NCBI GenBank assembly: GCA_022510615.1
Contig: JAFLTC010000003.1
Location: forward strand, 62,001-126,000
Reading direction: 5' to 3'
DNA: 64,000 bases
Origin: Lachnospiraceae bacterium
GTDB taxonomy: Bacteria > Bacillota > Clostridia > Lachnospirales > Lachnospiraceae
The position numbers and the translations under genes are program-made. The notes beneath the pieces are model-generated. The model was not told the DNA's origin. It worked only from the letters and a program-made list of their open reading frames with translations, and did not search any database. Position 1 is the first letter of the stretch, and every line of letters begins with the position of its first letter. Positions 1-64,000 of this stretch are shown in pieces.

Positions 1-732
1 ATCCGGCTCTATCCGGTACTCTCTCCCCTGATATTTATATTCCGGCAAAAGCTTATATTCGTTTTCTCCCAGCTGTCGCATCTGCCCCCCAAACTCCTCC
101 ATCATTTTCATAGATATACGGACATAGGCTTTTGCATCCCGCTTCCCCGTCAGTAAAATGCTCCTCTCACTCTTACAAAGCACACCGGTAAGCAAAAGCG
201 CACTTAAAAACTGACTGCTTTCATCTATATTTAAAAGAACCTTTTCCTCCGATGCCGTCTCCTTTTTTCCACAAATCCGAAAAGGAAAGGCATAGGATTC
301 TTCCTTGTATTCAAAGTTTACTCCCATTTGCTCCAATGCTTCCAGAAGCGGACGCATCGGTCTTTTCTTCATCTGTTCTGAGGCCTCTACCTCATAGCAT
401 CCCCCGGACAGGGCAAGCATAGCCGTCAGAAATCTTGCTGCAGTTCCGGCACTTCCCACGTAAACGGACACATTGTCCCTTGGTATTTTCCCACCACAAC
501 CGGTTATCGCAACCTCTTTCTTATCTTCCTTTACTTCTATTTCATAGCCCAGGGTTTCCAGTGCTTCCATAAACACCCGGGAATCATCACTGAATAAAAC
601 CCCTTTGAGTACACTCTTTCCCTCTGCCAGTGCCGCTAACATCAGTGCACGGTTTGTGATGCTTTTTGAGCCGGGTACACTGACCCGGATATGCGGTGGT
701 TCCCGAAATGGCTTCATGGCAAACTGTTTCAT
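1..732 (-). CDS. aroA: 3-phosphoshikimate 1-carboxyvinyltransferase (EPSP synthase), 3' part cut off by window edge
   Basis: AroA joins phosphoenolpyruvate to shikimate 3-phosphate in the cytoplasmic chorismate (aromatic amino acid) pathway. The first 244 codons are present; the family is usually about 420-430 residues, so the C-terminal domain lies outside the window. The substrate-binding loop PGSKSITNRAL is at residues 20-30 with its lysine at 23, and the conserved GSAGTAARF stretch is at 93-101. The ATG at 732 has a GGAGG site six bases upstream. The gene follows an intrinsic terminator that closes the transketolase operon, so it needs read-through or its own promoter, and I see no convincing one. 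Family assignment is secure; completeness cannot be judged. Confidence 0.95.
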   Translation of the reverse strand, partial: MKQFAMKPFREPPHIRVSVPGSKSITNRALMLAALAEGKSVLKGVLFSDDSRVFMEALETLGYEIEVKEDKKEVAITGCGGKIPRDNVSVYVGSAGTAARFLTAMLALSGGCYEVEASEQMKKRPMRPLLEALEQMGVNFEYKEESYAFPFRICGKKETASEEKVLLNIDESSQFLSALLLTGVLCKSERSILLTGKRDAKAYVRISMKMMEEFGGQMRQLGENEYKLLPEYKYQGREYRIEPD

Positions 733-754
733 AAAAATCCTCCATTCCGAAATT

Positions 755-787
755 AAAAAACTTCGCCCCCGCATTCCTACGGGGGCG
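755..787 (-). terminator. Rho-independent terminator of the transaldolase-transketolase operon
   Basis: A perfect 7-bp stem (CGCCCCC at 764-770 with GGGGGCG at 781-787, 10-base loop) is followed on the minus strand by a T-rich tract at 755-763. It starts 33 bases beyond the stop codon of the transketolase C-terminal subunit gene and lies before the aroA start. Confidence 0.85.
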
Positions 788-819
788 TATCAAATTTCCT
801 CTTGGCATTTCTTCTACGA

Positions 820-1761
820 TTACTTGCAGAATGCCTTTACTTTCTCATAGATGCTGTCCGCATCCAGACCGTATTTCTTCACTAATTCTACGGCAGGACC
901 GGATTCACCAAATACGTCATTCACGCCAATCCGGCATACCTTTGTCGGGCATTTCTCAGATAATACATCACATACGGCACTGCCAAGACCGCCAATGATA
1001 GAATGTTCCTCTACGGTAACCACTTTGCCGGTTTCCTTCGCAGAAGCCACAATCAAATCCTCATCCAGAGGTTTAATCGTATGGATATTAATTACTTTGG
1101 CATCAATACCGTCTGCTGCCAACTTCTCGGCTGCCTCCAAACAGTTGGATACCGGAAGTCCGGAAGCAACAATGGTCACATCCTTACCTTCACGGAGAAC
1201 GACACCCTTACCTAACTCAAATTTATAATCCGGCTTATCATTGATAACCGGAACAGCCAGTCTTCCAAAGCGGAGGTAGCATGGTCCTTCATGCTCATAA
1301 GCGGCACGAACGGCAGCCTTTGCCTCCACATCGTCGGAAGGAACAATTACTGTCATGCCAGGAATCGTACGCATCAGAGCAACATCCTCGTTACACTGAT
1401 GGGTCGCACCATCCTCACCAACGGAGATACCCGCATGGGTCGCACCGATTTTAACATTTAATTTCGGATAACCGATGGAGTTACGAACCTGCTCAAAGGC
1501 ACGTCCGGCTGCGAACATGGCAAAGGAACTGGCAAACGGAACTTTGCCGGTAGTGGCAATTCCTGCCGCAATTCCCATCATATTACACTCTGCAATACCA
1601 CAGTCAATGTGACGTTCCGGGAACGCCTTCTTAAATACACCGGTCTTTGTGGCAGCAGCAAGGTCGGCATCCAGTACAACAAGGTTATCAAATTCAGCAC
1701 CCAGTTCTGCAAGAGCATTACCGTAGCTTTCACGGGTCGCTATCTTTTTTACTTCTGACAT
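820..1761 (-). CDS. Transketolase, C-terminal subunit (pyrimidine-binding plus C-terminal domains)
   Basis: Second half of a two-polypeptide transketolase, which moves two-carbon ketol units between sugar phosphates in the non-oxidative pentose phosphate pathway using thiamine diphosphate. The 313-residue protein matches the pyrimidine-binding and C-terminal domains. The catalytic glutamate that activates the cofactor is expected in GIAECNMMG (E58). Single-chain transketolases are about 650 residues; here 278 plus 313 add up to nearly that. The ATG at 1761 lies 13 bases inside the N-terminal subunit gene and has an AGGTGAG site, so the two halves are translationally coupled. Split transketolases are common in Clostridia and archaea, so this is not a frameshift. 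A strong terminator follows. Confidence 0.95.
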   Translation of the reverse strand: MSEVKKIATRESYGNALAELGAEFDNLVVLDADLAAATKTGVFKKAFPERHIDCGIAECNMMGIAAGIATTGKVPFASSFAMFAAGRAFEQVRNSIGYPKLNVKIGATHAGISVGEDGATHQCNEDVALMRTIPGMTVIVPSDDVEAKAAVRAAYEHEGPCYLRFGRLAVPVINDKPDYKFELGKGVVLREGKDVTIVASGLPVSNCLEAAEKLAADGIDAKVINIHTIKPLDEDLIVASAKETGKVVTVEEHSIIGGLGSAVCDVLSEKCPTKVCRIGVNDVFGESGPAVELVKKYGLDADSIYEKVKAFCK

Positions 1762-2585
1762 AAAGACTCACCTGCTTTCTCTAATTCTTCCATTGCCTGT
1801 GCATACTGCTCATCATTTGGAGCGGTTCCATGCCAGCCAACCTGATTTTCCATAAAGGAAACGCCCTTTCCTTTTACTGTTTTTGCGATAATGGCAGTCG
1901 GCATACCCTTCGTAGCCTTTGCCTCATCAAAAGCAGCCTTCAGAGCATCAAAGTCATGCCCGTCCACATTAATAACATGGAAACCAAAGGCCTTAAATTT
2001 TTCATCGATTGGATATGGGGAACATACTTCCTCCACGGAACCGTCAATCTGTAATCCATTATTATCTACGATGGCAACAAAATTGTCCAGTTTTTTGTGT
2101 CCGGCAAACATAGCGGCCTCCCAGACCTGTCCTTCCTGAATCTCGCCATCTCCTAACAGCGTATATACACGGTAATTATCATTGCTGAGTTTCGCAGACA
2201 ATGCCATGCCTACCGCTGCGGAAATTCCCTGTCCCAGAGAACCGCTGGACATGTCCACACCCGGAATATGTTTTTTGTCCGGATGACCCTGCAGATAAGA
2301 ACCAACCTTACGCAGAGTTACCAAATCCTCTACCGGGAAAAAGCCTCTGTTTGCCAGAGCGGAATAATATCCCGGTGCCGTGTGTCCCTTACTCAGCACA
2401 AAACGGTCCCGGTCTGCCTTGTCCGGATTCTTCGGATCTACATTTAGCTCCTCAAAGAACAGATAAGTATAAATGTCGGCTGCCGACAAAGAACCGCCCG
2501 GATGACCGGACTTTGCGTTATATACAGCAGTCACTGCGCCCTTACGGACATTGACAGCTGTTTTCTGAAGTTCCAACTTGTTCAT
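1749..2585 (-). CDS. Transketolase, N-terminal subunit (thiamine diphosphate-binding)
   Basis: Carries the diphosphate-binding domain of a split transketolase. Visible motifs are SGHPGGS (H28) and SKGHTAPGYY (H68), which contribute active-site histidines in this family, and the GDGE...NN thiamine diphosphate / metal signature (residues 145-148 and 175-176). The ATG at 2585 follows AGAAGGAG at good spacing. It is the middle gene of a transaldolase - TK N-half - TK C-half operon, with 39 bases to the transaldolase stop and a 13-base overlap with the C-half. The pair must act as a heteromer, since neither half alone has a complete active site. Confidence 0.95.
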   Translation of the reverse strand: MNKLELQKTAVNVRKGAVTAVYNAKSGHPGGSLSAADIYTYLFFEELNVDPKNPDKADRDRFVLSKGHTAPGYYSALANRGFFPVEDLVTLRKVGSYLQGHPDKKHIPGVDMSSGSLGQGISAAVGMALSAKLSNDNYRVYTLLGDGEIQEGQVWEAAMFAGHKKLDNFVAIVDNNGLQIDGSVEEVCSPYPIDEKFKAFGFHVINVDGHDFDALKAAFDEAKATKGMPTAIIAKTVKGKGVSFMENQVGWHGTAPNDEQYAQAMEELEKAGESLCQK

Positions 2586-2624
2586 AATTAATCTCCTTCT
2601 ATAAAGTTAATATATTGCGATTCT

Positions 2625-3278
2625 TTATTCGCCGAAAACGGCAATATAGTCTTTCTGGAATTTCTCAATACCGCTATCGGTCAGCGGATGCTTCGTCATC
2701 TGCTCGATTACGCCATATGGTACGGTAGCAATATCAGCACCGGCCAGTGCACAATCGGTAACATGAATCGGATTACGAACACTGGCAGCAATAATCTGGG
2801 TATCCAGATCATGCACTGCAAAAATATCGGAAATATCACGAATCAAATCAATACCTGCCTGTGAAATATCATCCAGACGTCCTAAGAAAGGAGATACATA
2901 AGTAGCACCTGCTCTGGCTGCCAACAATGCCTGATTGGCAGTGAAAATCAATGTTACATTTACTTTGATGCCTTCGCTTGTCAAAGTTTTTGTTGCCTTC
3001 AGTCCCTCTGCTGTCATCGGAATTTTAACAACCATATTTTCATGGATTCTGGCAATCTCACGACCCTCTTTAATCATTCCCTCTGCATCTACGGTAGTAG
3101 CTTTCACCTCTCCGCTGATTGGTCCGTCTACAATAGAAGCAATCTCAGCAATAACCTGATTGAAGTCTCTTCCCTCTTTTGCAATCAGTGAAGGATTTGT
3201 CGTAACACCACAAATAACCCCCATATCATTCGCCTTTTTAATATCCTCTACATTGGCTGTGTCAATAAAAAATCTCAT
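2625..3278 (-). CDS. Small transaldolase / fructose-6-phosphate aldolase family protein
   Basis: Class I aldolase of the short (about 215-residue) transaldolase subfamily that includes TalC and fructose-6-phosphate aldolase. The Schiff-base lysine is expected at K85 in [18 protein letters not shown] (residues 26-36) is the other family signature. At 217 residues it has the normal length. It is the first gene of the operon with the split transketolase, so transaldolase activity (dihydroxyacetone transfer between sedoheptulose 7-phosphate and glyceraldehyde 3-phosphate) is the likelier role; sequence alone cannot exclude the aldolase. The ATG at 3278 has GGAGGG about ten bases upstream, and a sigma-A type promoter lies 45-75 bases upstream. 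Confidence 0.92.
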
Positions 3279-3321
3279 TCCTTTTTACCCTCCTAATAAG
3301 TAAATTTATATCATATGCTCT

Positions 3322-3351
3322 ATTATACAACTGAAAAGCATATAATCTCAA
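3322..3351 (-). promoter_or_regulatory. Sigma-A type promoter for the transaldolase-transketolase operon
   Basis: On the minus strand: TTGAGA (3346-3351), an 18-base spacer, and a perfect TATAAT (3322-3327), about 44 bases before the transaldolase start. Confidence 0.75.
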
Positions 3352-3391
3352 CTATTTTTTGCGATTTTGGAAACTTTTTTCCGAAAATTTT

Positions 3392-4939
3392 CTAGCCGCC
3401 ATAAAAACACATGGCATTTAATGTCAATTTCGTCATCGCCGTAAGGGGCGCACCAAAGGAAAACTGGCTGGTCACTTTCCCCTCTCCGTCATATTCTTCA
3501 TAGGTTCCTGCACCAAGCGCCGACAGTATCATATGTTCTCCAAAGCTTTCCCCGCTGCCGGCTCCGGCATAATTAACCGGCAGGTTTTCTACCTCCTCTG
3601 CCGCTTTCTTCTTTCCATCAATGGTAAAAATCACAAAGACACCTTTGCCGCCTTCCCTGACATAGGCTGTCATCGTATCATTGGTACCATCGGATTTACT
3701 GTCCTGCAAATAAAGCGTTGCCTGGGACATATTATAACGGGATACGGTTTTATCTCCTTTTACCTTCTTTTTCAGTGAAGTTTTTTTCCACGCCTTCTTA
3801 TTTCCGAGGGCAAAAGAAACCTTCGGACTTTTTCCGGTTATGGCCTCCAGCTTTATTAAACCGGAAGGGTTTTGAGTGGAAATATAAATACTTCCCGCCT
3901 TTGGCGCAGTCAGAGAACCGGCACTCACATTCTTAGGAAAGGTATAAACCACCTTCGCCTTTCCCGTTTGAAAAGAAGCGGCCAGCAGATAATCCCTCTT
4001 ATTTTTTGTAACAAGGGCATACACATTGTCGTAGCCATCATAACTGAAATCCCGTATTGGCCCGTATCCACTTATGGTAACGGTTCCAGTTACCTGCCCC
4101 AGCGCCGATACCCTTGCCACTTTCGTATCCGACACCTGATACAAAACACTGTTTGCGGACTGGTAAATTCTCTTGCCGTGTCCGGACTCTGTCATAACGA
4201 CATTGCGCAAAATCCCTGCATTATCATAGGTATATATGTTCTTATCCCTCTGGGGGAGCAGAAAGAATAATCCGTTTTCTGCCTGCTCTTTACTTTTTCC
4301 TTTTTGCACTCCGATTTTAACAGGAGCAGTAGATTTCGGCACATCATACTTGTAGAGATGAGACTCTCTCATGGCCCCTGCGCTGTCCAAAACTTCAATC
4401 AGGATATAATTTTTCATGCCCGGAATCAGACCGCCCACCGTAAATTCATGGACCCTTGACAAATTATTTTCCTGTCCATTATTGACATAACGGACGTGGT
4501 CCGATATCTGCTCATCGGCAACTGTAATCGTATAGCGTATCATACCCCGGTAAGTTGTTTCAAAATAGAAATAAAAAGTATTTTCGTTGGTTCCAAATGG
4601 ATTCAATGCGATAATCGGATTTTCCAGTGTGGCATCCATACGTTTAATCACGCGGTCTAACCGCTCCCTTGCCGCCTTGGATACCGCCACGTTATAGGCG
4701 TTCTGGCTCGAGAAATTCAAAACATTTTTTTCCTCTCCCGACAACAAAAGCGCAGTAGCCTTCTTGTCCGTATCGTATCGGTAGGCTCTATCTTCATTCT
4801 GGTCACTCTGTTCCGTCTTTATCCTCTCGGCAAACTCATCGGTAACCCCACCCTTATCCAGCAGAAAAAAAGCGGCCACACCTGTCAACGCTGCCAGTAA
4901 AATAAAAGTAAGTAGTATCGGTTTTAGCACTTTTTTCAT
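3392..4939 (-). CDS. Membrane-anchored protein with arylsulfotransferase-like N-terminal domain
   Basis: A basic N-terminus and one hydrophobic segment (residues 5-27) anchor or export this 515-residue protein. Residues about 105-205 (LNPFGTN at 112-118, then a beta-rich stretch ending in a VGGLIPGMKNY turn) resemble the N-terminal domain of bacterial arylsulfate sulfotransferases (ASST). The rest looks like beta-propeller blades, again as in ASST. The catalytic histidine of true ASST could not be placed, so enzymatic activity is uncertain. It may instead be a ligand-binding or adhesive propeller. Its start overlaps the stop of the GGDEF-EAL gene by four bases (ATGA), with GGAGA upstream, so it is the third gene of the 8343-3392 operon. 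Confidence 0.55.
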   Translation of the reverse strand: MKKVLKPILLTFILLAALTGVAAFFLLDKGGVTDEFAERIKTEQSDQNEDRAYRYDTDKKATALLLSGEEKNVLNFSSQNAYNVAVSKAARERLDRVIKRMDATLENPIIALNPFGTNENTFYFYFETTYRGMIRYTITVADEQISDHVRYVNNGQENNLSRVHEFTVGGLIPGMKNYILIEVLDSAGAMRESHLYKYDVPKSTAPVKIGVQKGKSKEQAENGLFFLLPQRDKNIYTYDNAGILRNVVMTESGHGKRIYQSANSVLYQVSDTKVARVSALGQVTGTVTISGYGPIRDFSYDGYDNVYALVTKNKRDYLLAASFQTGKAKVVYTFPKNVSAGSLTAPKAGSIYISTQNPSGLIKLEAITGKSPKVSFALGNKKAWKKTSLKKKVKGDKTVSRYNMSQATLYLQDSKSDGTNDTMTAYVREGGKGVFVIFTIDGKKKAAEEVENLPVNYAGAGSGESFGEHMILSALGAGTYEEYDGEGKVTSQFSFGAPLTAMTKLTLNAMCFYGG

Positions 4940-6729
4940 TTGATTGTCTCCTTATCCAGTATTTGTTCAAATTCCTCCATCGGCATCGGACGGGCATATA
5001 AATAGCCCTGTGCCATGTCGCAGTGGATGTCCCTCAGATATTCTGCCTGTGACTCGGTTTCCACACCCTCGCAGACAACCATTTTATCTAACTCCCTTGT
5101 CAACTCCACTGTCTTTTGAATAATAATCTTGCTGACATTAGAAGTTTCCGATTCATCCAAAAAGGTCTTATCAAGTTTAATAATATCTACCGGCAACTCC
5201 TTCAAAAGATTCAGGGAGGAATATCCGGTACCAAAATCATCAATGGACCAGCGAATGCCAAGCTCTTTGAGTTTTCCCATCATCTTGGCCATATCTGACA
5301 AATTATCTTTAAAAAGTCTCTCTGTCAGTTCCAGTTCTATGTATTCGGGAGGAGTGTTGTATTTTGCCAGCACCGCAGCAATTTTCGATACATAATCGGT
5401 ATCCCCCAATAACACGCGGGACTGGTTAATGGAAACGGGCACACATTTTTTTCCTTCCTTTAATCTCCTCTGAATCATCTCGCAGACCGAACGGAGCATA
5501 TAGAAATCCAGTTCTCCAATAAATCCGTTTCTCTCAAAAATCGGTATAAATTCATCCGGATATATCGCCGTTCCGTCATGGCGAATCCACCGGGTCAGCG
5601 CCTCGGCCCCTACAATCACCCCGGTATCCAGATCATATTTCGGCTGCAAATAGGTCTTAAACTCCTTACTCTCCAGCGCCCCTTTCATGATCCGCTCGAT
5701 CCTTTTTACCTTTTCCATCCTGACATAAGTCTTGGCATCATAAAAGGCCAGATTGCTTCTTCCGGGATGCCCCAAATCTTTTCTGGCCATATTGGCACAC
5801 TCTACTATTTTTTCTATGTCATCGTTCTTGTCTTCTACAAGATAGACACCAATTCCCAAAGAAGGATCTGCCTCCGCATATTGTTTGCCTATCGTACGGT
5901 CATATTCCCCACAGATTTTCTTTAATAAGCTTTTTAACGCCTTTACTTCATTATATGTAATAAGAACAAGAAAATGGTCCGCTACACTGCGGCAACATAT
6001 TTTCACCGTTTTACTACAGGAAGTTAAGAGATTGGCTAACTCAATAAGAACCTGATCGGCATGCCGTAACCCATACAAATTGTTGATTTTTTCAAACTGG
6101 CCGATGTCCGTACAAAAAACGGCAAACTTCTCCTTTTCGGCAGATTTCTCTAACATCCGCTTTGCTTCCCGCTTAAAAGAATCCAGAGTATACAGACCGG
6201 TCAGGATATCGTACTGATCCTGATTCTTCATATCCTCTACCATATGCCGAATCGGTTTGCCGGACTCATTCATCACGCCATAACTTAAAAATCCTTCCCC
6301 GCTCATGGAAGTATGCAGGGAGGCAATGGCATAGTTGCCATCCTCATTTAAAATTACCATGGAAAACCGAAGTTCCCTGTATAACACGCTTGCACGATGG
6401 GGAATTCTAAGTTCTAACTCTCCATTGACATCATAGTATCCCGGGCTGAAAGCGGCAGACTCTATCCGTATTACCTTTAACACACAGTCCACAGGTATAT
6501 GATTTATTTCTTTTTTCAGCAGATTTTCATATTCTTCCTTATTGTGGGCAATCAGATAATCCTTATGCCCCATCCACCGCACGTCATTTTTTACATGACG
6601 CAAAACGCCCTCCAAATCTTGGCGGACATAAAAGGCATAGAAATGGTTTAGGGCAATTTGCTTTACCCATTCTTCCATTAAATCATTATCCAGTACCTGC
6701 CGTTCCGAATAAACTGGCAATACCTTCAC
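4936..6729 (-). CDS. GGDEF-EAL protein, degenerate GGDEF, probable c-di-GMP phosphodiesterase
   Basis: Three regions are visible. Residues about 20-145 look like an NTF2/SnoaL-type sensory domain. A GGDEF-type domain spans about 170-335. An EAL domain spans about 345-590. The diguanylate cyclase signature is VADHF (249-253) instead of GGDEF, so cyclase activity is unlikely. The EAL domain keeps EAL (376-378), the aspartate pair in DDFGTGYSSL (from 497), K518 and E554, so c-di-GMP hydrolysis is likely. No membrane segment is seen, so it is cytoplasmic. The chosen GTG start (6729) sits right next to GGGGAG; a TTG three codons later has better spacing. It lies between the beta-CASP nuclease gene (12-base gap) and the ASST-like gene (4-base overlap). 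Confidence 0.85.
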   Translation of the reverse strand: MKVLPVYSERQVLDNDLMEEWVKQIALNHFYAFYVRQDLEGVLRHVKNDVRWMGHKDYLIAHNKEEYENLLKKEINHIPVDCVLKVIRIESAAFSPGYYDVNGELELRIPHRASVLYRELRFSMVILNEDGNYAIASLHTSMSGEGFLSYGVMNESGKPIRHMVEDMKNQDQYDILTGLYTLDSFKREAKRMLEKSAEKEKFAVFCTDIGQFEKINNLYGLRHADQVLIELANLLTSCSKTVKICCRSVADHFLVLITYNEVKALKSLLKKICGEYDRTIGKQYAEADPSLGIGVYLVEDKNDDIEKIVECANMARKDLGHPGRSNLAFYDAKTYVRMEKVKRIERIMKGALESKEFKTYLQPKYDLDTGVIVGAEALTRWIRHDGTAIYPDEFIPIFERNGFIGELDFYMLRSVCEMIQRRLKEGKKCVPVSINQSRVLLGDTDYVSKIAAVLAKYNTPPEYIELELTERLFKDNLSDMAKMMGKLKELGIRWSIDDFGTGYSSLNLLKELPVDIIKLDKTFLDESETSNVSKIIIQKTVELTRELDKMVVCEGVETESQAEYLRDIHCDMAQGYLYARPMPMEEFEQILDKETIK

Positions 6730-6741
6730 CTCCCCTAAGGA

Positions 6742-8343
6742 TTACCGATCCCATTTATCACACAGTGCATGAATCTGATCCGTAAATCTGGCTGTATCTT
6801 TATTACTCAGCCCTTCATTCTTTCGTATTACCGCAATTAAGCGTTGTCCCGCTGTCATCAGGCGGGTAAACATATCACTGGAACGCCTCTTCGCCGCTGT
6901 CTTCTTCTTAACAGCAACCGGAAGCGCTTCTTTCACAAATTCGCCACTCAGCAAATCAAAAACCGTACCGCTATATGGTGCCGACGCAATAAATCCGTGT
7001 TCCTCCAATGTCCGGGTAAATCCCGTACACACCGTATCCTCACCGTGGACAACAAAAACATGTCTCGGCGGTCTCTCCGTAAAACTACTGACCCATTTTA
7101 TAAGTCCGTTTTTATCTGCATGCCCACTGATACCGGAAATTTTCGTAATCTTGGCCTTTACTTCCACCGACTCACCAAACAGTTTTACCTGTTCCACTCC
7201 TTCTAACAGGGAGCGTCCTAACGTCCCCACTGTCTGGTATCCCACAAACACAATGGTACTTTCACTCCGCCACAGATTGTGCTTCAAGTGGTGACGGATT
7301 CGCCCTGCCTCACACATACCCGAGGCAGAAATAATTACCTTCGGCTCCATATCAAAATTTATCGCTTTACTGTCATCGCTCGTAATGGACAGCTTCAATC
7401 CCGGAAATCCGATAGGATTAATCCCCTTGTCCACAAGGGCTCTGGCCTCGTCATCAAAGCACTGCTGAACATTTTTCCCAAAAATATTTGTAGCCTCTAC
7501 CGCCAAAGGGCTGTCTACATATACTTCAAAATCCGGATTTGTCCGGATTCTATTTTCCTCTTTAATCTGCCGGAGAAAATAAAGCAACTCCTGAGTACGC
7601 CCCACCGCAAAGGAAGGAATTACAACATTTCCTCCCCGCTCAAAGGTCTCCTCAATAATTTCTGCCAGTTCCCCGACATAATCCGGCGTCTCGCCATGGG
7701 AGCGGTCCCCGTATGTCGATTCCATAACCACATAGTCCGCCGCCTTTGTGTAGGTGGGGTCTTTTAGAATCGGCTTGTTTACGTTTCCAATATCCCCCGA
7801 AAATACAATCGTGCGCTCTTCTCCGTTTTCTTTGGCAAATACTTCAATAGAAGCAGAACCAAGCAAATGTCCTACGTCAGTAAAACGGACCGTAACCTCA
7901 TCGCAAATATGAATCAGGCTGCCATAATCGCATGATACCAACAGGCGAATCGCCCCCATGGCATCTTCCATCGTATATAGGGGCTCATAGGTTTCTCCTC
8001 CGGTTCTCTGAGCCTTCCGGTTTCGCCATTCCGCCTCAAACTGCTGGATATGGGCACTGTCCCGAAGCATAATGCGGCTCAAATCCACGGTTGCCTTCGT
8101 AGCGTAGACTTGTCCTCTGAATCCCCGTGCATAAAGCATCGGCAAAAGGCCTGTATGGTCAATATGGGCATGAGTCAGAAGAATGAAATCAATCTCTGAC
8201 GGATTTACCGGAATTTCCTGGTTCTCAAAAAGGTTTTTGCCCTGCTCCATTCCAATATCAACACAAAACTTCTTATTTCCCGCTTCCATATAGTGGCAGC
8301 TTCCCGTCACCTCATGGTCCGCGCCCACAAATACCAGCTTCAT
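6742..8343 (-). CDS. Beta-CASP metallo-beta-lactamase fold RNase-like protein
   Basis: A 533-residue member of the metallo-beta-lactamase/beta-CASP group (YSH1/CPSF-like bacterial branch), most of which act on RNA using two zinc ions. The metal-binding HAHIDH motif is at residues 58-63, and later motifs include the DIGN, HGE and SGHAD stretches. The last ~60 residues are a basic extension with no motif I recognise. It is distinct from RNase J (about 555 residues, different C-terminal domain). A clean promoter precedes it and AAGGGGAAGG precedes the ATG at 8343. It heads an operon with the GGDEF-EAL and ASST-like genes. The exact substrate is not predictable. Confidence 0.85.
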   Translation of the reverse strand: MKLVFVGADHEVTGSCHYMEAGNKKFCVDIGMEQGKNLFENQEIPVNPSEIDFILLTHAHIDHTGLLPMLYARGFRGQVYATKATVDLSRIMLRDSAHIQQFEAEWRNRKAQRTGGETYEPLYTMEDAMGAIRLLVSCDYGSLIHICDEVTVRFTDVGHLLGSASIEVFAKENGEERTIVFSGDIGNVNKPILKDPTYTKAADYVVMESTYGDRSHGETPDYVGELAEIIEETFERGGNVVIPSFAVGRTQELLYFLRQIKEENRIRTNPDFEVYVDSPLAVEATNIFGKNVQQCFDDEARALVDKGINPIGFPGLKLSITSDDSKAINFDMEPKVIISASGMCEAGRIRHHLKHNLWRSESTIVFVGYQTVGTLGRSLLEGVEQVKLFGESVEVKAKITKISGISGHADKNGLIKWVSSFTERPPRHVFVVHGEDTVCTGFTRTLEEHGFIASAPYSGTVFDLLSGEFVKEALPVAVKKKTAAKRRSSDMFTRLMTAGQRLIAVIRKNEGLSNKDTARFTDQIHALCDKWDR

Positions 8344-8378
8344 ACCTTCCCCTTCTTCCCAACTGTATTAGTCTTTAT

Positions 8379-8407
8379 ATTATACTTTATTTCTTTGGTT
8401 CCGTCAA
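8379..8407 (-). promoter_or_regulatory. Sigma-A promoter for the beta-CASP / GGDEF-EAL / ASST-like operon
   Basis: On the minus strand: TTGACG (8402-8407), a 17-base spacer, and TATAAT (8379-8384), 36 bases before the ATG. The -35 box abuts the repeat cluster that begins at 8411. Confidence 0.85.
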
Positions 8408-8410
8408 TAT

Positions 8411-8555
8411 GGCGTGGCTGAAAAACGCACGCCTTACAAGTTTGGCAAAGCCAAACTTGCTCCGCACAAGAGAGTAACACCTCGGCGTGGCTGAAAAACG
8501 CACGCCACTCCGCACAGAGAGTACACATCATCAATGATGGCGCAGCTGAAAAACC
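8411..8555. repeat. Intergenic repeat cluster with hairpin units
   Basis: A 23-base unit occurs at 8411-8433 and identically at 8484-8506; its ends GGCGTG and CACGCC pair into a hairpin around a loop containing GAAAAAC. A third, shortened copy (GGCGCAGCTGAAAAACC) is at 8539-8555. Between copies 1 and 2 is a perfect 10-bp hairpin (CAAGTTTGGC at 8437-8446, three-base loop, GCCAAACTTG at 8450-8459). The spacers after copies 1 and 2 also match each other (CTCCGCACA...GAGAGTA at about 8460 and 8508). The cluster fills the space between two divergent promoters. Open reading frames across it look accidental. Confidence 0.8.
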
Positions 8556-8559
8556 AGAG

Positions 8560-8588
8560 TTGAATCTTACCGGTGGATTTGCTATAAT
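8560..8588 (+). promoter_or_regulatory. Sigma-A promoter for carbamate kinase gene
   Basis: TTGAAT (8560-8565), 17-base spacer, TATAAT (8583-8588), followed 42 bases later by the ATG of the kinase gene with GGAGG at good spacing. Confidence 0.85.
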
Positions 8589-8629
8589 AAAAGCAATATT
8601 GACTAATTTTTGACAATGGAGGATACACC

Positions 8630-9553
8630 ATGAAAGATAAACGAATTGTTGTTGCCCTGGGAAGAAACGCCTTCGCAGAAACTTTTCCGGAGCAGCAGAA
8701 AAAAGTTAAAAAAGCAGCAGAAGCCATTGCGGATCTGGTAGAGCAAAAATACCAGATTGTCATTACCCACAGCAATGGTCCGCAGGTAGGTATGATCCAG
8801 ACAGCCATGACCGAATTTTCCCGGCTGGACAGCCGTTACACCGTTGCACCAATGTCTTTATGCGGTGCCATGAGTCAGGGATATATCGGTTATGATTTGC
8901 AAAATGCCATCCGCACCGAACTTTTAAATCGGGGTATTTTTAAACCGGTTTCTACCATCATTACACAGGTTCGGGTAGATCCGTTTGATAAGGCATTTAA
9001 CCACCCGACTAAAATAATCGGACGCATCATGTCCAAGGAGGAGGCTGAAGCCGAGGAGGAAAAAGGCAATTATGTTGTCCCTGAGGGAGATGGCTACCGC
9101 CGTATTATCGCCTCTCCTCATCCGGTGGATATTTATGAAATTGATGCCATTACCGCGCTGTTAGATGCCGGACAGCTTGTGATTGCTGCCGGTGGCGGCG
9201 GAATTCCGGTTATGGAACAGGGAACTTCTTTAAAGGGAGCCAGTGCCGTTATCGAAAAGGACTATACCGCAGCGAAGCTGGCCGATATGATTGATGCTTC
9301 CCATCTTCTCATTCTGACCTCGAAAGAACAGATAACCACCGAAGACGGCAAAAAAACTCTTGGCAGCATCCGGGTGTCCGAAGCCCTTTCCCTGATTGAC
9401 GAGGGGCACTTTAACCCACTTACCACATTGCCAAAAATCGATGCCGGTGTTTCCTTTGTCTCCTCCGGCGAAGGACGGACCGCTATTATTACGAAACTGG
9501 AAAATGCCTATCAGGGTATCAAAGAACGAATGGGGACAATTATTAAACAATGA
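8630..9553 (+). CDS. arcC: Carbamate kinase family protein
   Basis: Carbamate kinases transfer phosphate between carbamoyl phosphate and ADP, giving ATP in arginine, citrulline, agmatine or purine breakdown. Family motifs are THSNGPQVG (about residues 45-53) and the glycine-rich AAGGGGIPV (about 186-194). At 307 residues the length is normal. The N-terminal ALGRNAF differs from the usual ALGGNAL, placing an arginine in a nucleotide-loop glycine position, so this is a divergent member and kinase activity is not certain. No arginine deiminase, transcarbamylase or transporter gene is nearby. It is a single-gene unit with its own promoter and terminator, on the minority strand. Confidence 0.85.
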   Translation: MKDKRIVVALGRNAFAETFPEQQKKVKKAAEAIADLVEQKYQIVITHSNGPQVGMIQTAMTEFSRLDSRYTVAPMSLCGAMSQGYIGYDLQNAIRTELLNRGIFKPVSTIITQVRVDPFDKAFNHPTKIIGRIMSKEEAEAEEEKGNYVVPEGDGYRRIIASPHPVDIYEIDAITALLDAGQLVIAAGGGGIPVMEQGTSLKGASAVIEKDYTAAKLADMIDASHLLILTSKEQITTEDGKKTLGSIRVSEALSLIDEGHFNPLTTLPKIDAGVSFVSSGEGRTAIITKLENAYQGIKERMGTIIKQ

Positions 9554-9623
9554 TTTAATTTTATATTAAATATTTGTTTAATTTTTCTTCTTCTCGAAGC
9601 AAAAAACACTATGCGGTTTTTAG

Positions 9624-9653
9624 AGGGGCGCGTTTCTCAGCCGCCCCTTTTTT
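9624..9653 (+). terminator. Rho-independent terminator of arcC
   Basis: Perfect 7-bp stem AGGGGCG (9624-9630) with CGCCCCT (9642-9648), 11-base loop, followed by a run of T to 9653. Its 3' end touches the stop codon of the convergent M15-peptidase gene. Confidence 0.9.
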
Positions 9654-10881
9654 ATTTCTTTTTTGCCACAAAATGTTGATAGTCCTTTGCATGGGACCAG
9701 TCCCCGCCCCACTCGAAACCATTACGTCTAAATATCCGGTAAGCAATATCCTGTTTATGAATCATCTTTTCTTTATGCTCCCCGGTACATTTTTCCACAT
9801 CCCTCTCTAAATATTCCGAAGCATTTTTCGGGAAAAAGCCATCCTCTCTGACATAAGGGTTTATTTTAGGGTTAATATCGATGGCAAGCCCCAGAGCATG
9901 CCGGGACAATTCCTCCTTTCCCTCTACCTTCCGGTAGTTAAAGGCTGACGTATTATTGTCCTCCATGGACAGTTCATCATCGCCCTCATACTCATCCACC
10001 AGACGGATTTTCTCAATGGGATACTCAAACTTATATAACTGATAGAAGGCCCGCATCGTCTGCCAGGCAATATTTTTGTGAACAATGAGTTCTCCCTCCT
10101 GCACCTGCCTGTTAAAATCATAATAGAGAACCCTTGTGTAGCGCAACTCATCCATAGAAATATCCCTGTTTTCATGAAAGGAAACACCTCGCATTTTTTC
10201 CTGGATATAATCCGGCACCACCGCACTGTTAAAACCCTCTTTGTATACCTTATATACCCCCACATACTTTCTTGTCTGCAGAAGCTGGTAAAGATATAAT
10301 AGCGTAAAAAGAAACAGGGCGGCCTCATACCAGTGTTTTACGCCAAACAACCCGGAGAAGGTCAGGCACGCCATAAAAATTCTGGCAAATACTGTTATCC
10401 ACCAGCAAAATTGCATTCGCCGGTTTGTGCCGCGGTTTGCCATGTCATCGGAAATTCCTACCGTAATATAAATTACCGTATATTCCATCCAGATTTCAAA
10501 AACCGGTACCAGAGTAAAAATTGCCAGTGTCGTCACAATCTGAGCCGCACTGTTGATATAGAACGGCACAATACGAAGCGCCAGTGACAACATCCCACTG
10601 ATAACAGCAAGCAACAGGCAGCTTAGATATTTTTTATTGTGCTTAACCAGCATGCTGACACCAATAATAATGAGAATACAGCCAATGATATCCGGAAAAA
10701 TATCGATCTGCATGCTGTCTCCCAATATATATCCTCTGACATTCTGCTGAATCCCCTCCTGCATATCGGTACCTAAAAATTCACCCTGTGGCTTTACATA
10801 GGTAGGATACTGGATACCTGATACCAGATGAAAATCCAGTCCGGTAAATAAAAGTCCGATTGCAATCAAAAAAATTGCCAC
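9652..10881 (-). CDS. Polytopic membrane protein with C-terminal M15 D,D-/L,D-peptidase domain
   Basis: The N-terminal half has several hydrophobic segments (roughly residues 2-20, 62-79, 86-105, 112-142, 157-178, 185-201). The last ~170 residues are an M15-type zinc peptidase domain of the group that cleaves D-Ala-D-Ala or L-Ala-D-Glu bonds. The zinc ligands expected are H328 and D335 in SRHALGLAIDINP and H403 in DWSHAKDYQHF, with NNTSAFNYR (309-317) as a further family stretch. M15 enzymes usually have a signal peptide or single anchor, so a multi-pass N-terminus is unusual. Start is GTG (10881) with AGGAGG seven bases upstream. Likely target: peptidoglycan stem peptides, if the domain faces outside. 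Last gene of the 17472-9652 run. Confidence 0.75.
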   Translation of the reverse strand: MAIFLIAIGLLFTGLDFHLVSGIQYPTYVKPQGEFLGTDMQEGIQQNVRGYILGDSMQIDIFPDIIGCILIIIGVSMLVKHNKKYLSCLLLAVISGMLSLALRIVPFYINSAAQIVTTLAIFTLVPVFEIWMEYTVIYITVGISDDMANRGTNRRMQFCWWITVFARIFMACLTFSGLFGVKHWYEAALFLFTLLYLYQLLQTRKYVGVYKVYKEGFNSAVVPDYIQEKMRGVSFHENRDISMDELRYTRVLYYDFNRQVQEGELIVHKNIAWQTMRAFYQLYKFEYPIEKIRLVDEYEGDDELSMEDNNTSAFNYRKVEGKEELSRHALGLAIDINPKINPYVREDGFFPKNASEYLERDVEKCTGEHKEKMIHKQDIAYRIFRRNGFEWGGDWSHAKDYQHFVAKKK

Positions 10882-10922
10882 ACGACCACCTCCTGTTATA
10901 TCGTTATTAATTATATTTGAAT

Positions 10923-11096
10923 TTAATTTTGTTTCCTTACTATTTTATATTCATCATCTGTCTGATAATACGGACATGCCTCGTAAGAGGAACTAAGAAA
11001 ACGAGCCATTTCATCTTCATCTAAATTCACCTCACACTCCCCGTACCCATCCTCGTCACAGACATAAAAAGCACAAAATTCACAATCTGCTATCAT
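10923..11096 (-). CDS. Small cysteine-rich protein, DUF6472-like
   Basis: A 57-residue acidic protein with cysteines in CEFC (residues 5 and 8), at 13 and 20, and in ACPYY near residue 40. It ends in DEYKIVRKQN. The pattern matches a short Lachnospiraceae family that I recall as DUF6472; that name is from memory. The cysteine spacing suggests a small metal-binding fold, function unknown. I chose the ATG at 11096, which overlaps the stop of the upstream ABC permease (ATGA), over a GTG nine codons earlier. It lies between the exporter and the M15 peptidase and is probably co-transcribed. Confidence 0.7.
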   Translation of the reverse strand: MIADCEFCAFYVCDEDGYGECEVNLDEDEMARFLSSSYEACPYYQTDDEYKIVRKQN

Positions 11097-12220
11097 TTCC
11101 ACCTCTTCTTTCTCTGTCTCCACCAGTAAACAGCGCCAAAGATCATTGTCACTCCCAGTAACACTCCCACCTCAAAAACATTCCCGTAAACAGCCTTCAG
11201 ATAATAGGCGGGCGGACACAAATAGGCAAAGACAGACAGTCCCGGAATCACCGCGGACAAATTGACAAATACCGGTGTGGCTACGGCACTGGCAAATAAA
11301 AAGGTAAGGGAAATCCCCCACATGACGCTGCTTTCCCATTTGCCACCGGCAAATAAAGCCACAAACATTATTATCATTATATCATAAATTCCCAAACAGG
11401 CAATTTCTTTCCCGGACAAAAACGAGAAATTTCCACATATCTCAGCCATCAGTCCGGCGATTGATACAAAAAGTACCGGTATCCCCGCAGAAAGAAGGGG
11501 AAGAACTGCCCGAATCTCTGCCGGAGCCGTCAGATAAAGCCCCCGTCTTTTATCCTCCTGCCACATTTGAATCCCACAGAAGCCGGCAAGCAGGATAAAA
11601 AGTGCCATCACACCCTTAACCGGAGCCGTCAGATAATCCCCTAGTCCCTTTTTTCCCTCTATGCTCTCCTCATAGGAAAACTGAAAAGTAGCCTGCCTTT
11701 TCTGATTCTCTTCATAGGTTCGCCGGATTTCTCCCTCCTCGACCTGATAGGAGGCAAAGAGTCCCGAATTCATCACATACTCTGCCACCATGTTTTTCCC
11801 ATAGCATTCAAAAACAGCGGCAAAAACGGTTTCCCCCACTAGAGAGTGTATCCAGCTGCCCCTCCGGTAATACTGGATTACCACTCCTTCATACTTTCTT
11901 TCTGCCAGTTTATATTCCATTTCTGCCGGAAAATAATATCCACACTGCAGGATTCCTCTTTGCAGTCCCTGTCGGATTTCCTCCTGGGAATGACAAGGTA
12001 CAAAAGTAATAATCCCCTCATGCCCGGCAAGTTTTCTCATAACCTCTGCCCCCATGCCTTCTGACTTCTCGCTGGCGATACCGACACAGACCGCTGTGGA
12101 CTCCTGATGCGCCATATAAGAAAACACCGCCGTCCCCACCGGCATAAGAAAAAGCAGTATAATAAAAAGGGGCTGTCTGAAAAAACGCTTTCCATATTTT
12201 TTCGCCCAGAGCCAAATCAT
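11093..12220 (-). CDS. ABC-2 type transporter permease
   Basis: 375-residue permease of the ABC-2 exporter type: one N-terminal membrane segment (about residues 16-35), an extracytoplasmic region of about 150 residues, then five or six membrane segments. The start overlaps the stop of the preceding permease gene by four bases (ATGA), so the two are almost certainly a heterodimeric channel served by the ATPase encoded at 14930-15601. Substrate unknown; such exporters often carry peptides, lipids or drugs. Confidence 0.85.
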   Translation of the reverse strand: MIWLWAKKYGKRFFRQPLFIILLFLMPVGTAVFSYMAHQESTAVCVGIASEKSEGMGAEVMRKLAGHEGIITFVPCHSQEEIRQGLQRGILQCGYYFPAEMEYKLAERKYEGVVIQYYRRGSWIHSLVGETVFAAVFECYGKNMVAEYVMNSGLFASYQVEEGEIRRTYEENQKRQATFQFSYEESIEGKKGLGDYLTAPVKGVMALFILLAGFCGIQMWQEDKRRGLYLTAPAEIRAVLPLLSAGIPVLFVSIAGLMAEICGNFSFLSGKEIACLGIYDIMIIMFVALFAGGKWESSVMWGISLTFLFASAVATPVFVNLSAVIPGLSVFAYLCPPAYYLKAVYGNVFEVGVLLGVTMIFGAVYWWRQRKKRWK

Positions 12221-13389
12221 ACTCTCTTACCCCCTCTCCGTTTGAAAACACCGGCAAGGATAAGAAAAAGTCCGCCATAGCCAATAATACCAAGGCTTAA
12301 AATATCAAACCGCCCCTTCCATATGCTGTAAAAAAACTCCTGCATCATAACCCCGCCTGGAAGAACCCTCCCCAGCGAAACCATGCCCTGTGGCAGCATA
12401 TAGGGTGGAAAAATACCACCCGGCAAAAACACAAAAATTATGGCAGAGAAAAATACCATAAGCACCGCCCCCGCTCTCCCCTTGCCCATGGAATAGAGAA
12501 AATGAAAAAATGCCGTCAGCATAAAACAGATTGGTAACATAGCAAGCAGGGAGAACAAAATCCCTCCCGTCTCTCCCAGATACAGACAGGCAGAAATGCA
12601 GGCAGCTGCTCCCACCACATACAGACATCCCATCATCATTCCCATGGATACCGTGAGCTGATACAGGGAGCCGACTCCCTGCCGTTTTAACTGCAGTGAC
12701 AGCTCCGGTGGCACACGCTGCATCAATCCTACTGCCGGAATCCCCAGCAAAACTAACAGACAGGTAAGACCTGCCGTCATCAGACGGTTTCCATCCGACA
12801 TTCCATCCTCCCCGACAATAGCCTGATTATCAAAAATCCTCTCCTGCAATAAAACGAAGCTGATATATTCCCTGTTCATGTCCAAGGATACCCTTTCTAT
12901 GCTGCCTGCCACGCCATATTTCCGGTATAACTCATAGGCTGTAAAATCCCCCGCCTTTGCACTTAACACAAGGGAGGCACCGGACTGGGAAAACTCCTTT
13001 ATGAGCCCGGAATCCATCGTGGGCGTTTCCGGGAGATAGACCCGGATTGCCGCCTCTTCATTTCGGTATATCTGAGTCAGAATTCCTTTCGGAATCACAA
13101 GAAGAGCAGAAATCTCTCCCTGCTCCAGTTTTTCTCTTCCCTCTTCTTCTCCCATTTTTTCAAAGTCACAAAGTGAGGAAAGGTGATTCATATTTTCCAC
13201 ATATCCTATCAGTGAAGCCATTACCTCATCTTCTCTGGCAATGGATACTCCGACTTTTATCCGGCCGTTTAGCTGAAATGCCTTTAAACATCCCAAAAAC
13301 AAAATCAGCATTCCTGCCATAGACAGAAAAATGACAGGGAGGACCTTAACGGTCCTCTTTGCCATTTTTTTCATATATTCTTTTTTCAT
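12217..13389 (-). CDS. ABC-2 type transporter permease
   Basis: Second permease of the exporter, 390 residues, with the same layout: N-terminal membrane segment, a large extracytoplasmic domain (about residues 40-205), then about five membrane segments to the C-terminus. I prefer the ATG at 13389, which lies two bases after the stop of the upstream gene (TAAATATG). A TTG 20 codons earlier extends the frame but sits inside the upstream gene. No good Shine-Dalgarno site precedes 13389, so translation probably depends on coupling. Confidence 0.85.
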   Translation of the reverse strand: MKKEYMKKMAKRTVKVLPVIFLSMAGMLILFLGCLKAFQLNGRIKVGVSIAREDEVMASLIGYVENMNHLSSLCDFEKMGEEEGREKLEQGEISALLVIPKGILTQIYRNEEAAIRVYLPETPTMDSGLIKEFSQSGASLVLSAKAGDFTAYELYRKYGVAGSIERVSLDMNREYISFVLLQERIFDNQAIVGEDGMSDGNRLMTAGLTCLLVLLGIPAVGLMQRVPPELSLQLKRQGVGSLYQLTVSMGMMMGCLYVVGAAACISACLYLGETGGILFSLLAMLPICFMLTAFFHFLYSMGKGRAGAVLMVFFSAIIFVFLPGGIFPPYMLPQGMVSLGRVLPGGVMMQEFFYSIWKGRFDILSLGIIGYGGLFLILAGVFKRRGGKRV

Positions 13390-13391
13390 AT

Positions 13392-14870
13392 TTATGATTG
13401 ATTTGGAAGATTTGTCAGATCCGAAAGATTGGGAACTGAAATTTCCCAATCCGCCATAAGTTTTATGATTCCCATCTGGATTTCTGTCGCATACGGTGCA
13501 TAATCCGTAAGACTCTTAACTTCTACCGTTTCCCCTTCCGGTGGTTCAACACTGCCATCCAGTTTACCTATCTTCGTATCGATTGCCAGAGAGAAAAGTT
13601 TTTTCCCCTGTACCTCCAAGGACACATCATCCAGAATGACGTCAACATAGCTGCCCGGTTTCAAATCCTTCACAGAACCTGTACAGGTGAAATTTGCCAA
13701 CTCACTTCCCATTGACGATACCGTTCCGATAAAGGAATAACCATTATCTGCTTTTGACAGACTCTCGGTAAACGAAAGGGTACCAAAAGAAATATCGTTC
13801 ACAGACAAATCTGCTGTCAAAGCTGTATCCAGAGTATCACCTTCCATACTCTTTTTTACCACCGTTAAACTTCCAGTACCGGATGCATCTTGCCCTGATA
13901 TTTTTAAGGTTGCCGTAGAATTCCCTTTCTCTCCTTCAAAAGTAAGGGAAATCGTAAACGGAGTATTCTCCACAGCGATAACGGTTTCCAGCCCTGTCAG
14001 ATTACCGTTTTCGCCATATACCGAGAATGTGAAATCCTGCGTATATTTGGACAGTTCTTCAGCAATTGTCTTTAACCCGGATATTAAATCAAAGTTTTCG
14101 GTACCATTGCTACTAGGTAAAGTCTGTCCCAACGTTTTCGCATAACTGTTAATCCAGCCGACAACTTTTTCCTGTCCTTCCATAAAAGCAACAAAATCAT
14201 TTATCATCGTATCCATTGCTTCTTTTGTAATGGTCAACTGGTAGCCCTCTTTATCATCTTCTAATTTCTCGCAAGACATATCATCCTTCAGCTTTTCGAT
14301 TTCCTTTTCGAAAAACTCGATGATATCTTCCTGAAACTCTTTGATATCCTCAGACGGTAGTGTCTGCATATTTGCCTGGGAGGAAACGGATTCTCCCATT
14401 TTCGGATCAAGCTGAAATACCTTTCCGTTTACCAGCTCCGGAACAGACACAATCATTTTGTCCTTATCCTCATAAATATTAGCGGATAATGTACTACCTC
14501 CCTTGGCAATATTTAACGTCACATTTGTCTTTTGTTCTTTCACATCATACTGGCTTCCCAATTCAGCTGTAAATTCCGACAAATCAACTCCTGTCGGCGC
14601 TATTGTAGGGTCTAACTGTAAATTGGAAATCTGCATGTCTATCATACTCGATTCTTCATTCATGCTTTTGGTCAGTTCCGCATACCCCAGATAATCATTG
14701 ATTGGTGACTCACTGAGCTTATCTCCCGCCTGAGCCAAAAGGTCAAATGCCTCCTGCTTACCGGATGAAAAAACTCCACGGGCTGCCATTACCCCCACGG
14801 AAGCCCCGGCAACTACAATAACAATTGCCACAATTAGTGCTATTATTTTTCCTGTCTTCTTGTTTTCCAT
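13392..14870 (-). CDS. Membrane-anchored extracytoplasmic protein of the ABC-2 exporter operon, function unknown
   Basis: 492 residues with a short basic N-terminus, one hydrophobic helix (about residues 8-28) and a long beta-rich region rich in Thr, Ser and acidic residues, presumably outside the cell. I do not recognise the family with confidence. It may be related to the lipoprotein- or DUF6583-like proteins found beside clostridial ABC-2 exporters, but that is a guess. The start is the ATG at 14870 preceded by GGAGGAAGAA; an in-frame ATG four codons earlier overlaps that site. It lies between the ATPase gene (59-base gap) and the first permease, which argues for an accessory substrate-binding or assembly role. 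Confidence 0.7.
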   Translation of the reverse strand: MENKKTGKIIALIVAIVIVVAGASVGVMAARGVFSSGKQEAFDLLAQAGDKLSESPINDYLGYAELTKSMNEESSMIDMQISNLQLDPTIAPTGVDLSEFTAELGSQYDVKEQKTNVTLNIAKGGSTLSANIYEDKDKMIVSVPELVNGKVFQLDPKMGESVSSQANMQTLPSEDIKEFQEDIIEFFEKEIEKLKDDMSCEKLEDDKEGYQLTITKEAMDTMINDFVAFMEGQEKVVGWINSYAKTLGQTLPSSNGTENFDLISGLKTIAEELSKYTQDFTFSVYGENGNLTGLETVIAVENTPFTISLTFEGEKGNSTATLKISGQDASGTGSLTVVKKSMEGDTLDTALTADLSVNDISFGTLSFTESLSKADNGYSFIGTVSSMGSELANFTCTGSVKDLKPGSYVDVILDDVSLEVQGKKLFSLAIDTKIGKLDGSVEPPEGETVEVKSLTDYAPYATEIQMGIIKLMADWEISVPNLSDLTNLPNQS

Positions 14871-14929
14871 TTCTTCCTCCATTCTGCCACATGTGCAATG
14901 TAATATAAAAATCCTCTTATCTATAATAA

Positions 14930-15601
14930 TCAGCTAAGCATCCATTGCCTCAGATACCCGCTGTTTATTTCTTTATCCAGTTGTTCAATACATCCGTCTT
15001 TTATCCCGTAAATCCGGTCACAGACCTGTAACTCCGGTAGCTCGTGGGAGGCAAGTAAAACACTGTGACCCGCCTTCACATAGGTTTTCAAGTAATCTAT
15101 AATAATTTGCTTGGCCACCAAATCAAGAGCGGCTCCCGGCTCATCCAAAATGAGTATATCCGGGTTATCAGAAAGCGCACAAGCAATGCTCAGCCTCTTT
15201 TTCATACCGCCGGAAAGGCGGCTGACACGTTTTTTATAAAAATCGGTAATACCCAGTGCCGCAGGTACGCCCATCTCCAAATCTTTCTTTAATCTTTCTT
15301 TCTGTCCCCGATACCAAAGCTCTAAATTATCTTTTACCGTCAATTCCTCAAATAGCGGATTTTCCTGAGGTACAAAACCAACCGCAGATGCCAGTTTCTG
15401 TCCAGCCACCTGCTCTCCTTGTAATACAATCTCCCCGGCATCCGATTTGATTCCCCCAGCCAGTATTTCTAACAGCGTGGATTTTCCAACACCGTTTGTT
15501 CCTGCCAGTCCCACGCACTCACCTTCCCTAATGGTAAGGCAGACGTTATCCAATACAAGCTGTTTTCCGTAACTTTTGCTAATCCCCTTCGCTTCTAACA
15601 T
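14930..15601 (-). CDS. ABC transporter ATP-binding protein
   Basis: 223-residue ATPase with Walker A GTNGVGKST (34-42), signature RLSGGMKKR, Walker B ILILDEP and a switch histidine in ASHELPE. It supplies energy for the two ABC-2 permeases encoded downstream. ATG at 15601 has GGAGGAAACA directly upstream; the gene overlaps the PAP2 phosphatase gene by seven bases. Similar to the ATPases of multidrug, lantibiotic-immunity and lipid exporters, so the substrate cannot be read from it. Confidence 0.92.
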   Translation of the reverse strand: MLEAKGISKSYGKQLVLDNVCLTIREGECVGLAGTNGVGKSTLLEILAGGIKSDAGEIVLQGEQVAGQKLASAVGFVPQENPLFEELTVKDNLELWYRGQKERLKKDLEMGVPAALGITDFYKKRVSRLSGGMKKRLSIACALSDNPDILILDEPGAALDLVAKQIIIDYLKTYVKAGHSVLLASHELPELQVCDRIYGIKDGCIEQLDKEINSGYLRQWMLS

Positions 15602-16128
15602 TGTTTCCTCCGGTTTTCAAAGGCATGCACCACACCTACAGATAAAATCCCCATGACCACACCAAACACTGCTCCTGCCAGCACATCGGTAGGATAATGG
15701 ACATAAAAATACATCCGGGAGAGGGCAATGATGACAGCTCCCAGTACCGCGGCCAGCCCCCATCGTCTATCCCAGAGAAAAATACTGATGGCAGCGGCAA
15801 AGGCTGCCATCGTATGTCCCGAAGGAAAAGAAAAATCTTTCGGCTCCGCTATCAGCATCTCAATTTCCTGATGACGCCAGCATGGTCTTGGTCTGGCAAT
15901 CACATTCTTTAACAGAACATTTCCCGCCAGTAGACAGAAAATAAGTGCCAGTGCAACAGTAATTCCCACCTTCCTCGTCTGTCGAAAAAGCAAAAGAAGC
16001 ACCGCCGTGACAATCCAAACAGCTCCGCCTTCTCCCATTATGGTAAACAATTTCATTATGGGTGTAAGTACCGGATTTCTAATATCCAAAAACATATCCA
16101 GTACCGTATAATCCAACCATTCAATCAA
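15595..16128 (-). CDS. PAP2 family membrane phosphatase
   Basis: Integral membrane phosphatase of the PAP2 superfamily with all three catalytic motifs: KNVIARPRP (74-82), PSGH (102-105) and SRMYFYVHYPTD (137-148). Members remove phosphate from lipid pyrophosphates such as undecaprenyl pyrophosphate or phosphatidate. About five membrane helices and 177 residues are typical for the BcrC/YodM type. The start is TTG at 16128 after GGGAGAATTG. Given the neighbouring exporter, muropeptidase and GH10-like protein, recycling of the cell-wall lipid carrier is plausible, though not shown. Confidence 0.9.
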   Translation of the reverse strand: MIEWLDYTVLDMFLDIRNPVLTPIMKLFTIMGEGGAVWIVTAVLLLLFRQTRKVGITVALALIFCLLAGNVLLKNVIARPRPCWRHQEIEMLIAEPKDFSFPSGHTMAAFAAAISIFLWDRRWGLAAVLGAVIIALSRMYFYVHYPTDVLAGAVFGVVMGILSVGVVHAFENRRKQC

Positions 16129-16161
16129 AACAATTCTCCCTAAAAGGTAACGTCCATGTCT

Positions 16162-17472
16162 TTATTTTTTCTTGTTTTTCTTTGCTTTCTTTTTTACCTT
16201 CTTTTTTGCCTTTATCTTTACGACACAGTATTTTTTTACCGTGCCATGGTACGCATAAATTTTTACCGTTCCTTTTTTCTTCGCCTTTACAACACCGTTT
16301 TTATTTACGGTTGCCAGTTTTTTATTGGATGATTTCCATTTTATCGTTTTTTTGCCGCGAAGCGGACTGACAGATAACTTCAGCTTAAATTTTTTTCCGG
16401 CACGAATGGTCTTTTTCTTTTTATTCAGCTTCACGAAGCGAATTACCTTCAAATAATTTTCCATTTCCTTCGCTGCCCCGGAACGGTATAAATCGGTATA
16501 GCTGAACAGAACATATCCCTCGCTGTTTCCCGCTTTTATTTTTCCAAGCTGCATTGCAATATTTTTACTGGATTTTTTCCAACCCACATCATCTTTCATT
16601 TTTTCTCCTGCCCTGTATAGCGCCAGTCCGATATACATCGGAATATCCCTCGTATTCAAAGAGCGCCACTGCGCCAGACGATTGCTAAACATTGCCGTCT
16701 TTTTTCCGCCAACCAGGTAATTATCAGACCAGTAAATCTGTGGAATAATATAATCGATATAACCGCTCTGGCTCATCCATGTTTTTACATCCGCACCGAT
16801 TCTTTCACAATTATCGACATTTCCTGCCGGGCTGATGCCAAACTTTAACTTTCTATTTTTCGCCTTTACGGTCTGGTACACTTTTCTTACCATGGCATTT
16901 ACGTTTGCCATCCGGGTCGCTTTTTTTACTTTATTATACTTCTTTTCGTTGGTAGGATAAAAGTAATCGTCAAAATGAATGCCATCCACCGGATACCGGT
17001 TGATAATTTCCTTCACCTGATTTACAACCCTCTCTGTGGTAGCTGCCTGCGCCGGGTCTAGTACCTTTTTATACGTGACTCGGTAAGGATTCATCCATGC
17101 ATGGAAGGAAAGACCATATTTGTGGGCGTAGGAAATCAGTATTTTCAGCGGGTCAAAGGTCGGCGCCGCTCCCTTATCTAACAGATACTTACTCCACTTA
17201 TACGTAGCGGAGGGATAAATGGCATCATCAAAAGACCGCACATGGAAATACACGGTATTACAGCCGTTTACCTTAATGTTATAAAACAATTTGTCCGCAT
17301 TGGCGCGAAACTGGCTCTCAGATTTCGTGCATAACCCGGCACTTTTGTACTCAAAGCAGGATACCCACACTCCCCTGACACTGTAGGAGCCTGCCTGTGC
17401 CTTCGTTCCTTCTCCCATCCCTAACGTCCCCGCAATCAAAATAACTGCCAGAATCATAAAAAGACGTTTCAT
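16162..17472 (-). CDS. Secreted GH10-like (GHL10/DUF187) glycosidase with C-terminal Ig-like domain
   Basis: A signal peptide (residues 1-27, likely cleaved near AQAGS) is followed by a TIM-barrel domain of the glycosyl-hydrolase-like 10 family (about 30-340). Recognisable stretches are RGVWVSCFEYKSAG (33-46), the FHAWMNPYR strand (123-131) and DGIHFDDYFYP (163-173) with the acidic pair at 168-169. Residues about 345-415 form a Big_2-type Ig domain (KWKSSNKKLATVNKNGVV), and the C-terminus is a lysine-rich tail that could bind the anionic wall. Relatives are thought to act on peptidoglycan or other polysaccharides. Its own promoter precedes it; PAP2 and the ABC genes follow at short distances. 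Confidence 0.85.
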   Translation of the reverse strand: MKRLFMILAVILIAGTLGMGEGTKAQAGSYSVRGVWVSCFEYKSAGLCTKSESQFRANADKLFYNIKVNGCNTVYFHVRSFDDAIYPSATYKWSKYLLDKGAAPTFDPLKILISYAHKYGLSFHAWMNPYRVTYKKVLDPAQAATTERVVNQVKEIINRYPVDGIHFDDYFYPTNEKKYNKVKKATRMANVNAMVRKVYQTVKAKNRKLKFGISPAGNVDNCERIGADVKTWMSQSGYIDYIIPQIYWSDNYLVGGKKTAMFSNRLAQWRSLNTRDIPMYIGLALYRAGEKMKDDVGWKKSSKNIAMQLGKIKAGNSEGYVLFSYTDLYRSGAAKEMENYLKVIRFVKLNKKKKTIRAGKKFKLKLSVSPLRGKKTIKWKSSNKKLATVNKNGVVKAKKKGTVKIYAYHGTVKKYCVVKIKAKKKVKKKAKKNKKK

Positions 17473-17525
17473 AAATCATACACCTCAATTCTATATTTTT
17501 TGTGATTTCTCATGCTATGCATTTT

Positions 17526-17554
17526 ATAATAAATATATAATTATTTTATGTCAA
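17526..17554 (-). promoter_or_regulatory. Sigma-A promoter for the GH10-like gene and probably the downstream envelope operon
   Basis: On the minus strand TTGACA (17549-17554), a 17-base AT-rich spacer and TATTAT (17526-17531), 54 bases before the ATG at 17472. Confidence 0.75.
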
Positions 17555-17627
17555 AATACAAAAAATACATTTTGTAATTATACTATAATTCTGGGAATTA
17601 TGCAAATTTTTAGAATTGAGATATATC

Positions 17628-17671
17628 TTGACAACCATTAGCACTTTTGTTATTGTTAGATTGAGTTCAAT
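17628..17671 (+). promoter_or_regulatory. Promoter of the flavin-binding protein gene, with a palindrome at the start site
   Basis: TTGACA (17628-17633), 17-base spacer, TATTGT (17651-17656). The dyad ATTGA-GT-TCAAT (17660-17671) falls where transcription should start and could be a repressor site, but five-base arms are weak evidence. Confidence 0.65.
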
Positions 17672-17706
17672 TTAATTTTATAAAATATAAAAGGAGGAAA
17701 AGAACA

Positions 17707-18099
17707 ATGAATGAAGTATATGAATTTTTAAAGAAATGTGGTGTATATTATCTGGCAACGACGGAGGGCAATCAGCCTAGAGTCCGCCCTTTTGGAACCA
17801 TTGACATATATGAGGGAAAGCTTTATATCCAGACCGGCAAAAGTAAAAATGTTGCCAATCAGTTGAAAGCAAATCCCAATATCGAATTGAGCGGTATGGC
17901 TGACAATAACTGGATCCGCGTAACCGCAAAAGCAGTATTGGATGATAATGTTGCTGCCCAAGAGCATATGCTGGCGAGCTATCCGGAATTACAGGCACAG
18001 TATCAGCCAGGCGATGGAAATACCGAGGTTTATTATCTGGAAAATGTTACCGCACAAATTTGTTCCTTTACAGAACCGCCAAAAACAATTACATTCTGA
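17707..18099 (+). CDS. Pyridoxamine 5'-phosphate oxidase-like flavin-binding protein
   Basis: A 130-residue split-barrel protein of the PNPOx-like family, which binds FMN or related cofactors. Typical features are YYLATTEGNQPRVRPFG (residues 14-30), the YIQTGKSKNVANQLKANP helix region, and the C-terminal ICSFTEPPKT. It is shorter than true pyridoxamine phosphate oxidase (about 200 residues), so vitamin B6 synthesis is not implied. Such proteins in anaerobes are often flavin reductases or of unknown role. GGAGG lies ten bases before the ATG and a good promoter precedes it. It is one of few plus-strand genes here. Confidence 0.85.
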   Translation: MNEVYEFLKKCGVYYLATTEGNQPRVRPFGTIDIYEGKLYIQTGKSKNVANQLKANPNIELSGMADNNWIRVTAKAVLDDNVAAQEHMLASYPELQAQYQPGDGNTEVYYLENVTAQICSFTEPPKTITF

Positions 18100-18113
18100 T
18101 AGAAATATGGAAG

Positions 18114-18150
18114 CCAGGCAGCTATAGGAACTTTTGTATAGGCTGCTTGG
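18114..18150. terminator. Hairpin between convergent genes, weak terminator candidate
   Basis: A 13-bp stem with one G-U pair and one bulge (CCAGGCAGCTATA at 18114-18126 with TATAGGCTGCTTGG at 18137-18150) sits between two convergent genes. Neither strand has a T-run after it, so termination is doubtful. Confidence 0.3.
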
Positions 18151-18192
18151 CACATTGAAATAAGTCTGTTTCGCTTAACGACGCCAATTTTC

Positions 18193-18945
18193 TCAGGCCA
18201 GCGAATGACTCCCCGCTTCATATTTTTTTCCGTTAATAATCAGGCACTCTTCGTCCTCCCAGTAAATCTCCATATCCTCAAATTCACCCCATTCGCCTTC
18301 ATAAATAAGGTTTCCCCTTGCTTCCTTCTCAAATTTCCCGAACGGCGAATAAAAGGTGCCCATTTTATCTGTCCCCGCTATTTCCACCAGCGTACTCCCG
18401 CCGAGAGCCCCCTGGTCATCATCAATAACCATGGCAAGATATTTTCCCTCCGGCGAGGCCAACTGTTTCACTACCGTCGTTTTTCCAAAATCTCCAAAGA
18501 GAAAAACAAAGAAAAAGACTCCCACAAAGAGAAACAATAAAATCATACTAGAAATCCCACACAATATTTTAATTTTTACGTTATCGCAAAACCGCAGCAT
18601 ATAGAGAGCACAGAGTATGGATAAAATAGCTGCTGCCCAAAGAACATAGTTTTTACTCACACTGCCGTTATGTAATAAAAGAAACATTTCACAAATGATT
18701 ACAATAACCGGCATCCCGGCGGATAGAATCTGACTGCTCTCCTGCAGCGGAATTTTTTTGACTGTCAGAAATACCGCACTTCCCAGCAGCAGGGCAGTAA
18801 ATATAAGAGAAATCGCACTGTCGTGATAGGGAATAAACTGATAAGCCGTAAACCAGTCGATAATAAAACCGGCTACAAATGCTTCTATCAGAATAAATAG
18901 AAGTATTGGCAGATAGGTTGTTGTCTGTTCCATTTTTTTCATCAT
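18193..18945 (-). CDS. Membrane protein with C-terminal DUF5412-like domain, function unknown
   Basis: 250 residues. About four or five hydrophobic segments occupy residues 10-150; a soluble tail of about 95 residues follows, starting at ASPEGKYLAMVIDDDQGALGG, a pattern I associate with the DUF5412 family (from memory). The tail is probably extracytoplasmic. Its ATG overlaps the sfsA stop by four bases, so the two are co-transcribed. No function can be assigned. Confidence 0.6.
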   Translation of the reverse strand: MMKKMEQTTTYLPILLFILIEAFVAGFIIDWFTAYQFIPYHDSAISLIFTALLLGSAVFLTVKKIPLQESSQILSAGMPVIVIICEMFLLLHNGSVSKNYVLWAAAILSILCALYMLRFCDNVKIKILCGISSMILLFLFVGVFFFVFLFGDFGKTTVVKQLASPEGKYLAMVIDDDQGALGGSTLVEIAGTDKMGTFYSPFGKFEKEARGNLIYEGEWGEFEDMEIYWEDEECLIINGKKYEAGSHSLA

Positions 18946-19610
18946 GGTAGCACTTCCTCCTCTATAACCTCCAGACTATCCTCCGTCACACGGCACGAAA
19001 GACACAGCACCTCTACTCCTGCTGCCCTCGCCTCTTCTAAAGCCTCACCAAATTCCCTGTGGGTTTCCACATTGGCACGCACCTCATGGATGCCCTCCAT
19101 CTGAATCACAAAGGCGGCGATGCACCGATACCCTTCCCTTATCGCTTTTGTCAGCTCCCGCAGATGCTTAACGCCTCTCTCCGTGGGAGCATCGGGAAAA
19201 TATCCCACGCCGTCTATCTCCAGCGTACAGCCCTTGACTTCCATCAAATACTTCTGAGAACCCCTCTCCATATAAAAATCAATCCGGGAATCCCCATAGA
19301 TATACTCCGGCTTTATCAGCGAAAATTCCTGCTTATCAAGCCACTCCTTTACTACCTTATTCGGTGCCTGGCTGTCAATATTGACCCAGCCCAGATTTTC
19401 CTTGTACACGCTGATTAAGTCATATTTCGTTTTTCTCTTTGGATTATCCGACACCTCTAAAATCACCTTCGCCCCCGGCAAAAGCAACTCACGGCACCGG
19501 CCGGTATTTTTCACATGTACCGTTTCCAGCTTGCCCTCTATCCACACCTTGGCAATAAAACGGTTCGGGCGGCTGTGAAAAGTTCCGGAAAGTGTTGTAT
19601 TGTAGTTCAT
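18942..19610 (-). CDS. sfsA: SfsA family protein (sugar fermentation stimulation)
   Basis: 222 residues with the N-terminal OB-like part (RFIAKVWIEGKLETVHVKN) and a nuclease-like core (RIDFYMERG...YLMEVKGCTLE) typical of SfsA. SfsA was found through its effect on maltose metabolism in Escherichia coli and binds DNA, but its biochemical role is unsettled. Length and motifs are normal. AGAGAGGT precedes the ATG at 19610. A possible extended -10 (TGATAGAAT on the minus strand, about 55 bases upstream) lacks a clear -35 box. Confidence 0.92.
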   Translation of the reverse strand: MNYNTTLSGTFHSRPNRFIAKVWIEGKLETVHVKNTGRCRELLLPGAKVILEVSDNPKRKTKYDLISVYKENLGWVNIDSQAPNKVVKEWLDKQEFSLIKPEYIYGDSRIDFYMERGSQKYLMEVKGCTLEIDGVGYFPDAPTERGVKHLRELTKAIREGYRCIAAFVIQMEGIHEVRANVETHREFGEALEEARAAGVEVLCLSCRVTEDSLEVIEEEVLP

Positions 19611-19753
19611 GACCTCTCTCCATGGCAGAGAATTTTTCTGCCGATTTTTGTTGTATCTGTTTCTTATTCTATCACAGACTAACTTTTCCTGCTATTCCTT
19701 TTTACCTCATAAACTACATAATTCGTTCAGTCAGATGACATCTGTTCCGCCCG

Positions 19754-20752
19754 CTATACAGTCCGTAAAAACGTCAGTACCACACGAAAAACATCCCCAT
19801 CCGGAATCACTTTAAGCCTTCCCCCGCAAAGCCTGGTAAACTCCTTCGCTATATTCAGTCCAAGTCCACTCCCCTGCGTACTGCGCGCCTTATCTCCCCG
19901 CACAAAACGCCCCATTATTTCTTCCTCTGTAAAGTTCATCTCATAGTTCGCAACATTTTTTATCTCTATTTGTATGTCCTGTGCGTTTACCTGAAGCGTA
20001 ACATACACTCTCGTGTCCGGCATCGAATAGCGCAGCGCATTTTCCATGAGATTTTGCAATACCCGGTACAGCTTTTCCCCATCGCTTTCTATTACCGCTG
20101 TCTGTTCTGGAATTTCCTGTGTCACCTTTACCGGCGCCGTCTCTATGGCATCCTGCATATCCGTCAGTGTCTGAATCAGAAGTCGCCTCATATCCACCTG
20201 CTTCAGCCGTGGCTTTAATTCCCCGCTTGTTGCCTTTGATAAATCAAATACATCCTCTATCATCTTTTTTAAACGCTCCGCTTTATTTTCCAGAACCGTC
20301 ACATAATCTTCTGCCGTCTGGCTCAGCTCCTCCTTTGACAGCAAATCAATGTAACTGATAATGGAGGTCAGCGGCGTTTTTAAGTCATGGGATACATTCG
20401 TAATCAAATCAATTTTCATCCGCTCTGCCTTTAACTGCTTTTCGACACTTTCCTGTATAAGCTCCTCTTGCGCCGAAAGTATTTTTTTCGTTCCCCACTG
20501 GTAAATACACAAAAGGATTACTTCTAAAAGTGAAGCGGCACACATCCATATATCCCAACCTATAGTCCCTCGTAACCACAAATATATAGGGAGCAGAAAA
20601 AGACATGGTGTTATACAGATTGTAAAATGAACTCTCTTTTTATGACACTGGCTTAACCCCTCAGAATAATAGGCAATGCCACTTACCCGTCTCGGTATTG
20701 CCAGACAGATTGAAAGTAAGAAATCACAAATTTTTTTCCAGTTTATAACCAA
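19754..20752 (-). CDS. Sensor histidine kinase (VanS/OmpR-partner type)
   Basis: 332 residues: two hydrophobic segments (about 42-62 and 68-85), a coiled linker, HisKA with the phosphorylated histidine expected at H122 in NVSHDLKTPLTS, N-box NLMENALRYS and a glycine box GSGLGLNIA. There is almost no extracytoplasmic loop, so it probably senses the membrane or a partner protein, as short intramembrane-sensing kinases do. The start is TTG at 20752, 29 bases inside the response regulator gene, with GGTGG upstream; this deep overlap implies coupled translation. The signal is not predictable; VanS- and antimicrobial-peptide-sensing kinases are related. Confidence 0.88.
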   Translation of the reverse strand: MVINWKKICDFLLSICLAIPRRVSGIAYYSEGLSQCHKKRVHFTICITPCLFLLPIYLWLRGTIGWDIWMCAASLLEVILLCIYQWGTKKILSAQEELIQESVEKQLKAERMKIDLITNVSHDLKTPLTSIISYIDLLSKEELSQTAEDYVTVLENKAERLKKMIEDVFDLSKATSGELKPRLKQVDMRRLLIQTLTDMQDAIETAPVKVTQEIPEQTAVIESDGEKLYRVLQNLMENALRYSMPDTRVYVTLQVNAQDIQIEIKNVANYEMNFTEEEIMGRFVRGDKARSTQGSGLGLNIAKEFTRLCGGRLKVIPDGDVFRVVLTFLRTV

Positions 20753-21431
20753 TTCCCCACACCACCTTTAAATATTTTGGCTCCCGCGGATTTATCTCAA
20801 TTTTCTCACGGATTCTGCGAATATGGACCATAACGGTATTCTCCACTGAATAAGCATCCTCTTCCCATACCCGCTCATAGATTTCCTCCGCAGAAAATAT
20901 CCTGCCGGGATGCTTCATGAATAGCTGCATAATTTTGTACTCCGTAGCGGTAAGCTTCACCGGGAGTCCATCGATATACATCTGCTTGGCCTCCATATCT
21001 AACATAAGGCCTCCCTGCATGAGAATCGTCTCCTTGTCATAGCCATCCTGATAATCTCCCAGATTCATGTATCGCCGCAAATGGGATTTCACTCTTGCTA
21101 TCAGCTCCGGAGGAGAAAATGGTTTCGTAATATAATCATCGGCTCCCATGGTAAGCCCAAGAATTTTATCACTTTCTTCGGATTTTGCCGACAATAAAAG
21201 AATCGGAATGTTTTTCTTTTCCCGGATTTTCATCAGGGCAGAGAGTCCGTCTAACTTTGGCATCATAATGTCCAGAATCAAAAGATGCAGTTTTTTCTCC
21301 CGAATCATGTCCAATGCCTGGATTCCGTCATATGCCTTTCTGACCTCATAACCTTCCCTCTCAAGCATTTTGGCAATCGCCGCCACAATTTCCCTGTCAT
21401 CATCCACCACCAAAATCCGTATCGTTTCCAT
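20724..21431 (-). CDS. OmpR/PhoB-family response regulator
   Basis: Receiver domain with acidic residues at 10-12, phospho-acceptor aspartate at D54 (LLILDIMMP) and conserved lysine at K103 (ITKPF), then a winged-helix DNA-binding domain (about 135-232) ending in VVWGIGYKLEK. 235 residues, normal length. ATG at 21431 has GGAGG six bases upstream. Partner of the kinase encoded immediately downstream. Direct repeats upstream (21507-21522) may be its own binding site. Confidence 0.92.
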   Translation of the reverse strand: METIRILVVDDDREIVAAIAKMLEREGYEVRKAYDGIQALDMIREKKLHLLILDIMMPKLDGLSALMKIREKKNIPILLLSAKSEESDKILGLTMGADDYITKPFSPPELIARVKSHLRRYMNLGDYQDGYDKETILMQGGLMLDMEAKQMYIDGLPVKLTATEYKIMQLFMKHPGRIFSAEEIYERVWEEDAYSVENTVMVHIRRIREKIEINPREPKYLKVVWGIGYKLEKNL

Positions 21432-21506
21432 TGCTTCCTCCTTTCCCCGATTGTCCGCTACATTTGTACTATATACGTAAATTCTTTTGAAAAAGTAAAT
21501 AAAAAA

Positions 21507-21522
21507 CTTACAAATTTCTTAC
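21507..21522 (-). promoter_or_regulatory. Direct repeat upstream of the two-component system, candidate regulator site
   Basis: CTTAC occurs at 21507-21511 and 21518-21522, an 11-base period as bound by OmpR-family regulators. It lies about 75 bases before the regulator gene. A possible minus-strand promoter (TTTACT, 18 bases, TATATA) lies just downstream of it. Confidence 0.35.
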
Positions 21523-21540
21523 GATGAGGGGATTTATAGA

Positions 21541-21577
21541 ATAAAAGGAATCCGGTGCGAAAAAAACCACACCGGAT
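21541..21577 (-). terminator. Rho-independent terminator of the hydCBA operon
   Basis: On the minus strand, an 8-bp stem ATCCGGTG/CACCGGAT (21550-21557 with 21570-21577) around a T-rich 12-base loop, followed by TCCTTTTAT. It starts 31 bases after the hydA stop. Confidence 0.75.
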
Positions 21578-21607
21578 AAATACTTTTTACATTTCTGAAA
21601 AAGCCCT

Positions 21608-23347
21608 TTATTCACTTTCCTTAATATAATTTACATGCAGCAGTTCATGGCTTCTTCCCTTCAAAACACCGGTCTCATACAACTGGCTGACAACCGGGTT
21701 CTCCTCGGAACGCTTGATAATAGCGGATTTATCTGCCTTATACATACCCTGTGCACGCTCCTGCTTTACAATCTGGTATCCAAATGGCTGACCGGCACCG
21801 CCGATACATCCGTATGGACACGCCATGACCTCGATAAAGTCAAAATGCTCTTCTCCGGCACGGATTTTTTCAATCAAATCATCCGCATTGCCCAGACCGT
21901 TTACTACTCCGATACGAAGAGTCTGATCACCGATTTCCACCTCGGCTACCTTGACGCCCTCCATGCCACGAATACCGGAATATTCCAAATCACGGAGAGT
22001 CTGGTTATCCTTCTCGGCCACATGGCGGAGTGCCGCCTCCGTTACACCGCCGGTTACACCAAAGATGACACCGGCACCGGAGGAAATACTAAATGGCATA
22101 TCCGGTGAGCTCGGCTCGATTTCATTAAACTGAATACCTAACTCCTTAATCATGCGGATCAATTCCTTTGTGGTAATGACATAATCTACATCCGGAGCAT
22201 TATCTCTCTTAAATTCTTCCCTTGAAGCCTCGTATTTCTTTGCTACACAAGGCATAACAGCAACAGATACCGTCTCAATACCTGCTTCCTTATCCGCCGG
22301 CTTATAGTATTCCTTAATTACCGCACCAAACATTTCCATAGGCGATTTACAGGTGGAAACATACGGTAAAAGATCCGGATGCTTTGTTTCCACAAAGCGT
22401 ACCCAGCCCGGACAACAGGAAGTAAATAACGGGAATTTATTTCCCTCCGGATATTTGTTCTTATCCTTATCGCCGTTTTGCAGCTTGCGCACCAGCTCTG
22501 CCGCCTCCTCCACAATCGTTAAGTCAGCACCTACACTTGTATCAAATACCGTGTCAAAGCCTATCATGCGCAGGGCAGTAAAAATTTTTCCGATGGAGTT
22601 TTTCCCCGGCTTCAAACCAAATTCCTCGCCGATTGCCACACGGACTGCCGGTGCCACCTGGACTACGACCCGCTTTTTCGGCTCATAGAGCGCCATCCAT
22701 ACTGCTCTCAAATCCTTTTTAATCGTTATGGCCGCTGTCGGACATACCGCCGCACACTGACCGCAGTTGACACAATCGGTCTCCGCAATCTTTCGGTTAA
22801 AGGCAGGCGTGACAATCATATCCGCACCACGGTTGGCAAAATCAATGGCTCCCACATGCTGTACCTCATTGCACATCCGGACACAGTCACCGCAGAGAAT
22901 ACATTTACTTGGATCTCTGACAATCGCCTTGGAGGAATCATCAATCATCCTCTCCGGATGAGTGTTCGGAAATCTCACATCGGTAAGACGGAACCTGGAT
23001 GCCAACATCTGCAGACGGCAGTTCCCGTTTTTCTCACAAATCGTACAATCGCGGCAATGGGATGCCAAAAGAAGTTCCAGAATCATCTTCCGGTAATCAT
23101 GCAGACGGCTCGTATTCGTATGAATTACCATCTTATCTCTTGGCGGGGTGGAACAGGATGCCACAATGCTTCCCCTCTCGTCCTCTACCACACACATACG
23201 ACAGGCACCATAAATGGACATATCCGAATAGTAACAAAATGTCGGCACATGAATTCCCACCTTATGAATGACCTGCAAAATATTTTTCTCATCGGTAAAC
23301 TCTGCGCGGATACCATCAATTATCATATATTTACTATCTTTCGCCAT
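21608..23347 (-). CDS. hydA: [FeFe] hydrogenase catalytic subunit of electron-bifurcating hydrogenase
   Basis: Catalytic subunit of the cytoplasmic NAD- and ferredoxin-dependent hydrogenase (group A3 type). From N- to C-terminus: a plant-type [2Fe-2S] domain (cysteines about 38-65), a His-Cys3 [4Fe-4S] site (SHCRDCTICEKNGNC, 96-110), two [4Fe-4S] clusters (C149-C159 and C192-C202 regions), then the H-cluster domain. Its three signatures are intact: TSCCPGW (309-315), MPCVAKKYE (365-373) and EVMACPYGCIGG (506-517). 579 residues, as expected. With HydB and HydC it couples NADH and reduced ferredoxin oxidation to H2 production, or the reverse. Only four bases separate it from hydB. Confidence 0.95.
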   Translation of the reverse strand: MAKDSKYMIIDGIRAEFTDEKNILQVIHKVGIHVPTFCYYSDMSIYGACRMCVVEDERGSIVASCSTPPRDKMVIHTNTSRLHDYRKMILELLLASHCRDCTICEKNGNCRLQMLASRFRLTDVRFPNTHPERMIDDSSKAIVRDPSKCILCGDCVRMCNEVQHVGAIDFANRGADMIVTPAFNRKIAETDCVNCGQCAAVCPTAAITIKKDLRAVWMALYEPKKRVVVQVAPAVRVAIGEEFGLKPGKNSIGKIFTALRMIGFDTVFDTSVGADLTIVEEAAELVRKLQNGDKDKNKYPEGNKFPLFTSCCPGWVRFVETKHPDLLPYVSTCKSPMEMFGAVIKEYYKPADKEAGIETVSVAVMPCVAKKYEASREEFKRDNAPDVDYVITTKELIRMIKELGIQFNEIEPSSPDMPFSISSGAGVIFGVTGGVTEAALRHVAEKDNQTLRDLEYSGIRGMEGVKVAEVEIGDQTLRIGVVNGLGNADDLIEKIRAGEEHFDFIEVMACPYGCIGGAGQPFGYQIVKQERAQGMYKADKSAIIKRSEENPVVSQLYETGVLKGRSHELLHVNYIKESE

Positions 23348-23351
23348 TTCC

Positions 23352-25241
23352 CTATACCTCCTTTACTGCGCCAAAGTTGCAGCCGTCTTTGCAGGCACCA
23401 CATTTAATGCATTTTGTCGTGTCAATGGTGTGCGGCTCTTTTACTGTTCCTGTAATGGCACCAACCGGACACATTTTAGCACACTTGGTACAGCCCTTGC
23501 AAAGTTCCGGGTCAATCTGGAGATTGGTCAAAGCCTTACACTGCCCTGCCGGACATTTTTTATCTACCACATGGGCAATGTATTCGTCACGGAAATATTT
23601 CAGCGTTGACACCACCGGTGATGCTGCTGTCTTTCCAAGACCACACAGCGCCGTAGCCGATACGGTTTCCGATAAGGTTTCTAACAGCTCAATATGCTCC
23701 ATGGTACCGCGTCCCTCGGTAATGTCTGTCAGAAGCTCTAACATCCTCTTCGTACCCTCCCTGCACGGCACACATTTACCGCAGGATTCATTCTGGGTAA
23801 AGTTCATAAAGAACCTTGCCACTTCCACCATACAGCTCTTGTCATTCATAACAACAAGACCACCGGACCCAATCATGGCTCCCACCTTTTTCAGGGAATC
23901 AAAGTCCAATTTCAGATCCAGATGGTTCTCCGTCGGGCTGATGCAAAGACAGCCACCGGAAGGTCCGCCAATCTGGACTGCCTTAAACTCTCCTCCCTTG
24001 ACACCGCCTCCGATGTCGAAAATAACTTCTCTGAGAGTCGTTCCCATCGGAACCTCGATAAGACCTGTGTTCTGCACGTTTCCCGTCAGGGCGAAGGCCT
24101 TTGTACCATGGTTCTTTTCCGGTCCATAGCCCTGATACCATTTCGCACCGTTTAAAATAATCGGCGGCACGTTGCAGAAGGTTTCTACGTTATTTAACAC
24201 CGTCGGCTTATCGAAGAGACCATGCTCTACCGTTCTCGGCGGTTTTACACGAGGCATACCGCGGTTACCCTCGATGGAAGTAGTCAGGGCACTTCCCTCA
24301 CCGCAGACAAAGGCACCGGCACCCTGACTGATACGCAAATCAAAGTCAAAACCGGAACCAAGAATATCTTTTCCCAGTAAACCTCTGTCTTTTGCCTTAT
24401 CAATAGCTTTCTGCAGTCGCTCAACCGCCAGAGGGTACTCTGCCCTCACATAGATGTAACCGTAATGGGCTCCCGTGGCAATGGCGGCAATGAGCATTCC
24501 CTCAATCACACGGTGCGGTTCACCCTCCATCATGGAACGGTCCATAAATGCTCCCGGGTCACCCTCGTCACCGTTGCAGACAACATATTTTATTTCGGAA
24601 TTCTGGTCTAACACCTGCTGCCATTTTCTTCCTGCCGGGAAGCCGCCGCCTCCACGACCTCGCAGGGAAGCCTCAGTAATTTCATTTACAATATCCTGTG
24701 GCTGCATGTCGAACAATGCTTTTGCCACCGCACTGTATCCTCCTAAGGCTATGTACTCTGCGATACTCTCGGCATTGATATGTCCACAGTACTCCAGGGC
24801 AATACGGGTCTGCTGCTTATAAAACGGAATTTCCTCCTGTTTCACATACGGCTTACCCTCTGCATCCTTATATACCAGACGGTCAATGACCTCGTCACCG
24901 ATAATGGATTTCTCAATAATCTCTTCACAATCCGATACCTGTACCTTCAGATACAGCCATCCCATCGGCTCTATTCTAAGCAGCGGTCCCATTTCACAAA
25001 AACCGTGACATCCACTCTTTTTCAATCCAATGCTGTCACCGTGCGGGTCCTTTTCCAGGACGAGGGCACATTTTAATCCCTTTGCCTCAATGACCTCTTT
25101 CATTTTCGCATAGATTTCCAGTGAACCACCTGCCACACAGCCGGTACCGGCACAAATCAGAATCTGCTTTCTCTGACTGTTAAGGGATTCTCTGTATTCC
25201 GCCTGTTTTTCAATCAGCTCTTCTCTGTTTTTAATTTTCAT
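23352..25241 (-). CDS. hydB: NADH-binding subunit of electron-bifurcating hydrogenase (NuoF-like)
   Basis: 629 residues: an N-terminal thioredoxin-like [2Fe-2S] domain (CAGTGCVAGG from residue 30), the NuoF-like core binding FMN and NAD(H) (RGRGGGGFPAG, NGDEGDPGAF), a [4Fe-4S] motif SCGKCVPCREG, and a C-terminal pair of [4Fe-4S] sites (CKGCTKCAKMC and CIKCGACKDGC). This order is that of HydB/HndC bifurcating subunits. It is the site of electron bifurcation between NAD and ferredoxin. The start at 25241 has GGAGGAGG upstream and overlaps the hydC end by 11 bases. Confidence 0.95.
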   Translation of the reverse strand: MKIKNREELIEKQAEYRESLNSQRKQILICAGTGCVAGGSLEIYAKMKEVIEAKGLKCALVLEKDPHGDSIGLKKSGCHGFCEMGPLLRIEPMGWLYLKVQVSDCEEIIEKSIIGDEVIDRLVYKDAEGKPYVKQEEIPFYKQQTRIALEYCGHINAESIAEYIALGGYSAVAKALFDMQPQDIVNEITEASLRGRGGGGFPAGRKWQQVLDQNSEIKYVVCNGDEGDPGAFMDRSMMEGEPHRVIEGMLIAAIATGAHYGYIYVRAEYPLAVERLQKAIDKAKDRGLLGKDILGSGFDFDLRISQGAGAFVCGEGSALTTSIEGNRGMPRVKPPRTVEHGLFDKPTVLNNVETFCNVPPIILNGAKWYQGYGPEKNHGTKAFALTGNVQNTGLIEVPMGTTLREVIFDIGGGVKGGEFKAVQIGGPSGGCLCISPTENHLDLKLDFDSLKKVGAMIGSGGLVVMNDKSCMVEVARFFMNFTQNESCGKCVPCREGTKRMLELLTDITEGRGTMEHIELLETLSETVSATALCGLGKTAASPVVSTLKYFRDEYIAHVVDKKCPAGQCKALTNLQIDPELCKGCTKCAKMCPVGAITGTVKEPHTIDTTKCIKCGACKDGCNFGAVKEV

Positions 25242-25713
25242 GGGCGGCCTCCTCCTTCAGTTCTGCAATCAGTTCTTTTGCTTTTTCCGGCGTCATGGAC
25301 GGATGAACATGGTCATTTACCGTACAGACCGGTGCCAAACCACAAGCTCCCAGACAGGATACTGTCTCCACTGTAAACAGCATGTCTTCCGTGGTCGGAT
25401 TTTCCTCTGTAACCCCAAGAGTTTTTCTGAATTCCTCCAGAATCGGTACGGACCTTCTGACGTGACATGCCGTACCGTCACATATTTTTATTACATATTT
25501 TCCTTTTGGTTGTAATGAGAAATTTTCATAAAACGTAGCTACTCCATAAATCTTTGCTTCACTCAATTTTAATTCATGGGCAATATAACTAAGAATTTCT
25601 TCCGGCAGATAATGGTACTCTTTTTGTACCTCCTGCATGATGGCGATTACCAATGTCTTATCATATTTGTGTGCCTGTAAAATCCCATCTATTTTTGCCT
25701 GTTCCTGTTCGCT
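25231..25713 (-). CDS. hydC: Thioredoxin-like [2Fe-2S] subunit of electron-bifurcating hydrogenase (NuoE-like)
   Basis: NuoE/HndA-like subunit of about 160 residues with helical N-terminus and a [2Fe-2S] thioredoxin fold: CDGTACHVR then SCLGACGLAPVC supply four cysteines. It passes electrons within the HydABC complex. I chose the TTG at 25713 because AAAGGAG lies seven bases upstream; the first in-frame ATG at 25734 contains that site and has no site of its own. First gene of hydCBA, with a promoter and an overlapping terminator hairpin upstream. Confidence 0.9.
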   Translation of the reverse strand, partial: SEQEQAKIDGILQAHKYDKTLVIAIMQEVQKEYHYLPEEILSYIAHELKLSEAKIYGVATFYENFSLQPKGKYVIKICDGTACHVRRSVPILEEFRKTLGVTEENPTTEDMLFTVETVSCLGACGLAPVCTVNDHVHPSMTPEKAKELIAELKEEAAHEN

Positions 25714-25747
25714 CAAAACATCTTCTCCTTTCATCACTCTATATTGC

Positions 25748-25795
25748 AAGAAAAAATCCGGCACAACGCCTAAAAATCGTGTCGGATTTTTTCTT
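25748..25795 (-). terminator. Strong terminator hairpin after the hydrogenase-like gene, overlapping the hydCBA start site
   Basis: 17-base arms with one mismatch (25748-25764 and 25779-25795), each ending in a run of A or T, so it could act in both directions. It is 58 bases beyond the stop of the 25853-27061 gene and 35 bases upstream of hydC. Confidence 0.85.
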
Positions 25796-25796
25796 A

Positions 25797-25825
25797 ATTT
25801 TATCATATATTAGGGAAACAGTAAA
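25797..25825 (-). promoter_or_regulatory. Candidate promoter for hydCBA
   Basis: On the minus strand TTTACT (25820-25825), 17-base spacer, TAAAAT (25797-25802). Transcription would begin near 25790, inside the first arm of the terminator hairpin, so transcripts from here could not form the full stem. Confidence 0.55.
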
Positions 25826-25852
25826 TAGAATTTAAGATTTTTCTTATGATTT

Positions 25853-27061
25853 TTAGAGGTTTCTTGCCAGAATCTGGCTGTTTTTAATAAAATCTTCCAC
25901 CGTCTGAAAACCCAGTCTCTGAATCAAATCCAGAACATAGGGATTTTCCCCCGGTGTCCGGTAGGAAGCCTGCTCTGCATATTCCTCCACAAGCTCTGTG
26001 GCCTCCTCTGTTTCTATATTCTTTTTCGGACCGCCCACACAGCCCCCGGAACACGCCATGCCCTCAAAGAAATTCCCCTCTATACGCCCCTCTAAAATAT
26101 TTTGGAGCATCTGTTTGCAGTCCGCCGTACCGCAGGCACACACAGACCATAGTTCCCTCTTTTTATCAATACTTTTTACGCACTCGCTGACGGCACGGCT
26201 GACACCACCGCTTCTGGCATACATTCTCCCCGCCGCCGCCGAATGTTCATTTTCATCGGACTCCATTTCCTCCCAATTCACAGAAAGGACGTCAAATATA
26301 TCCTGCAACTCTTGAAAGGTCAGGACACAGTCAATGGCACCTTCTAAATCCGGCTCCCTGATTTCTGCCTTTTTCGCCATACAGGGACCGACAAAAATGG
26401 TGCGGCTGCCCTCATGGAGTTCCTTTACAATTCTTCCGCAGGCAATCATCGGGGATACAGATGCCGGCAGGTGTCCCGCTATTTTTTGAAAGTCCTTTCG
26501 TATCAGGGAAATCCAGATGGGGCAACAGCAACTGGTAAGCTGGAATCCTTCTTCTTTTTCCATGTTAGTGGAAAACTCCAATGCTTCTTTTAAAGTGAGA
26601 ATGTCGGCAAATGCCGCCACCTCTATCATACCGGCAAAGCCCATTCCCTTCAGGGCACTTCGGATTTTCCCCGGTGTCACTTCCTTTCCAAACTGTCCGA
26701 TATAGGCAGGTGCCATCAGGGCATATACCGGTTCTTCCGAATTTTTTAAAATGTCCACTGCCTTTATGGTATCGTGGCTGAATGTGATATTTTTATTTTC
26801 ACAGGATTCTATGCACTGAGCACAACCAACGCAGTTGTCCGGGTTCATTACCACCTTTCCCTCTTTTATCTCCAATGCCCGGAACATACAGGCTGTCACG
26901 CATTTGGCATCCTGACAGTCACAGGGCTCCTCCTTCCACACTAAGGGATGGTTTTCCGGATGTAAAAGGCAGTCCAGCTTTTTTCGCTCTGCGCCCTCTA
27001 TCATTTCCTCTTCCTCTAATTTATTTCTCAACACTCGTCTGTATAACTCGTCAAATGTCAT
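25853..27061 (-). CDS. Divergent [FeFe] hydrogenase-like protein (group B/C-like)
   Basis: 402 residues. Cysteine-rich N-terminus (CDC...CVTAC, about 47-58) and a ferredoxin-type site CVGCAQCIESC (77-87), then an H-cluster-like domain: TSCCCPIW (176-183) where the catalytic type has TSCCPGW, GPCMAKKAE (225-233), and EGMACSGGCVGGP near 340-352. The cysteines needed to hold the H-cluster are present, but the surroundings differ from HydA. It resembles the poorly characterised group B or the sensory group C hydrogenases; no PAS or regulatory domain is seen. ATG at 27061 has GGAGGG upstream. It may consume or sense H2 made by HydABC. Confidence 0.75.
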   Translation of the reverse strand: MTFDELYRRVLRNKLEEEEMIEGAERKKLDCLLHPENHPLVWKEEPCDCQDAKCVTACMFRALEIKEGKVVMNPDNCVGCAQCIESCENKNITFSHDTIKAVDILKNSEEPVYALMAPAYIGQFGKEVTPGKIRSALKGMGFAGMIEVAAFADILTLKEALEFSTNMEKEEGFQLTSCCCPIWISLIRKDFQKIAGHLPASVSPMIACGRIVKELHEGSRTIFVGPCMAKKAEIREPDLEGAIDCVLTFQELQDIFDVLSVNWEEMESDENEHSAAAGRMYARSGGVSRAVSECVKSIDKKRELWSVCACGTADCKQMLQNILEGRIEGNFFEGMACSGGCVGGPKKNIETEEATELVEEYAEQASYRTPGENPYVLDLIQRLGFQTVEDFIKNSQILARNL

Positions 27062-27072
27062 GGTTCCCTCCA

Positions 27073-27093
27073 GAATAATTTCTAAAATTATTC
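27073..27093. repeat. Inverted repeat in the leader of the hydrogenase-like gene
   Basis: Perfect 9-base arms GAATAATTT and AAATTATTC separated by CTA, just upstream of the Shine-Dalgarno site of the 27061 gene. It may be an operator or an mRNA hairpin. Confidence 0.4.
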
Positions 27094-27125
27094 CTTAGTA
27101 TTGGAAAAAACCGGCTATTTATACA

Positions 27126-28859
27126 TTAGCTCCACTGTGCTTCAAAGAGCTTTTTATAAAAACCACCCTGTTCTAATAATTCCTCGTGACTTCCCTGCTC
27201 TACAATTTTCCCATCCCGCATGACAAGAATGACATCTGCCTCCCGAATGGTAGAAAGTCTATGTGCCACAATAAAACTCGTGCGTCCCTGCATCATCCTG
27301 ACAAATGCTTCTTGGATCTTAAGCTCCGTTCTTGTATCAATGGAGGAGGTGGCCTCATCCAGTATGAGCATCGGTGGCAGACAGAGCATCACTCTGGCAA
27401 TGCAAAGCAGCTGCTTTTGTCCGGCAGAAAGATTTCCTCCGTCCTCACCGATGATTGTATCGTAGCCCTCCGGCATACGTTTGATAAAGCTATGGGCGTG
27501 ACTTGCCTTCGCCGCCGCAATAATTTCTCCCTCATCCGCTTCCGGATATCCCATGGCAATATTTTCCCGTATTGTTCCCTTCTTCAGCCAGGTCTCCTGC
27601 AAAACCATCCCATAATTATTCCGAAGACTCTCTCTTGTTATTTTCCGGATATCCCGTTTCGACACCCGAATTGTACCGCTATCTACATCATAAAACCGCA
27701 TAAGTAGATTGATAAGAGTTGTTTTTCCGCAGCCGGTAGGTCCCACAATGGCAATTCGCTGCCCCGGCTCTACCTGAAGATGGAAATCTTCAATCAGCTT
27801 ACGGTCCGGCTCATAGGAAAAATAGACATCCTCTATCTCTACCGTTCCATCTGCTTTTTCCAGTGTCATGGCATCCGCCGGCTCCGGTGTCTCTGCCGCT
27901 TCTTCTATCAGCTCCAACACCCGTCCGGCACAGGCAATGGCATTTTGGAGCTCGGTCACAACGCCGGATATTTCATTAAATGGCTTTGTATACTGATTGG
28001 CATAGCTTAAAAAGCTTGCGAGCATTCCTACGGTAATGCCCCCCTGTATGGCATAGAAAGCCCCAAAAATACCTACACTGGCATAGACAAGACTATTGAC
28101 AAAACGGGTGGCAGGATTCGTAATCGAGGAGAAAAAGATACCCCGCAGAGAATATTTTCTCAGTCTTTCATTGATTTCATCAAAGGTTTCCAATGCCTCT
28201 TTTTCGTGCCCGAAAGCCTGTACTACCTTCTGGTTCCTAATCATTTCCTCAATGAGAGCCGTCTGCTCTCCCCTTGCCTCCGACTGTAACCGGAACATTT
28301 CATAAGTACGTCTGGCAATAAAGCTTGCCACAAAAAGAGAAACCGGGGTAACCACTACCACTACAATAGCAATCGGTATGCTGACACTCAGCATAAATCC
28401 CAATGTCCCCAGTATTGTAACGAGACCGGTAAAGAGCTGGGTAAAGCCCAGCAAAAGGCCATCGGCAAACTGGTCCACATCGGCAATAACCCGGCTGACT
28501 ACCTCCCCGTAGGAATGGCTGTCAATATAGCTCAGTGGAAGCTTTTGTATCTTTTCAAAGGCATCCTCTCTGATATCCCGCACAACGCCATAGGTAATTT
28601 TATTGTTACACACATTCATAATCCACTGGGCCACTATTGTCAGGGCTATGGAGATGGCGATTTTTTTACAAAGATGAAACACAGCATTATAATCTACCTG
28701 TTTCGGTGCTATGATATAATCAATGGCATGTCCCGTCAAAATCGGTATATACAGGGTAAGCGCCACCGATACGACTGCCAGCAGCAGCGAAGAAAACAGA
28801 TAGAGACCGTAGCGTCTGATATAGGGCAGTATCTTCTGAATCGTTTCCTTCTGGTTCAT
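27126..28859 (-). CDS. ABC exporter half-transporter (MdlB/YheH-like), catalytically canonical half
   Basis: 577 residues: six-helix type I exporter domain (about 15-315) fused to an ATPase with Walker A GPTGCGKTT, signature NLSAGQKQL (alanine in place of the usual glycine), Walker B MLILDEATS and switch histidine in AHRLST. The true start is probably the ATG at 28859, just beyond the upstream stop, with GGGGG nine bases upstream; the frame extends further but into the previous gene. It pairs with the product of 28861-30588 as a heterodimer like YheH/YheI. Substrate unknown; last gene of the attenuator-led operon. Confidence 0.9.
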   Translation of the reverse strand: MNQKETIQKILPYIRRYGLYLFSSLLLAVVSVALTLYIPILTGHAIDYIIAPKQVDYNAVFHLCKKIAISIALTIVAQWIMNVCNNKITYGVVRDIREDAFEKIQKLPLSYIDSHSYGEVVSRVIADVDQFADGLLLGFTQLFTGLVTILGTLGFMLSVSIPIAIVVVVVTPVSLFVASFIARRTYEMFRLQSEARGEQTALIEEMIRNQKVVQAFGHEKEALETFDEINERLRKYSLRGIFFSSITNPATRFVNSLVYASVGIFGAFYAIQGGITVGMLASFLSYANQYTKPFNEISGVVTELQNAIACAGRVLELIEEAAETPEPADAMTLEKADGTVEIEDVYFSYEPDRKLIEDFHLQVEPGQRIAIVGPTGCGKTTLINLLMRFYDVDSGTIRVSKRDIRKITRESLRNNYGMVLQETWLKKGTIRENIAMGYPEADEGEIIAAAKASHAHSFIKRMPEGYDTIIGEDGGNLSAGQKQLLCIARVMLCLPPMLILDEATSSIDTRTELKIQEAFVRMMQGRTSFIVAHRLSTIREADVILVMRDGKIVEQGSHEELLEQGGFYKKLFEAQWS

Positions 28860-28860
28860 A

Positions 28861-30588
28861 TCAGCGCGCCCCCTTTCCGTACTGGGATTCATAAATCTCC
28901 CGGTAAACCTCACAGCTGTCTATGAGTTTATCGTGGGTGCCAAGTCCGACAATATGTCCATCCTCCAGCACGACAATCCTGTCCGCATTTCGCACCGATG
29001 CTGCCCGCTGGGATACGATAAATATGGTCATACCCTTTAATTCTTCTCGAATGGCCTTTCGTAACGCCGCATCCGTGGCATAATCTAATGCCGAGACACT
29101 GTCATCCATAATGAGAATATCCGGACGTCTCACAAGAGCGCGGGCAATGGAAAGGCGCTGTTTTTGTCCGCCGGAAAAATTCCTTCCCTCCTGCTCTACT
29201 TCTTCTAAAAGACCATTTTTTTTGCCCCGCACAATTTCCTCTGCCTGGGCAATACGAAGTGCCTGCCACAGCTCCTCCTCGGTGGCATCTTCTTTTCCCC
29301 ATAAGAGGTTTGAGCGGATTGTCCCCTGAAATAAAACCGGCTTCTGGAGAACAATTCCCACCCTTTCCCTCAACTTTTTGAGGGGATATTCTTTTACTTC
29401 TACCCCTTCTATTTTCAAATGTCCGGATGTAATATCATAAAATCTCGGAATCAAATGTACAAAAGATGTTTTCCCGGAACCGGTTCCACCGATTACCCCT
29501 ATGGTTTCCCCCCGTTTTACCGATAAATCAATATCTGTCAGGGCTTCTTCACGGCTTCCCGGATATAGTAATCCCACATGGGAAAAAGACAGAATTTCCT
29601 CTCCTTCCTTTTCCGGCTCTACGGTATGCTCTGCCTCCAAAAGCCCGGGCTTTCGTTCCAACACTTCCTGAATCCGGTTTCCACAGGCAATGGCCTTATT
29701 GACAGTAATAATGAGATTGGCAAGCTTTACTAGCTCTACAAGAATCTGAGACATATAAGAGACCAGTGCCACAACCTCGCCCTGAGTAATTCTGCCGGCA
29801 TCCACCTGCTTTGCACCACAGACAATCAGAGCGATAACGGCTCCGTTAATAATGAGAAAAGTAACCGGATTTGTCGATGCCGCAATCCTTCCCACAAGCA
29901 GTTGTAACCGGTTTAACTCCTGATTTTCCTTCGTAAACTGTTCGGTTTCCTCCTGCTGCTTATGAAAGGCCCTGAGCACTCTGGCGCCGGCAAGATTTTC
30001 CCTCGTCCTTCCCAGAATCCGGTCAAGAGATGACTGGACTTCTTTGTATAAGGGGATACTGATTTTCATAACCCCGAATATCACCAGCGCCAAAAGAGGA
30101 ATCGCCGTCACAAATATGAGGGCAGCCTTTGTATCAATGGTAAATGCCATAATCATGGCCCCCAATACAATAAACGGAGAACGCATCAACAAACGCAGCA
30201 CCAGGTTAACCCCCGACTGAACCTGATTGACATCGTTTGTCATTCTCGTAATCATCGTGGAAGTTCCCATCATATCCATATCGCCAAAGGATAAAGACTG
30301 TATATGATTAAATAAATCATGTTTTAACTTTGCGGCAAATCCGACTGCCGCTTTTGCCGCAAAATACTGAGCTGTCAGAGATGCCACCAGTCCTATCGTA
30401 GCCAAAAGAACAAGGATAACTCCCATTCTTCCGATATAACCAAAATCCCCCCCGGCTATTCCCTTATCAATAATAGCTGCCATCACCAGAGGCACAAACA
30501 GCTCAAAGGAGGCTTCCAGCAGCTTAAACAGAGGAGCCAGAATACTTTCTTTCCGATAGGCTTTTAAAAATCGCAGTAATTTCCTCAT
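28861..30588 (-). CDS. ABC exporter half-transporter (YheI-like), degenerate ATP site
   Basis: 575 residues: exporter membrane domain (about 15-300) and an ATPase with Walker A GGTGSGKTS and signature NFSGGQKQR. The catalytic glutamate after Walker B is replaced (IMDDSVS instead of ILDEAT) and the switch histidine is glutamine (VSQRAAS). Such a degenerate site is typical of one half of asymmetric heterodimeric exporters. Its partner, encoded at 27126-28859, has the normal residues. ATG at 30588 follows GGAGAG; ten bases separate it from the flippase gene. Confidence 0.92.
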   Translation of the reverse strand: MRKLLRFLKAYRKESILAPLFKLLEASFELFVPLVMAAIIDKGIAGGDFGYIGRMGVILVLLATIGLVASLTAQYFAAKAAVGFAAKLKHDLFNHIQSLSFGDMDMMGTSTMITRMTNDVNQVQSGVNLVLRLLMRSPFIVLGAMIMAFTIDTKAALIFVTAIPLLALVIFGVMKISIPLYKEVQSSLDRILGRTRENLAGARVLRAFHKQQEETEQFTKENQELNRLQLLVGRIAASTNPVTFLIINGAVIALIVCGAKQVDAGRITQGEVVALVSYMSQILVELVKLANLIITVNKAIACGNRIQEVLERKPGLLEAEHTVEPEKEGEEILSFSHVGLLYPGSREEALTDIDLSVKRGETIGVIGGTGSGKTSFVHLIPRFYDITSGHLKIEGVEVKEYPLKKLRERVGIVLQKPVLFQGTIRSNLLWGKEDATEEELWQALRIAQAEEIVRGKKNGLLEEVEQEGRNFSGGQKQRLSIARALVRRPDILIMDDSVSALDYATDAALRKAIREELKGMTIFIVSQRAASVRNADRIVVLEDGHIVGLGTHDKLIDSCEVYREIYESQYGKGAR

Positions 30589-30598
30589 GGTTCTCTCC

Positions 30599-32053
30599 TT
30601 ATTTCTTAATCTTGGCCAGATTATCGGTCAGTATATGTTTCACATAGACAAATGCCTTTATTTTCAGTATATGGCTGAAAAGCAGATACACGACAATTCC
30701 TGTGATGACCTGTATTCCAAGGACCGGAATGGTACCAAGGGGAAGCATACCGGCAAAGTACACAACAACACCCATGAAAGCAGCCAGAAAAATGGCCGGA
30801 AGCAAATCCGCTAATTGCTCTTTATAGGTGTATCCTAAATATTTCCGGTTCGGAGTGGAATTAACCAATGCAGCAAAGAAGGTAACTACCATTCCGGTCC
30901 AGGCAATCCACATAACACCCTGCCACATAACCGCTAGAAGAGACAGAATGCCAAAACCTTTTTTTACAATTTCCATAATCAGCATGGTACGCCCCTTCCC
31001 TAGCGCCTTCACTGCCTGAATGTTAGCCGTCTGCACCGGCTCCAGGGCATACTGGATACAGGCAATCTGTAAAAACGGCACACAGGGCAGCCACCGGTCG
31101 GAAAAAATCAGCCTGACCACCGGCTCTGCCACTACGACCATTCCAATCATTAAGGGCCACATAATATAGGAACCTATCTGTATGGACAGACGAACCATTT
31201 TCTTTAAGCCCTCTTTATCCTCCTGCTTTGTCGTCATGGCAGGGAACAAAACAGAACCGATGGAGGAATTAATATTTGTCACAATTACATTGGGAAGTCT
31301 CTGTCCCTGATTATAGTACGCTAAATCCTCACCGGTATACAGCTTGCCGATTACCAGCCCCCGTATTTGCTGATAGGCGGTATGAATCAGCTCCGACATG
31401 AGCATTTTCCACCCAAAACTAAACAATTCCTTCATTCTTTCTAAGGAAAATTGAAAAAGGGGACGCCATTTAACCGTTACCCACAAAACCAGCGTATCAA
31501 GGGCAGAATTAAACAGATACTGTGCCACCAGAGCCCATGCCCCAAAGCCATAATACGCCATGGCAATTCCCACTACGGCAGAACCTATGGTACCAATCAG
31601 TGTCGAAAAGAAAAACCGCTTAAAGAGCATATTTTTCTGCACATATGCCTGCTGCACGGAATTGACACCCGCTAACGGTAACTTTAATGCCATAACCCGG
31701 AGAATCGGTATCAGAATCGGCTGTTTGTAAAAGGAAGCCACGAAAGGTGCACAAAAAAAGACAAGGGCATATAATGCCCATGACATCGTAACACTAAAAT
31801 AAAAAACAGAAGAAAAGTCCAGTCTGTCAGCATCTTTTTTCTGAATCAGCGACTGTCCAAAGCCACTGACAACAAAGACATTGGCAATTTCGATAAATAT
31901 CGTAATCATTGCCACAACGCCGTAATCTTTCGGCAAAAGCAGCCTTGCCAGTATCATGGACACAATAAAAGATACTGCCTGGGCGCCGATGCGCTCACCG
32001 AATTTCCATACTAATCCCGACAGAACTTTTTTCTGCAATCCCTCTTCTTTCAC
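30599..32053 (-). CDS. Polysaccharide flippase (MOP superfamily, Wzx-like)
   Basis: 484 residues with about 12-14 hydrophobic segments and the N-terminal GLVWKFGERIGAQAVSFIVS pattern of lipopolysaccharide/teichuronic-type flippases, which move lipid-linked glycans across the membrane. The start is GTG at 32053 with GGAGG five bases upstream; the frame is open 12 codons further without a better site. It follows the CDP-glycerol glycerophosphotransferase gene, so the cargo may be a glycerol-phosphate-containing glycan. Confidence 0.88.
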   Translation of the reverse strand: MKEEGLQKKVLSGLVWKFGERIGAQAVSFIVSMILARLLLPKDYGVVAMITIFIEIANVFVVSGFGQSLIQKKDADRLDFSSVFYFSVTMSWALYALVFFCAPFVASFYKQPILIPILRVMALKLPLAGVNSVQQAYVQKNMLFKRFFFSTLIGTIGSAVVGIAMAYYGFGAWALVAQYLFNSALDTLVLWVTVKWRPLFQFSLERMKELFSFGWKMLMSELIHTAYQQIRGLVIGKLYTGEDLAYYNQGQRLPNVIVTNINSSIGSVLFPAMTTKQEDKEGLKKMVRLSIQIGSYIMWPLMIGMVVVAEPVVRLIFSDRWLPCVPFLQIACIQYALEPVQTANIQAVKALGKGRTMLIMEIVKKGFGILSLLAVMWQGVMWIAWTGMVVTFFAALVNSTPNRKYLGYTYKEQLADLLPAIFLAAFMGVVVYFAGMLPLGTIPVLGIQVITGIVVYLLFSHILKIKAFVYVKHILTDNLAKIKK

Positions 32054-32104
32054 TCTTTCCTCCAGACCTGCGGACAACGGCCCACACACAAAGGGGAATG
32101 ACGG

Positions 32105-33265
32105 TCAAGCCTTCCCCTTGTCAAACTGATATGTTTCTTTTAAATATCGGTATAACTTCTCTGCGGAAGTACCATTCTGTACACTGTGGTAGCGGTTTCT
32201 CATCTCCATCAAGGTTTCTTTGTTCGAATTTTTCCCCTCTGCCACCTGGTCGATAAAAGCCATCACTTCCTCAGAGGACTCCATAAACTGCCCCTTTATA
32301 TTTTCCTTTAAATCCGTAAACGGACAGTCATAATACCGGAAATATTCTTCTCTGTCCTCTATCGTAAGACCAATTTGCTTCCCTGTCAATAAAAAATCAT
32401 AGTAAACGGAAGAATAATCGGTTATGAGAGCATTTGCCGCTGCCAGCATTTCATACAGGGTAATCCCCTCCCTCTCAAGAAACGCATCGTCTGCCAGACG
32501 GATATATTCCAGCTTTTCTCTGGAAAACAGGGATAACTCCTGTACCGGATGTGGGCGGAAGTATAAAACAAGATTTTTTTCTTTCAGCCGCTTTTCCAAC
32601 TCCATCAGCTGCTCCCTATTCATAATCTCCGGCATTCCATAAGGATATTGATTTTCCATTCCGTATTCCGGATGAAGTCTGTGTTGGCGATAGGTCGGCA
32701 TCCAGAGAATGTAATCTCCCAGATGATTCCTCTCCGCTTCCTTTTTTACCAGCACATCATTTCTCGGATAGCCAAGAGGAAGGAGGACTTCTTTTTTTAT
32801 ACCGACCTTTTCCGTAAAAATATCATACCAGAAGGGGCTTGTGATAAGATAGCCGTCACACTCCCCTATTTTTTCCTTTGTATGATAATCTCTTGTAATT
32901 TTAATGAGCATTCCATGCCCCAGATGTATTCGGACCTGTCCCTTTCTTCTTTTATGAAGATAGGTGTTCCCATCCAGAATATAGCGGCAGCGATACAGGG
33001 CAAGAAGCCTCTTTACATGTTCCCTTATACCCCGGGGCTCCAGATAAAAAATCTCCACCTGCTCCGGCAGCTCATGTACCGCCTGTTCTCTGCTGTGCAG
33101 TGCCCAGTAAATCCGGTGCCGTTTATTCACTCCGACAGACAGCATATACTGATACACTGCCAATGCATTGTCTGAAAAATCCGGATGGCTTTCCAATATG
33201 ATGTCCTCTCGCATAGGAATGAGCCGAAAAAACCATGTCACTATTTTCTTCACCCAATTTCCCAT
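32105..33265 (-). CDS. CDP-glycerol glycerophosphotransferase family protein (TagB/TagF-like)
   Basis: 386 residues of the TagB/TagF-type superfamily, which transfers glycerol phosphate (or ribitol phosphate) from a CDP-activated donor to build wall teichoic acid and capsule polymers at the inner membrane face. Recognisable are HLGHGMLIK, the YFRPHPVQE strand and TDYSSVYYDFLLTGK. It lacks the N-terminal amphipathic extension of long polymerases, so it may be a primase-type or single-step enzyme. GGAGG precedes the ATG at 33265. Twenty-two bases separate it from the upstream ABC gene. Confidence 0.88.
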   Translation of the reverse strand: MGNWVKKIVTWFFRLIPMREDIILESHPDFSDNALAVYQYMLSVGVNKRHRIYWALHSREQAVHELPEQVEIFYLEPRGIREHVKRLLALYRCRYILDGNTYLHKRRKGQVRIHLGHGMLIKITRDYHTKEKIGECDGYLITSPFWYDIFTEKVGIKKEVLLPLGYPRNDVLVKKEAERNHLGDYILWMPTYRQHRLHPEYGMENQYPYGMPEIMNREQLMELEKRLKEKNLVLYFRPHPVQELSLFSREKLEYIRLADDAFLEREGITLYEMLAAANALITDYSSVYYDFLLTGKQIGLTIEDREEYFRYYDCPFTDLKENIKGQFMESSEEVMAFIDQVAEGKNSNKETLMEMRNRYHSVQNGTSAEKLYRYLKETYQFDKGKA

Positions 33266-33287
33266 ATCAATCCTCCATTCCGAAGCG

Positions 33288-35477
33288 TCAGCCTGCCTCC
33301 GTTCCCTGCATTTCCAGCTGGGCCTTTACAAGACGGTAATAAATTCCTTCTTTTTGAAGCAGTTCATCATGGGAGCCGATCTCCGCTATCTGATGCCCGT
33401 CAATGACAATGAGACGGTCCGCATTTTGCAGCGTTGACAGTCTATGAGCGATGGCAAAGGTAGTACGTCCGTTTGTCAGGCGCTCCAGTGCTTTCTGTAT
33501 CATAAATTCACTTTCGGTATCCAGACTGGCCGTAGCCTCATCTAATATCAAAAGCCTTGGCTCATTTAGTATAGCGCGGGCAATGGCAATACGCTGACGC
33601 TCTCCTCCGGAGAGATTGTAGCCCTTTTCTCCCACATAGGTGTTGTACCCATCCGGGGTTTTGGAAATAAAGTCATGGGCATTTGCCATTTTTGCCGCCC
33701 GGACAACCTCCTCATAGGTAGCTTCCGGTCTGGAAAAACGGATGTTATCTAAAATGGTACCGGAAAACAAAAAGGTTTCCTGCAACACCACCCCAATCTG
33801 GGAGTGAAACGTATCGGAACGAATTTCCTTTATATCGTGTCCGTCCACCATAAGGCTTCCGTCGTCCACCTCATACAGTCGCATAATCAGGTTAATGAGA
33901 GTGGATTTTCCCGTACCGGAAGCCCCTACAATTCCTATCATTTCCCCGGGGCGTATCGTTAGGTTCAGATCCTCTAACACCGGCTGGTAGGACTTATAGC
34001 CGAAAGTGGCATGGCGAAATTCGATTGCTCCCTTCACCTGCAAATCCACCGGCCTTTCCACATCCTCAATAAAAGGCTCCTGTGCCAGCACATCATTAAT
34101 CCTTTCAATACTGCTGATTAGATTCATCAAATCCCTTGGCATCGATGTCATCCAATTCAGATACTGGTATAGCAGCTGGGTATAGGTAATAAACTGAAGC
34201 AGCTCTCCGGTAGTCATACTACCGCCAAAAACATCCATGCCTCCAAAATAAATCACTAAAAATACACCGGCACCCATAATCAGACCGGTAAACGGATTAA
34301 ATATTGCCCAAAATACCTCATTTCTCGTCTGAACCCGGCAAAATTCCTCTGACAGTACATTGAATTTTTTCTTCTCTGCCTCTTCCTTTCCATAGGATTT
34401 TACTACCCTCATGCCGGAGATGACATCCTGTAAATTACTGTTTACATCATCATCCTTTTTCCATTGCAGGTGAAAGCGGCGATGAATATTTTTCCGAAAG
34501 GCGTAGGTAAAAATTACTGCCAGTGGGACAAAAATAAGGCTTAAGAACGCCAGCTTTACATTCAGGGCAAACATAAACACAATATCACAGACAAAGATGA
34601 AGCAGACCGTAAACATATTACAGAAGGTACGCTCCATAAATTCCCGTATTCTCCTCGTATCATAGACAATCCGGTTCATTAATTCCCCGGGGCGCCTATC
34701 GTTAATAAAGCTCAGGGACAAAATCTGAATTTTGGCAAAGAGCTCCTGTCTTAAATCTTTGGCAATAATAGCTCCCAATACCGTACAGTAATAGCTTTTT
34801 AAAACGTTGATGACAACAATTCCCACACTCAAGGCAAACATAATGCCAAGACAGGTAAATGCCACACCGATGCCGCCGTTTCCCTTCGTCAACACTTTAT
34901 CCACCAGATGCTTCTGAACCTCCGGATTTAAAAGTGTCACCACCGCGGCAAGAATCATCAGCACGATAATGCCGGAAAACTTTTTCTTATAGGGTGCTGA
35001 CATCTTCAAAAAGCTACGCCAGAATCCCCCCTCTTTCGAGCAGTGCGGACAATACCTCGTACCCGGAATTGCCCTGCCGCACTGAGGACATATTTTCTCG
35101 TATTCCGTGCTGACTACCTCCTCGGTACGTCCGGAAATCAAAATATTAATACCTCTGGCAATATAGGCGTACCGTGACAGATGCTTCGCCGAATAATGAA
35201 CAAGATACCGGGTAATTCCCCGATGCGTCAGCACCAAAATGCCGCCGCCGATTTTCGGCTCTGCCTTTGCCATCCGGCAGTCCGATATGTTTAGCTTTTC
35301 GACTACCTGTACTCCCGACACTAAAAAGAGGTGTCCGGTACTGACGACAAAGTAGGAATCTGCCAGCCAGGAACCATCCTCTGCAATATCGTAGGGAACG
35401 GCATAGTAAATCCTTTCGCCCTTCTCCAATGTAAGACAGGCAGTTACCGCTTCCGGCAAATCATATTTTAATATCAT
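33288..35477 (-). CDS. ABC exporter half-transporter with N-terminal zinc ribbon, DUF1854-associated
   Basis: 729 residues. Residues 1-125 form a beta-rich domain that looks PH-like; a zinc ribbon follows (C130-C133 and C143-C146 in CPQCG...CPHC); then six membrane helices (about 160-450) and an ATPase with Walker A GASGTGKST, NLSGGERQR, LLILDEATAS and AHRLST, all canonical. An extra cytosolic N-terminal domain of about 150 residues is not found in ordinary exporters. Relatives flanking a DUF1854 gene occur in clusters annotated, as I recall, as cyanophycin-metabolism-associated. No cyanophycin synthetase gene is present here. Partner: the product of 36056-38392. Confidence 0.88.
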   Translation of the reverse strand: MILKYDLPEAVTACLTLEKGERIYYAVPYDIAEDGSWLADSYFVVSTGHLFLVSGVQVVEKLNISDCRMAKAEPKIGGGILVLTHRGITRYLVHYSAKHLSRYAYIARGINILISGRTEEVVSTEYEKICPQCGRAIPGTRYCPHCSKEGGFWRSFLKMSAPYKKKFSGIIVLMILAAVVTLLNPEVQKHLVDKVLTKGNGGIGVAFTCLGIMFALSVGIVVINVLKSYYCTVLGAIIAKDLRQELFAKIQILSLSFINDRRPGELMNRIVYDTRRIREFMERTFCNMFTVCFIFVCDIVFMFALNVKLAFLSLIFVPLAVIFTYAFRKNIHRRFHLQWKKDDDVNSNLQDVISGMRVVKSYGKEEAEKKKFNVLSEEFCRVQTRNEVFWAIFNPFTGLIMGAGVFLVIYFGGMDVFGGSMTTGELLQFITYTQLLYQYLNWMTSMPRDLMNLISSIERINDVLAQEPFIEDVERPVDLQVKGAIEFRHATFGYKSYQPVLEDLNLTIRPGEMIGIVGASGTGKSTLINLIMRLYEVDDGSLMVDGHDIKEIRSDTFHSQIGVVLQETFLFSGTILDNIRFSRPEATYEEVVRAAKMANAHDFISKTPDGYNTYVGEKGYNLSGGERQRIAIARAILNEPRLLILDEATASLDTESEFMIQKALERLTNGRTTFAIAHRLSTLQNADRLIVIDGHQIAEIGSHDELLQKEGIYYRLVKAQLEMQGTEAG

Positions 35478-35498
35478 ACTTACTATACCTCTCTTTTC

Positions 35499-36041
35499 TT
35501 ACAAAAACAAATCCAGCTTCCGCTGTTCTTTCTGACTAAGCTGGAACACATCCGCTATCTCAAAACGGTTTTCATCCAAATCCGTAATTAACAGACGACT
35601 TTCCGACAACCGTACCACCGCATTGCTTCCCATATTTATGGTAAAACGACATTCACCCCGGTCCGTCAGAACATGGAAATACGCATAGCCGTATTCATCC
35701 TTGATATCCACAATTTTTTTGATAACCGGTGTAAAGTAGTGAAGATTCAGCTGCTCTTCCAGCATTTTCCGGGTTTCCTTATTCACCTGCTTCATATCGG
35801 CAATTACACCGATTTCCTTTGACCGCTCCTCCACCGTACGGATGGAGATAAATTTATCCGGCTCCGTAAAAGGAAACAGACGGATGACCTGTACCCGGTC
35901 CCAGATCTTGCCATCCATCTCCAGACGGACGAATCCACCCTCGGTCCGGGAAAACACGGCATTATCCTTTGTGATATAGCAAAGTGCCGTCATTTCCTCC
36001 GTTTCCCTTTCCATCTGTTCCATCGTACTATTTTCTTCCAT
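35499..36041 (-). CDS. DUF1854 domain protein
   Basis: 180-residue soluble acidic protein whose middle and end (VIRLFPFTEPDKFISI, YFTPVIKKIVDIKDEYGYAYF, RLLITDLDENRFEI) match DUF1854. No enzymatic motif is visible. Its place between two zinc-ribbon exporter genes, with gaps of only 21 and 14 bases, argues that it is a dedicated cytosolic partner, for example delivering substrate or gating the exporter. The N-terminal domains of both exporters show a similar beta-rich layout, so a structural relation is possible. Confidence 0.85.
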   Translation of the reverse strand: MEENSTMEQMERETEEMTALCYITKDNAVFSRTEGGFVRLEMDGKIWDRVQVIRLFPFTEPDKFISIRTVEERSKEIGVIADMKQVNKETRKMLEEQLNLHYFTPVIKKIVDIKDEYGYAYFHVLTDRGECRFTINMGSNAVVRLSESRLLITDLDENRFEIADVFQLSQKEQRKLDLFL

Positions 36042-36055
36042 ACTTTCCTTCCTTT

Positions 36056-38392
36056 CTATGCCAGCGTATTCTTCAATGCCAACGACTTCGTCTGAAGCTC
36101 CATTAATTTAAAGTAGATTCCATGAAGCTCTTCCAATTCATGATGAGTTCCTTCCTCTACAATCTTTCCGTTATCAATCACCACAAGGCGGTCCGCATCC
36201 CGAAGCGTGGACAATCGGTGGGCAATGGACAGGGTCGTCCGTCCCTTGACAAGATAATTCAGGGATTTCTGAATCGCCTTTTCCGTTTCCGTATCCACAC
36301 TTGCCGTCGCCTCATCTAAAATCAATATTTTCGGATTGGCAAGCACCGCTCTGGCAATGGAAATACGCTGCTTTTCACCGCCGGATAAATCCTTTCCCGA
36401 TGCCCCGATAACCGTATCATAGCCATCCGGCATATTGGAAATAAATTCGTGGGCACTGGCAAGTATCGCCGCCTGGATAATATCCCCTCTGGTGGCATCC
36501 GGGTTGGCATAGGCAATATTTTCCGCCACTGTCCCCATAAAAATGTAGGTATCCTGGGAAACCATGGCCACATTTCTCCTCAAATCATGGAAGGCAAGAT
36601 TTTTTACATTTTCACCATCCAGTAAAATGGTTCCCTCATTGACATCGTACAACCGGGAAATCAGATTGACAAGGGTCGTCTTTCCGGCTCCCGAACGTCC
36701 GACAATGCCCAACATTTCCCCTTCCCGTACATGGAGGCTGATATCCTTTAACACCGGATTGTTTACATCATAGCCAAAGGTCACATGGTCTAAGGTGATT
36801 TCTCCCCTTGGGGATGGCATCGACACCGGATTTTGGATTTCCTGAATGTCCGGTATAGCATCCATAATTTCAAACATTCTCTGAGCAGAGTTAATACTGT
36901 CGGACCACATATGGAATACCCATGAGAAAAAGTTCATCGGTCCGTTTAACTGCCCCACATATCCCACAAAGGTAATCAGTACACCTAACTCCACACTGTG
37001 GCTGTTCAGCAGCAGAATAACCCCCAGTATCCATACCCAGATATTGGATACCTCCTGTACAAGGTTGTATAAAATAGTAAATCGATTGTTGTATTTGACA
37101 ATACGCACCTCGGCATCCCGAAGCCTGTCATTCGGCGGCTCAAACCGTACACTTTCCGGTTCCTGCTGTCCAAAGGCTTTCACTACTCTGGCGCCCGTCA
37201 GATTGTCATTGACACGACTGTTTACCGAACGCTCTGCCCGGTGACGCCTTCCAAACAGACTCCACAATTTCGGCTTCAGCTTCACACTCATAACGACTAA
37301 CAGCGGGAGCAGAATACATGCCACCAGTGCCATCTGCCAGTTCAAGCGGAACATAACCACAAAGGAAGAAAGTATCGTAAAGGCATGCACAAATATGTAC
37401 GGAAAGCCATCTAAGAAAAATCCGGTAACACGCTCAGCATCACTTAACACCCTGGTCATCAAACTTCCGGTCTGCTTGCTGGTAAAAAACTGAATAGATA
37501 GCTGTCCCATGGAGGAAAAAACATCCTGCTTCATATCCCGGATTGTAGCAGCTACTACCTGTGCCATCAGACTCCCCTGTAACATTGCCACACCCTGCTG
37601 CACGAGTTTTGACAAAAGCATCGCCATGACAAGCAAAAACAACGCCAGCATATAGTGCCCGGCAATGCCAAACTGTGCCAAAAAACCGTCGTCCTTTTCC
37701 AATACATAATCGTAGAGAACCGTACCACTTAAATATGGCCATGCGAGATTTATTCCTGCCGCTGCCAAATAGCAGATGAACAGTATAATAAATCGAATTC
37801 GGTATTTCCAGAAATATCCGAGGGCCCTCAGAAAGATGGAGCGCTTATTCATACACTTCGGACATATTTTCCGCTTCGGATCCGGATACATCGTTCCGCA
37901 AACCGGACAGTACTCTGCCTTTTCTTCCTGAATATCCGCAGATGCCTCTACATTTTCTGCCTCCTCCGGATATTTCTTTAGCTTTTTATAGCTTTTTAAA
38001 AACAGATTCATCTGCTCCAGATAGAGATTTGTCAACGCCGCAATACGGGTCGGCTCCTCTTTCCGGTATACCATGACAACATTGGTTGCTACCTGCCTGA
38101 TAATCTTCATATGGGCTGTTTCCTCTAAAGGAATGAGCTGACAGGTATAGGTAAGGGTGTCTTCCCTGTAGTCCATATCCTTTGTTTTCGTTCCCCGGAA
38201 GTACCGTACCCTGTTGCCGATGGGCTCACTGGTTACAACGCCGAGAATCTCCTTTGTCAGAAATAAATACCCGCTTATGTATTCGCTCTCAAAGGATAAA
38301 TCTGTCGGACAGACATCCAATATATCGTTTTTGCCAATTCCCTGTGGTTTTAATAGTTCTAATACCCGGGAAGGTAGCTGATTTTTTTTCAT
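36056..38392 (-). CDS. ABC exporter half-transporter with N-terminal zinc ribbon, first gene of attenuator-led operon
   Basis: 778 residues: N-terminal beta-rich domain (1-140), a zinc ribbon with C162-C165 and C177-C180 (CPVCG...CPKC), six membrane helices (about 190-480) and a canonical ATPase (GRSGAGKTT, DLSGGEKQR, ILILDEATAS, AHRLST). It probably pairs with the 33288-35477 product, both halves being catalytically complete. The ATG at 38392 has GGAGGAAAAA directly upstream; a TTG four codons earlier overlaps that site. Expression appears controlled by the leader and terminator at 38643-38840. Confidence 0.88.
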   Translation of the reverse strand: MKKNQLPSRVLELLKPQGIGKNDILDVCPTDLSFESEYISGYLFLTKEILGVVTSEPIGNRVRYFRGTKTKDMDYREDTLTYTCQLIPLEETAHMKIIRQVATNVVMVYRKEEPTRIAALTNLYLEQMNLFLKSYKKLKKYPEEAENVEASADIQEEKAEYCPVCGTMYPDPKRKICPKCMNKRSIFLRALGYFWKYRIRFIILFICYLAAAGINLAWPYLSGTVLYDYVLEKDDGFLAQFGIAGHYMLALFLLVMAMLLSKLVQQGVAMLQGSLMAQVVAATIRDMKQDVFSSMGQLSIQFFTSKQTGSLMTRVLSDAERVTGFFLDGFPYIFVHAFTILSSFVVMFRLNWQMALVACILLPLLVVMSVKLKPKLWSLFGRRHRAERSVNSRVNDNLTGARVVKAFGQQEPESVRFEPPNDRLRDAEVRIVKYNNRFTILYNLVQEVSNIWVWILGVILLLNSHSVELGVLITFVGYVGQLNGPMNFFSWVFHMWSDSINSAQRMFEIMDAIPDIQEIQNPVSMPSPRGEITLDHVTFGYDVNNPVLKDISLHVREGEMLGIVGRSGAGKTTLVNLISRLYDVNEGTILLDGENVKNLAFHDLRRNVAMVSQDTYIFMGTVAENIAYANPDATRGDIIQAAILASAHEFISNMPDGYDTVIGASGKDLSGGEKQRISIARAVLANPKILILDEATASVDTETEKAIQKSLNYLVKGRTTLSIAHRLSTLRDADRLVVIDNGKIVEEGTHHELEELHGIYFKLMELQTKSLALKNTLA

Positions 38393-38446
38393 TTTTTCCT
38401 CCAATCTTCACAACGCTTACGCATTCTTCGCGCTAAGCCGCTCGCG

Positions 38447-38551
38447 CATTCTTCGCGCTTCGCGCTCATCATGTGGGGCTTCGCCCTCCTTGTTATTCAG
38501 CCGAGCCGCCACATTCTTCGCGCTTCGCGCTCATCATGTGGGGCTTCGCCC
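38447..38551. repeat. 40-bp direct repeats made of GAA-triloop mini-hairpins
   Basis: A 40-base sequence at 38447-38486 recurs identically at 38512-38551 (period 65); a partial copy of its start lies at about 38422. Read on the minus strand each copy holds two tiny hairpins, GGGGCGAAGCCCC and GCGCGAAGCGC, with GAA triloops. The block is far more GC-rich than its surroundings and lies in the probable 5' leader of the ABC operon. Confidence 0.85.
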
Positions 38552-38640
38552 CATGCCGAAAAACGAGAGCACATTTTCACTTGTGCGAGCACAAGAAAAT
38601 GTGCTCTCGTTTTTCGGCGCGCGGCTCGGCTGAATAACAA
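38490..38640. repeat. 151-bp nested inverted-repeat element, MITE-like
   Basis: Perfect 20-base terminal arms (38490-38509 and 38621-38640, beginning TTGTTATTCAGCC on the left). Inside, perfect 24-base arms (38555-38578 and 38595-38618), and inside those CTTGTGC (38580-38586) facing GCACAAG (38589-38595). The left half also contains the second copy of the 40-base direct repeat. No target-site duplication or transposase is visible. Confidence 0.85.
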
Positions 38641-38642
38641 AA

Positions 38643-38668
38643 GGGTGCTTCTGGTTTCAGAAGCACCC
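38643..38668 (-). terminator. Intrinsic terminator of the leader (attenuator stem)
   Basis: Perfect 11-bp stem (GGGTGCTTCTG at 38643-38653 with CAGAAGCACCC at 38658-38668), four-base loop, followed on the minus strand by TTTTGTTATT. It lies 28 bases beyond the stop of the leader ORF and 250 bases before the first ABC gene. Confidence 0.9.
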
Positions 38669-38696
38669 TGAATTCACAATATGAGAAAAGACTGCC

Positions 38697-38777
38697 TTAT
38701 GAGAATAAGGTCGTATCGTGAACAATATGGTAACTTCTGAATTTTGTGTTATGAGTATTTAATGTTTTCATTGTCAT
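38697..38777 (-). CDS. 26-residue leader peptide
   Basis: Short ORF beginning ATG ACA ATG, residues MTMKTLNTHNTK at the start and HIVHDTTLFS at the end. Its Shine-Dalgarno AAAGGCGGTGA (one mismatch to consensus) is five bases upstream, within 30 bases of a consensus promoter. Middle codons (Phe-Arg-Ser, 13-15) are the ones that can pair with the terminator. It is not rich in any one amino acid, so classic amino-acid attenuation is unlikely; drug- or peptide-dependent ribosome stalling is more plausible. It could also be a stand-alone short secreted or toxic peptide, but it lacks a hydrophobic core. Confidence 0.6.
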   Translation of the reverse strand: MTMKTLNTHNTKFRSYHIVHDTTLFS

Positions 38778-38811
38778 ATTGTTCACCGCCTTTCTGTTTT
38801 AATCTTTTGCC

Positions 38812-38840
38812 ATTATAACCTAACTATTATTTCTTGTCAA
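38812..38840 (-). promoter_or_regulatory. Consensus sigma-A promoter of the leader / ABC operon
   Basis: On the minus strand: TTGACA (38835-38840), exactly 17 bases, TATAAT (38812-38817). Both boxes are perfect, making it the strongest promoter seen in the window. Confidence 0.92.
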
Positions 38841-38907
38841 CTACCTTATTTGCCTAATTTTTAATTCAAAAAATCAGATATGTGCTTAGCATAACGACAC
38901 CATTATA

Positions 38908-39738
38908 TTAAGGCCAGATTGACCTTACTACCTTTTCCACGGATTTATTCAGCTTCGTATACTGTTTCTTCGCCGCTTTTGTTACACCTTCATACTGTAC
39001 GTCTGTGGGATAGAGAACAACATAATAATAACCGTTCCATTTACCCACCAGTTCATAGGCCGGTATCTCCTGATAGGAATCATCCTTATACCTTGCAATA
39101 GAAAAAAGCCAGCCTAATTTTTTCTGTTTATAACATTTTTTAGCGTAAAATGCCACATAAGAACCATGCTTCTTTTTCTTGCTCTGTTTTACAATATAGT
39201 TACCTTTCCAATTATCCGGTAATTTTAGGGAAAAATCAGATACACGAAATACTCCTTTTCCTTTCCGTGCATTTTTTACCGGTTGAAGAGAGGCTGCTGC
39301 CGTCAGTGAACCATGATTCAACTTATCATACTGCTTTTTCGCTGCCTTCGTTACGCCTTCTGTCTGCACATCTGTAGGGAAAAGGGCAACATAGTATAAG
39401 CCATTCCATTTACCCACCAGCTCATAGGACGGCATATCGGTATAAGAGTCATCCTTGTACCGCATAATCGTAAACAGCCATCCCTCTTTCTTCTGCTTAT
39501 AACACTTTTTAGAGTAAAACGCCACATAGGAACCATGCTTTTTTCCCTTACTGCATTTCATTTTATAGTTCCCCTTCCAGTCACGGGGCAGTTTTAAGGT
39601 AAAATCAGAAGATGCCTTTACTGTAATTGTTTTATTCGCAGTTGCTGCTGATACTGTTTTTTTTGTCTGAACGCTGCTATACCCTGCCACAAGGGACAGG
39701 GTAATAACAACCGCCAAAAAAGAGCGGATTATTCGCAT
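38908..39738 (-). CDS. Secreted protein with two tandem copies of an uncharacterised ~90-residue domain
   Basis: 276 residues. A signal-peptide-like start (residues 1-20) precedes two repeats of about 95 residues (roughly 50-145 and 165-262). Both contain WKGNY, KKHGSYVAFY(S/A)KKCYKQKK, RYKDDSY, YELVGKWNG and GVTKAAKKQY. The repeats are highly alike, so the duplication is probably recent, and very lysine- and tyrosine-rich, suggesting binding to an acidic polymer. I do not recognise the domain. It follows the ECF-sigma operon genes and has AGGAGG before the ATG; it may be the last gene of that operon. Confidence 0.75.
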   Translation of the reverse strand: MRIIRSFLAVVITLSLVAGYSSVQTKKTVSAATANKTITVKASSDFTLKLPRDWKGNYKMKCSKGKKHGSYVAFYSKKCYKQKKEGWLFTIMRYKDDSYTDMPSYELVGKWNGLYYVALFPTDVQTEGVTKAAKKQYDKLNHGSLTAAASLQPVKNARKGKGVFRVSDFSLKLPDNWKGNYIVKQSKKKKHGSYVAFYAKKCYKQKKLGWLFSIARYKDDSYQEIPAYELVGKWNGYYYVVLYPTDVQYEGVTKAAKKQYTKLNKSVEKVVRSIWP

Positions 39739-39775
39739 ATAAACCTCCTAATATGAGTATAGTATTTAGACTCCG

Positions 39776-40531
39776 TTATTTTATGGTTTCCGTTACTGTA
39801 TATTTTACTTTTTTAGTCTTATATGTCACTAAAAATTTAGCGCTGTAAGTAAAGTTTCCATGTTTTAACGCCTTTGCATAAAAGCTGTCAAATTCTTTTC
39901 CGTTTTTGCATTTAATAGGAGCCGGACTCGTACTGTATGGCTTCTTTGGATCGTATCCCCAGCACTGATAAAAATCAAGTCTTGTCTTTGTCTGTCCCGG
40001 ATTTACATTGTCACCGCCGTTGATGTAAGCCCATGTTTTAAAACGCATTTTATCTTCACTGGATGTCACAACCTTTATCTCCTTTTCATAATAGCGATAG
40101 TAAACAGCTGCATCATCGATTGGTGAATCGGAAGCAAGGGTATAGGTGATCTTTACTTTTTTACCAACTTTTACCTTTGTTCCGTTTATTGTGGCATAAT
40201 TTTTCGGTAAAGTTTTGACAGTAAGTTTGCAGGAATAAGTCTTTCCCCCAGAACTGGCTTTAATCACACATTTTCCTTTTTTCTTTCCGGTTACCAGGCC
40301 TTTTTTATCTACTGTGGCCACGCTCTTTTTACCGGATTTCCATGTTACCTTCTTGCTTGTTCCTTTCAGAGTCAGCTGCAATGTTTCTCCTGTACAAATC
40401 GTTGCTTTTGATTTGGAGATTTTCGTTTTTGCCTCCGCTAAAGTTCCCGGCTGTCCCGCCAGAACCACTCCTGCCAGCAATACTGCCGCCAGAAAACCTG
40501 CCATTCCTCTTTTCATCATCATTTTCATCAT
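39776..40531 (-). CDS. Secreted protein with Ig-like (Big_2) domain
   Basis: About 251 residues: signal peptide (hydrophobic stretch ending near AEAKT), a Big_2-type domain (KVTWKSGKKSVATVDKKGLVTGKKKG), then a beta-rich region (about 105-250) with a second cysteine-containing segment of unknown fold. ATG codons cluster at the start; the one at 40531 has AAAGG nine bases upstream, while that at 40540 touches it. Fifteen bases upstream ends the DUF6273 gene, so both belong to the ECF operon. Role: cell surface, otherwise unknown. Confidence 0.75.
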   Translation of the reverse strand: MMKMMMKRGMAGFLAAVLLAGVVLAGQPGTLAEAKTKISKSKATICTGETLQLTLKGTSKKVTWKSGKKSVATVDKKGLVTGKKKGKCVIKASSGGKTYSCKLTVKTLPKNYATINGTKVKVGKKVKITYTLASDSPIDDAAVYYRYYEKEIKVVTSSEDKMRFKTWAYINGGDNVNPGQTKTRLDFYQCWGYDPKKPYSTSPAPIKCKNGKEFDSFYAKALKHGNFTYSAKFLVTYKTKKVKYTVTETIK

Positions 40532-40545
40532 TTTTTTCATCCTTT

Positions 40546-42792
40546 CTATTTTTTGATTTTAATATTTTTTTTATTTCCCCAGCTGCCGTATACCGTCTTT
40601 CCGCTTTTTTTCGTATAGGCGCGCACACGGAAATAATATTTCTTTCTTTTTTTCAGCTTCTTCACTGTTACTTTTGTTCCCTTAAAGGACTTTTGCTTCT
40701 GTCCCTTCATGGAAGATTTTGTTGCATATGCCACCTGGTAGCCGGTAGCACCGGAAACCTTCTTTTTCAGTGTGACAATTACCTTTTTACCCTTTTTATT
40801 TTTCAATTTTTTAATCACAGGCTTGCCCGGTTTTTTTACCGTTGGCTTCGCTGTTGCCTGTGGCTTCTTGGTTGGCGTCGGTGTTACCACAGGCGGTTTC
40901 TTAGTCGGCTGCCCCGCCGTTGATGTGGTGGCTGCCACCACTACCCCCTTTGGGGTCACCTGACCGGCATAACTCCACATACTCGTATTTGATAAATTAA
41001 CATGCATCACCGGACGCACACCAAGTTTCGTCGTTGATTTGTTGGTAAGTACAGATAGATCGGTTGGAATTGACCCATCTCCCCAATGACCCACCATTGC
41101 CGGACACCCCTCTTTAGACCCCGATGAACGCAGCCAGTATGTATCCACATAACTGTATGGATTGAGCAGATGCTGTTCTGCCACTGCATAATCTGTTGCT
41201 GTAATCCTTCTTGTATCTCCTTCATTCTCATCGCTGCTAAATCCATAGGCCGGCTCTAATGCTTCCTCAATAGAAAGAAGATATACTTTGTCCGTCGTAT
41301 CATTCCCACCAGGCTCGCCAGACCACTTATTGTCTGCTGTTTTTACTTGGGAGTCCCGAATCATCTCTTGTTCTTCCTCGGTAAATGCCGTAACCAGAAA
41401 ATCTTCGCCAAGCCACTTCCTGATATCACTCTCTGCCCACGTGATTTGCACTTCAGAATCGTCATGGTAAGACTGTATATCCAGAACCTGATCTGCCATC
41501 AGAAATGCATCCGTGCCATCCTCATTGATGGAAAGAACACGCCACTTGATTGGTTCATAGCCAAAATACCCCTCTTCATGACGGACAAGATATGGATTCC
41601 CGTCTTTATCATCCTGCATGCTATCATGATTTCCGGCCGGTGACAGGACAGACGGTGTAAATTTTGTATTATAATATTTTCCAAAATAAATGCAGTCCCA
41701 TGTATTCTTTGTCAAATCTCCCGCATTGACCACCGGATTCTTCGGATAAACCTGTCCCGGTGCCATGGTAACACCCGGCTGAGCCGTCGGTGTCGGAGTA
41801 GGCACCGCCGGCGTAGCATCCGGCGCAATCTCTGTCTTATCCTGCTTAACCTGTCCGGCGTAACTCCAGCTATTTGTCTTAGTTAAATCCAGATGAAGTA
41901 CCGGACGAATGCCGTGACCCTTATCATGGACCTGGGTCCCAAAAAGCCCTGTTACAGAAATGGCTCCTTCGCTTATATTGTCGGTACTGAGTACATATCC
42001 CTTAATGGCTCCGAGGGTTCTCAGCAGATAAGCCTCCGATATTATACCATTTTCACACGATTTTGCAAAGTCAGTACCATCTGCCGCTCTTGTCTCTGTT
42101 GCAGAAAACTTATTTTCAGAAGGGTTATAGTTGTGCACAAAACCATATGACCTTTCTGTTATTTCATCAAGCGAAAGCAGATAAATGTTATCTCGTGTCG
42201 AAGCCCCATTCTCGGCTGATACATCTAAATCACCCTCATAATAAGGATTTCTTATGTTATCAATCTCTGTTTCCACAATGGCTTCCTGCTCACCCTGAGT
42301 AAATGCCGTATCCGAAAATGTCCCATTCAGCCATGTACGAAGAGAACAAGTCTCCCATGTAACCTCCTCACTGTATGTCGTATGATACGGTCTGGCATCC
42401 AGACACTTATCCGCCATCAAAAAGGCATCTGTGCCATCCTCATTGACTGACAGCACGCGCCACTTGATCGGCTCATACTTATAACAGCTGCCATCCTCAC
42501 GGCGGAAATATCTCGTACCGTCTGTATCTGTACATTCGACATCCCCCTCATCCTGTTCCGCCTGATTTTCCGACTGCGGTACATACTCGCTCTGCCAGTA
42601 ATTCCCGAAATAAATGCAGTCCCATGTAATTTTACCATCCTCTGCCGCAATTACGGGATTCTGTAAATTGTAACCGTTTCCCACGGTTTCTTCTGCCTGC
42701 ACGGCAGCATCTGCCTGAAAAACAGAAATAAGGCACATAACCAGTACCATGCACCTCGCAATCATCTGTTTTCTCATCTTTTTCATTCTCAT
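40546..42792 (-). CDS. Secreted protein with two DUF6273 domains and C-terminal fibronectin-type domain
   Basis: About 748 residues: signal peptide, two DUF6273 units (about 45-305 and 345-600; shared stretches WDCIYFG, EPIKWRVLS, NEDGTDAFLMAD and the WLN/WLG segment), a Thr/Pro/Lys linker (PTPTKKPQATAKPT) and a fibronectin-III-like domain near the end (GATGYQVAYAT...YYFRVRAYTKKSG). DUF6273 is frequent in extracellular proteins of Clostridia; its activity is unknown. ATG at 42798 sits against GGAG, so the ATG at 42792 is preferred. Downstream of the anti-sigma gene, it is a likely member of that regulon. Confidence 0.82.
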   Translation of the reverse strand: MRMKKMRKQMIARCMVLVMCLISVFQADAAVQAEETVGNGYNLQNPVIAAEDGKITWDCIYFGNYWQSEYVPQSENQAEQDEGDVECTDTDGTRYFRREDGSCYKYEPIKWRVLSVNEDGTDAFLMADKCLDARPYHTTYSEEVTWETCSLRTWLNGTFSDTAFTQGEQEAIVETEIDNIRNPYYEGDLDVSAENGASTRDNIYLLSLDEITERSYGFVHNYNPSENKFSATETRAADGTDFAKSCENGIISEAYLLRTLGAIKGYVLSTDNISEGAISVTGLFGTQVHDKGHGIRPVLHLDLTKTNSWSYAGQVKQDKTEIAPDATPAVPTPTPTAQPGVTMAPGQVYPKNPVVNAGDLTKNTWDCIYFGKYYNTKFTPSVLSPAGNHDSMQDDKDGNPYLVRHEEGYFGYEPIKWRVLSINEDGTDAFLMADQVLDIQSYHDDSEVQITWAESDIRKWLGEDFLVTAFTEEEQEMIRDSQVKTADNKWSGEPGGNDTTDKVYLLSIEEALEPAYGFSSDENEGDTRRITATDYAVAEQHLLNPYSYVDTYWLRSSGSKEGCPAMVGHWGDGSIPTDLSVLTNKSTTKLGVRPVMHVNLSNTSMWSYAGQVTPKGVVVAATTSTAGQPTKKPPVVTPTPTKKPQATAKPTVKKPGKPVIKKLKNKKGKKVIVTLKKKVSGATGYQVAYATKSSMKGQKQKSFKGTKVTVKKLKKRKKYYFRVRAYTKKSGKTVYGSWGNKKNIKIKK

Positions 42793-42832
42793 TTTCATAC
42801 TCCTTTTTTTATTTATCTACACAAGTGCTTTG

Positions 42833-43915
42833 TCATTCATATTCTTTTAATGGTACATAACAGTCTCCGATATAAATTCCAAGCACTTGGTTGATATCAA
42901 CCGCCTTATCAAACTGACACACGTATTTGTGAAAAATTTTTCCTTTCTTTTCGTATTCTGAAACACCACTGCTGTTTACCAGTGTTTTATCCTGCAAATT
43001 AGGACTGTCCACTATTTTTTCACTTCCGTCAATCATTTTAAACCGGATGGTAATCCTTGTATCGGAAGTATGCAGCGTATCCACCGGCACATTAGAGACA
43101 TCGGAAACCACTGTCATTCCCAACGGCAGGAGTTTTACTTTTTGAATCGCAGCCGTGGTATCAAGAAGAGAATAATTCATATCTTTGGTTCCTTTGACTG
43201 TAATGTTCTCCGAATCGGTATATGATGCAGTGAAAGTAAGACTCCACATGCCCTCCACCAATATATCAGGAGCCTTCACATATGGCCCTGCAATCAAATC
43301 TTTGAAAAATGCCGTGACTTCTTTTCCTTCTTTGACCTGCTTGTCCGTAGATATGCTGACAACGTAGGTCGCCACATTTTTCTTTCCTTCCAGAACTTCA
43401 AGAAGAGTACACTCTGTTGCACCCGGCACCAGTTTTGATGTATTATAATTTGAGCCTTCACAAAATCCAAAATAGTCAAACATTATGCTTTTCTCAAATT
43501 CTACATTAACCGGAGCTGTAATCTTCACAACAGCATAGATATTTTGGCTATCCATGACTATTTCTTTCAATTCAAACATCAAGTCCGGTTTACTGACCGC
43601 CTTCTCTTTTGTACTATCAACACCCATTTTCTGTGATTCTTCCTCACCCATTCCAAAAAAGTCCAAAATCGTCTGCTTAAAATCATCCAGAAAACTCGCC
43701 TCTGCCACTGAGGCACTGGAAAGACCTAAATATCCTGTTATAATAAGGCAAACGGCAGCTATAATAATTGCCACTTTAACGAAGGGTCTTTTTTTGGGTG
43801 CTGCAACACTATCTTCCTGAATAGTTTCAAGAATTTCATCTACTTTCTCATGGTAGGTATTCGGAACCTCAAACTTCTTTGCCGATTTTTTTATTTTTTT
43901 ATCAAAATATGTCAT
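42833..43915 (-). CDS. Anti-sigma factor-like membrane protein (DUF4179-like)
   Basis: About 360 residues: cytosolic N-terminus (1-45), one membrane helix (about 48-68, VKVAIIIAAVCLIITGYLGL) and a large outside domain that resembles DUF4179, found in anti-sigma factors of Clostridia. The ATG at 43915 overlaps the sigma-factor stop (ATGA), so the two proteins are made together, as expected for an inhibitor pair. It would hold the sigma factor at the membrane until an extracellular signal acts. The signal is unknown. Confidence 0.82.
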   Translation of the reverse strand: MTYFDKKIKKSAKKFEVPNTYHEKVDEILETIQEDSVAAPKKRPFVKVAIIIAAVCLIITGYLGLSSASVAEASFLDDFKQTILDFFGMGEEESQKMGVDSTKEKAVSKPDLMFELKEIVMDSQNIYAVVKITAPVNVEFEKSIMFDYFGFCEGSNYNTSKLVPGATECTLLEVLEGKKNVATYVVSISTDKQVKEGKEVTAFFKDLIAGPYVKAPDILVEGMWSLTFTASYTDSENITVKGTKDMNYSLLDTTAAIQKVKLLPLGMTVVSDVSNVPVDTLHTSDTRITIRFKMIDGSEKIVDSPNLQDKTLVNSSGVSEYEKKGKIFHKYVCQFDKAVDINQVLGIYIGDCYVPLKEYE

Positions 43916-44385
43916 TCCCACACACCCCTTTCCAATACCTTTCTCAGTTCTGCTTTTCCCCGGTTCAATCTGGATTTTACTGTTCCTACAGGAATATCTA
44001 AAACATCTGATATATCCCGAAGGGATAATTCATCATAATAAAACAACACAACAACTAATCGGTATTCCTCCCTCATCTGCTGCAAAACATCCCACAGTTC
44101 ATCATAACTTGCCTGTACCGGTTTCATCATTGCCTCTACTTCTTCATTTCCCGGTAATATCAGTCGCTTTTTTCTTATTTTCAGAGCTTCGTTCTTTGTG
44201 ATAGTCAGCATCCAAGGTTTAAATTTATGTAATGCACTGATTTGTTTTATATTCTCATATGCTTTTAATATTGCATTGCTGACAGCATCTTCCGCATCTG
44301 CTTCATTTTTCAATATAGCAAGTGCCATAGTATATAAATTATCCCTGCACTTATTGACATATTCGCAAAACTTTTTTGCTTCCAT
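43912..44385 (-). CDS. ECF-type RNA polymerase sigma factor
   Basis: 157 residues with sigma region 2 (about 10-75; DAEDAVSNAILKAYENI, FKPWMLTITKNEA) and region 4 (about 105-152; LSLRDISDVLDIPVGTVKSRLNRGK). Region 3 is absent, as in ECF sigma factors. It probably directs transcription of its own operon and the surface proteins downstream. ATG at 44385 has GAAGGG about ten bases upstream. A possible ECF promoter lies at 44439-44466. Confidence 0.92.
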   Translation of the reverse strand: MEAKKFCEYVNKCRDNLYTMALAILKNEADAEDAVSNAILKAYENIKQISALHKFKPWMLTITKNEALKIRKKRLILPGNEEVEAMMKPVQASYDELWDVLQQMREEYRLVVVLFYYDELSLRDISDVLDIPVGTVKSRLNRGKAELRKVLERGVWE

Positions 44386-44438
44386 AAATATTTACCCTTC
44401 ATTCGTTAGCACATTGATATTTTTTCTCCCATATATAA

Positions 44439-44466
44439 AGATACTTTAAAACGCAAAAAGGTTCCC
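44439..44466 (-). promoter_or_regulatory. Candidate autoregulated ECF promoter
   Basis: On the minus strand GGAACC (44460-44465, the AAC-type -35 of many ECF sigma factors), about 16 bases, then TATCTT near 44440. Suggestive only; no second site with the same sequence was found in the window. Confidence 0.3.
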
Positions 44467-44485
44467 GGATTTTAAATTTATTTCT

Positions 44486-44510
44486 CTGGCACGATGGCGC
44501 ATCATGCTAT
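44486..44510. repeat. Short palindrome overlapping the TetR stop codon
   Basis: Imperfect dyad with arms GCACGATG and CATCATGC around GCG; its right end covers the TAG stop of the TetR gene. Related sequences occur at 18170, 38886, 58850 and 62617. Confidence 0.4.
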
Positions 44511-45136
44511 CTCTCCATCCGCCGGATGATATCCCGTATAACCCCATATAAATCCGGCTTTAGCTCCGTCAGGGTTACCGGTTCCTGCATCAAAATAACA
44601 TTATGACAGGTGGAATTTATCAGTTCCACAACCATATAGAGCATCAGTTCAGGATTCCGGAATGTTCTACCGGATTCCTGAATCAGCTCACAATATCTGT
44701 CATAAAAGCTGTAGCCACCTGCTTCCGTTGTTTCGGTCAGCAGTACATGATGAAAAACGCCCCAACTTAAATTTTTAGAAATAAACTCTAACAGCTGTTT
44801 GTCCTCATCTAACTGGTTGATAACAGAATCTGCAATAAAAATGACCTGTTCCTCAAGAGAGGGAAGCTTTTGTGTCGTGCTTTCCACTTCTGCCTTTTGA
44901 AACAACTCCATTGTCTTTGCCACAATCAGCTTATCCCGCAAATCATACTTATCCTTAAAATACAGATAAAAGGTTCCCTTCGCCATATCCGCCATCTTTA
45001 CAATATCGGAAATGGAAGTGTCCTGGATACCCTTAGAGGTAAACAAGGAAAACGCTGCTCCAAACAGCGCTTCCCGTTTCTGTTTTTTCTTTTTATCCAG
45101 TTTGCCTAAAACACCTTCTTCTTTTTTTTCCCGCAT
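44507..45136 (-). CDS. TetR/AcrR-family transcriptional regulator
   Basis: 209 residues with the N-terminal helix-turn-helix (about 20-66; TSISDIVKMADMAKGTFYLYFKDK) and an unassigned ligand-binding C-terminal part. ATG at 45136 overlaps the stop of the upstream gene by one base (TAATG), so it is the last gene of the MMPL operon. It probably represses that operon through the palindrome at 49253-49275. Confidence 0.92.
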   Translation of the reverse strand: MREKKEEGVLGKLDKKKKQKREALFGAAFSLFTSKGIQDTSISDIVKMADMAKGTFYLYFKDKYDLRDKLIVAKTMELFQKAEVESTTQKLPSLEEQVIFIADSVINQLDEDKQLLEFISKNLSWGVFHHVLLTETTEAGGYSFYDRYCELIQESGRTFRNPELMLYMVVELINSTCHNVILMQEPVTLTELKPDLYGVIRDIIRRMER

Positions 45137-47130
45137 TACTCATCATCCTTTTTTACTTCTTCTGTTTCAATAATGAATTTCACTTCGCCGTCCATTCCCT
45201 TACCGATTCCGCTGAAGCTCTTATACTCCTTCCCGGCATCGGAAATGGCACGGATACGCTCAAGTAATGTTTTGATGTCTTTCTCATATGCACGATTTAT
45301 CTTTTTAACTCCCTGCTCATTTAATTTTGCCATCCCCTTCTTTAACTCTTCGGCACCATTGTCCAGCTTTTCACTGGCACTGCTTAGTTTTCCGATACCG
45401 CTTACCAGCTGACCGGTTGCCTGATTCAGCGCTTTACCGCCCTTTTGCAGTGTCTTCATTCCCTTATTTACCTTTTTTACGCTCTTTTTCATTGTCTTTC
45501 CTGCTTTTATCAGTGCCTTTGCTCCGCTTAACAGCTTTTTTTCATTATCTGTCAGCTTTTTGCCGCCCTCTTTCAGCTTTTGTATATTTTCCACCAGCAC
45601 CGGCAACTGTGTATTGAGAGTTTGGGAAGCAGAAGTCAGACTGGAAGAATTCCCGGACAACTTACTCAAAGAATCCATCACCGTATTCACACCGGAGGAT
45701 AACTGCTCTGCTCCTTTTTTCAACGTACCGTCTGCTGATGTAGCCCCTTCCAGTGCCTCTATCGCTGCTTTTTGAGTCTTTGTTACTTCTTTTAACTGGG
45801 CAATGAGCGCAGCATCTGCGCCGGAAGCCTCCAATGCCCCGATCAAAGCTTCATTGTTCGCAAAGGATGCTTTCAACTGTGCCAGATTGGAATGAATTTC
45901 GGTAATACCGGAGGATACCGCCTTTGCCCCGTCTTTCAAAGCCTTGACATTTTCTTTTTTCCCTAGTTCATCCACTCCCCCCGTATAGGTTTTCAATCCC
46001 TGATCAAAGGTTTTTATCTGGGAAGGCAGATCTTTTACTGCTTCATACAGGCTTGCACATCCACTGGCTATCTGACTGGCACCATCCACATAAGTCGTTG
46101 TACCACCAGCAAGGCTGTCAGCTCCGTTCACATATTCTTTCACACCCTTTGTAAAGGTACCATTTCCTTTTGCAAATGTGTTAATACCACTGGTAACTTT
46201 CTTTACACCGTCCTTTTCATACTTCTTGACAGTGGTCTTTAATGCCCCCATTTTTTCCGAAAACAGTGACATACTCTCAGACAGTGTTTTTGAACCATCT
46301 GCCAGCTGGGTGACGGCATCCGTCAAATCCGAAAGCTTCTCTTCCACCTCATCAAAGCTGTCTGTTCCATCCAGATTCAGTTCATCAAGAAGGCCTGCAC
46401 TGGCATAGGTAAAAGTATTGCCCATGGAAAAATCAGTTACCTCCGCCGTCACCGTAAATTCACTGTGGATTTTATCTTCATATTCCTCTTCCAGATTCAA
46501 ACTCTCTGCCAGGCCCGGTATACCCATACCGACTACAATCTGATTGGAACCGTCGTTGATTACACGCCCATTGTCTATCTCCACATGGGTAAAGTTATCC
46601 GAGGAAAGAATCATTCCCGTTACCATAACAAAAGGTGTATAGATTGTTGTCTTACGACCACCTATTTCCTTTGTCTTACTGGAATGATTTTCATAGGATA
46701 CCTTTATTTTTACGGTTCCGCTTTTTCCTAACATCTCCTGAGGAGTCATTTCCTGTCCGTCCAGAAAATAGGTAAGTTTCAACTCCACCGGTAATTCTTT
46801 CGTCGTCTTTCCCTGATAGTAAATATCCTCTCCTGCCATGCTCCAGTCCATCGATTTTCCGGACTGGCTATAAGTTTCCTCCCCCTTGACATTGATAATA
46901 TCTGTCAAATCAGAAGAATCCTTTACCGTACCGGAGACAAGGCCGGAATTTTTCAGCCAGTCTGCCACGGTAATTTCCGTCACCTGTCCATCCGCCCCGG
47001 CATTGACATATACTGACTCTTGCTTGGATATTTTCTTTGCGGCAGCAAAAGAACCGCTTCCTAATATCAGACTGAGTACGAGAACTCCACTGAGTACTGT
47101 TTTTCCCATAATCTTCACATTTTTATTCAT
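45136..47130 (-). CDS. Secreted heptad-repeat (YhgE/Pip-like) partner of MMPL transporter
   Basis: 664 residues: signal peptide (about 1-28, LVLSLILGSGSFAAAKK), a beta-rich domain (about 30-270), then a long helical region (270-610) with X-X-X-Leu-X-X-Gly/Ala heptads such as LSSASEKLDNGAEELKKG. This heptad type is characteristic of YhgE/Pip-like proteins. No C-terminal membrane segment is seen, unlike full-length YhgE. The ATG at 47130 has AAGGAGG nine bases upstream. Constant position with an MMPL gene suggests a periplasm-like wall-zone adaptor for the transporter. Confidence 0.8.
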   Translation of the reverse strand: MNKNVKIMGKTVLSGVLVLSLILGSGSFAAAKKISKQESVYVNAGADGQVTEITVADWLKNSGLVSGTVKDSSDLTDIINVKGEETYSQSGKSMDWSMAGEDIYYQGKTTKELPVELKLTYFLDGQEMTPQEMLGKSGTVKIKVSYENHSSKTKEIGGRKTTIYTPFVMVTGMILSSDNFTHVEIDNGRVINDGSNQIVVGMGIPGLAESLNLEEEYEDKIHSEFTVTAEVTDFSMGNTFTYASAGLLDELNLDGTDSFDEVEEKLSDLTDAVTQLADGSKTLSESMSLFSEKMGALKTTVKKYEKDGVKKVTSGINTFAKGNGTFTKGVKEYVNGADSLAGGTTTYVDGASQIASGCASLYEAVKDLPSQIKTFDQGLKTYTGGVDELGKKENVKALKDGAKAVSSGITEIHSNLAQLKASFANNEALIGALEASGADAALIAQLKEVTKTQKAAIEALEGATSADGTLKKGAEQLSSGVNTVMDSLSKLSGNSSSLTSASQTLNTQLPVLVENIQKLKEGGKKLTDNEKKLLSGAKALIKAGKTMKKSVKKVNKGMKTLQKGGKALNQATGQLVSGIGKLSSASEKLDNGAEELKKGMAKLNEQGVKKINRAYEKDIKTLLERIRAISDAGKEYKSFSGIGKGMDGEVKFIIETEEVKKDDE

Positions 47131-47144
47131 AATCCGATACCTCC

Positions 47145-49223
47145 TTAATAATCTATCTTTCTCATATCCCATGTTGTCTTGCATATCACTTTATCAAATA
47201 CTGTCAGCATTGCCGGCAGAATCAGAATAACCACAATCATACTGATAACAGCCCCTCTGGCAAGCAGTGTACAGATTGCCTTTATCATATCAATATTGGA
47301 TGACACCGTTACTCCGAAAGTAGAGGCAAACAGACACATGCCACTGATTAAAATGGACTTAATAGATGTCCGGTGGGCAATGGCGATGGCCTCTTTCTTA
47401 CTTTTTTGCCTTTCCGTGCGCTCCTTGTGATACCGGCTGGTCATTAGAATTGCGTAATCCACCGTTGCCCCCAGCTGAATCGTGCCGATGACGATACCCG
47501 CCACAAAAGGCAGGGATTCACCGCTATAATATGGCACGGACATATTGAGAAATATGGCGAATTCAATAACCGAAACCAAAATAACCGGTATGGAAATGGA
47601 TTTGAACACAAACAATATTATGATGAAAATAGCAAGGATGGAAACATTATTTACATTGACTAAATCAATATCCGTAACATCCTGCAGATCTTTTGTCAAA
47701 GGTGCTTCTCCAATTACCATGGAGTCTTTATCATAACTTTTTATGAGCTTACTAATTTCATCTATCTGGGCATTTACCTCATCCGTTGCCGTTTTATAAT
47801 CCGAGCAGACAAACTGCAATTCATAATTCTCGCTCTGCAGCATGCTCCGGTACTCATTCGGTATCATGGAATCCGGAAAATTTGCTCCCACAAAGGAGTT
47901 CATTCCAATCACCCATTTTACACCCTTAACGTTCTCTACCTCTTTTTGCATGGCATTTTTATCCTTTGCAGGCATTCCCTTTTTCAGCAAAAGCATATGC
48001 ATATTACTCATATGAAAGGTTTCCTGCAGTTTCTCATTTGCCACAGCGGAATCCAGCGTCTGCGGCAGAGAGCCGGCAATGTTGTAATAAATTTCATAAT
48101 TTTTATTGCCATAATAAGCCGGTCCCAACAATACAAGAAACAAAATAACCGCCGCCGGCCACAGCTTAACAATTCCCTTCGACACTCCATCCAGTTTCGG
48201 AATCAGGTTTTTATGAGTCGTTTTATCAATCGCCTTGTCAAAACAGAGAATCATCGCCGGCAGCAGGGTAATACAGGTAATTACACCAATAATAACTCCC
48301 TTTGCCATTACTACTCCCAAATCCATACCTAACTGAAAGGTCATAAAGCAGAGAGCCGCAAATCCGGCAATGGTAGTAACCGAGCTTCCCGTCACGGATT
48401 TAAAAGTACCCGAAATGGCATGTGCCATGGCACGGTTTTTATCCCCCGGATATCTCTTTTTATTTGCCTCATAGCTTTCCAGAAGAAAAATCGAATAGTC
48501 CATTGTTACTCCCAGCTGCAGAATCGCCGTCAGCGCCTGGGTAATATACGAAATTTCCCCAAACATAATATTACTTCCCAGATTATATAAAATAGCCATT
48601 CCGATTCCCATCAGAAAAATAAGCGGCGTAACAAGGGAATCCATCGTAAGCAGCAAAATAAGCAGAGATAAAATGGCGGCCACCGCCACATACACCGGCA
48701 TCTCTGCCAGAGCAAGATTCTTAATATCGGTTACCACCCCGGACATACCACTGATAAATGCCTGTTTTTCTACCACCCTACGCATATCGGAAATAGCACT
48801 CATGGTAGAGTCTGACGACGTCGTGTTGTCAAAAAGCGCAATCATCATAGTGGCATTTCCTTTAAACAACGCTTCTTTTATACTATCCGGCAGCATTTCC
48901 TTCGGAACACTGATGTCTACTAGATCATCATACCAGATAACATTTTTCACATGCTCTACCTGTTCCAGCTTTTCCTTTAGGGCAACTACCTCCCTGTTTT
49001 CCATATTTTCTACGATAACCATGGAAAAGGCTCCCATACCGAACTCATCTACCAGCATATCCTGTCCGGATACCGTTTCCAGCGAGGAAGGAAGATAACT
49101 CAATACGTCATAATTTACTCTTGTCATTCCATAGCCGATAATTGACGGTATTAGCAGAAGCGCCCCAATCACAAGAATAAGAATCCTGTGTCTGGCAATC
49201 CATCTACCAAACTTAATTACCAT
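47145..49223 (-). CDS. MMPL/RND family transporter
   Basis: 692 residues with the RND layout of two repeats, each one helix, an outside domain and a five-helix bundle (helices near 15-32, 175-320 and again 355-372, 535-670). GATVDYAILMTSRYH and TMDYSIFLLESYE are the paired, aspartate-containing TM4-like motifs used in proton coupling (second of each repeat). MMPL proteins export lipids, drugs or wall precursors. ATG at 49223 follows GGGGG. First gene of the operon with the heptad-repeat protein and TetR. Confidence 0.92.
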   Translation of the reverse strand: MVIKFGRWIARHRILILVIGALLLIPSIIGYGMTRVNYDVLSYLPSSLETVSGQDMLVDEFGMGAFSMVIVENMENREVVALKEKLEQVEHVKNVIWYDDLVDISVPKEMLPDSIKEALFKGNATMMIALFDNTTSSDSTMSAISDMRRVVEKQAFISGMSGVVTDIKNLALAEMPVYVAVAAILSLLILLLTMDSLVTPLIFLMGIGMAILYNLGSNIMFGEISYITQALTAILQLGVTMDYSIFLLESYEANKKRYPGDKNRAMAHAISGTFKSVTGSSVTTIAGFAALCFMTFQLGMDLGVVMAKGVIIGVITCITLLPAMILCFDKAIDKTTHKNLIPKLDGVSKGIVKLWPAAVILFLVLLGPAYYGNKNYEIYYNIAGSLPQTLDSAVANEKLQETFHMSNMHMLLLKKGMPAKDKNAMQKEVENVKGVKWVIGMNSFVGANFPDSMIPNEYRSMLQSENYELQFVCSDYKTATDEVNAQIDEISKLIKSYDKDSMVIGEAPLTKDLQDVTDIDLVNVNNVSILAIFIIILFVFKSISIPVILVSVIEFAIFLNMSVPYYSGESLPFVAGIVIGTIQLGATVDYAILMTSRYHKERTERQKSKKEAIAIAHRTSIKSILISGMCLFASTFGVTVSSNIDMIKAICTLLARGAVISMIVVILILPAMLTVFDKVICKTTWDMRKIDY

Positions 49224-49252
49224 ACTATAGCCCCCTTTTGTCCTACATTTTT

Positions 49253-49275
49253 AAAAATGACCAACGTTCATTTTT
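49253..49275. promoter_or_regulatory. Palindromic operator upstream of the MMPL operon
   Basis: Perfect 8-base arms AAAAATGA and TCATTTTT with a 7-base centre, size and form of a TetR-family site, 30 bases before the MMPL start. A possible minus-strand promoter (TTGTGA, 17 bases, TAAAAA) would place it over the -10 and start site, where a repressor acts. Confidence 0.6.
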
Positions 49276-49398
49276 ATCATCTTATGCAGTTTATCACAAA
49301 TAGATAAAACAATCAACCGTCTGTTTGTACTTTTTTTTCCAACTAAGGGGCGAAGCTGCCTTACCCGCATATAGTAAAAACAGAGAGGGGGCTGTGTC

Positions 49399-50295
49399 AT
49401 GAATCGTGTAAGAAATGTTGTCCGGGTCGGAGAGGCTCACCGGCGCGGAATATACGGACAGGGCATTTCCATTGCCATTGTGGATACGGGACTCTCCCTG
49501 CACCCGGACTACAGTTCCCGAATTACCGGCTGGTGTGATACCTTAAAAGGCAGATCCATTCCCTATGACGACAGCGGTCATGGCAGTCATGTAGCCGGAA
49601 TTGCCGCCGGAGACGGACAATCCTCTCAGAGGCGGTACATCGGAATTGCCCCAGAGGCAAAGCTAATCGGCGTAAAGGTTTTAGACCAAAAAGGAAACGG
49701 AACGATTCCCGATATTATGCGGGGCTTAAACTGGATACTCCGAAATAAAGAACGCCTCTCCATCCGCATTGTGAACATTTCCATCGGTGCCAATGACAGA
49801 AAGACCTTCCATGAAAACTGTGATTTTGTGAGAAAAGTCAATCGTCTGTGGGACAGCGGCATTGTCGTAATAGCCGCCGCCGGAAATAAGGGACCTGGCA
49901 GATACACCATCAGTGCCCCTGGAAATTCCCGGAAAATCATTACCGTAGGCTCCAGTGATACCTGGGGAACACCGAACAGGACAGGCAACAATCACTCGGG
50001 AACCGGCCCTACCCTTTCCTGCATAAAAAAACCGGACGTCGTTGCGCCCGGTTCCCATATTATCAGCTGCTCCGCCTTCCAGTCAGGCTGGCAGAGAAAT
50101 CCATATTCCGTAAAAAGCGGTACCTCCATGTCCACACCGATTGTATCAGGAGCCATCGCCCTTTTACTTTGCAAATATCCCGATATGACACCCCGCGAAG
50201 TAAAAATACGACTGAAAAATTCCAGTACAAATCTTCATCTTCCCCATGAAAAACAGGGCTGGGGGCTTCTCAATATCGAAAAACTGTTATCGTAA
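49399..50295 (+). CDS. S8 (subtilisin) family serine peptidase without signal or propeptide
   Basis: 298 residues with the complete catalytic triad: D29 in AIVDTG, H61 in SGHGSHVAG, S243 in GTSMSTP, plus the oxyanion-hole asparagine N163 (AAAGN). There is no signal peptide and no inhibitor propeptide beyond about 20 residues, so it resembles intracellular subtilisins. AGAGAGGGGG precedes the ATG. It ends one base from the convergent glycogen phosphorylase gene, with no terminator visible between them. Substrates unknown. Confidence 0.9.
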   Translation: MNRVRNVVRVGEAHRRGIYGQGISIAIVDTGLSLHPDYSSRITGWCDTLKGRSIPYDDSGHGSHVAGIAAGDGQSSQRRYIGIAPEAKLIGVKVLDQKGNGTIPDIMRGLNWILRNKERLSIRIVNISIGANDRKTFHENCDFVRKVNRLWDSGIVVIAAAGNKGPGRYTISAPGNSRKIITVGSSDTWGTPNRTGNNHSGTGPTLSCIKKPDVVAPGSHIISCSAFQSGWQRNPYSVKSGTSMSTPIVSGAIALLLCKYPDMTPREVKIRLKNSSTNLHLPHEKQGWGLLNIEKLLS

Positions 50296-50296
50296 T

Positions 50297-52549
50297 CTAT
50301 CCCAGATGCCAGATATCCTCATTATACTGGGCAATGGTCCGATCCGAAGAGAAAAATCCCGCTTTGGCAATATTGACTAACATTTTTTTTGCCCATGCCT
50401 TTTTATCTTCATAATCCGCATAAGCTCTCTCCTTTGCCTCCACATAGGACGGATAGTCCGGGAATGTCATAAACCAGTCTTTATTCAGCAATTCCTGATA
50501 CAGGCGTTTTAAGCATTCCTTGTTGCCCAGACGCAACATCTTTTTACTGACAATAAAATCTACTGCCTCTTTTAATTCCGGATTTTTCTCATAGTAATCT
50601 CTGGAGCAATAATCCCCCCTGTCATAGCGGGCCATTACCGTGTCGCTGTCCTCACCGAACACATAAATATTTTCATCTCCCACAAGCTGATGAATTTCTA
50701 CATTGGCACCGTCCTCGGTTCCCAGTGTGATAGCACCGTTTAACATAAATTTCATATTTCCGGTACCGCTTGCCTCCTTGGAGGCTAAGGAAATCTGCTC
50801 GGATATATCGCAGGAAGGAATAAGTTTTTCCGCCATCGTTACATTATAATTTTCCACCATGACTACACGAAGATAAGGGCGAACCTCTTTATCCTTGGCA
50901 ATCAGCTTCTGCAGGCAGAGAATCAGATGAATAATGTCCTTGGCAATGACATATGCCGGTGCTGCCTTTGCACCGAAAATAAGGGTAATCGGCCGTTTCG
51001 GGCGCTTGCCTGCTTTGATTTCCAGATACTTGTGTATCGCATAGAGGGCATTTAACTGCTGCCTCTTATACTCATGGAGACGCTTCACCTGAATATCAAA
51101 AATGGAATCCTCATCCAGAGTAAGTTTCTGGGTTTCCTTCAGATAAAGGCAAACCTCGTGCTTTTTCTCCTTCTTAATGGCAATCAGCCGGTTCAAAACC
51201 TCTTCATCCTCTTTGTAATCCAATAGCTTCTCTAATTCTCTGGCATCCTTTTTAAAGCCGTTACCAATCGTATCTTCTAACAGACTTGTCAGTGGATGGT
51301 TGCAGTGTAAAAGCCAGCGTCTGAAGGTAATACCGTTGGTTTTGTTATTAAATTTTTCCGGGTACAGCTGGTAAAAATCGTTAAGCTCGCTGTTTTTCAA
51401 AATCTCTGTGTGAAGCTCCGCCACACCGTTTACACTGTGACCAAAATGCATATCCATATGGGCCATATGCACCCGCTCTTCCCCATCAATAATGGCAACT
51501 GCCGGATTGTTATACTTTTCCAAAATCTTCTCATTCAGACGGCGGATAATCGGCACCAGTGCCGGGGCAACCTTTTCAATAAAGGAAACCGGCCATTTTT
51601 CTAATGCCTCCGCAAGAATAGTGTGATTGGTATAGGCGCAGGAGTCCGTTACGATCTGCACCGCTTCCTCCCATTCTATTCCCTTTTCCGTTAAAAGTCT
51701 GATTAATTCCGGAATGACCATGGAAGGATGGGTATCATTAATCTGGATTGCCACATAATCGGCAAGGTCATGGAGATTACTGCCCCTCTCCAAGGCCTCT
51801 GCAAGAATCAGCTGGGCGCCGCAGCTTACCATGAAATATTGCTGGTAAACCCGGAGCAGTCTGCCTGCCTCATCGCTGTCATCCGGATATAAAAACAACG
51901 TCAGATTTTTCCGTATCTCTTCCTTGTCAAAGTCGATTCCCTTCCCCACAATAGACTCCTCCAGGGAATCTAAATCAAATAAATGCAGACGGTTTGTACC
52001 ATTGTCATAGCCTGTTACTAAAATATCGTACATCGTAGCAATGACATTGAAATCACCAAAAGAAACGGAAAACTTTTTATCACTGCGAATCAGCCAGCTA
52101 TCCTTTTCAATCCATCTGTTTGGAAGCTCTTTTTGCCGGCAGCGTTTAAACTTTTGCTGAAACAATCCAAAATGATAGTTCAGTCCGATACCATCCCCGG
52201 CAAGTCCCAGTGTGGCAATGGAATCCAGAAAGCATGCCGCCAGTCTTCCCAGTCCGCCATTTCCCAATGACGGCTCCGGCTCTCTCTCCTCCAGACGGGC
52301 AAGGCTTTTTCCCGCAGCCTGCAGTTCCTTTTCGATCTGCTCATAAATCCCAAGATTAATCAGATTGTTGCTGAGAAGCTTTCCAATCAAAAACTCGGCA
52401 GAAATATAATATAACTTTTTTTTCTGTCCGGTAATTTCTTTTCCGGCAGCACGCTCCTGTACCAGTGTCATTAAGGCGTGATACAGCTCCTCCTCCCTAC
52501 AGTCTGCAATCTTTCTCCCATACATTTTCAATACGATTTCTTCTAACAT
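50297..52549 (-). CDS. glgP: Glycogen/alpha-glucan phosphorylase
   Basis: 750 residues of glycosyltransferase family 35. It releases glucose 1-phosphate from alpha-1,4-glucans with pyridoxal phosphate bound at K600 in [15 protein letters not shown]. Other family stretches are [12 protein letters not shown] and NDTHPSM. It is shorter than the Escherichia coli enzyme (about 815) but has no visible gap in the core. ATG at 52549 follows AGGAAAACA. The gene is alone on its strand with respect to other glycogen genes. Sits convergent with the S8 peptidase. Confidence 0.95.
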
Positions 52550-52588
52550 TGTTTTCCTGCTTTCCTTTTCTTTTTTCTATTTGTTATA

Positions 52589-54271
52589 TTATTTACGCAG
52601 TAGAAAATCCAGCTGCCTTCCAGCCGTTCCTACTGAAATATTATAGACGTAATCTTCCTGCCCCTCAAATACTGCCTGAATATGATAAGATCCCTCTGCT
52701 ACATAAACAACATAATTTCCCGAGATATCTGTTTTTGCCGTAAAGATGGTACCATCGTTTACATTTTCACATGTAATGACCGCATCGGCAACCGCTTTAC
52801 CGGAAGCATCCGTAACCTTTCCCGATACCGTCCGCTTTTCCATTATCCGGAGAGTGGCAGATGCTTTAAATACTCTTTCAGCATTTTCTTTATCGGTAAC
52901 TGTAACGGTTACATCATACGCCCCTGTCTTTTCAGCAGTTCCCGACACAGTTCCATCCTCATTCATCATCAGTCCCTCCGGCAGTTCAGCTGCATAGCTG
53001 TATTTCCCGCTGCCTCCTGCTGCCCAGGCAAACTCAATATTTTTTAAAGTATCTCCGACCAGTACGGTAATATCTTCTGCTTTTGCCACAATCGTTGCTT
53101 CATTACCCACAAACACATTAATTTTCTGTATCACAACATTGCCCATCTCATCCGCAGCACGGATGGATAAAATGGTGCCCACTGTCGCGGTATCATATTC
53201 TCCTGAGAAAATCAGCGCATTATCTGTCGCCTTATAAGTAATCCCACCGACACTCCCCGTTACGGTATAGGAAATATTTCCATAGCAGTAATCGCTTAAA
53301 TCAATGGTCTCCTCCATGGTATCCCCCACCACTCCAATCCACCGCTTTGTAACCGGAGTAGTGCTTTTTACAAATACCGCCTGGGCTTCTGCACTTTTTG
53401 TTCCATTTCCCGGAAGGGTGGCAATGGATACACGGACATAGGAATCCTTTGCAATGGAATAGGTGTTGTCTAATGTCAAATCATAAGTTTTATTATCATA
53501 ATTTCGAATCTTCGATATATGATACCGACGGGTATAGGAACCGGCAGTATAGCGCTTCCCTTCTACTACAATCTGGTTCGCCGTCACTTCCCTCGCCTTA
53601 TCCAGTGTAAAACGAACGGTGTCTTTACTCAATACCTGAACCGAAGAAAGATTAATCGTATTAGCAGCAAGTACTTTAACCGTACAGCTGGCACTTTTTT
53701 TACTCCCCTCCACAGAGGTCGCCTTAATCTTCGCCGTACCGACTGCCACCGCCTTTACCGTACCGTCGCTGGAAACAGTGACTACCCCCTTATTGGAAGT
53801 CGTCCATTTCATTCCCTTATAGCTCCCACTGGCAGGAGTTATGGAAGCCTTTAATTTCTGACTGCCCCCTACATAAAGTGTCAGCGATTCCTTATCCAAA
53901 TTCACTGTCTTTATCGGTTTTACTACCTTGACAGAAATTTTTGCCTTTTTCTTTTTGTTCTTTTTTGAGGTTACTGTAATTTTACAGGAACCTGCCTTAA
54001 CTCCCTTGACATTTCCCGCACCGGAAACAGTAGCAATTTTTTTCTTGGAAGTCTTATAGATAACTTTTTTATTTTTGGATTTGTTCGGTGTGACAGTAAC
54101 GGTAGTGGTCAGTTTTACCTTTTTTCCCACTGCCACATGGACCGTTTTTCCATAATTACTTTTTACTTTTACCTTTTTTACCTTGACCTTCGCCTGAGCA
54201 TCCATATCCGGTGCCCCGCACAAGATAATTGCTGCTGCAAAAATAAGCAGTCCCTTCCATATGTTTCTCAT
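52589..54271 (-). CDS. Secreted multi-domain protein with Ig-like (Big_2) and carboxypeptidase-regulatory-type domains
   Basis: 560 residues: signal peptide (about 1-27), two Big_2-type Ig domains (about 35-120 and 120-205; KIATVSGAGNVKGVKAG, GMKWTTSNKGVVTVSSDG), a beta region, a putative-Ig domain (TVLVGDTLKNIEFAWAAGGSGKYSY), and a C-terminal carboxypeptidase-regulatory-like fold (SGKVTDASGKAVADAVITC). Basic and lysine-rich near the N-terminus. The ATG at 54271 has AGGAGG nine bases upstream; an ORF extension to 54379 overlaps the upstream gene. Likely an adhesive or wall-bound surface protein. Confidence 0.82.
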   Translation of the reverse strand: MRNIWKGLLIFAAAIILCGAPDMDAQAKVKVKKVKVKSNYGKTVHVAVGKKVKLTTTVTVTPNKSKNKKVIYKTSKKKIATVSGAGNVKGVKAGSCKITVTSKKNKKKKAKISVKVVKPIKTVNLDKESLTLYVGGSQKLKASITPASGSYKGMKWTTSNKGVVTVSSDGTVKAVAVGTAKIKATSVEGSKKSASCTVKVLAANTINLSSVQVLSKDTVRFTLDKAREVTANQIVVEGKRYTAGSYTRRYHISKIRNYDNKTYDLTLDNTYSIAKDSYVRVSIATLPGNGTKSAEAQAVFVKSTTPVTKRWIGVVGDTMEETIDLSDYCYGNISYTVTGSVGGITYKATDNALIFSGEYDTATVGTILSIRAADEMGNVVIQKINVFVGNEATIVAKAEDITVLVGDTLKNIEFAWAAGGSGKYSYAAELPEGLMMNEDGTVSGTAEKTGAYDVTVTVTDKENAERVFKASATLRIMEKRTVSGKVTDASGKAVADAVITCENVNDGTIFTAKTDISGNYVVYVAEGSYHIQAVFEGQEDYVYNISVGTAGRQLDFLLRK

Positions 54272-54375
54272 GCTTTGATACCTCCTGCAATTTTTCCAAC
54301 GTTCTTTATCGTACCACATTTTTTTCCGTTTGTACACTATAATAATTTTCCTGTATGTCAAAAACAGGGCCAGTA

Positions 54376-55473
54376 TCATTCCTGCTTTTTATAGTAACAC
54401 ATCTTCCTATCATAAGTTCCATGATTTTCATAATAGGTAACATAAAAACCTTCGTTTATGCCATCCACTAGCAAATTGGAAACCATATAATTGTTGCTTC
54501 CTAACTTCAATACTCTGTCATTCTTTGACACAATCCTCGTAAAAGAATCCTCATCGATGTCTGCCCGGTAAATACCCCCTCTTGTAATATAATAAAAGGA
54601 GTCCTGAAAATAACGGACATACTCCGATGGGTTTGATGCATCTCTTTCCTCCAGCGCTGCCAGAGAAATTTCGTGTCCCTTCTCCCCCGATTTCTCACTA
54701 TAGGAAACAATTTTAGTTGGCAGTCCGGTTGTCATATCCACGTCAAAGGAAAAATACTCTCCGTTTCCCGCCATCTTTAAGACAGCCGGATTTTCCAGTT
54801 CCCGGATACATCTTCCGTCCAATGGGTTATAAATACCATTGATCGTAGAACCGTTTTGTATCAACACATTGCCATCCGCAAATACGTCAGTATTGACCCA
54901 TGTAACACCTTTTCCATTATCATTTTTTGGCAGTTTGGGCAAAGGTATTTCTTTCCACTGATTAGTCTGTAAATCAATCTGGAGCAGATATTCTTTCTCT
55001 ATCGCATCATCTTTCAGCTCGGCCAACTCCTGATACAACTTTCCGTCCTGTCCCATATACACTCTCATAAGATCCAGTTTATTTTTATCTCTAAATTTTT
55101 TTACTGCCTTCGCCCATGGACAGTCTACCTTGACAGCCTTTTCTCCCTCGTATTTAACGAGCGCAATTTCTTCCGGTATCACATGCATCCCTTCTTCATC
55201 ACTTTTCTTCCCTATTTTTTCGGCATAAAAATAAATTTCTCCGTTTATCCCCTGAAGCCCCGCTAAATCCATACCGGAATTATCTTCACTAGGAAATAGG
55301 TTACTATCCGGTTCAAAATTCTGTTCCACATAAGTTCCCCCCGGTATTTCATTATAAGAAATAGCAGGAGAGGTTGCCGTTTCCTCCTGATTTGACGAGG
55401 AGCAGCCTGTCATGGCCATAGACAACATTAGTAACATTCCGATTGCACGCATTGCTTTTTTCCGTTTTTTCAT
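54376..55473 (-). CDS. Lipoprotein of unknown function
   Basis: 365 residues with a lipoprotein signal peptide: a basic start, hydrophobic stretch and lipobox ending AMTGC, so the mature protein begins at the cysteine near residue 24. The rest is beta-rich with repeated W/Y-D segments (such as WKEIPLPKLP, YVRYFQDSFYYITRGGIYR), suggestive of a beta-propeller. No catalytic motif is recognised. GGAGG precedes the ATG at 55473. The gene lies between two surface-protein genes and may be co-transcribed with the leucine-rich-repeat gene upstream. Confidence 0.72.
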   Translation of the reverse strand: MKKRKKAMRAIGMLLMLSMAMTGCSSSNQEETATSPAISYNEIPGGTYVEQNFEPDSNLFPSEDNSGMDLAGLQGINGEIYFYAEKIGKKSDEEGMHVIPEEIALVKYEGEKAVKVDCPWAKAVKKFRDKNKLDLMRVYMGQDGKLYQELAELKDDAIEKEYLLQIDLQTNQWKEIPLPKLPKNDNGKGVTWVNTDVFADGNVLIQNGSTINGIYNPLDGRCIRELENPAVLKMAGNGEYFSFDVDMTTGLPTKIVSYSEKSGEKGHEISLAALEERDASNPSEYVRYFQDSFYYITRGGIYRADIDEDSFTRIVSKNDRVLKLGSNNYMVSNLLVDGINEGFYVTYYENHGTYDRKMCYYKKQE

Positions 55474-55514
55474 ATGTTTGTCCTCCTGTTCATATACCTG
55501 CTTTGATCAAAGTT

Positions 55515-57557
55515 TTACCACGTATGAAGCTTTTTCTCAATCCGCTTTTTCACTTTCACATCTATATTTTTCTGTCCCTGATACAGCTTCTTTAAAAACT
55601 CTTTCTTTGTCCCCTTTTTTACATAAATATCCTGAACAGCCGTATCTTCGGTCACAGTAAACTCCCCATAAAACTCAGGAGTGTCCCCCCGCAGATAAAT
55701 TTCGGATGGACCCTCACGCAAAAATAGCGCATTGCGGTTAATCCGCTTTACGGTTGTCGGTAGAACACAACGATATCCAAACCACAGGGAATTGCTGGAT
55801 AACAGAGCCTCTTCACATATCTGCTCCACGCCCTTTGCTATATTTATTATAAGATAATCGTCCTCGTCCTCGTAAAATTCAGTTTTTGTAGTCTCCGAAA
55901 CCTTATCTCTGGTAAGCTTATCCGTTTCCCCAATATCTATGTCAGTAAAATCCCAACCCCAGGACGCTTTCCCCATACGGTACAAAACCTTTCCGTCCTT
56001 CGATAGCAGACCGCTGGATCTATCGCTTTTAAAATACGGATTTTTTTCGTCCACCACGATATTATCTTGAACCAGTCTATGGCAGAAAGCATCCTCACTG
56101 ATTTCCTTTACGGAAGCCGGAATGGTAACAGAACTAAACTCGGAAAATGTCGTATTCACTGCCCGCCTTCCCAGTGTTTCCACCCTATCCGGCAGTCTCA
56201 GCTCCGAAGCATTCAGCGTAATATTGCTTCCGATATAAACGACATTCTCAGGAAGTTCTTTAATCCAGACTCCCTTCAGGGCATTATCTCCGATGTATTC
56301 CAGCCCTTTATTCAGAGTTACGGATACCGGAATCTCTGTATCGTTCTTCATAAGGCGTTCTGTATTATCCTCATAGCAGTAAGCAAAAGCATCCTCTCCC
56401 AGCTTTTTCATCGACTCCGGCAGCACAACATTGACGCGGCGTCCCGTATCATTTTCTCCTATCATATTGGCAAAAGCACCATGCTCGATTTCCGTCCTGC
56501 CCTCCTCAAAGGAAATTTCCATTTTCCCGCACCGGGCAAATGCTTCTTTTTCTAAACTGACATCCTTCGGTATAACAATGGATATCTTCCCTGCATACCA
56601 GGGAATCATATTATCTTCGTAGGTAAAGGCATGGGTGGCAATTTTCTTTGTCGACTCCGGCAGGATAATTTCCCCGGTAGAGTCTCCATCTCCCAGATAG
56701 CGGACCAGAGTATCCCCCTTCATCAGGAAATCACCGTGACGGCTGAATCCCGGCACCTCCCGGTACTGGCAGTCTCCCGCCGCCACCAGTCCGTAGGAAT
56801 TAAAAATAAAGGTGTACTGATAGGTATCATCCAAAAATACCAGTTTTCTTCTCCCATTTTCTAAATCTCCTTCGCGTTCCGGCTCGCCAAAGGCGGCGAC
56901 ACAGTCTCCCTCAAAACAATTTTTATTGATATTTCCGATATAGGAATCATAATATTCGTCCGGCTCTTTCTCCCACAGGGCATGAAGCCGGTAAATCCGT
57001 CCCGATTCGTCCCTTTCCAAACCACAATAATCCTGTAATTTTTCTTCCAGACTCTCCGTTTTCCCCAGCCAGTCTGTCAGCGTACTCACTGCCTCTGTCT
57101 CCAGCTTCTCTTTCTTCTTCAACACACCCTGAAACGCCCAACCTTCCGTGTTTTCGCCTTTCGGTATGGACAACTGTATCTGGTTTTCTCCCAACACGAT
57201 ACTACCCGTTTCTTTATCCCCATATTTCGGAACATATTGGTATTTTCCCCAGTCCATTTTCATCTGATAGTGAAATTCATAAGTATTATCGACGGTCATA
57301 TTGGCAGCAAAGTGAGACAGCTTCGCACCACTTTCTTTGTTTTTCAGAGAAATTACCATATGGGCACCAGTTACCCGGCGGACCGTCAGCTCCGTCTTTT
57401 CATCCTCACTGACCCAGACGCCCTCATAACTTTTGCATTTTTTCGCAAACTCTCTGGCATCCTGCTCCTGCACATATGTACCGAGTACCCACATGAGGAT
57501 GGCACAGAGCAGCACACCTGCCAAAATAATGATTAATCGCTTTTTTCGTATGGACAA
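55515..57557 (-). CDS. Membrane-anchored BspA-type leucine-rich repeat protein
   Basis: About 680 residues: one N-terminal membrane segment (about 8-27), a beta-rich domain to about 190, then BspA-type leucine-rich repeats (for example IEHGAFANM, LGEDAFAYC, IGDNALKGV, ISEDAFCHR). This repeat type is common in surface proteins of gut anaerobes and is linked to binding. Start codon is uncertain: the run GGGGGG is followed by GTG (57563) and TTG (57557); spacing favours TTG. It follows trxB by about 45 bases, but a functional link is not evident. Confidence 0.8.
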   Translation of the reverse strand: MSIRKKRLIIILAGVLLCAILMWVLGTYVQEQDAREFAKKCKSYEGVWVSEDEKTELTVRRVTGAHMVISLKNKESGAKLSHFAANMTVDNTYEFHYQMKMDWGKYQYVPKYGDKETGSIVLGENQIQLSIPKGENTEGWAFQGVLKKKEKLETEAVSTLTDWLGKTESLEEKLQDYCGLERDESGRIYRLHALWEKEPDEYYDSYIGNINKNCFEGDCVAAFGEPEREGDLENGRRKLVFLDDTYQYTFIFNSYGLVAAGDCQYREVPGFSRHGDFLMKGDTLVRYLGDGDSTGEIILPESTKKIATHAFTYEDNMIPWYAGKISIVIPKDVSLEKEAFARCGKMEISFEEGRTEIEHGAFANMIGENDTGRRVNVVLPESMKKLGEDAFAYCYEDNTERLMKNDTEIPVSVTLNKGLEYIGDNALKGVWIKELPENVVYIGSNITLNASELRLPDRVETLGRRAVNTTFSEFSSVTIPASVKEISEDAFCHRLVQDNIVVDEKNPYFKSDRSSGLLSKDGKVLYRMGKASWGWDFTDIDIGETDKLTRDKVSETTKTEFYEDEDDYLIINIAKGVEQICEEALLSSNSLWFGYRCVLPTTVKRINRNALFLREGPSEIYLRGDTPEFYGEFTVTEDTAVQDIYVKKGTKKEFLKKLYQGQKNIDVKVKKRIEKKLHTW

Positions 57558-57602
57558 AGCCACTCCCCCCTCTCTTAGCACAATGATGCCAATGCAATAC
57601 CT

Positions 57603-58514
57603 CTACCCGATATATTCGCAGGCAGCAAGTGCTGCCACAGCTCCGTCCGCCGCCGCTGTCGTCAGCTGCCGCACTGTTTTCGTCCTGCAGTCCCCTGCTG
57701 TAAAAATGCCGGCAGTCCTTGTCAGGCAATCCTCCTCCGCCTGAATGTACCCTTTCTCATCTACCGTAACCAAATCTTTAAAAGCTTCATTATCGGGCAT
57801 CTGTCCGATTGCCACAAAAAGCCCATTTAGCTTTTTTTCAGTTTCTTCATCGGTAACCACATTTTTCAGGATAACTCCCTCTATCATCGTATCCCCCTGC
57901 AGCTTTGTCACTACCGTATCCAAGATAAACTCCACATTTTCTTTTTCCTGTAACGCCTGCAGCTTCCTGCTCTCTCCGCGAAATTCTTCTCTTCTGTGAA
58001 TCACCGATACTTTTTTACAATAGCCGGATAAAAACAGGGCATCCTCTAAAGCAGTGTTGCCACCACCTACCACAGCCACCTCCCGGTCACGGAAAAAAGC
58101 CCCGTCACAAGTAGCACAGTAAGACAGGCCCGCTCCCATAAACCGGGTCTCCTCCTCCACTCCCAACGGGCGGTTTTTCGCTCCGGTAGCCAAAATAACG
58201 GTCCGGGTTTCATATTCTTTTTTCTCTGTCGATACCAGCTTCGTATCCCCTTTGTCTGTAATGCCTATGACCTTTCCCCGCTCAAAACCGGCTCCCAGTC
58301 CGGTAGCCTGCTCATATAATCCGGTGGCAAACTCATAGCCGGATATGTGCTTAATCCCCGGATAGTTTTCAATCTCCGGGGAATTCACAATCTGACCGCC
58401 ATAATTTTTCTGCTCCAGCACCAGTACCTTTTTCCCGGCACGGACACCGTAAATCGCCGCAGAAAGCCCTGCCGTACCGCCACCTACAATGATAATGTCA
58501 TACACGTTCTCCAC
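57603..58514 (-). CDS. trxB: Thioredoxin-disulfide reductase
   Basis: 303-residue flavoprotein. FAD site GGGTAGLSAA (11-20), redox pair CATC (133-136), NAD(P)-binding GGGNTALEDA, and TAGDCRTK at the C-terminal FAD site. It keeps thioredoxin reduced; length is normal. The start is probably GTG at 58514; a second GTG three codons later is also possible. It lies seven bases after trxA and forms a two-gene operon with it. Confidence 0.95.
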   Translation of the reverse strand: MENVYDIIIVGGGTAGLSAAIYGVRAGKKVLVLEQKNYGGQIVNSPEIENYPGIKHISGYEFATGLYEQATGLGAGFERGKVIGITDKGDTKLVSTEKKEYETRTVILATGAKNRPLGVEEETRFMGAGLSYCATCDGAFFRDREVAVVGGGNTALEDALFLSGYCKKVSVIHRREEFRGESRKLQALQEKENVEFILDTVVTKLQGDTMIEGVILKNVVTDEETEKKLNGLFVAIGQMPDNEAFKDLVTVDEKGYIQAEEDCLTRTAGIFTAGDCRTKTVRQLTTAAADGAVAALAACEYIG

Positions 58515-58521
58515 CCCGGTT

Positions 58522-58827
58522 CTACAAAAGTTCTAAAATCTCTTCCTTTGACACAACGCCTACCGAACGCCCGGCCTCTGCACCGTCCTTCATGACAACA
58601 AGGGTCGGGATTCCCATAACCTTAAACTGCATGGCCAAATCCTGATATTTGTCCACATCGATTTTTCCCACTTTAATATCGCTTCTTTCCCCGGCGATTT
58701 CCTCCACTACAGGAGCAAGCATCTGGCAGGGACCACACCAGCCTGCCCAGAAATCAATCAGCACCGGTTTATCGGACTGCATTACCTCTGTTTCATAATT
58801 TTCCTTCGTTATCTCTATTACTGACAT
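58522..58827 (-). CDS. trxA: Thioredoxin
   Basis: 101 residues, thioredoxin fold with active site WCGPC (C31 and C34) and cis-proline in MGIPTLVV. Reduces protein disulfides, taking electrons from TrxB encoded next to it. AGGAGG precedes the ATG at 58827. Its own promoter is at 58890-58917. Confidence 0.96.
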   Translation of the reverse strand: MSVIEITKENYETEVMQSDKPVLIDFWAGWCGPCQMLAPVVEEIAGERSDIKVGKIDVDKYQDLAMQFKVMGIPTLVVMKDGAEAGRSVGVVSKEEILELL

Positions 58828-58889
58828 AACTAACCTCCTGTCTCTGGTTTTAGCACGATGACGCTACCAGTATATCCATTCTAGCATTT

Positions 58890-58917
58890 ATTATAGCAAA
58901 TACCGTGCAGAAAGCAA
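58890..58917 (-). promoter_or_regulatory. Sigma-A promoter for trxA-trxB
   Basis: On the minus strand TTGCTT (58912-58917), 16-base spacer, TATAAT (58890-58895), 62 bases before trxA. It overlaps the space just after the GTPase-nuclease gene. Confidence 0.75.
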
Positions 58918-58925
58918 CTTGATTC

Positions 58926-61544
58926 CTAATCCTTATTAAAAAATTCCCTCATCTGTTCTTCGGCGCTCTTTACTCTCTCCTCTAACTCCCTGGCTGATAA
59001 CAGTCGGCAGCCGGCACCACGGATAATAATCTGCTCCAAGCCATCAGAGGTCGCCACAGTAATATCGTACCTCTTTCCGTTTTCGTGGGCAAATTTTTCT
59101 ATATACTGGTCTGCGGTTTCCGCCTCTTTCGTATATACTACATGAATGTTGTGATAATCTAAAATTTCCGTCCGATGGTTCTGGACCCGATAGGCATCAA
59201 ACACAAGGATCAGATGACATTTTTGAAACCCCTGATAATTGCACAAAATGTCCATGAGCCTCCCTCTCGCACCGTCAATATCCACCTTTGCCAGTTCCCG
59301 CAGTTCCTCCCATGCAAAAATAATATTATAGCCGTCTACTAAGAGATAGGGTTCCCCCTTTTCCACTTTCTTTCTCGGTTTCGACAGCCCCACAGAGGCA
59401 GTGGTCAGGGAGCGGAGCTTTTTCCCGGATATCCCCTTGTGGGAGATTGGAACACCTTTTTTATTGGCATGGGATGCCTGCTCTAAAATCCGATCAATTT
59501 CCTCCACATCAATAAAGTCCTCCACCGGAGATGACAGCCTCGTCTCCTCCGGTTCCATCTGCTCCTCTCTCCTCTCCTTTACGCATTCCACGTGGGCATA
59601 TCCTGGAACCTCCTCCCAGCTCACATAAAAACCGGAACCATGGGTACAGAAAACCGAGCCGGTAGGATTTTCTCCATCCTGCTCCGGCTGGTAACCGATA
59701 TTTTCTATTACCGCGGAAGCATTGTGACATGGATAATATCCCTGAAATGTACAGAAAATTCTTCCCTCCCCCTTCGTATACGCTGTTACCTCTGTCGGAT
59801 AATCCTGCATGGTCGCCACCGGGGCACGACCGGTAAGAACGGAAGTACCGTCTGCCCCCTGCTCCAGTTCAAAGGTGCCCGACATTTTCTCAATATCCGC
59901 CAGAGCACGTCCCACCATAGTTTCCGGAATTTCCAGCCGGAATTCATAATAGGGTTCCAAAAGTACCGATTCCGCCTGCATCAGTCCCTGTCTGACGGCC
60001 CGGTAAGTCGCCTGTCTAAAATCGCCGCCCTCCGTGTGCTTTAAATGGGCACGGCCGGCTATGAGAGTGATTTTTATATCGGTAAGGGCAGAGCCTGTCA
60101 ACACTCCCGGATGCTCCCTCTCTGCCAGATGAGTCATTATGAGTCTCTGCCAGTTCTTATCCAATATGTCCTCACTACAGTCCGCCGCAATCTGCACGCC
60201 GCTTCCCGGCTCTCCCGGTTCCATCCACAGATGAACTTCCGCATAATGGCGCAGGGGCTCAAAATGCCCGATTCCCTCCACGGAATTTTTTATACTTTCT
60301 TTGTAGACAATATTGCCCGTGCCAAATTCCACGCATACACCAAACCGCTTCTCAATCCGGCTTTTTAAAATTTCAATCTGAACCTCTCCCATAACCTTTG
60401 CCTGGATTTCCTGCAATTCTTCATTCCAGACAATATGAAGTTCCGGCTCCTCCTCCTCTAACTCCCTGAGCTTTGGCAAAATCACCGCCGGCTCACAACC
60501 CTCCGGCAGTTCGATGCGGTATGTCAGCACCGGCTCCAATACCGGCTTTTCCGACCTTTTTTCAAATCCAAGCCCCTCTCCCGGATAGGTACCTGTTAAT
60601 CCCGTCAGGGCGCAGACCATACCTGCCTCCGCCTCCGGTATCGCTTCAAAGCGGTCGCCGGAATAGAGTCTGATCTGTGTTATCTTTTCCCTCTCCCCGG
60701 TCTTTTCCACAGGCAGCTCCATCCGGTTTTTGATACAGCCACCGGTTACCTTTACATAGGTAAGCCGGGTCCCCTGATTATCTCTCGCTATTTTAAAAAC
60801 CTTCGCACCGAATTCTTCCGGGTAAACCGGTGCCTTCGCATACTTACTAAGTCCCCGAAAAAACTCCTCCACACCTTCCATTTTCAGTGCCGAGCCAAAA
60901 AAGCAGGGAAACAGTACCCTCTTTTTTATGAGAGAAATAATTTCCCCGGAATCCACTGTCCCGTTTTCCAAAAATTGTTCCAGCAGTTCCTCGTCACAGA
61001 GGGCAACGCTCTCATAAAATTCTTCCCCCTCCGGTCGGGAGAAATCTACTATATTACCGCCGAGACGTGCATTCAGTTCCTTTAATATTTTATTTTTATC
61101 CGTTCCCGGCTGGTCCATTTTATTGACAAATAAAAAAATGGGGATATAATATTTTTCCAGCAGACGCCAGAGAGTAACGGTGTGTCCCTGCACACCATCG
61201 GCACCGCTGATGACTAAAATTCCATAGTTAAGCACCGGAAGCGTCCGCTCCATCTCTGCGGAAAAATCCACATGTCCCGGTGTATCGAGAAGCGTTACCG
61301 TCGTATCCTCAAAAGAAAAGACAGCCTGCTTAGAAAATATCGTAATTCCCCTTGCTCTCTCTAATTCATCCGTATCCAGAAAAGCATCACCATTATCCAC
61401 TCTTCCCATTTTTTTCAGCTGCCCGGCCGTATACATCAGCCCCTCTGACAGCGTGGTCTTGCCCGCATCCACGTGGGCCAATATTCCGATGCTAACATGT
61501 TTTGAACTCTTTTTGCCTAATCTATTTTCAGACGTATCTTCCAT
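58926..61544 (-). CDS. TetM/EF-G-like ribosomal GTPase fused to a C-terminal Rae1/YacP-type NYN ribonuclease domain
   Basis: 872 residues. The N-terminal ~640 resemble ribosomal-protection GTPases (TetM/TetO) and EF-G: GTPase motifs AHVDAGKTT (about 20-28), DTPGH and NKMD, then domains II to V. A linker (about 640-730) leads to a C-terminal domain (733-872) of the NYN/YacP type: LLVDGYNIIFAWEEL, LVFDAYRV, ETADQYIEKF and ATSDGLEQ, the last matching the acidic active-site set. Rae1 (YacP) of Bacillus subtilis cuts mRNA in the ribosomal A site, and TetM binds near it, so the fusion could place a nuclease on the ribosome. ATG at 61544 follows AAAGGGG. Resistance to tetracycline is not implied. 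Confidence 0.85.
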   Translation of the reverse strand: MEDTSENRLGKKSSKHVSIGILAHVDAGKTTLSEGLMYTAGQLKKMGRVDNGDAFLDTDELERARGITIFSKQAVFSFEDTTVTLLDTPGHVDFSAEMERTLPVLNYGILVISGADGVQGHTVTLWRLLEKYYIPIFLFVNKMDQPGTDKNKILKELNARLGGNIVDFSRPEGEEFYESVALCDEELLEQFLENGTVDSGEIISLIKKRVLFPCFFGSALKMEGVEEFFRGLSKYAKAPVYPEEFGAKVFKIARDNQGTRLTYVKVTGGCIKNRMELPVEKTGEREKITQIRLYSGDRFEAIPEAEAGMVCALTGLTGTYPGEGLGFEKRSEKPVLEPVLTYRIELPEGCEPAVILPKLRELEEEEPELHIVWNEELQEIQAKVMGEVQIEILKSRIEKRFGVCVEFGTGNIVYKESIKNSVEGIGHFEPLRHYAEVHLWMEPGEPGSGVQIAADCSEDILDKNWQRLIMTHLAEREHPGVLTGSALTDIKITLIAGRAHLKHTEGGDFRQATYRAVRQGLMQAESVLLEPYYEFRLEIPETMVGRALADIEKMSGTFELEQGADGTSVLTGRAPVATMQDYPTEVTAYTKGEGRIFCTFQGYYPCHNASAVIENIGYQPEQDGENPTGSVFCTHGSGFYVSWEEVPGYAHVECVKERREEQMEPEETRLSSPVEDFIDVEEIDRILEQASHANKKGVPISHKGISGKKLRSLTTASVGLSKPRKKVEKGEPYLLVDGYNIIFAWEELRELAKVDIDGARGRLMDILCNYQGFQKCHLILVFDAYRVQNHRTEILDYHNIHVVYTKEAETADQYIEKFAHENGKRYDITVATSDGLEQIIIRGAGCRLLSARELEERVKSAEEQMREFFNKD

Positions 61545-61578
61545 CGAAAATACCCCTTTCTGTATCTTATAATGAATG

Positions 61579-61607
61579 ATTATAGCACAAAAAATGGTAT
61601 AAGTCGA
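61579..61607 (-). promoter_or_regulatory. Extended -10 promoter for the GTPase-nuclease gene
   Basis: On the minus strand TGC-TATAAT (TATAAT at 61579-61584), with a partial -35 TCGACT at 61602-61607, 17 bases away. It lies 35 bases before the ATG. Confidence 0.65.
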
Positions 61608-61731
61608 TAAATATAACCGTGCCATCCTACGTACTTAATATTTTTTGCAACATATTCTCCGGCTGATTCGTTTTGTGTATATACTGTACTAGTATGTACC
61701 ACCAAAATACTTTATAGGAAAGGAGTATTCT

Positions 61732-62619
61732 ATGAACACAAAAGCAAAAAATGTCGGACTTTTGGCACTTCTGTCTATTATGACAGTTGCCTGCCTGGGA
61801 ACAGGAATCAGTACCAAAGCGGCAGCAAAAAAACTCAACAAAAAAAAGGCGGTTATGTATACCGGAGGCACGCTGACGCTAAAAGTCAAAAAGGCAAAGG
61901 CCTCTTCTGTCCGTTGGAAGTCATCTAAAAAGACTATTGCCACGGTAAAAAAGGGGAAAGTCACAGCACTGAAAAAAGGAAAGGTAACCATTACCGCCAA
62001 AACCGGAAAACAAAAATTAAAATGCAAAATCACAGTGAATTCCAATTCCCTGAACCGCAAATCCGTGACGGTATATCAAAACGGCAGCTTTCAGATGAAG
62101 GCAACTCATCTGAAAAAAGGCATTATCAAGGGGTGGCGCAGTGCTAATCCTGACGTTGCCTCTATCTCAACTACCGGACTCATAAAAGGGAACTCCCTTG
62201 GCTCTACGGATATTACAGTATCTCTGAAATCAGAGACCTACACTTGCCATGTAATAGTAGTGGCAGCCCTGTCACGGGAGGATTTCCACGCTGAATTTAC
62301 CGATGAGAAAAATAATTCCTACACGAATTTTATTGACTATGCAAAATACTGGAATTATCCAACGGATTACATCAATGCAGATGGTTCAGACAAAACCAAG
62401 CGGGGAATTGGCACAGGAGCTTACGGAGAGGGCAGGAAAGAAACTATCACCTTTACCACAGGTGTTGTTACCTACGTTTTGGAAGGACTGGACACCGGAG
62501 ATGCCACTTACTTTTATGAATATACTTACTCAGAGGGCGGGGCAAAATACCAGCTGCGTTTTTATTTTAATAAAAATAATAAAGTAACCTTGCTCCTTTT
62601 AGCAAAAGGGCTCAGCTAG
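61732..62619 (+). CDS. Secreted protein with Ig-like (Big_2) domains
   Basis: 295 residues: signal peptide (1-28, LLALLSIMTVACLGTGIS; the cysteine is not in a clear lipobox), two Big_2-type domains (about 35-105 and 105-185; VRWKSSKKTIATVKKGKV, GWRSANPDVASIS), and a C-terminal region (185-295) of unknown fold with aromatic residues. Highly lysine-rich in its first half. AAAGGAG precedes the ATG. Dyad ATACT-GTACT-AGTAT upstream (about 61680) could be an operator. Surface role inferred. Confidence 0.8.
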   Translation: MNTKAKNVGLLALLSIMTVACLGTGISTKAAAKKLNKKKAVMYTGGTLTLKVKKAKASSVRWKSSKKTIATVKKGKVTALKKGKVTITAKTGKQKLKCKITVNSNSLNRKSVTVYQNGSFQMKATHLKKGIIKGWRSANPDVASISTTGLIKGNSLGSTDITVSLKSETYTCHVIVVAALSREDFHAEFTDEKNNSYTNFIDYAKYWNYPTDYINADGSDKTKRGIGTGAYGEGRKETITFTTGVVTYVLEGLDTGDATYFYEYTYSEGGAKYQLRFYFNKNNKVTLLLLAKGLS

Positions 62620-62637
62620 CATAACGGCCTTATGCTA
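62617..62637. repeat. Small palindrome containing the stop codon of the Ig-like gene
   Basis: Perfect 8-base arms TAGCATAA and TTATGCTA with a 5-base loop; the TAG stop of the plus-strand gene forms its first bases. Confidence 0.6.
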
Positions 62638-62650
62638 AGGTTATACTGAC

Positions 62651-62715
62651 AAAAACTCCCCGCCAGACCGATGGACAGCCTTATAGCAAAGTCCGTCAGC
62701 CTGTCGGGGTTTTAT
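62651..62715. terminator. Bidirectional terminator between convergent genes
   Basis: Arms CCCCG (62658-62662) and CGGGG (62705-62709) extended by further pairing inside, with T-rich tracts on both sides (GTTTTAT after it on plus, AGTTTTTG on minus). It separates the Ig-like gene (+) from the PepSY gene (-). Confidence 0.7.
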
Positions 62716-62777
62716 CATCCCACTAATTTATAGTCTCTTTCAAATAATAACGCATGTCATACCTCAGATCCTCTGCA

Positions 62778-63497
62778 TTAGTCATCATCCCGTGATTCCG
62801 AATCAAACTCCAGAATCTTTCCGGATTTGGCATGAATGGTCAATTCATACTCCATATTACCTTTTACCAGCTCCACTTCATATACTGGTACACCGTCTTC
62901 CTTATCATATTCTACTTTGATAACCTTAGCACCCGGCACTTTTTTTAGCGCAATGCTCTTTGCCTTTGCCGCACCGATATATTTCGTAGAGGAAGAAGAT
63001 TTTTTCACAATCTTCCACTCATATTCCAACAGCTTTCCTGTTTTAGCATGATATACCAGCTTATATTGTTTGTTTCCCTTTTTCAGCTTGACCTTGTATC
63101 CGGCCACACCGTCATCATACCGGAAACTGAGACTGGTTATTTTTGCCTTTGTTACTTGTTTTTTTGCTTTTTTCTTAATCGCACTACGTGTCTTGTTTTT
63201 CCGGTTCTCATAGGATTTGATAATACCGTTCGTATCCCACTCATACTCTATGAGTTTACCGTCTGAAGCACGGTATTTCAAATTATATTCCCGTTTCCCC
63301 TTTATCATATCCACGTCATATACCAGCGTACCGTTTTCATAATCGGTATCCACCTCTGTCACAGTTGCTGATTTCACTTTCTTCTGTGCCAGTTTTTGTG
63401 CTGCTGCTGGGTTTGTTAATTTTTTCGCCTCTGCAGATGCCGGAACTAAAAGCACCGCACAGGCAAATGCTACTGCTAAAATTCCTGATTTTCTCAT
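62778..63497 (-). CDS. Secreted PepSY-domain protein
   Basis: 239 residues: signal peptide (about 1-25, ending ASAEAKK), then three PepSY-type units of 65-70 residues (about 30-95, 100-165, 170-235) sharing YDV/YKV/YEV strands and LIEYEW or ILEFDS ends. PepSY proteins inhibit peptidases or accompany propeptides and membrane sensors; its partner here is unknown. The ATG at 63497 has AAAGGAGG nine bases upstream, and its promoter faces trkA. Confidence 0.85.
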   Translation of the reverse strand: MRKSGILAVAFACAVLLVPASAEAKKLTNPAAAQKLAQKKVKSATVTEVDTDYENGTLVYDVDMIKGKREYNLKYRASDGKLIEYEWDTNGIIKSYENRKNKTRSAIKKKAKKQVTKAKITSLSFRYDDGVAGYKVKLKKGNKQYKLVYHAKTGKLLEYEWKIVKKSSSSTKYIGAAKAKSIALKKVPGAKVIKVEYDKEDGVPVYEVELVKGNMEYELTIHAKSGKILEFDSESRDDD

Positions 63498-63533
63498 GGT
63501 TATGACCTCCTTTTTCGTAAACAATACACCTAT

Positions 63534-63561
63534 ATTATATAACTTTTTTAACAATAAACAA
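63534..63561 (-). promoter_or_regulatory. Promoter for the PepSY gene
   Basis: On the minus strand TTGTTT (63556-63561), 16-base spacer, TATAAT (63534-63539), 37 bases before the ATG. A plus-strand TATAAT at 63597-63602 precedes trkA but has a poor -35 box. Confidence 0.55.
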
Positions 63562-63623
63562 GTTTTTAGTGATTTTTTTCAGGTAAAATGATATAGTATA
63601 ATGGGATATGGAGGTAGAATCAT

Positions 63624-64000
63624 ATGCGAAAAACAAAAAGTCGTATAAAACAGGGATTACATATTATTATAGTCGGCTGCGGAAAAGTCGGCGCTGCCCT
63701 GATTGAGCAGTTAAGCAAAGAAGGACATGACATTACTATTATAGACAAAAATCCGGAAAAAATTCAGGAACTGTCCGGTCAGTTTGATATTATGGGTCTT
63801 GTGGGAAACGGTGCCAGCTACAGCGTCCAGATGGAAGCAGGTATTGAAAATACAGATTTGATTATTGCCGTCACCGGTTCGGACGAGCTGAATCTTCTCT
63901 GCTGCACGGTTGCCAAACAGGTCGGTGACTGTGCCGCCATTGCCAGAGTCCGCACACCGGACTACAGTAAGGAAGTCGGATATTTACGGGAAAAGCTTGG
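63624..64000 (+). CDS. trkA: Trk-type potassium uptake regulatory protein TrkA, C-terminal part cut off by window edge
   Basis: The first 125 codons of a protein that is usually about 450 residues. The N-terminal Rossmann fold (IVGCGKVGAALIEQL) binds NAD(H), and the acidic residue after beta-2 (IIDKN) supports NAD rather than NADP. TrkA gates the Trk/Ktr potassium channel at the membrane face. GGAGG lies nine bases before the ATG at 63624. Divergent from the PepSY gene. Confidence 0.92.
   Translation, partial: MRKTKSRIKQGLHIIIVGCGKVGAALIEQLSKEGHDITIIDKNPEKIQELSGQFDIMGLVGNGASYSVQMEAGIENTDLIIAVTGSDELNLLCCTVAKQVGDCAAIARVRTPDYSKEVGYLREKL

Follow-up and report, generated by a model that had tools for sequence, protein, structure and literature searches.

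A leader ORF with competing RNA pairings as a probable ribosome-controlled attenuator of transcription into ABC exporter genes in Lachnospiraceae

Why should a consensus promoter drive an ORF of 26 codons that is closed by a terminator shortly before an ABC exporter operon? The locus lies in a 64,000-nucleotide stretch of a Lachnospiraceae genome, here called the window. The initial annotation had described a leader with a consensus promoter, a 26-codon ORF and a perfect terminator 250 bases before the first ABC gene, and all of these elements were recovered:

38812..38840, minus strand: sigma-70 promoter, TTGACA-17-TATAAT, 12/12 match
38783..38792, minus strand: Shine-Dalgarno (SD) sequence of the leader ORF, AAGGCGGTGA, read from the sequence, within the P1 5' strand region
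38697..38777, minus strand: leader ORF, 26 codons plus stop, from ORF reading, peptide MTMKTLNTHNTKFRSYHIVHDTTLFS
38642..38669, minus strand: intrinsic terminator hairpin, read from the sequence, 12 perfect base pairs, loop of 4, tail TTTTGTT

The SD of the leader ORF is strong and near-consensus, and the terminator (38669-38642) comes after the leader stop codon, which ends at 38697; the gap from terminator to ABC1 (start at 38392) is indeed 250 bases. A short ORF with an SD between promoter and terminator is also the layout of attenuators of the bmrB/vmlR kind. The only other 12/12 promoter match in the window, at 61123 on the plus strand, is antisense within an 899-codon gene and probably a chance occurrence. 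A second strong promoter between 38640 and 38392 had been named as a finding that would speak against leader control; no minus-strand promoter of at least 9/12 is listed in this interval. Just 5' of the leader promoter, a 276-amino acid protein is encoded (38908-39738, minus strand) for which Pfam and NCBIfam gave no match. The 899-amino acid protein (58926-61625, minus strand) combines EF-G-type GTPase domains (GTP_EFTU, EFG_III, EFG_IV and EFG_C) with a C-terminal YacP-like NYN nuclease domain, a ribosome-directed fusion encoded 20 kb from the leader. We take YacP to be the ribosome nuclease Rae1; no paper was found that treats Rae1 together with bmrX or bmrBCD.

Seven co-directional and closely spaced genes, all assigned by Pfam, follow the leader:

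36056..38392, minus strand: ABC1, exporter half-transporter, 778 amino acids (ABC_membrane and ABC_tran)
35499..36041, minus strand: DUF1854 protein, 180 amino acids
33288..35477, minus strand: ABC2, exporter half-transporter, 729 amino acids
32105..33265, minus strand: CDP-glycerol glycerophosphotransferase-like gene
30599..32089, minus strand: polysaccharide flippase-like gene
28861..30588, minus strand: ABC3 half-transporter
27126..28913, minus strand: ABC4 half-transporter

The earlier description as a seven-gene export operon thus holds for gene number, direction and spacing and holds less well for content, as one DUF1854 gene, one CDP-glycerol glycerophosphotransferase gene and one flippase gene are included. 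Walker A, signature and Walker B motifs are present in both ABC1 and ABC2, and among the relatives of ABC1 with solved structures, as judged by sequence, are ABCB4, ABCB1, TM_0288 and Sav1866. In NCBIfam, ABC1 and the DUF1854 protein score best against cyanophycin-metabolism-associated families, in each case under the cut-off of the model, and no paper naming DUF1854 was found among the open-licence literature. ABC3 and ABC4 overlap by 53 bases; in a simple motif search, ABC3 lacked a standard Walker B motif and ABC4 a standard signature motif, a pattern resembling that of heterodimeric exporters with one weak ATP site. An FeFe-hydrogenase-like gene (Fe_hyd_lg_C, 25853-27061, minus strand) starts 64 bases behind ABC4 and may belong to the same transcript.

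Within the leader, two sets of pairings compete with each other and with the terminator:

38775..38786, minus strand: 5' strand of P1 (anti-antiterminator), SD side and start codon, perfect 12 bp with 38718-38729
38718..38729, minus strand: 3' strand of P1, within the ORF, perfect 12 bp, co-varying
38733..38741, minus strand: 5' strand of antiterminator helix AT1, within the ORF, from folding, pairs with 38656-38664
38656..38664, minus strand: 3' strand of AT1, overlapping the terminator 5' arm, from folding and a pairing check
38714..38723, minus strand: 5' strand of antiterminator helix AT2, overlapping the P1 3' strand, from folding, pairs with 38672-38681
38672..38681, minus strand: 3' strand of AT2, from folding

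The antiterminator consists of AT1 (9 bp), a 3-bp step and AT2 (10 bp). As AT2 takes part of the P1 3' strand while AT1 takes the terminator 5' arm, the antiterminator excludes both P1 and the terminator, resulting in three mutually exclusive states: P1, the two-part antiterminator and the terminator. Folding and pairing thus place both relations of an attenuator in this leader, an antiterminator that excludes the terminator and an anti-antiterminator that excludes the antiterminator, and P1 additionally hides the leader's own SD. Two of the pairings proposed earlier were found as perfect duplexes, 38734-38741 with 38656-38663 (8 bp) and 38775-38786 with 38718-38729 (12 bp). As for the third, between 38775-38786 and 38676-38684, the first stretch matches the 38676-38687 region (12 nt, 92%), and pairing of 38676-38684 with the SD was seen, by eye, only in the window and in one close relative (L038); as second antiterminator arm, folding gives 38714-38723 with 38672-38681 and not the SD with 38676-38684. 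The leader RNA (38805-38637) folds with a z-score of -5.13 and is more stable than each of 200 shuffles, and the P1 and antiterminator duplexes of the window were each reached by 0/200 shuffles of the ORF segment.

All folding of the leader was thermodynamic. In the growing RNA, the best fold contains P1 while the 3' end lies between 38723 and 38658, and the antiterminator when it lies between 38657 and 38648; P1 then returns and is accompanied by the terminator from 38645 onwards. At the stage where the 3' end lies in the terminator loop, the antiterminator has a slight advantage over P1 even without a ribosome (-30.1 vs -28.2), and the ribosome-free OFF state would therefore depend on P1 forming first; the OFF state during normal translation would likewise depend on timing. 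The initial annotation had suggested folding with and without a ribosome footprint: for RNA ending in the terminator loop, the antiterminator was obtained with the ribosome placed on the start codon, on codon 5 or on codon 8, and was not obtained with codon 14. With a footprint at the stop codon the antiterminator is again the best fold at the loop stage; this result and the slight advantage of the antiterminator in ribosome-free RNA count against the following model.

With no ribosome at the leader start, SD and start codon would pair with late ORF codons as soon as these are transcribed; P1 once formed would prevent the antiterminator, and the terminator would stop RNA polymerase. Under normal translation, the 3' half of the ORF would be covered by the ribosome during synthesis of the terminator arms, so that the terminator could again form. 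A ribosome held at about codons 1-5, however, would block P1 without covering the 3' half of the ORF; AT1 and AT2 would then form, taking the terminator 5' arm, and polymerase would read into ABC1-DUF1854-ABC2 and the genes behind. What was observed is the sequence with its mutually exclusive pairings, the fact that these are conserved and co-vary among relatives, and the position ahead of the operon; translation of the leader ORF, operation of the switch and its signal are inferred.

Is this arrangement confined to one locus? The ABC1 search returned 193 loci, the best 80 of which were kept; upstream reading together with a scan for promoter, ORF and terminator, covering 74 of these 80, identified 22 further leaders of like plan before ABC1 operons. 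They comprise short-type (L038, L039, L040 and L054), long-type (L041-L045, L047, L051, L055 and L056) and rumen-type leaders (L060, L061, L066-L069, L071 and L077) as well as L111, listed apart from these types. Two more loci from the scan, L079 and L110, were left out of the duplex, permutation and footprint analyses because their ORFs did not fit. The leader ORFs of the family are 25-41 codons long. Only ABC1-DUF1854-ABC2 is common to the gene sets of the window, L038, L043 and L061; the glycerophosphotransferase and flippase genes recur in L038 (75 and 88% identical), and L043 has other genes on the opposite strand behind ABC2. In L041, L042, L043, L051 and L056, the leader lies about 4 kb 5' of ABC1 since other genes come first, indicating that its place is in front of the gene set and is not tied to one gene. 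The leader start codon of L043, for example, is at 2850 and ABC1 runs from 6908, with two ABC genes in between that resemble the window's ABC genes only distantly (25-33% over parts). Directly in front of the L043 leader lies a class II aminoacyl-tRNA synthetase gene (1330-2718; tRNA-synt_2b and anticodon-binding domains).

Within the window's genus, ABC1 is found in 18 of 39 genomes and the leader in 14 of these 18 (G000, G108, G398, G406, G407, G410, G411, G417, G418, G422, G423, G425, G426 and G431), G422 carrying leader and ABC1 on different contigs; no leader was seen in the upstream stretch read of the other four (G399, G408, G409 and G433). Two leader searches matched none of the 21 genus genomes without ABC1. 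Among 397 sampled genomes of the family, ABC1 is present in 32 (E<=1e-180), the new loci being scanned by an automatic detector only. The window leader matched 24 of the 397 genomes at E<=0.01, strongly in G000 and G108 only; as this search scored two candidates per genome, weak relatives can be missed. Fourteen of the 23 other matched loci were read (L007-L009, L012-L015, L018, L019, L022, L023, L025, L027 and L029), all without a leader, as were L174, the match in G409, and L175, the single match of an L061-type leader search in the 397 genomes. The detector called 16 of 98 usable upstream regions (of 100), none on the reverse strand and 0, 0, 1, 0 and 1 in five shuffles; it is not an independent line of evidence because the weakest known leaders had served to set its thresholds and, of its 16 calls, 14 were already known. 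The two new calls, L090 and L157, are doubtful and were left out of the family. It should be noted that the detector misses L038, L044 and L055, which have imperfect terminators, and leaders lying further upstream, and that a 1500-base flank was assumed for loci from genome searches.

The pairings of the family co-vary. For 15 representatives, mean duplex energies of cognate and mismatched strands were -21.8 vs -16.0 for P1 and -25.9 vs -19.3 for the antiterminator, the terminators of L038, L044 and L055 having been set by hand beforehand. Neither duplex was matched by any of 20000 permutations of the representatives; with permutation restricted to three groups of five, 95/20000 (P1) and 28/20000 (antiterminator) were as low as the cognate pairing. 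Compared with 200 shuffles of the ORF segment, P1 was reached by 0-4 in 19 of the 23 leaders and by 9-22 in L067, L068, L069 and L071, and the antiterminator by 0-12 in all 23. RNAalifold recovered P1 and the terminator from 14 leaders, with double-sided changes in 9 of 21 pairs, three of them in P1. The MAFFT alignment shifts AT1 against P1 between subtypes, and the consensus of the eight rumen-type leaders, two of which are visibly misaligned, also contains helices outside the switch. AT2 can be followed by eye, reading TTCAC/GTGAA in the window and TTCATG/CATGAA in L039. The initial annotation had asked for conservation of both pairing and peptide and had regarded loss of the pairing as fatal to the idea. 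The pairing is kept and co-varies; the peptide diverges across the family, and in L039 and L040 the AT1/P1 stretch is even in a different reading frame from that of the window.

A sliding footprint (-15 to +16 around the P-site codon), with the ON state defined as antiterminator possible and P1 blocked, gave ON at the first 2-5 codons in all leaders but one (22 of 23); the exception, L077, has no ON position. Later ON positions are found as well in 13 of the 22; the early stretch is the sole one in the remaining nine, namely the window, L040, L041, L047, L051, L055, L067, L069 and L111. Conservation, co-variation and footprint folding thus support the proposed terminator/antiterminator choice under ribosome control, and we put the probability that the leader is a ribosome-controlled transcription attenuator of the ABC exporter operon at roughly 77%.

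The ribosome could be held by an antibiotic or by a shortage of Thr-tRNA. The window peptide, earlier described as not rich in any one amino acid, is in fact Thr-rich, with 6 Thr in 26 residues. Across the 15 representatives, Thr accounts for 21 of 90 residues at positions 2-7, compared with 2/82 and 1/81 in the other two frames and with 14/360 at the N-termini of 60 background ORFs of at least 200 codons from the same loci (Fisher 6e-8), values that are inflated because related leaders are not independent, and some of the background ORFs may not be genes. Ile is found 22 times in the same 90 positions (background 37/360). Residues 2-5 include Thr in 12 of the 15 representatives and in 16 of all 23 leaders (background ORFs: 9/60); in the remainder of the leaders Thr stands at 36/367. 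Two readings of the early Thr can be given: it may be the penultimate residue at which phenicol-type drugs act, or its codon may be the hungry one in the A site. For phenicol-type drugs, Ala is the best penultimate residue and Ser and Thr are less favourable (PMC8987054). Ala occurs once in the 90 positions.

In leaders of the thrL type, regulatory codons for one amino acid precede an operon that makes or takes up that amino acid. An amino-acid-supply attenuator of this kind, with the early Thr (and Ile) codons as sensor and a shortage of charged tRNA-Thr, caused by starvation or by a threonyl-tRNA synthetase inhibitor, stalling the ribosome in the ON window, would fit the early enrichment of both residues, and the P site does lie in the ON window when one of codons 2-5 is a Thr codon and occupies the A site. 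However, the genes controlled here are for export, DUF1854 and envelope-type functions and not for Thr synthesis or uptake, L047, L061 and L111 (3 of the 15 representatives) have no Thr at residues 2-7, and the enrichment is subject to the relatedness of the leaders and the imperfect background given above; we consider this alternative unlikely. Also improbable is a further reading: a conserved self-gated Lachnospiraceae leader family with the SD as anti-antiterminator would measure how long the ribosome dwells on first codons that contain Thr, coding selection would act on these codons only and leave the peptide end free to change frame, and the exporter would answer to the supply of Thr-tRNA, for example under a natural threonyl-tRNA synthetase inhibitor.

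It is very unlikely that the leader instead yields a short RNA or peptide acting elsewhere, with the operon expressed at a constant low level. ORF and terminator do form a complete small transcription unit, but the peptide diverges and, in L039 and L040, changes frame while P1 and antiterminator co-vary, and the leader goes with the ABC1 operon, neither leader search having matched any of the 21 genus genomes without ABC1. Less probable still is a riboswitch, T-box or protein-bound attenuator working without translation: these classes also use terminator/antiterminator pairs, but no Rfam family lies over the leader at its cut-off (the sole match up to E 1 had E 0.31 and 17.2 bits against a cut-off of 88) and the pairing involves a kept ORF, namely its SD, its start codon and its codons.

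A further RNA feature lies in the transcript that would read through the terminator to ABC1:

38436..38626, minus strand: Clostridiales-1 RNA element (RF01699), Rfam 49.8 bits against a cut-off of 48

It was considered as a regulator of the switch and rejected, as it lies beyond the terminator and no match is present in L038, a close relative. The surrounding 38436-38640 interval carries 20-nt perfect inverted repeats at 38490-38509 and 38621-38640, and the element between terminator and ABC1 also contains a 31-nt inverted repeat (90%) and 40-nt direct repeats. A 73% copy exists elsewhere in the genome; the RF01699 search of the organism's own genome gave a single sub-threshold place and failed to return the copy in the window. 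The element resembles a mobile repeat more than a fixed RNA gene, and, being palindromic, it might lower read-through into ABC1 in this genome. In L045, a differently spelled palindromic element with inverted ends is seen by eye at about 5620-5830 between attenuator terminator and ABC1, without an Rfam match at the cut-off.

Among the closest known counterparts of the proposed attenuator is the vmlR leader of Bacillus subtilis, where an antibiotic-stalled ribosome prevents an anti-antiterminator hairpin, the antiterminator forms and the terminator is lost, with lincomycin acting on a three-codon uORF (PMC9226507). Both systems place the uORF within the anti-antiterminator hairpin, and several different uORF sequences work in vmlR. 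The vmlR uORF(MIN), however, has 3 codons and an SD described as single-stranded before the hairpin (PMC9226507), whereas here SD and start codon are themselves a hairpin strand, paired with late codons of an ORF of 25-41 codons. The vmlR product is an ABCF ATPase, whereas the first gene here encodes an exporter with ABC_membrane and ABC_tran domains. The bmrBCD operon of B. subtilis is induced by ribosome-targeting drugs; its terminator lies within the leader ORF (PMC4191407), unlike the window's, which follows the stop codon, and the window's exporter genes differ in including DUF1854 and several further genes. In Escherichia coli, the toiL uORF is a sensor for several drug classes, among them tetracycline and retapamulin, which hold ribosomes on its start codon, but it works by occlusion of the topAI RBS and Rho-dependent termination instead of an intrinsic terminator (PMC12121999). 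The early ON stretch of the leaders coincides with the site where tetracycline and retapamulin hold ribosomes on toiL and where lincomycin acts on vmlR (PMC12121999, PMC9226507). Antibiotic induction of the leader is an analogy with vmlR, bmrCD and toiL; the most likely signal would be a translation inhibitor holding ribosomes at or near start codons. An earlier survey names 205 ABC transporter genes as attenuation candidates (PMC2965389); no description of this leader in print was found among open-licence papers, supplements aside.

On the best reading, the leader would work like vmlR and bmrB and differ from them in using its own SD and start codon as anti-antiterminator strand and in the genes it controls. 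The ABC1-DUF1854-ABC2 exporter set of gut and rumen Lachnospiraceae thereby gains a testable candidate signal, ribosomes held at the start region, and the enrichment of Thr in the first codons opens a direct way to test what kind of inducer acts. A uORF with its own SD as switch strand is a design simple enough to be sought elsewhere.
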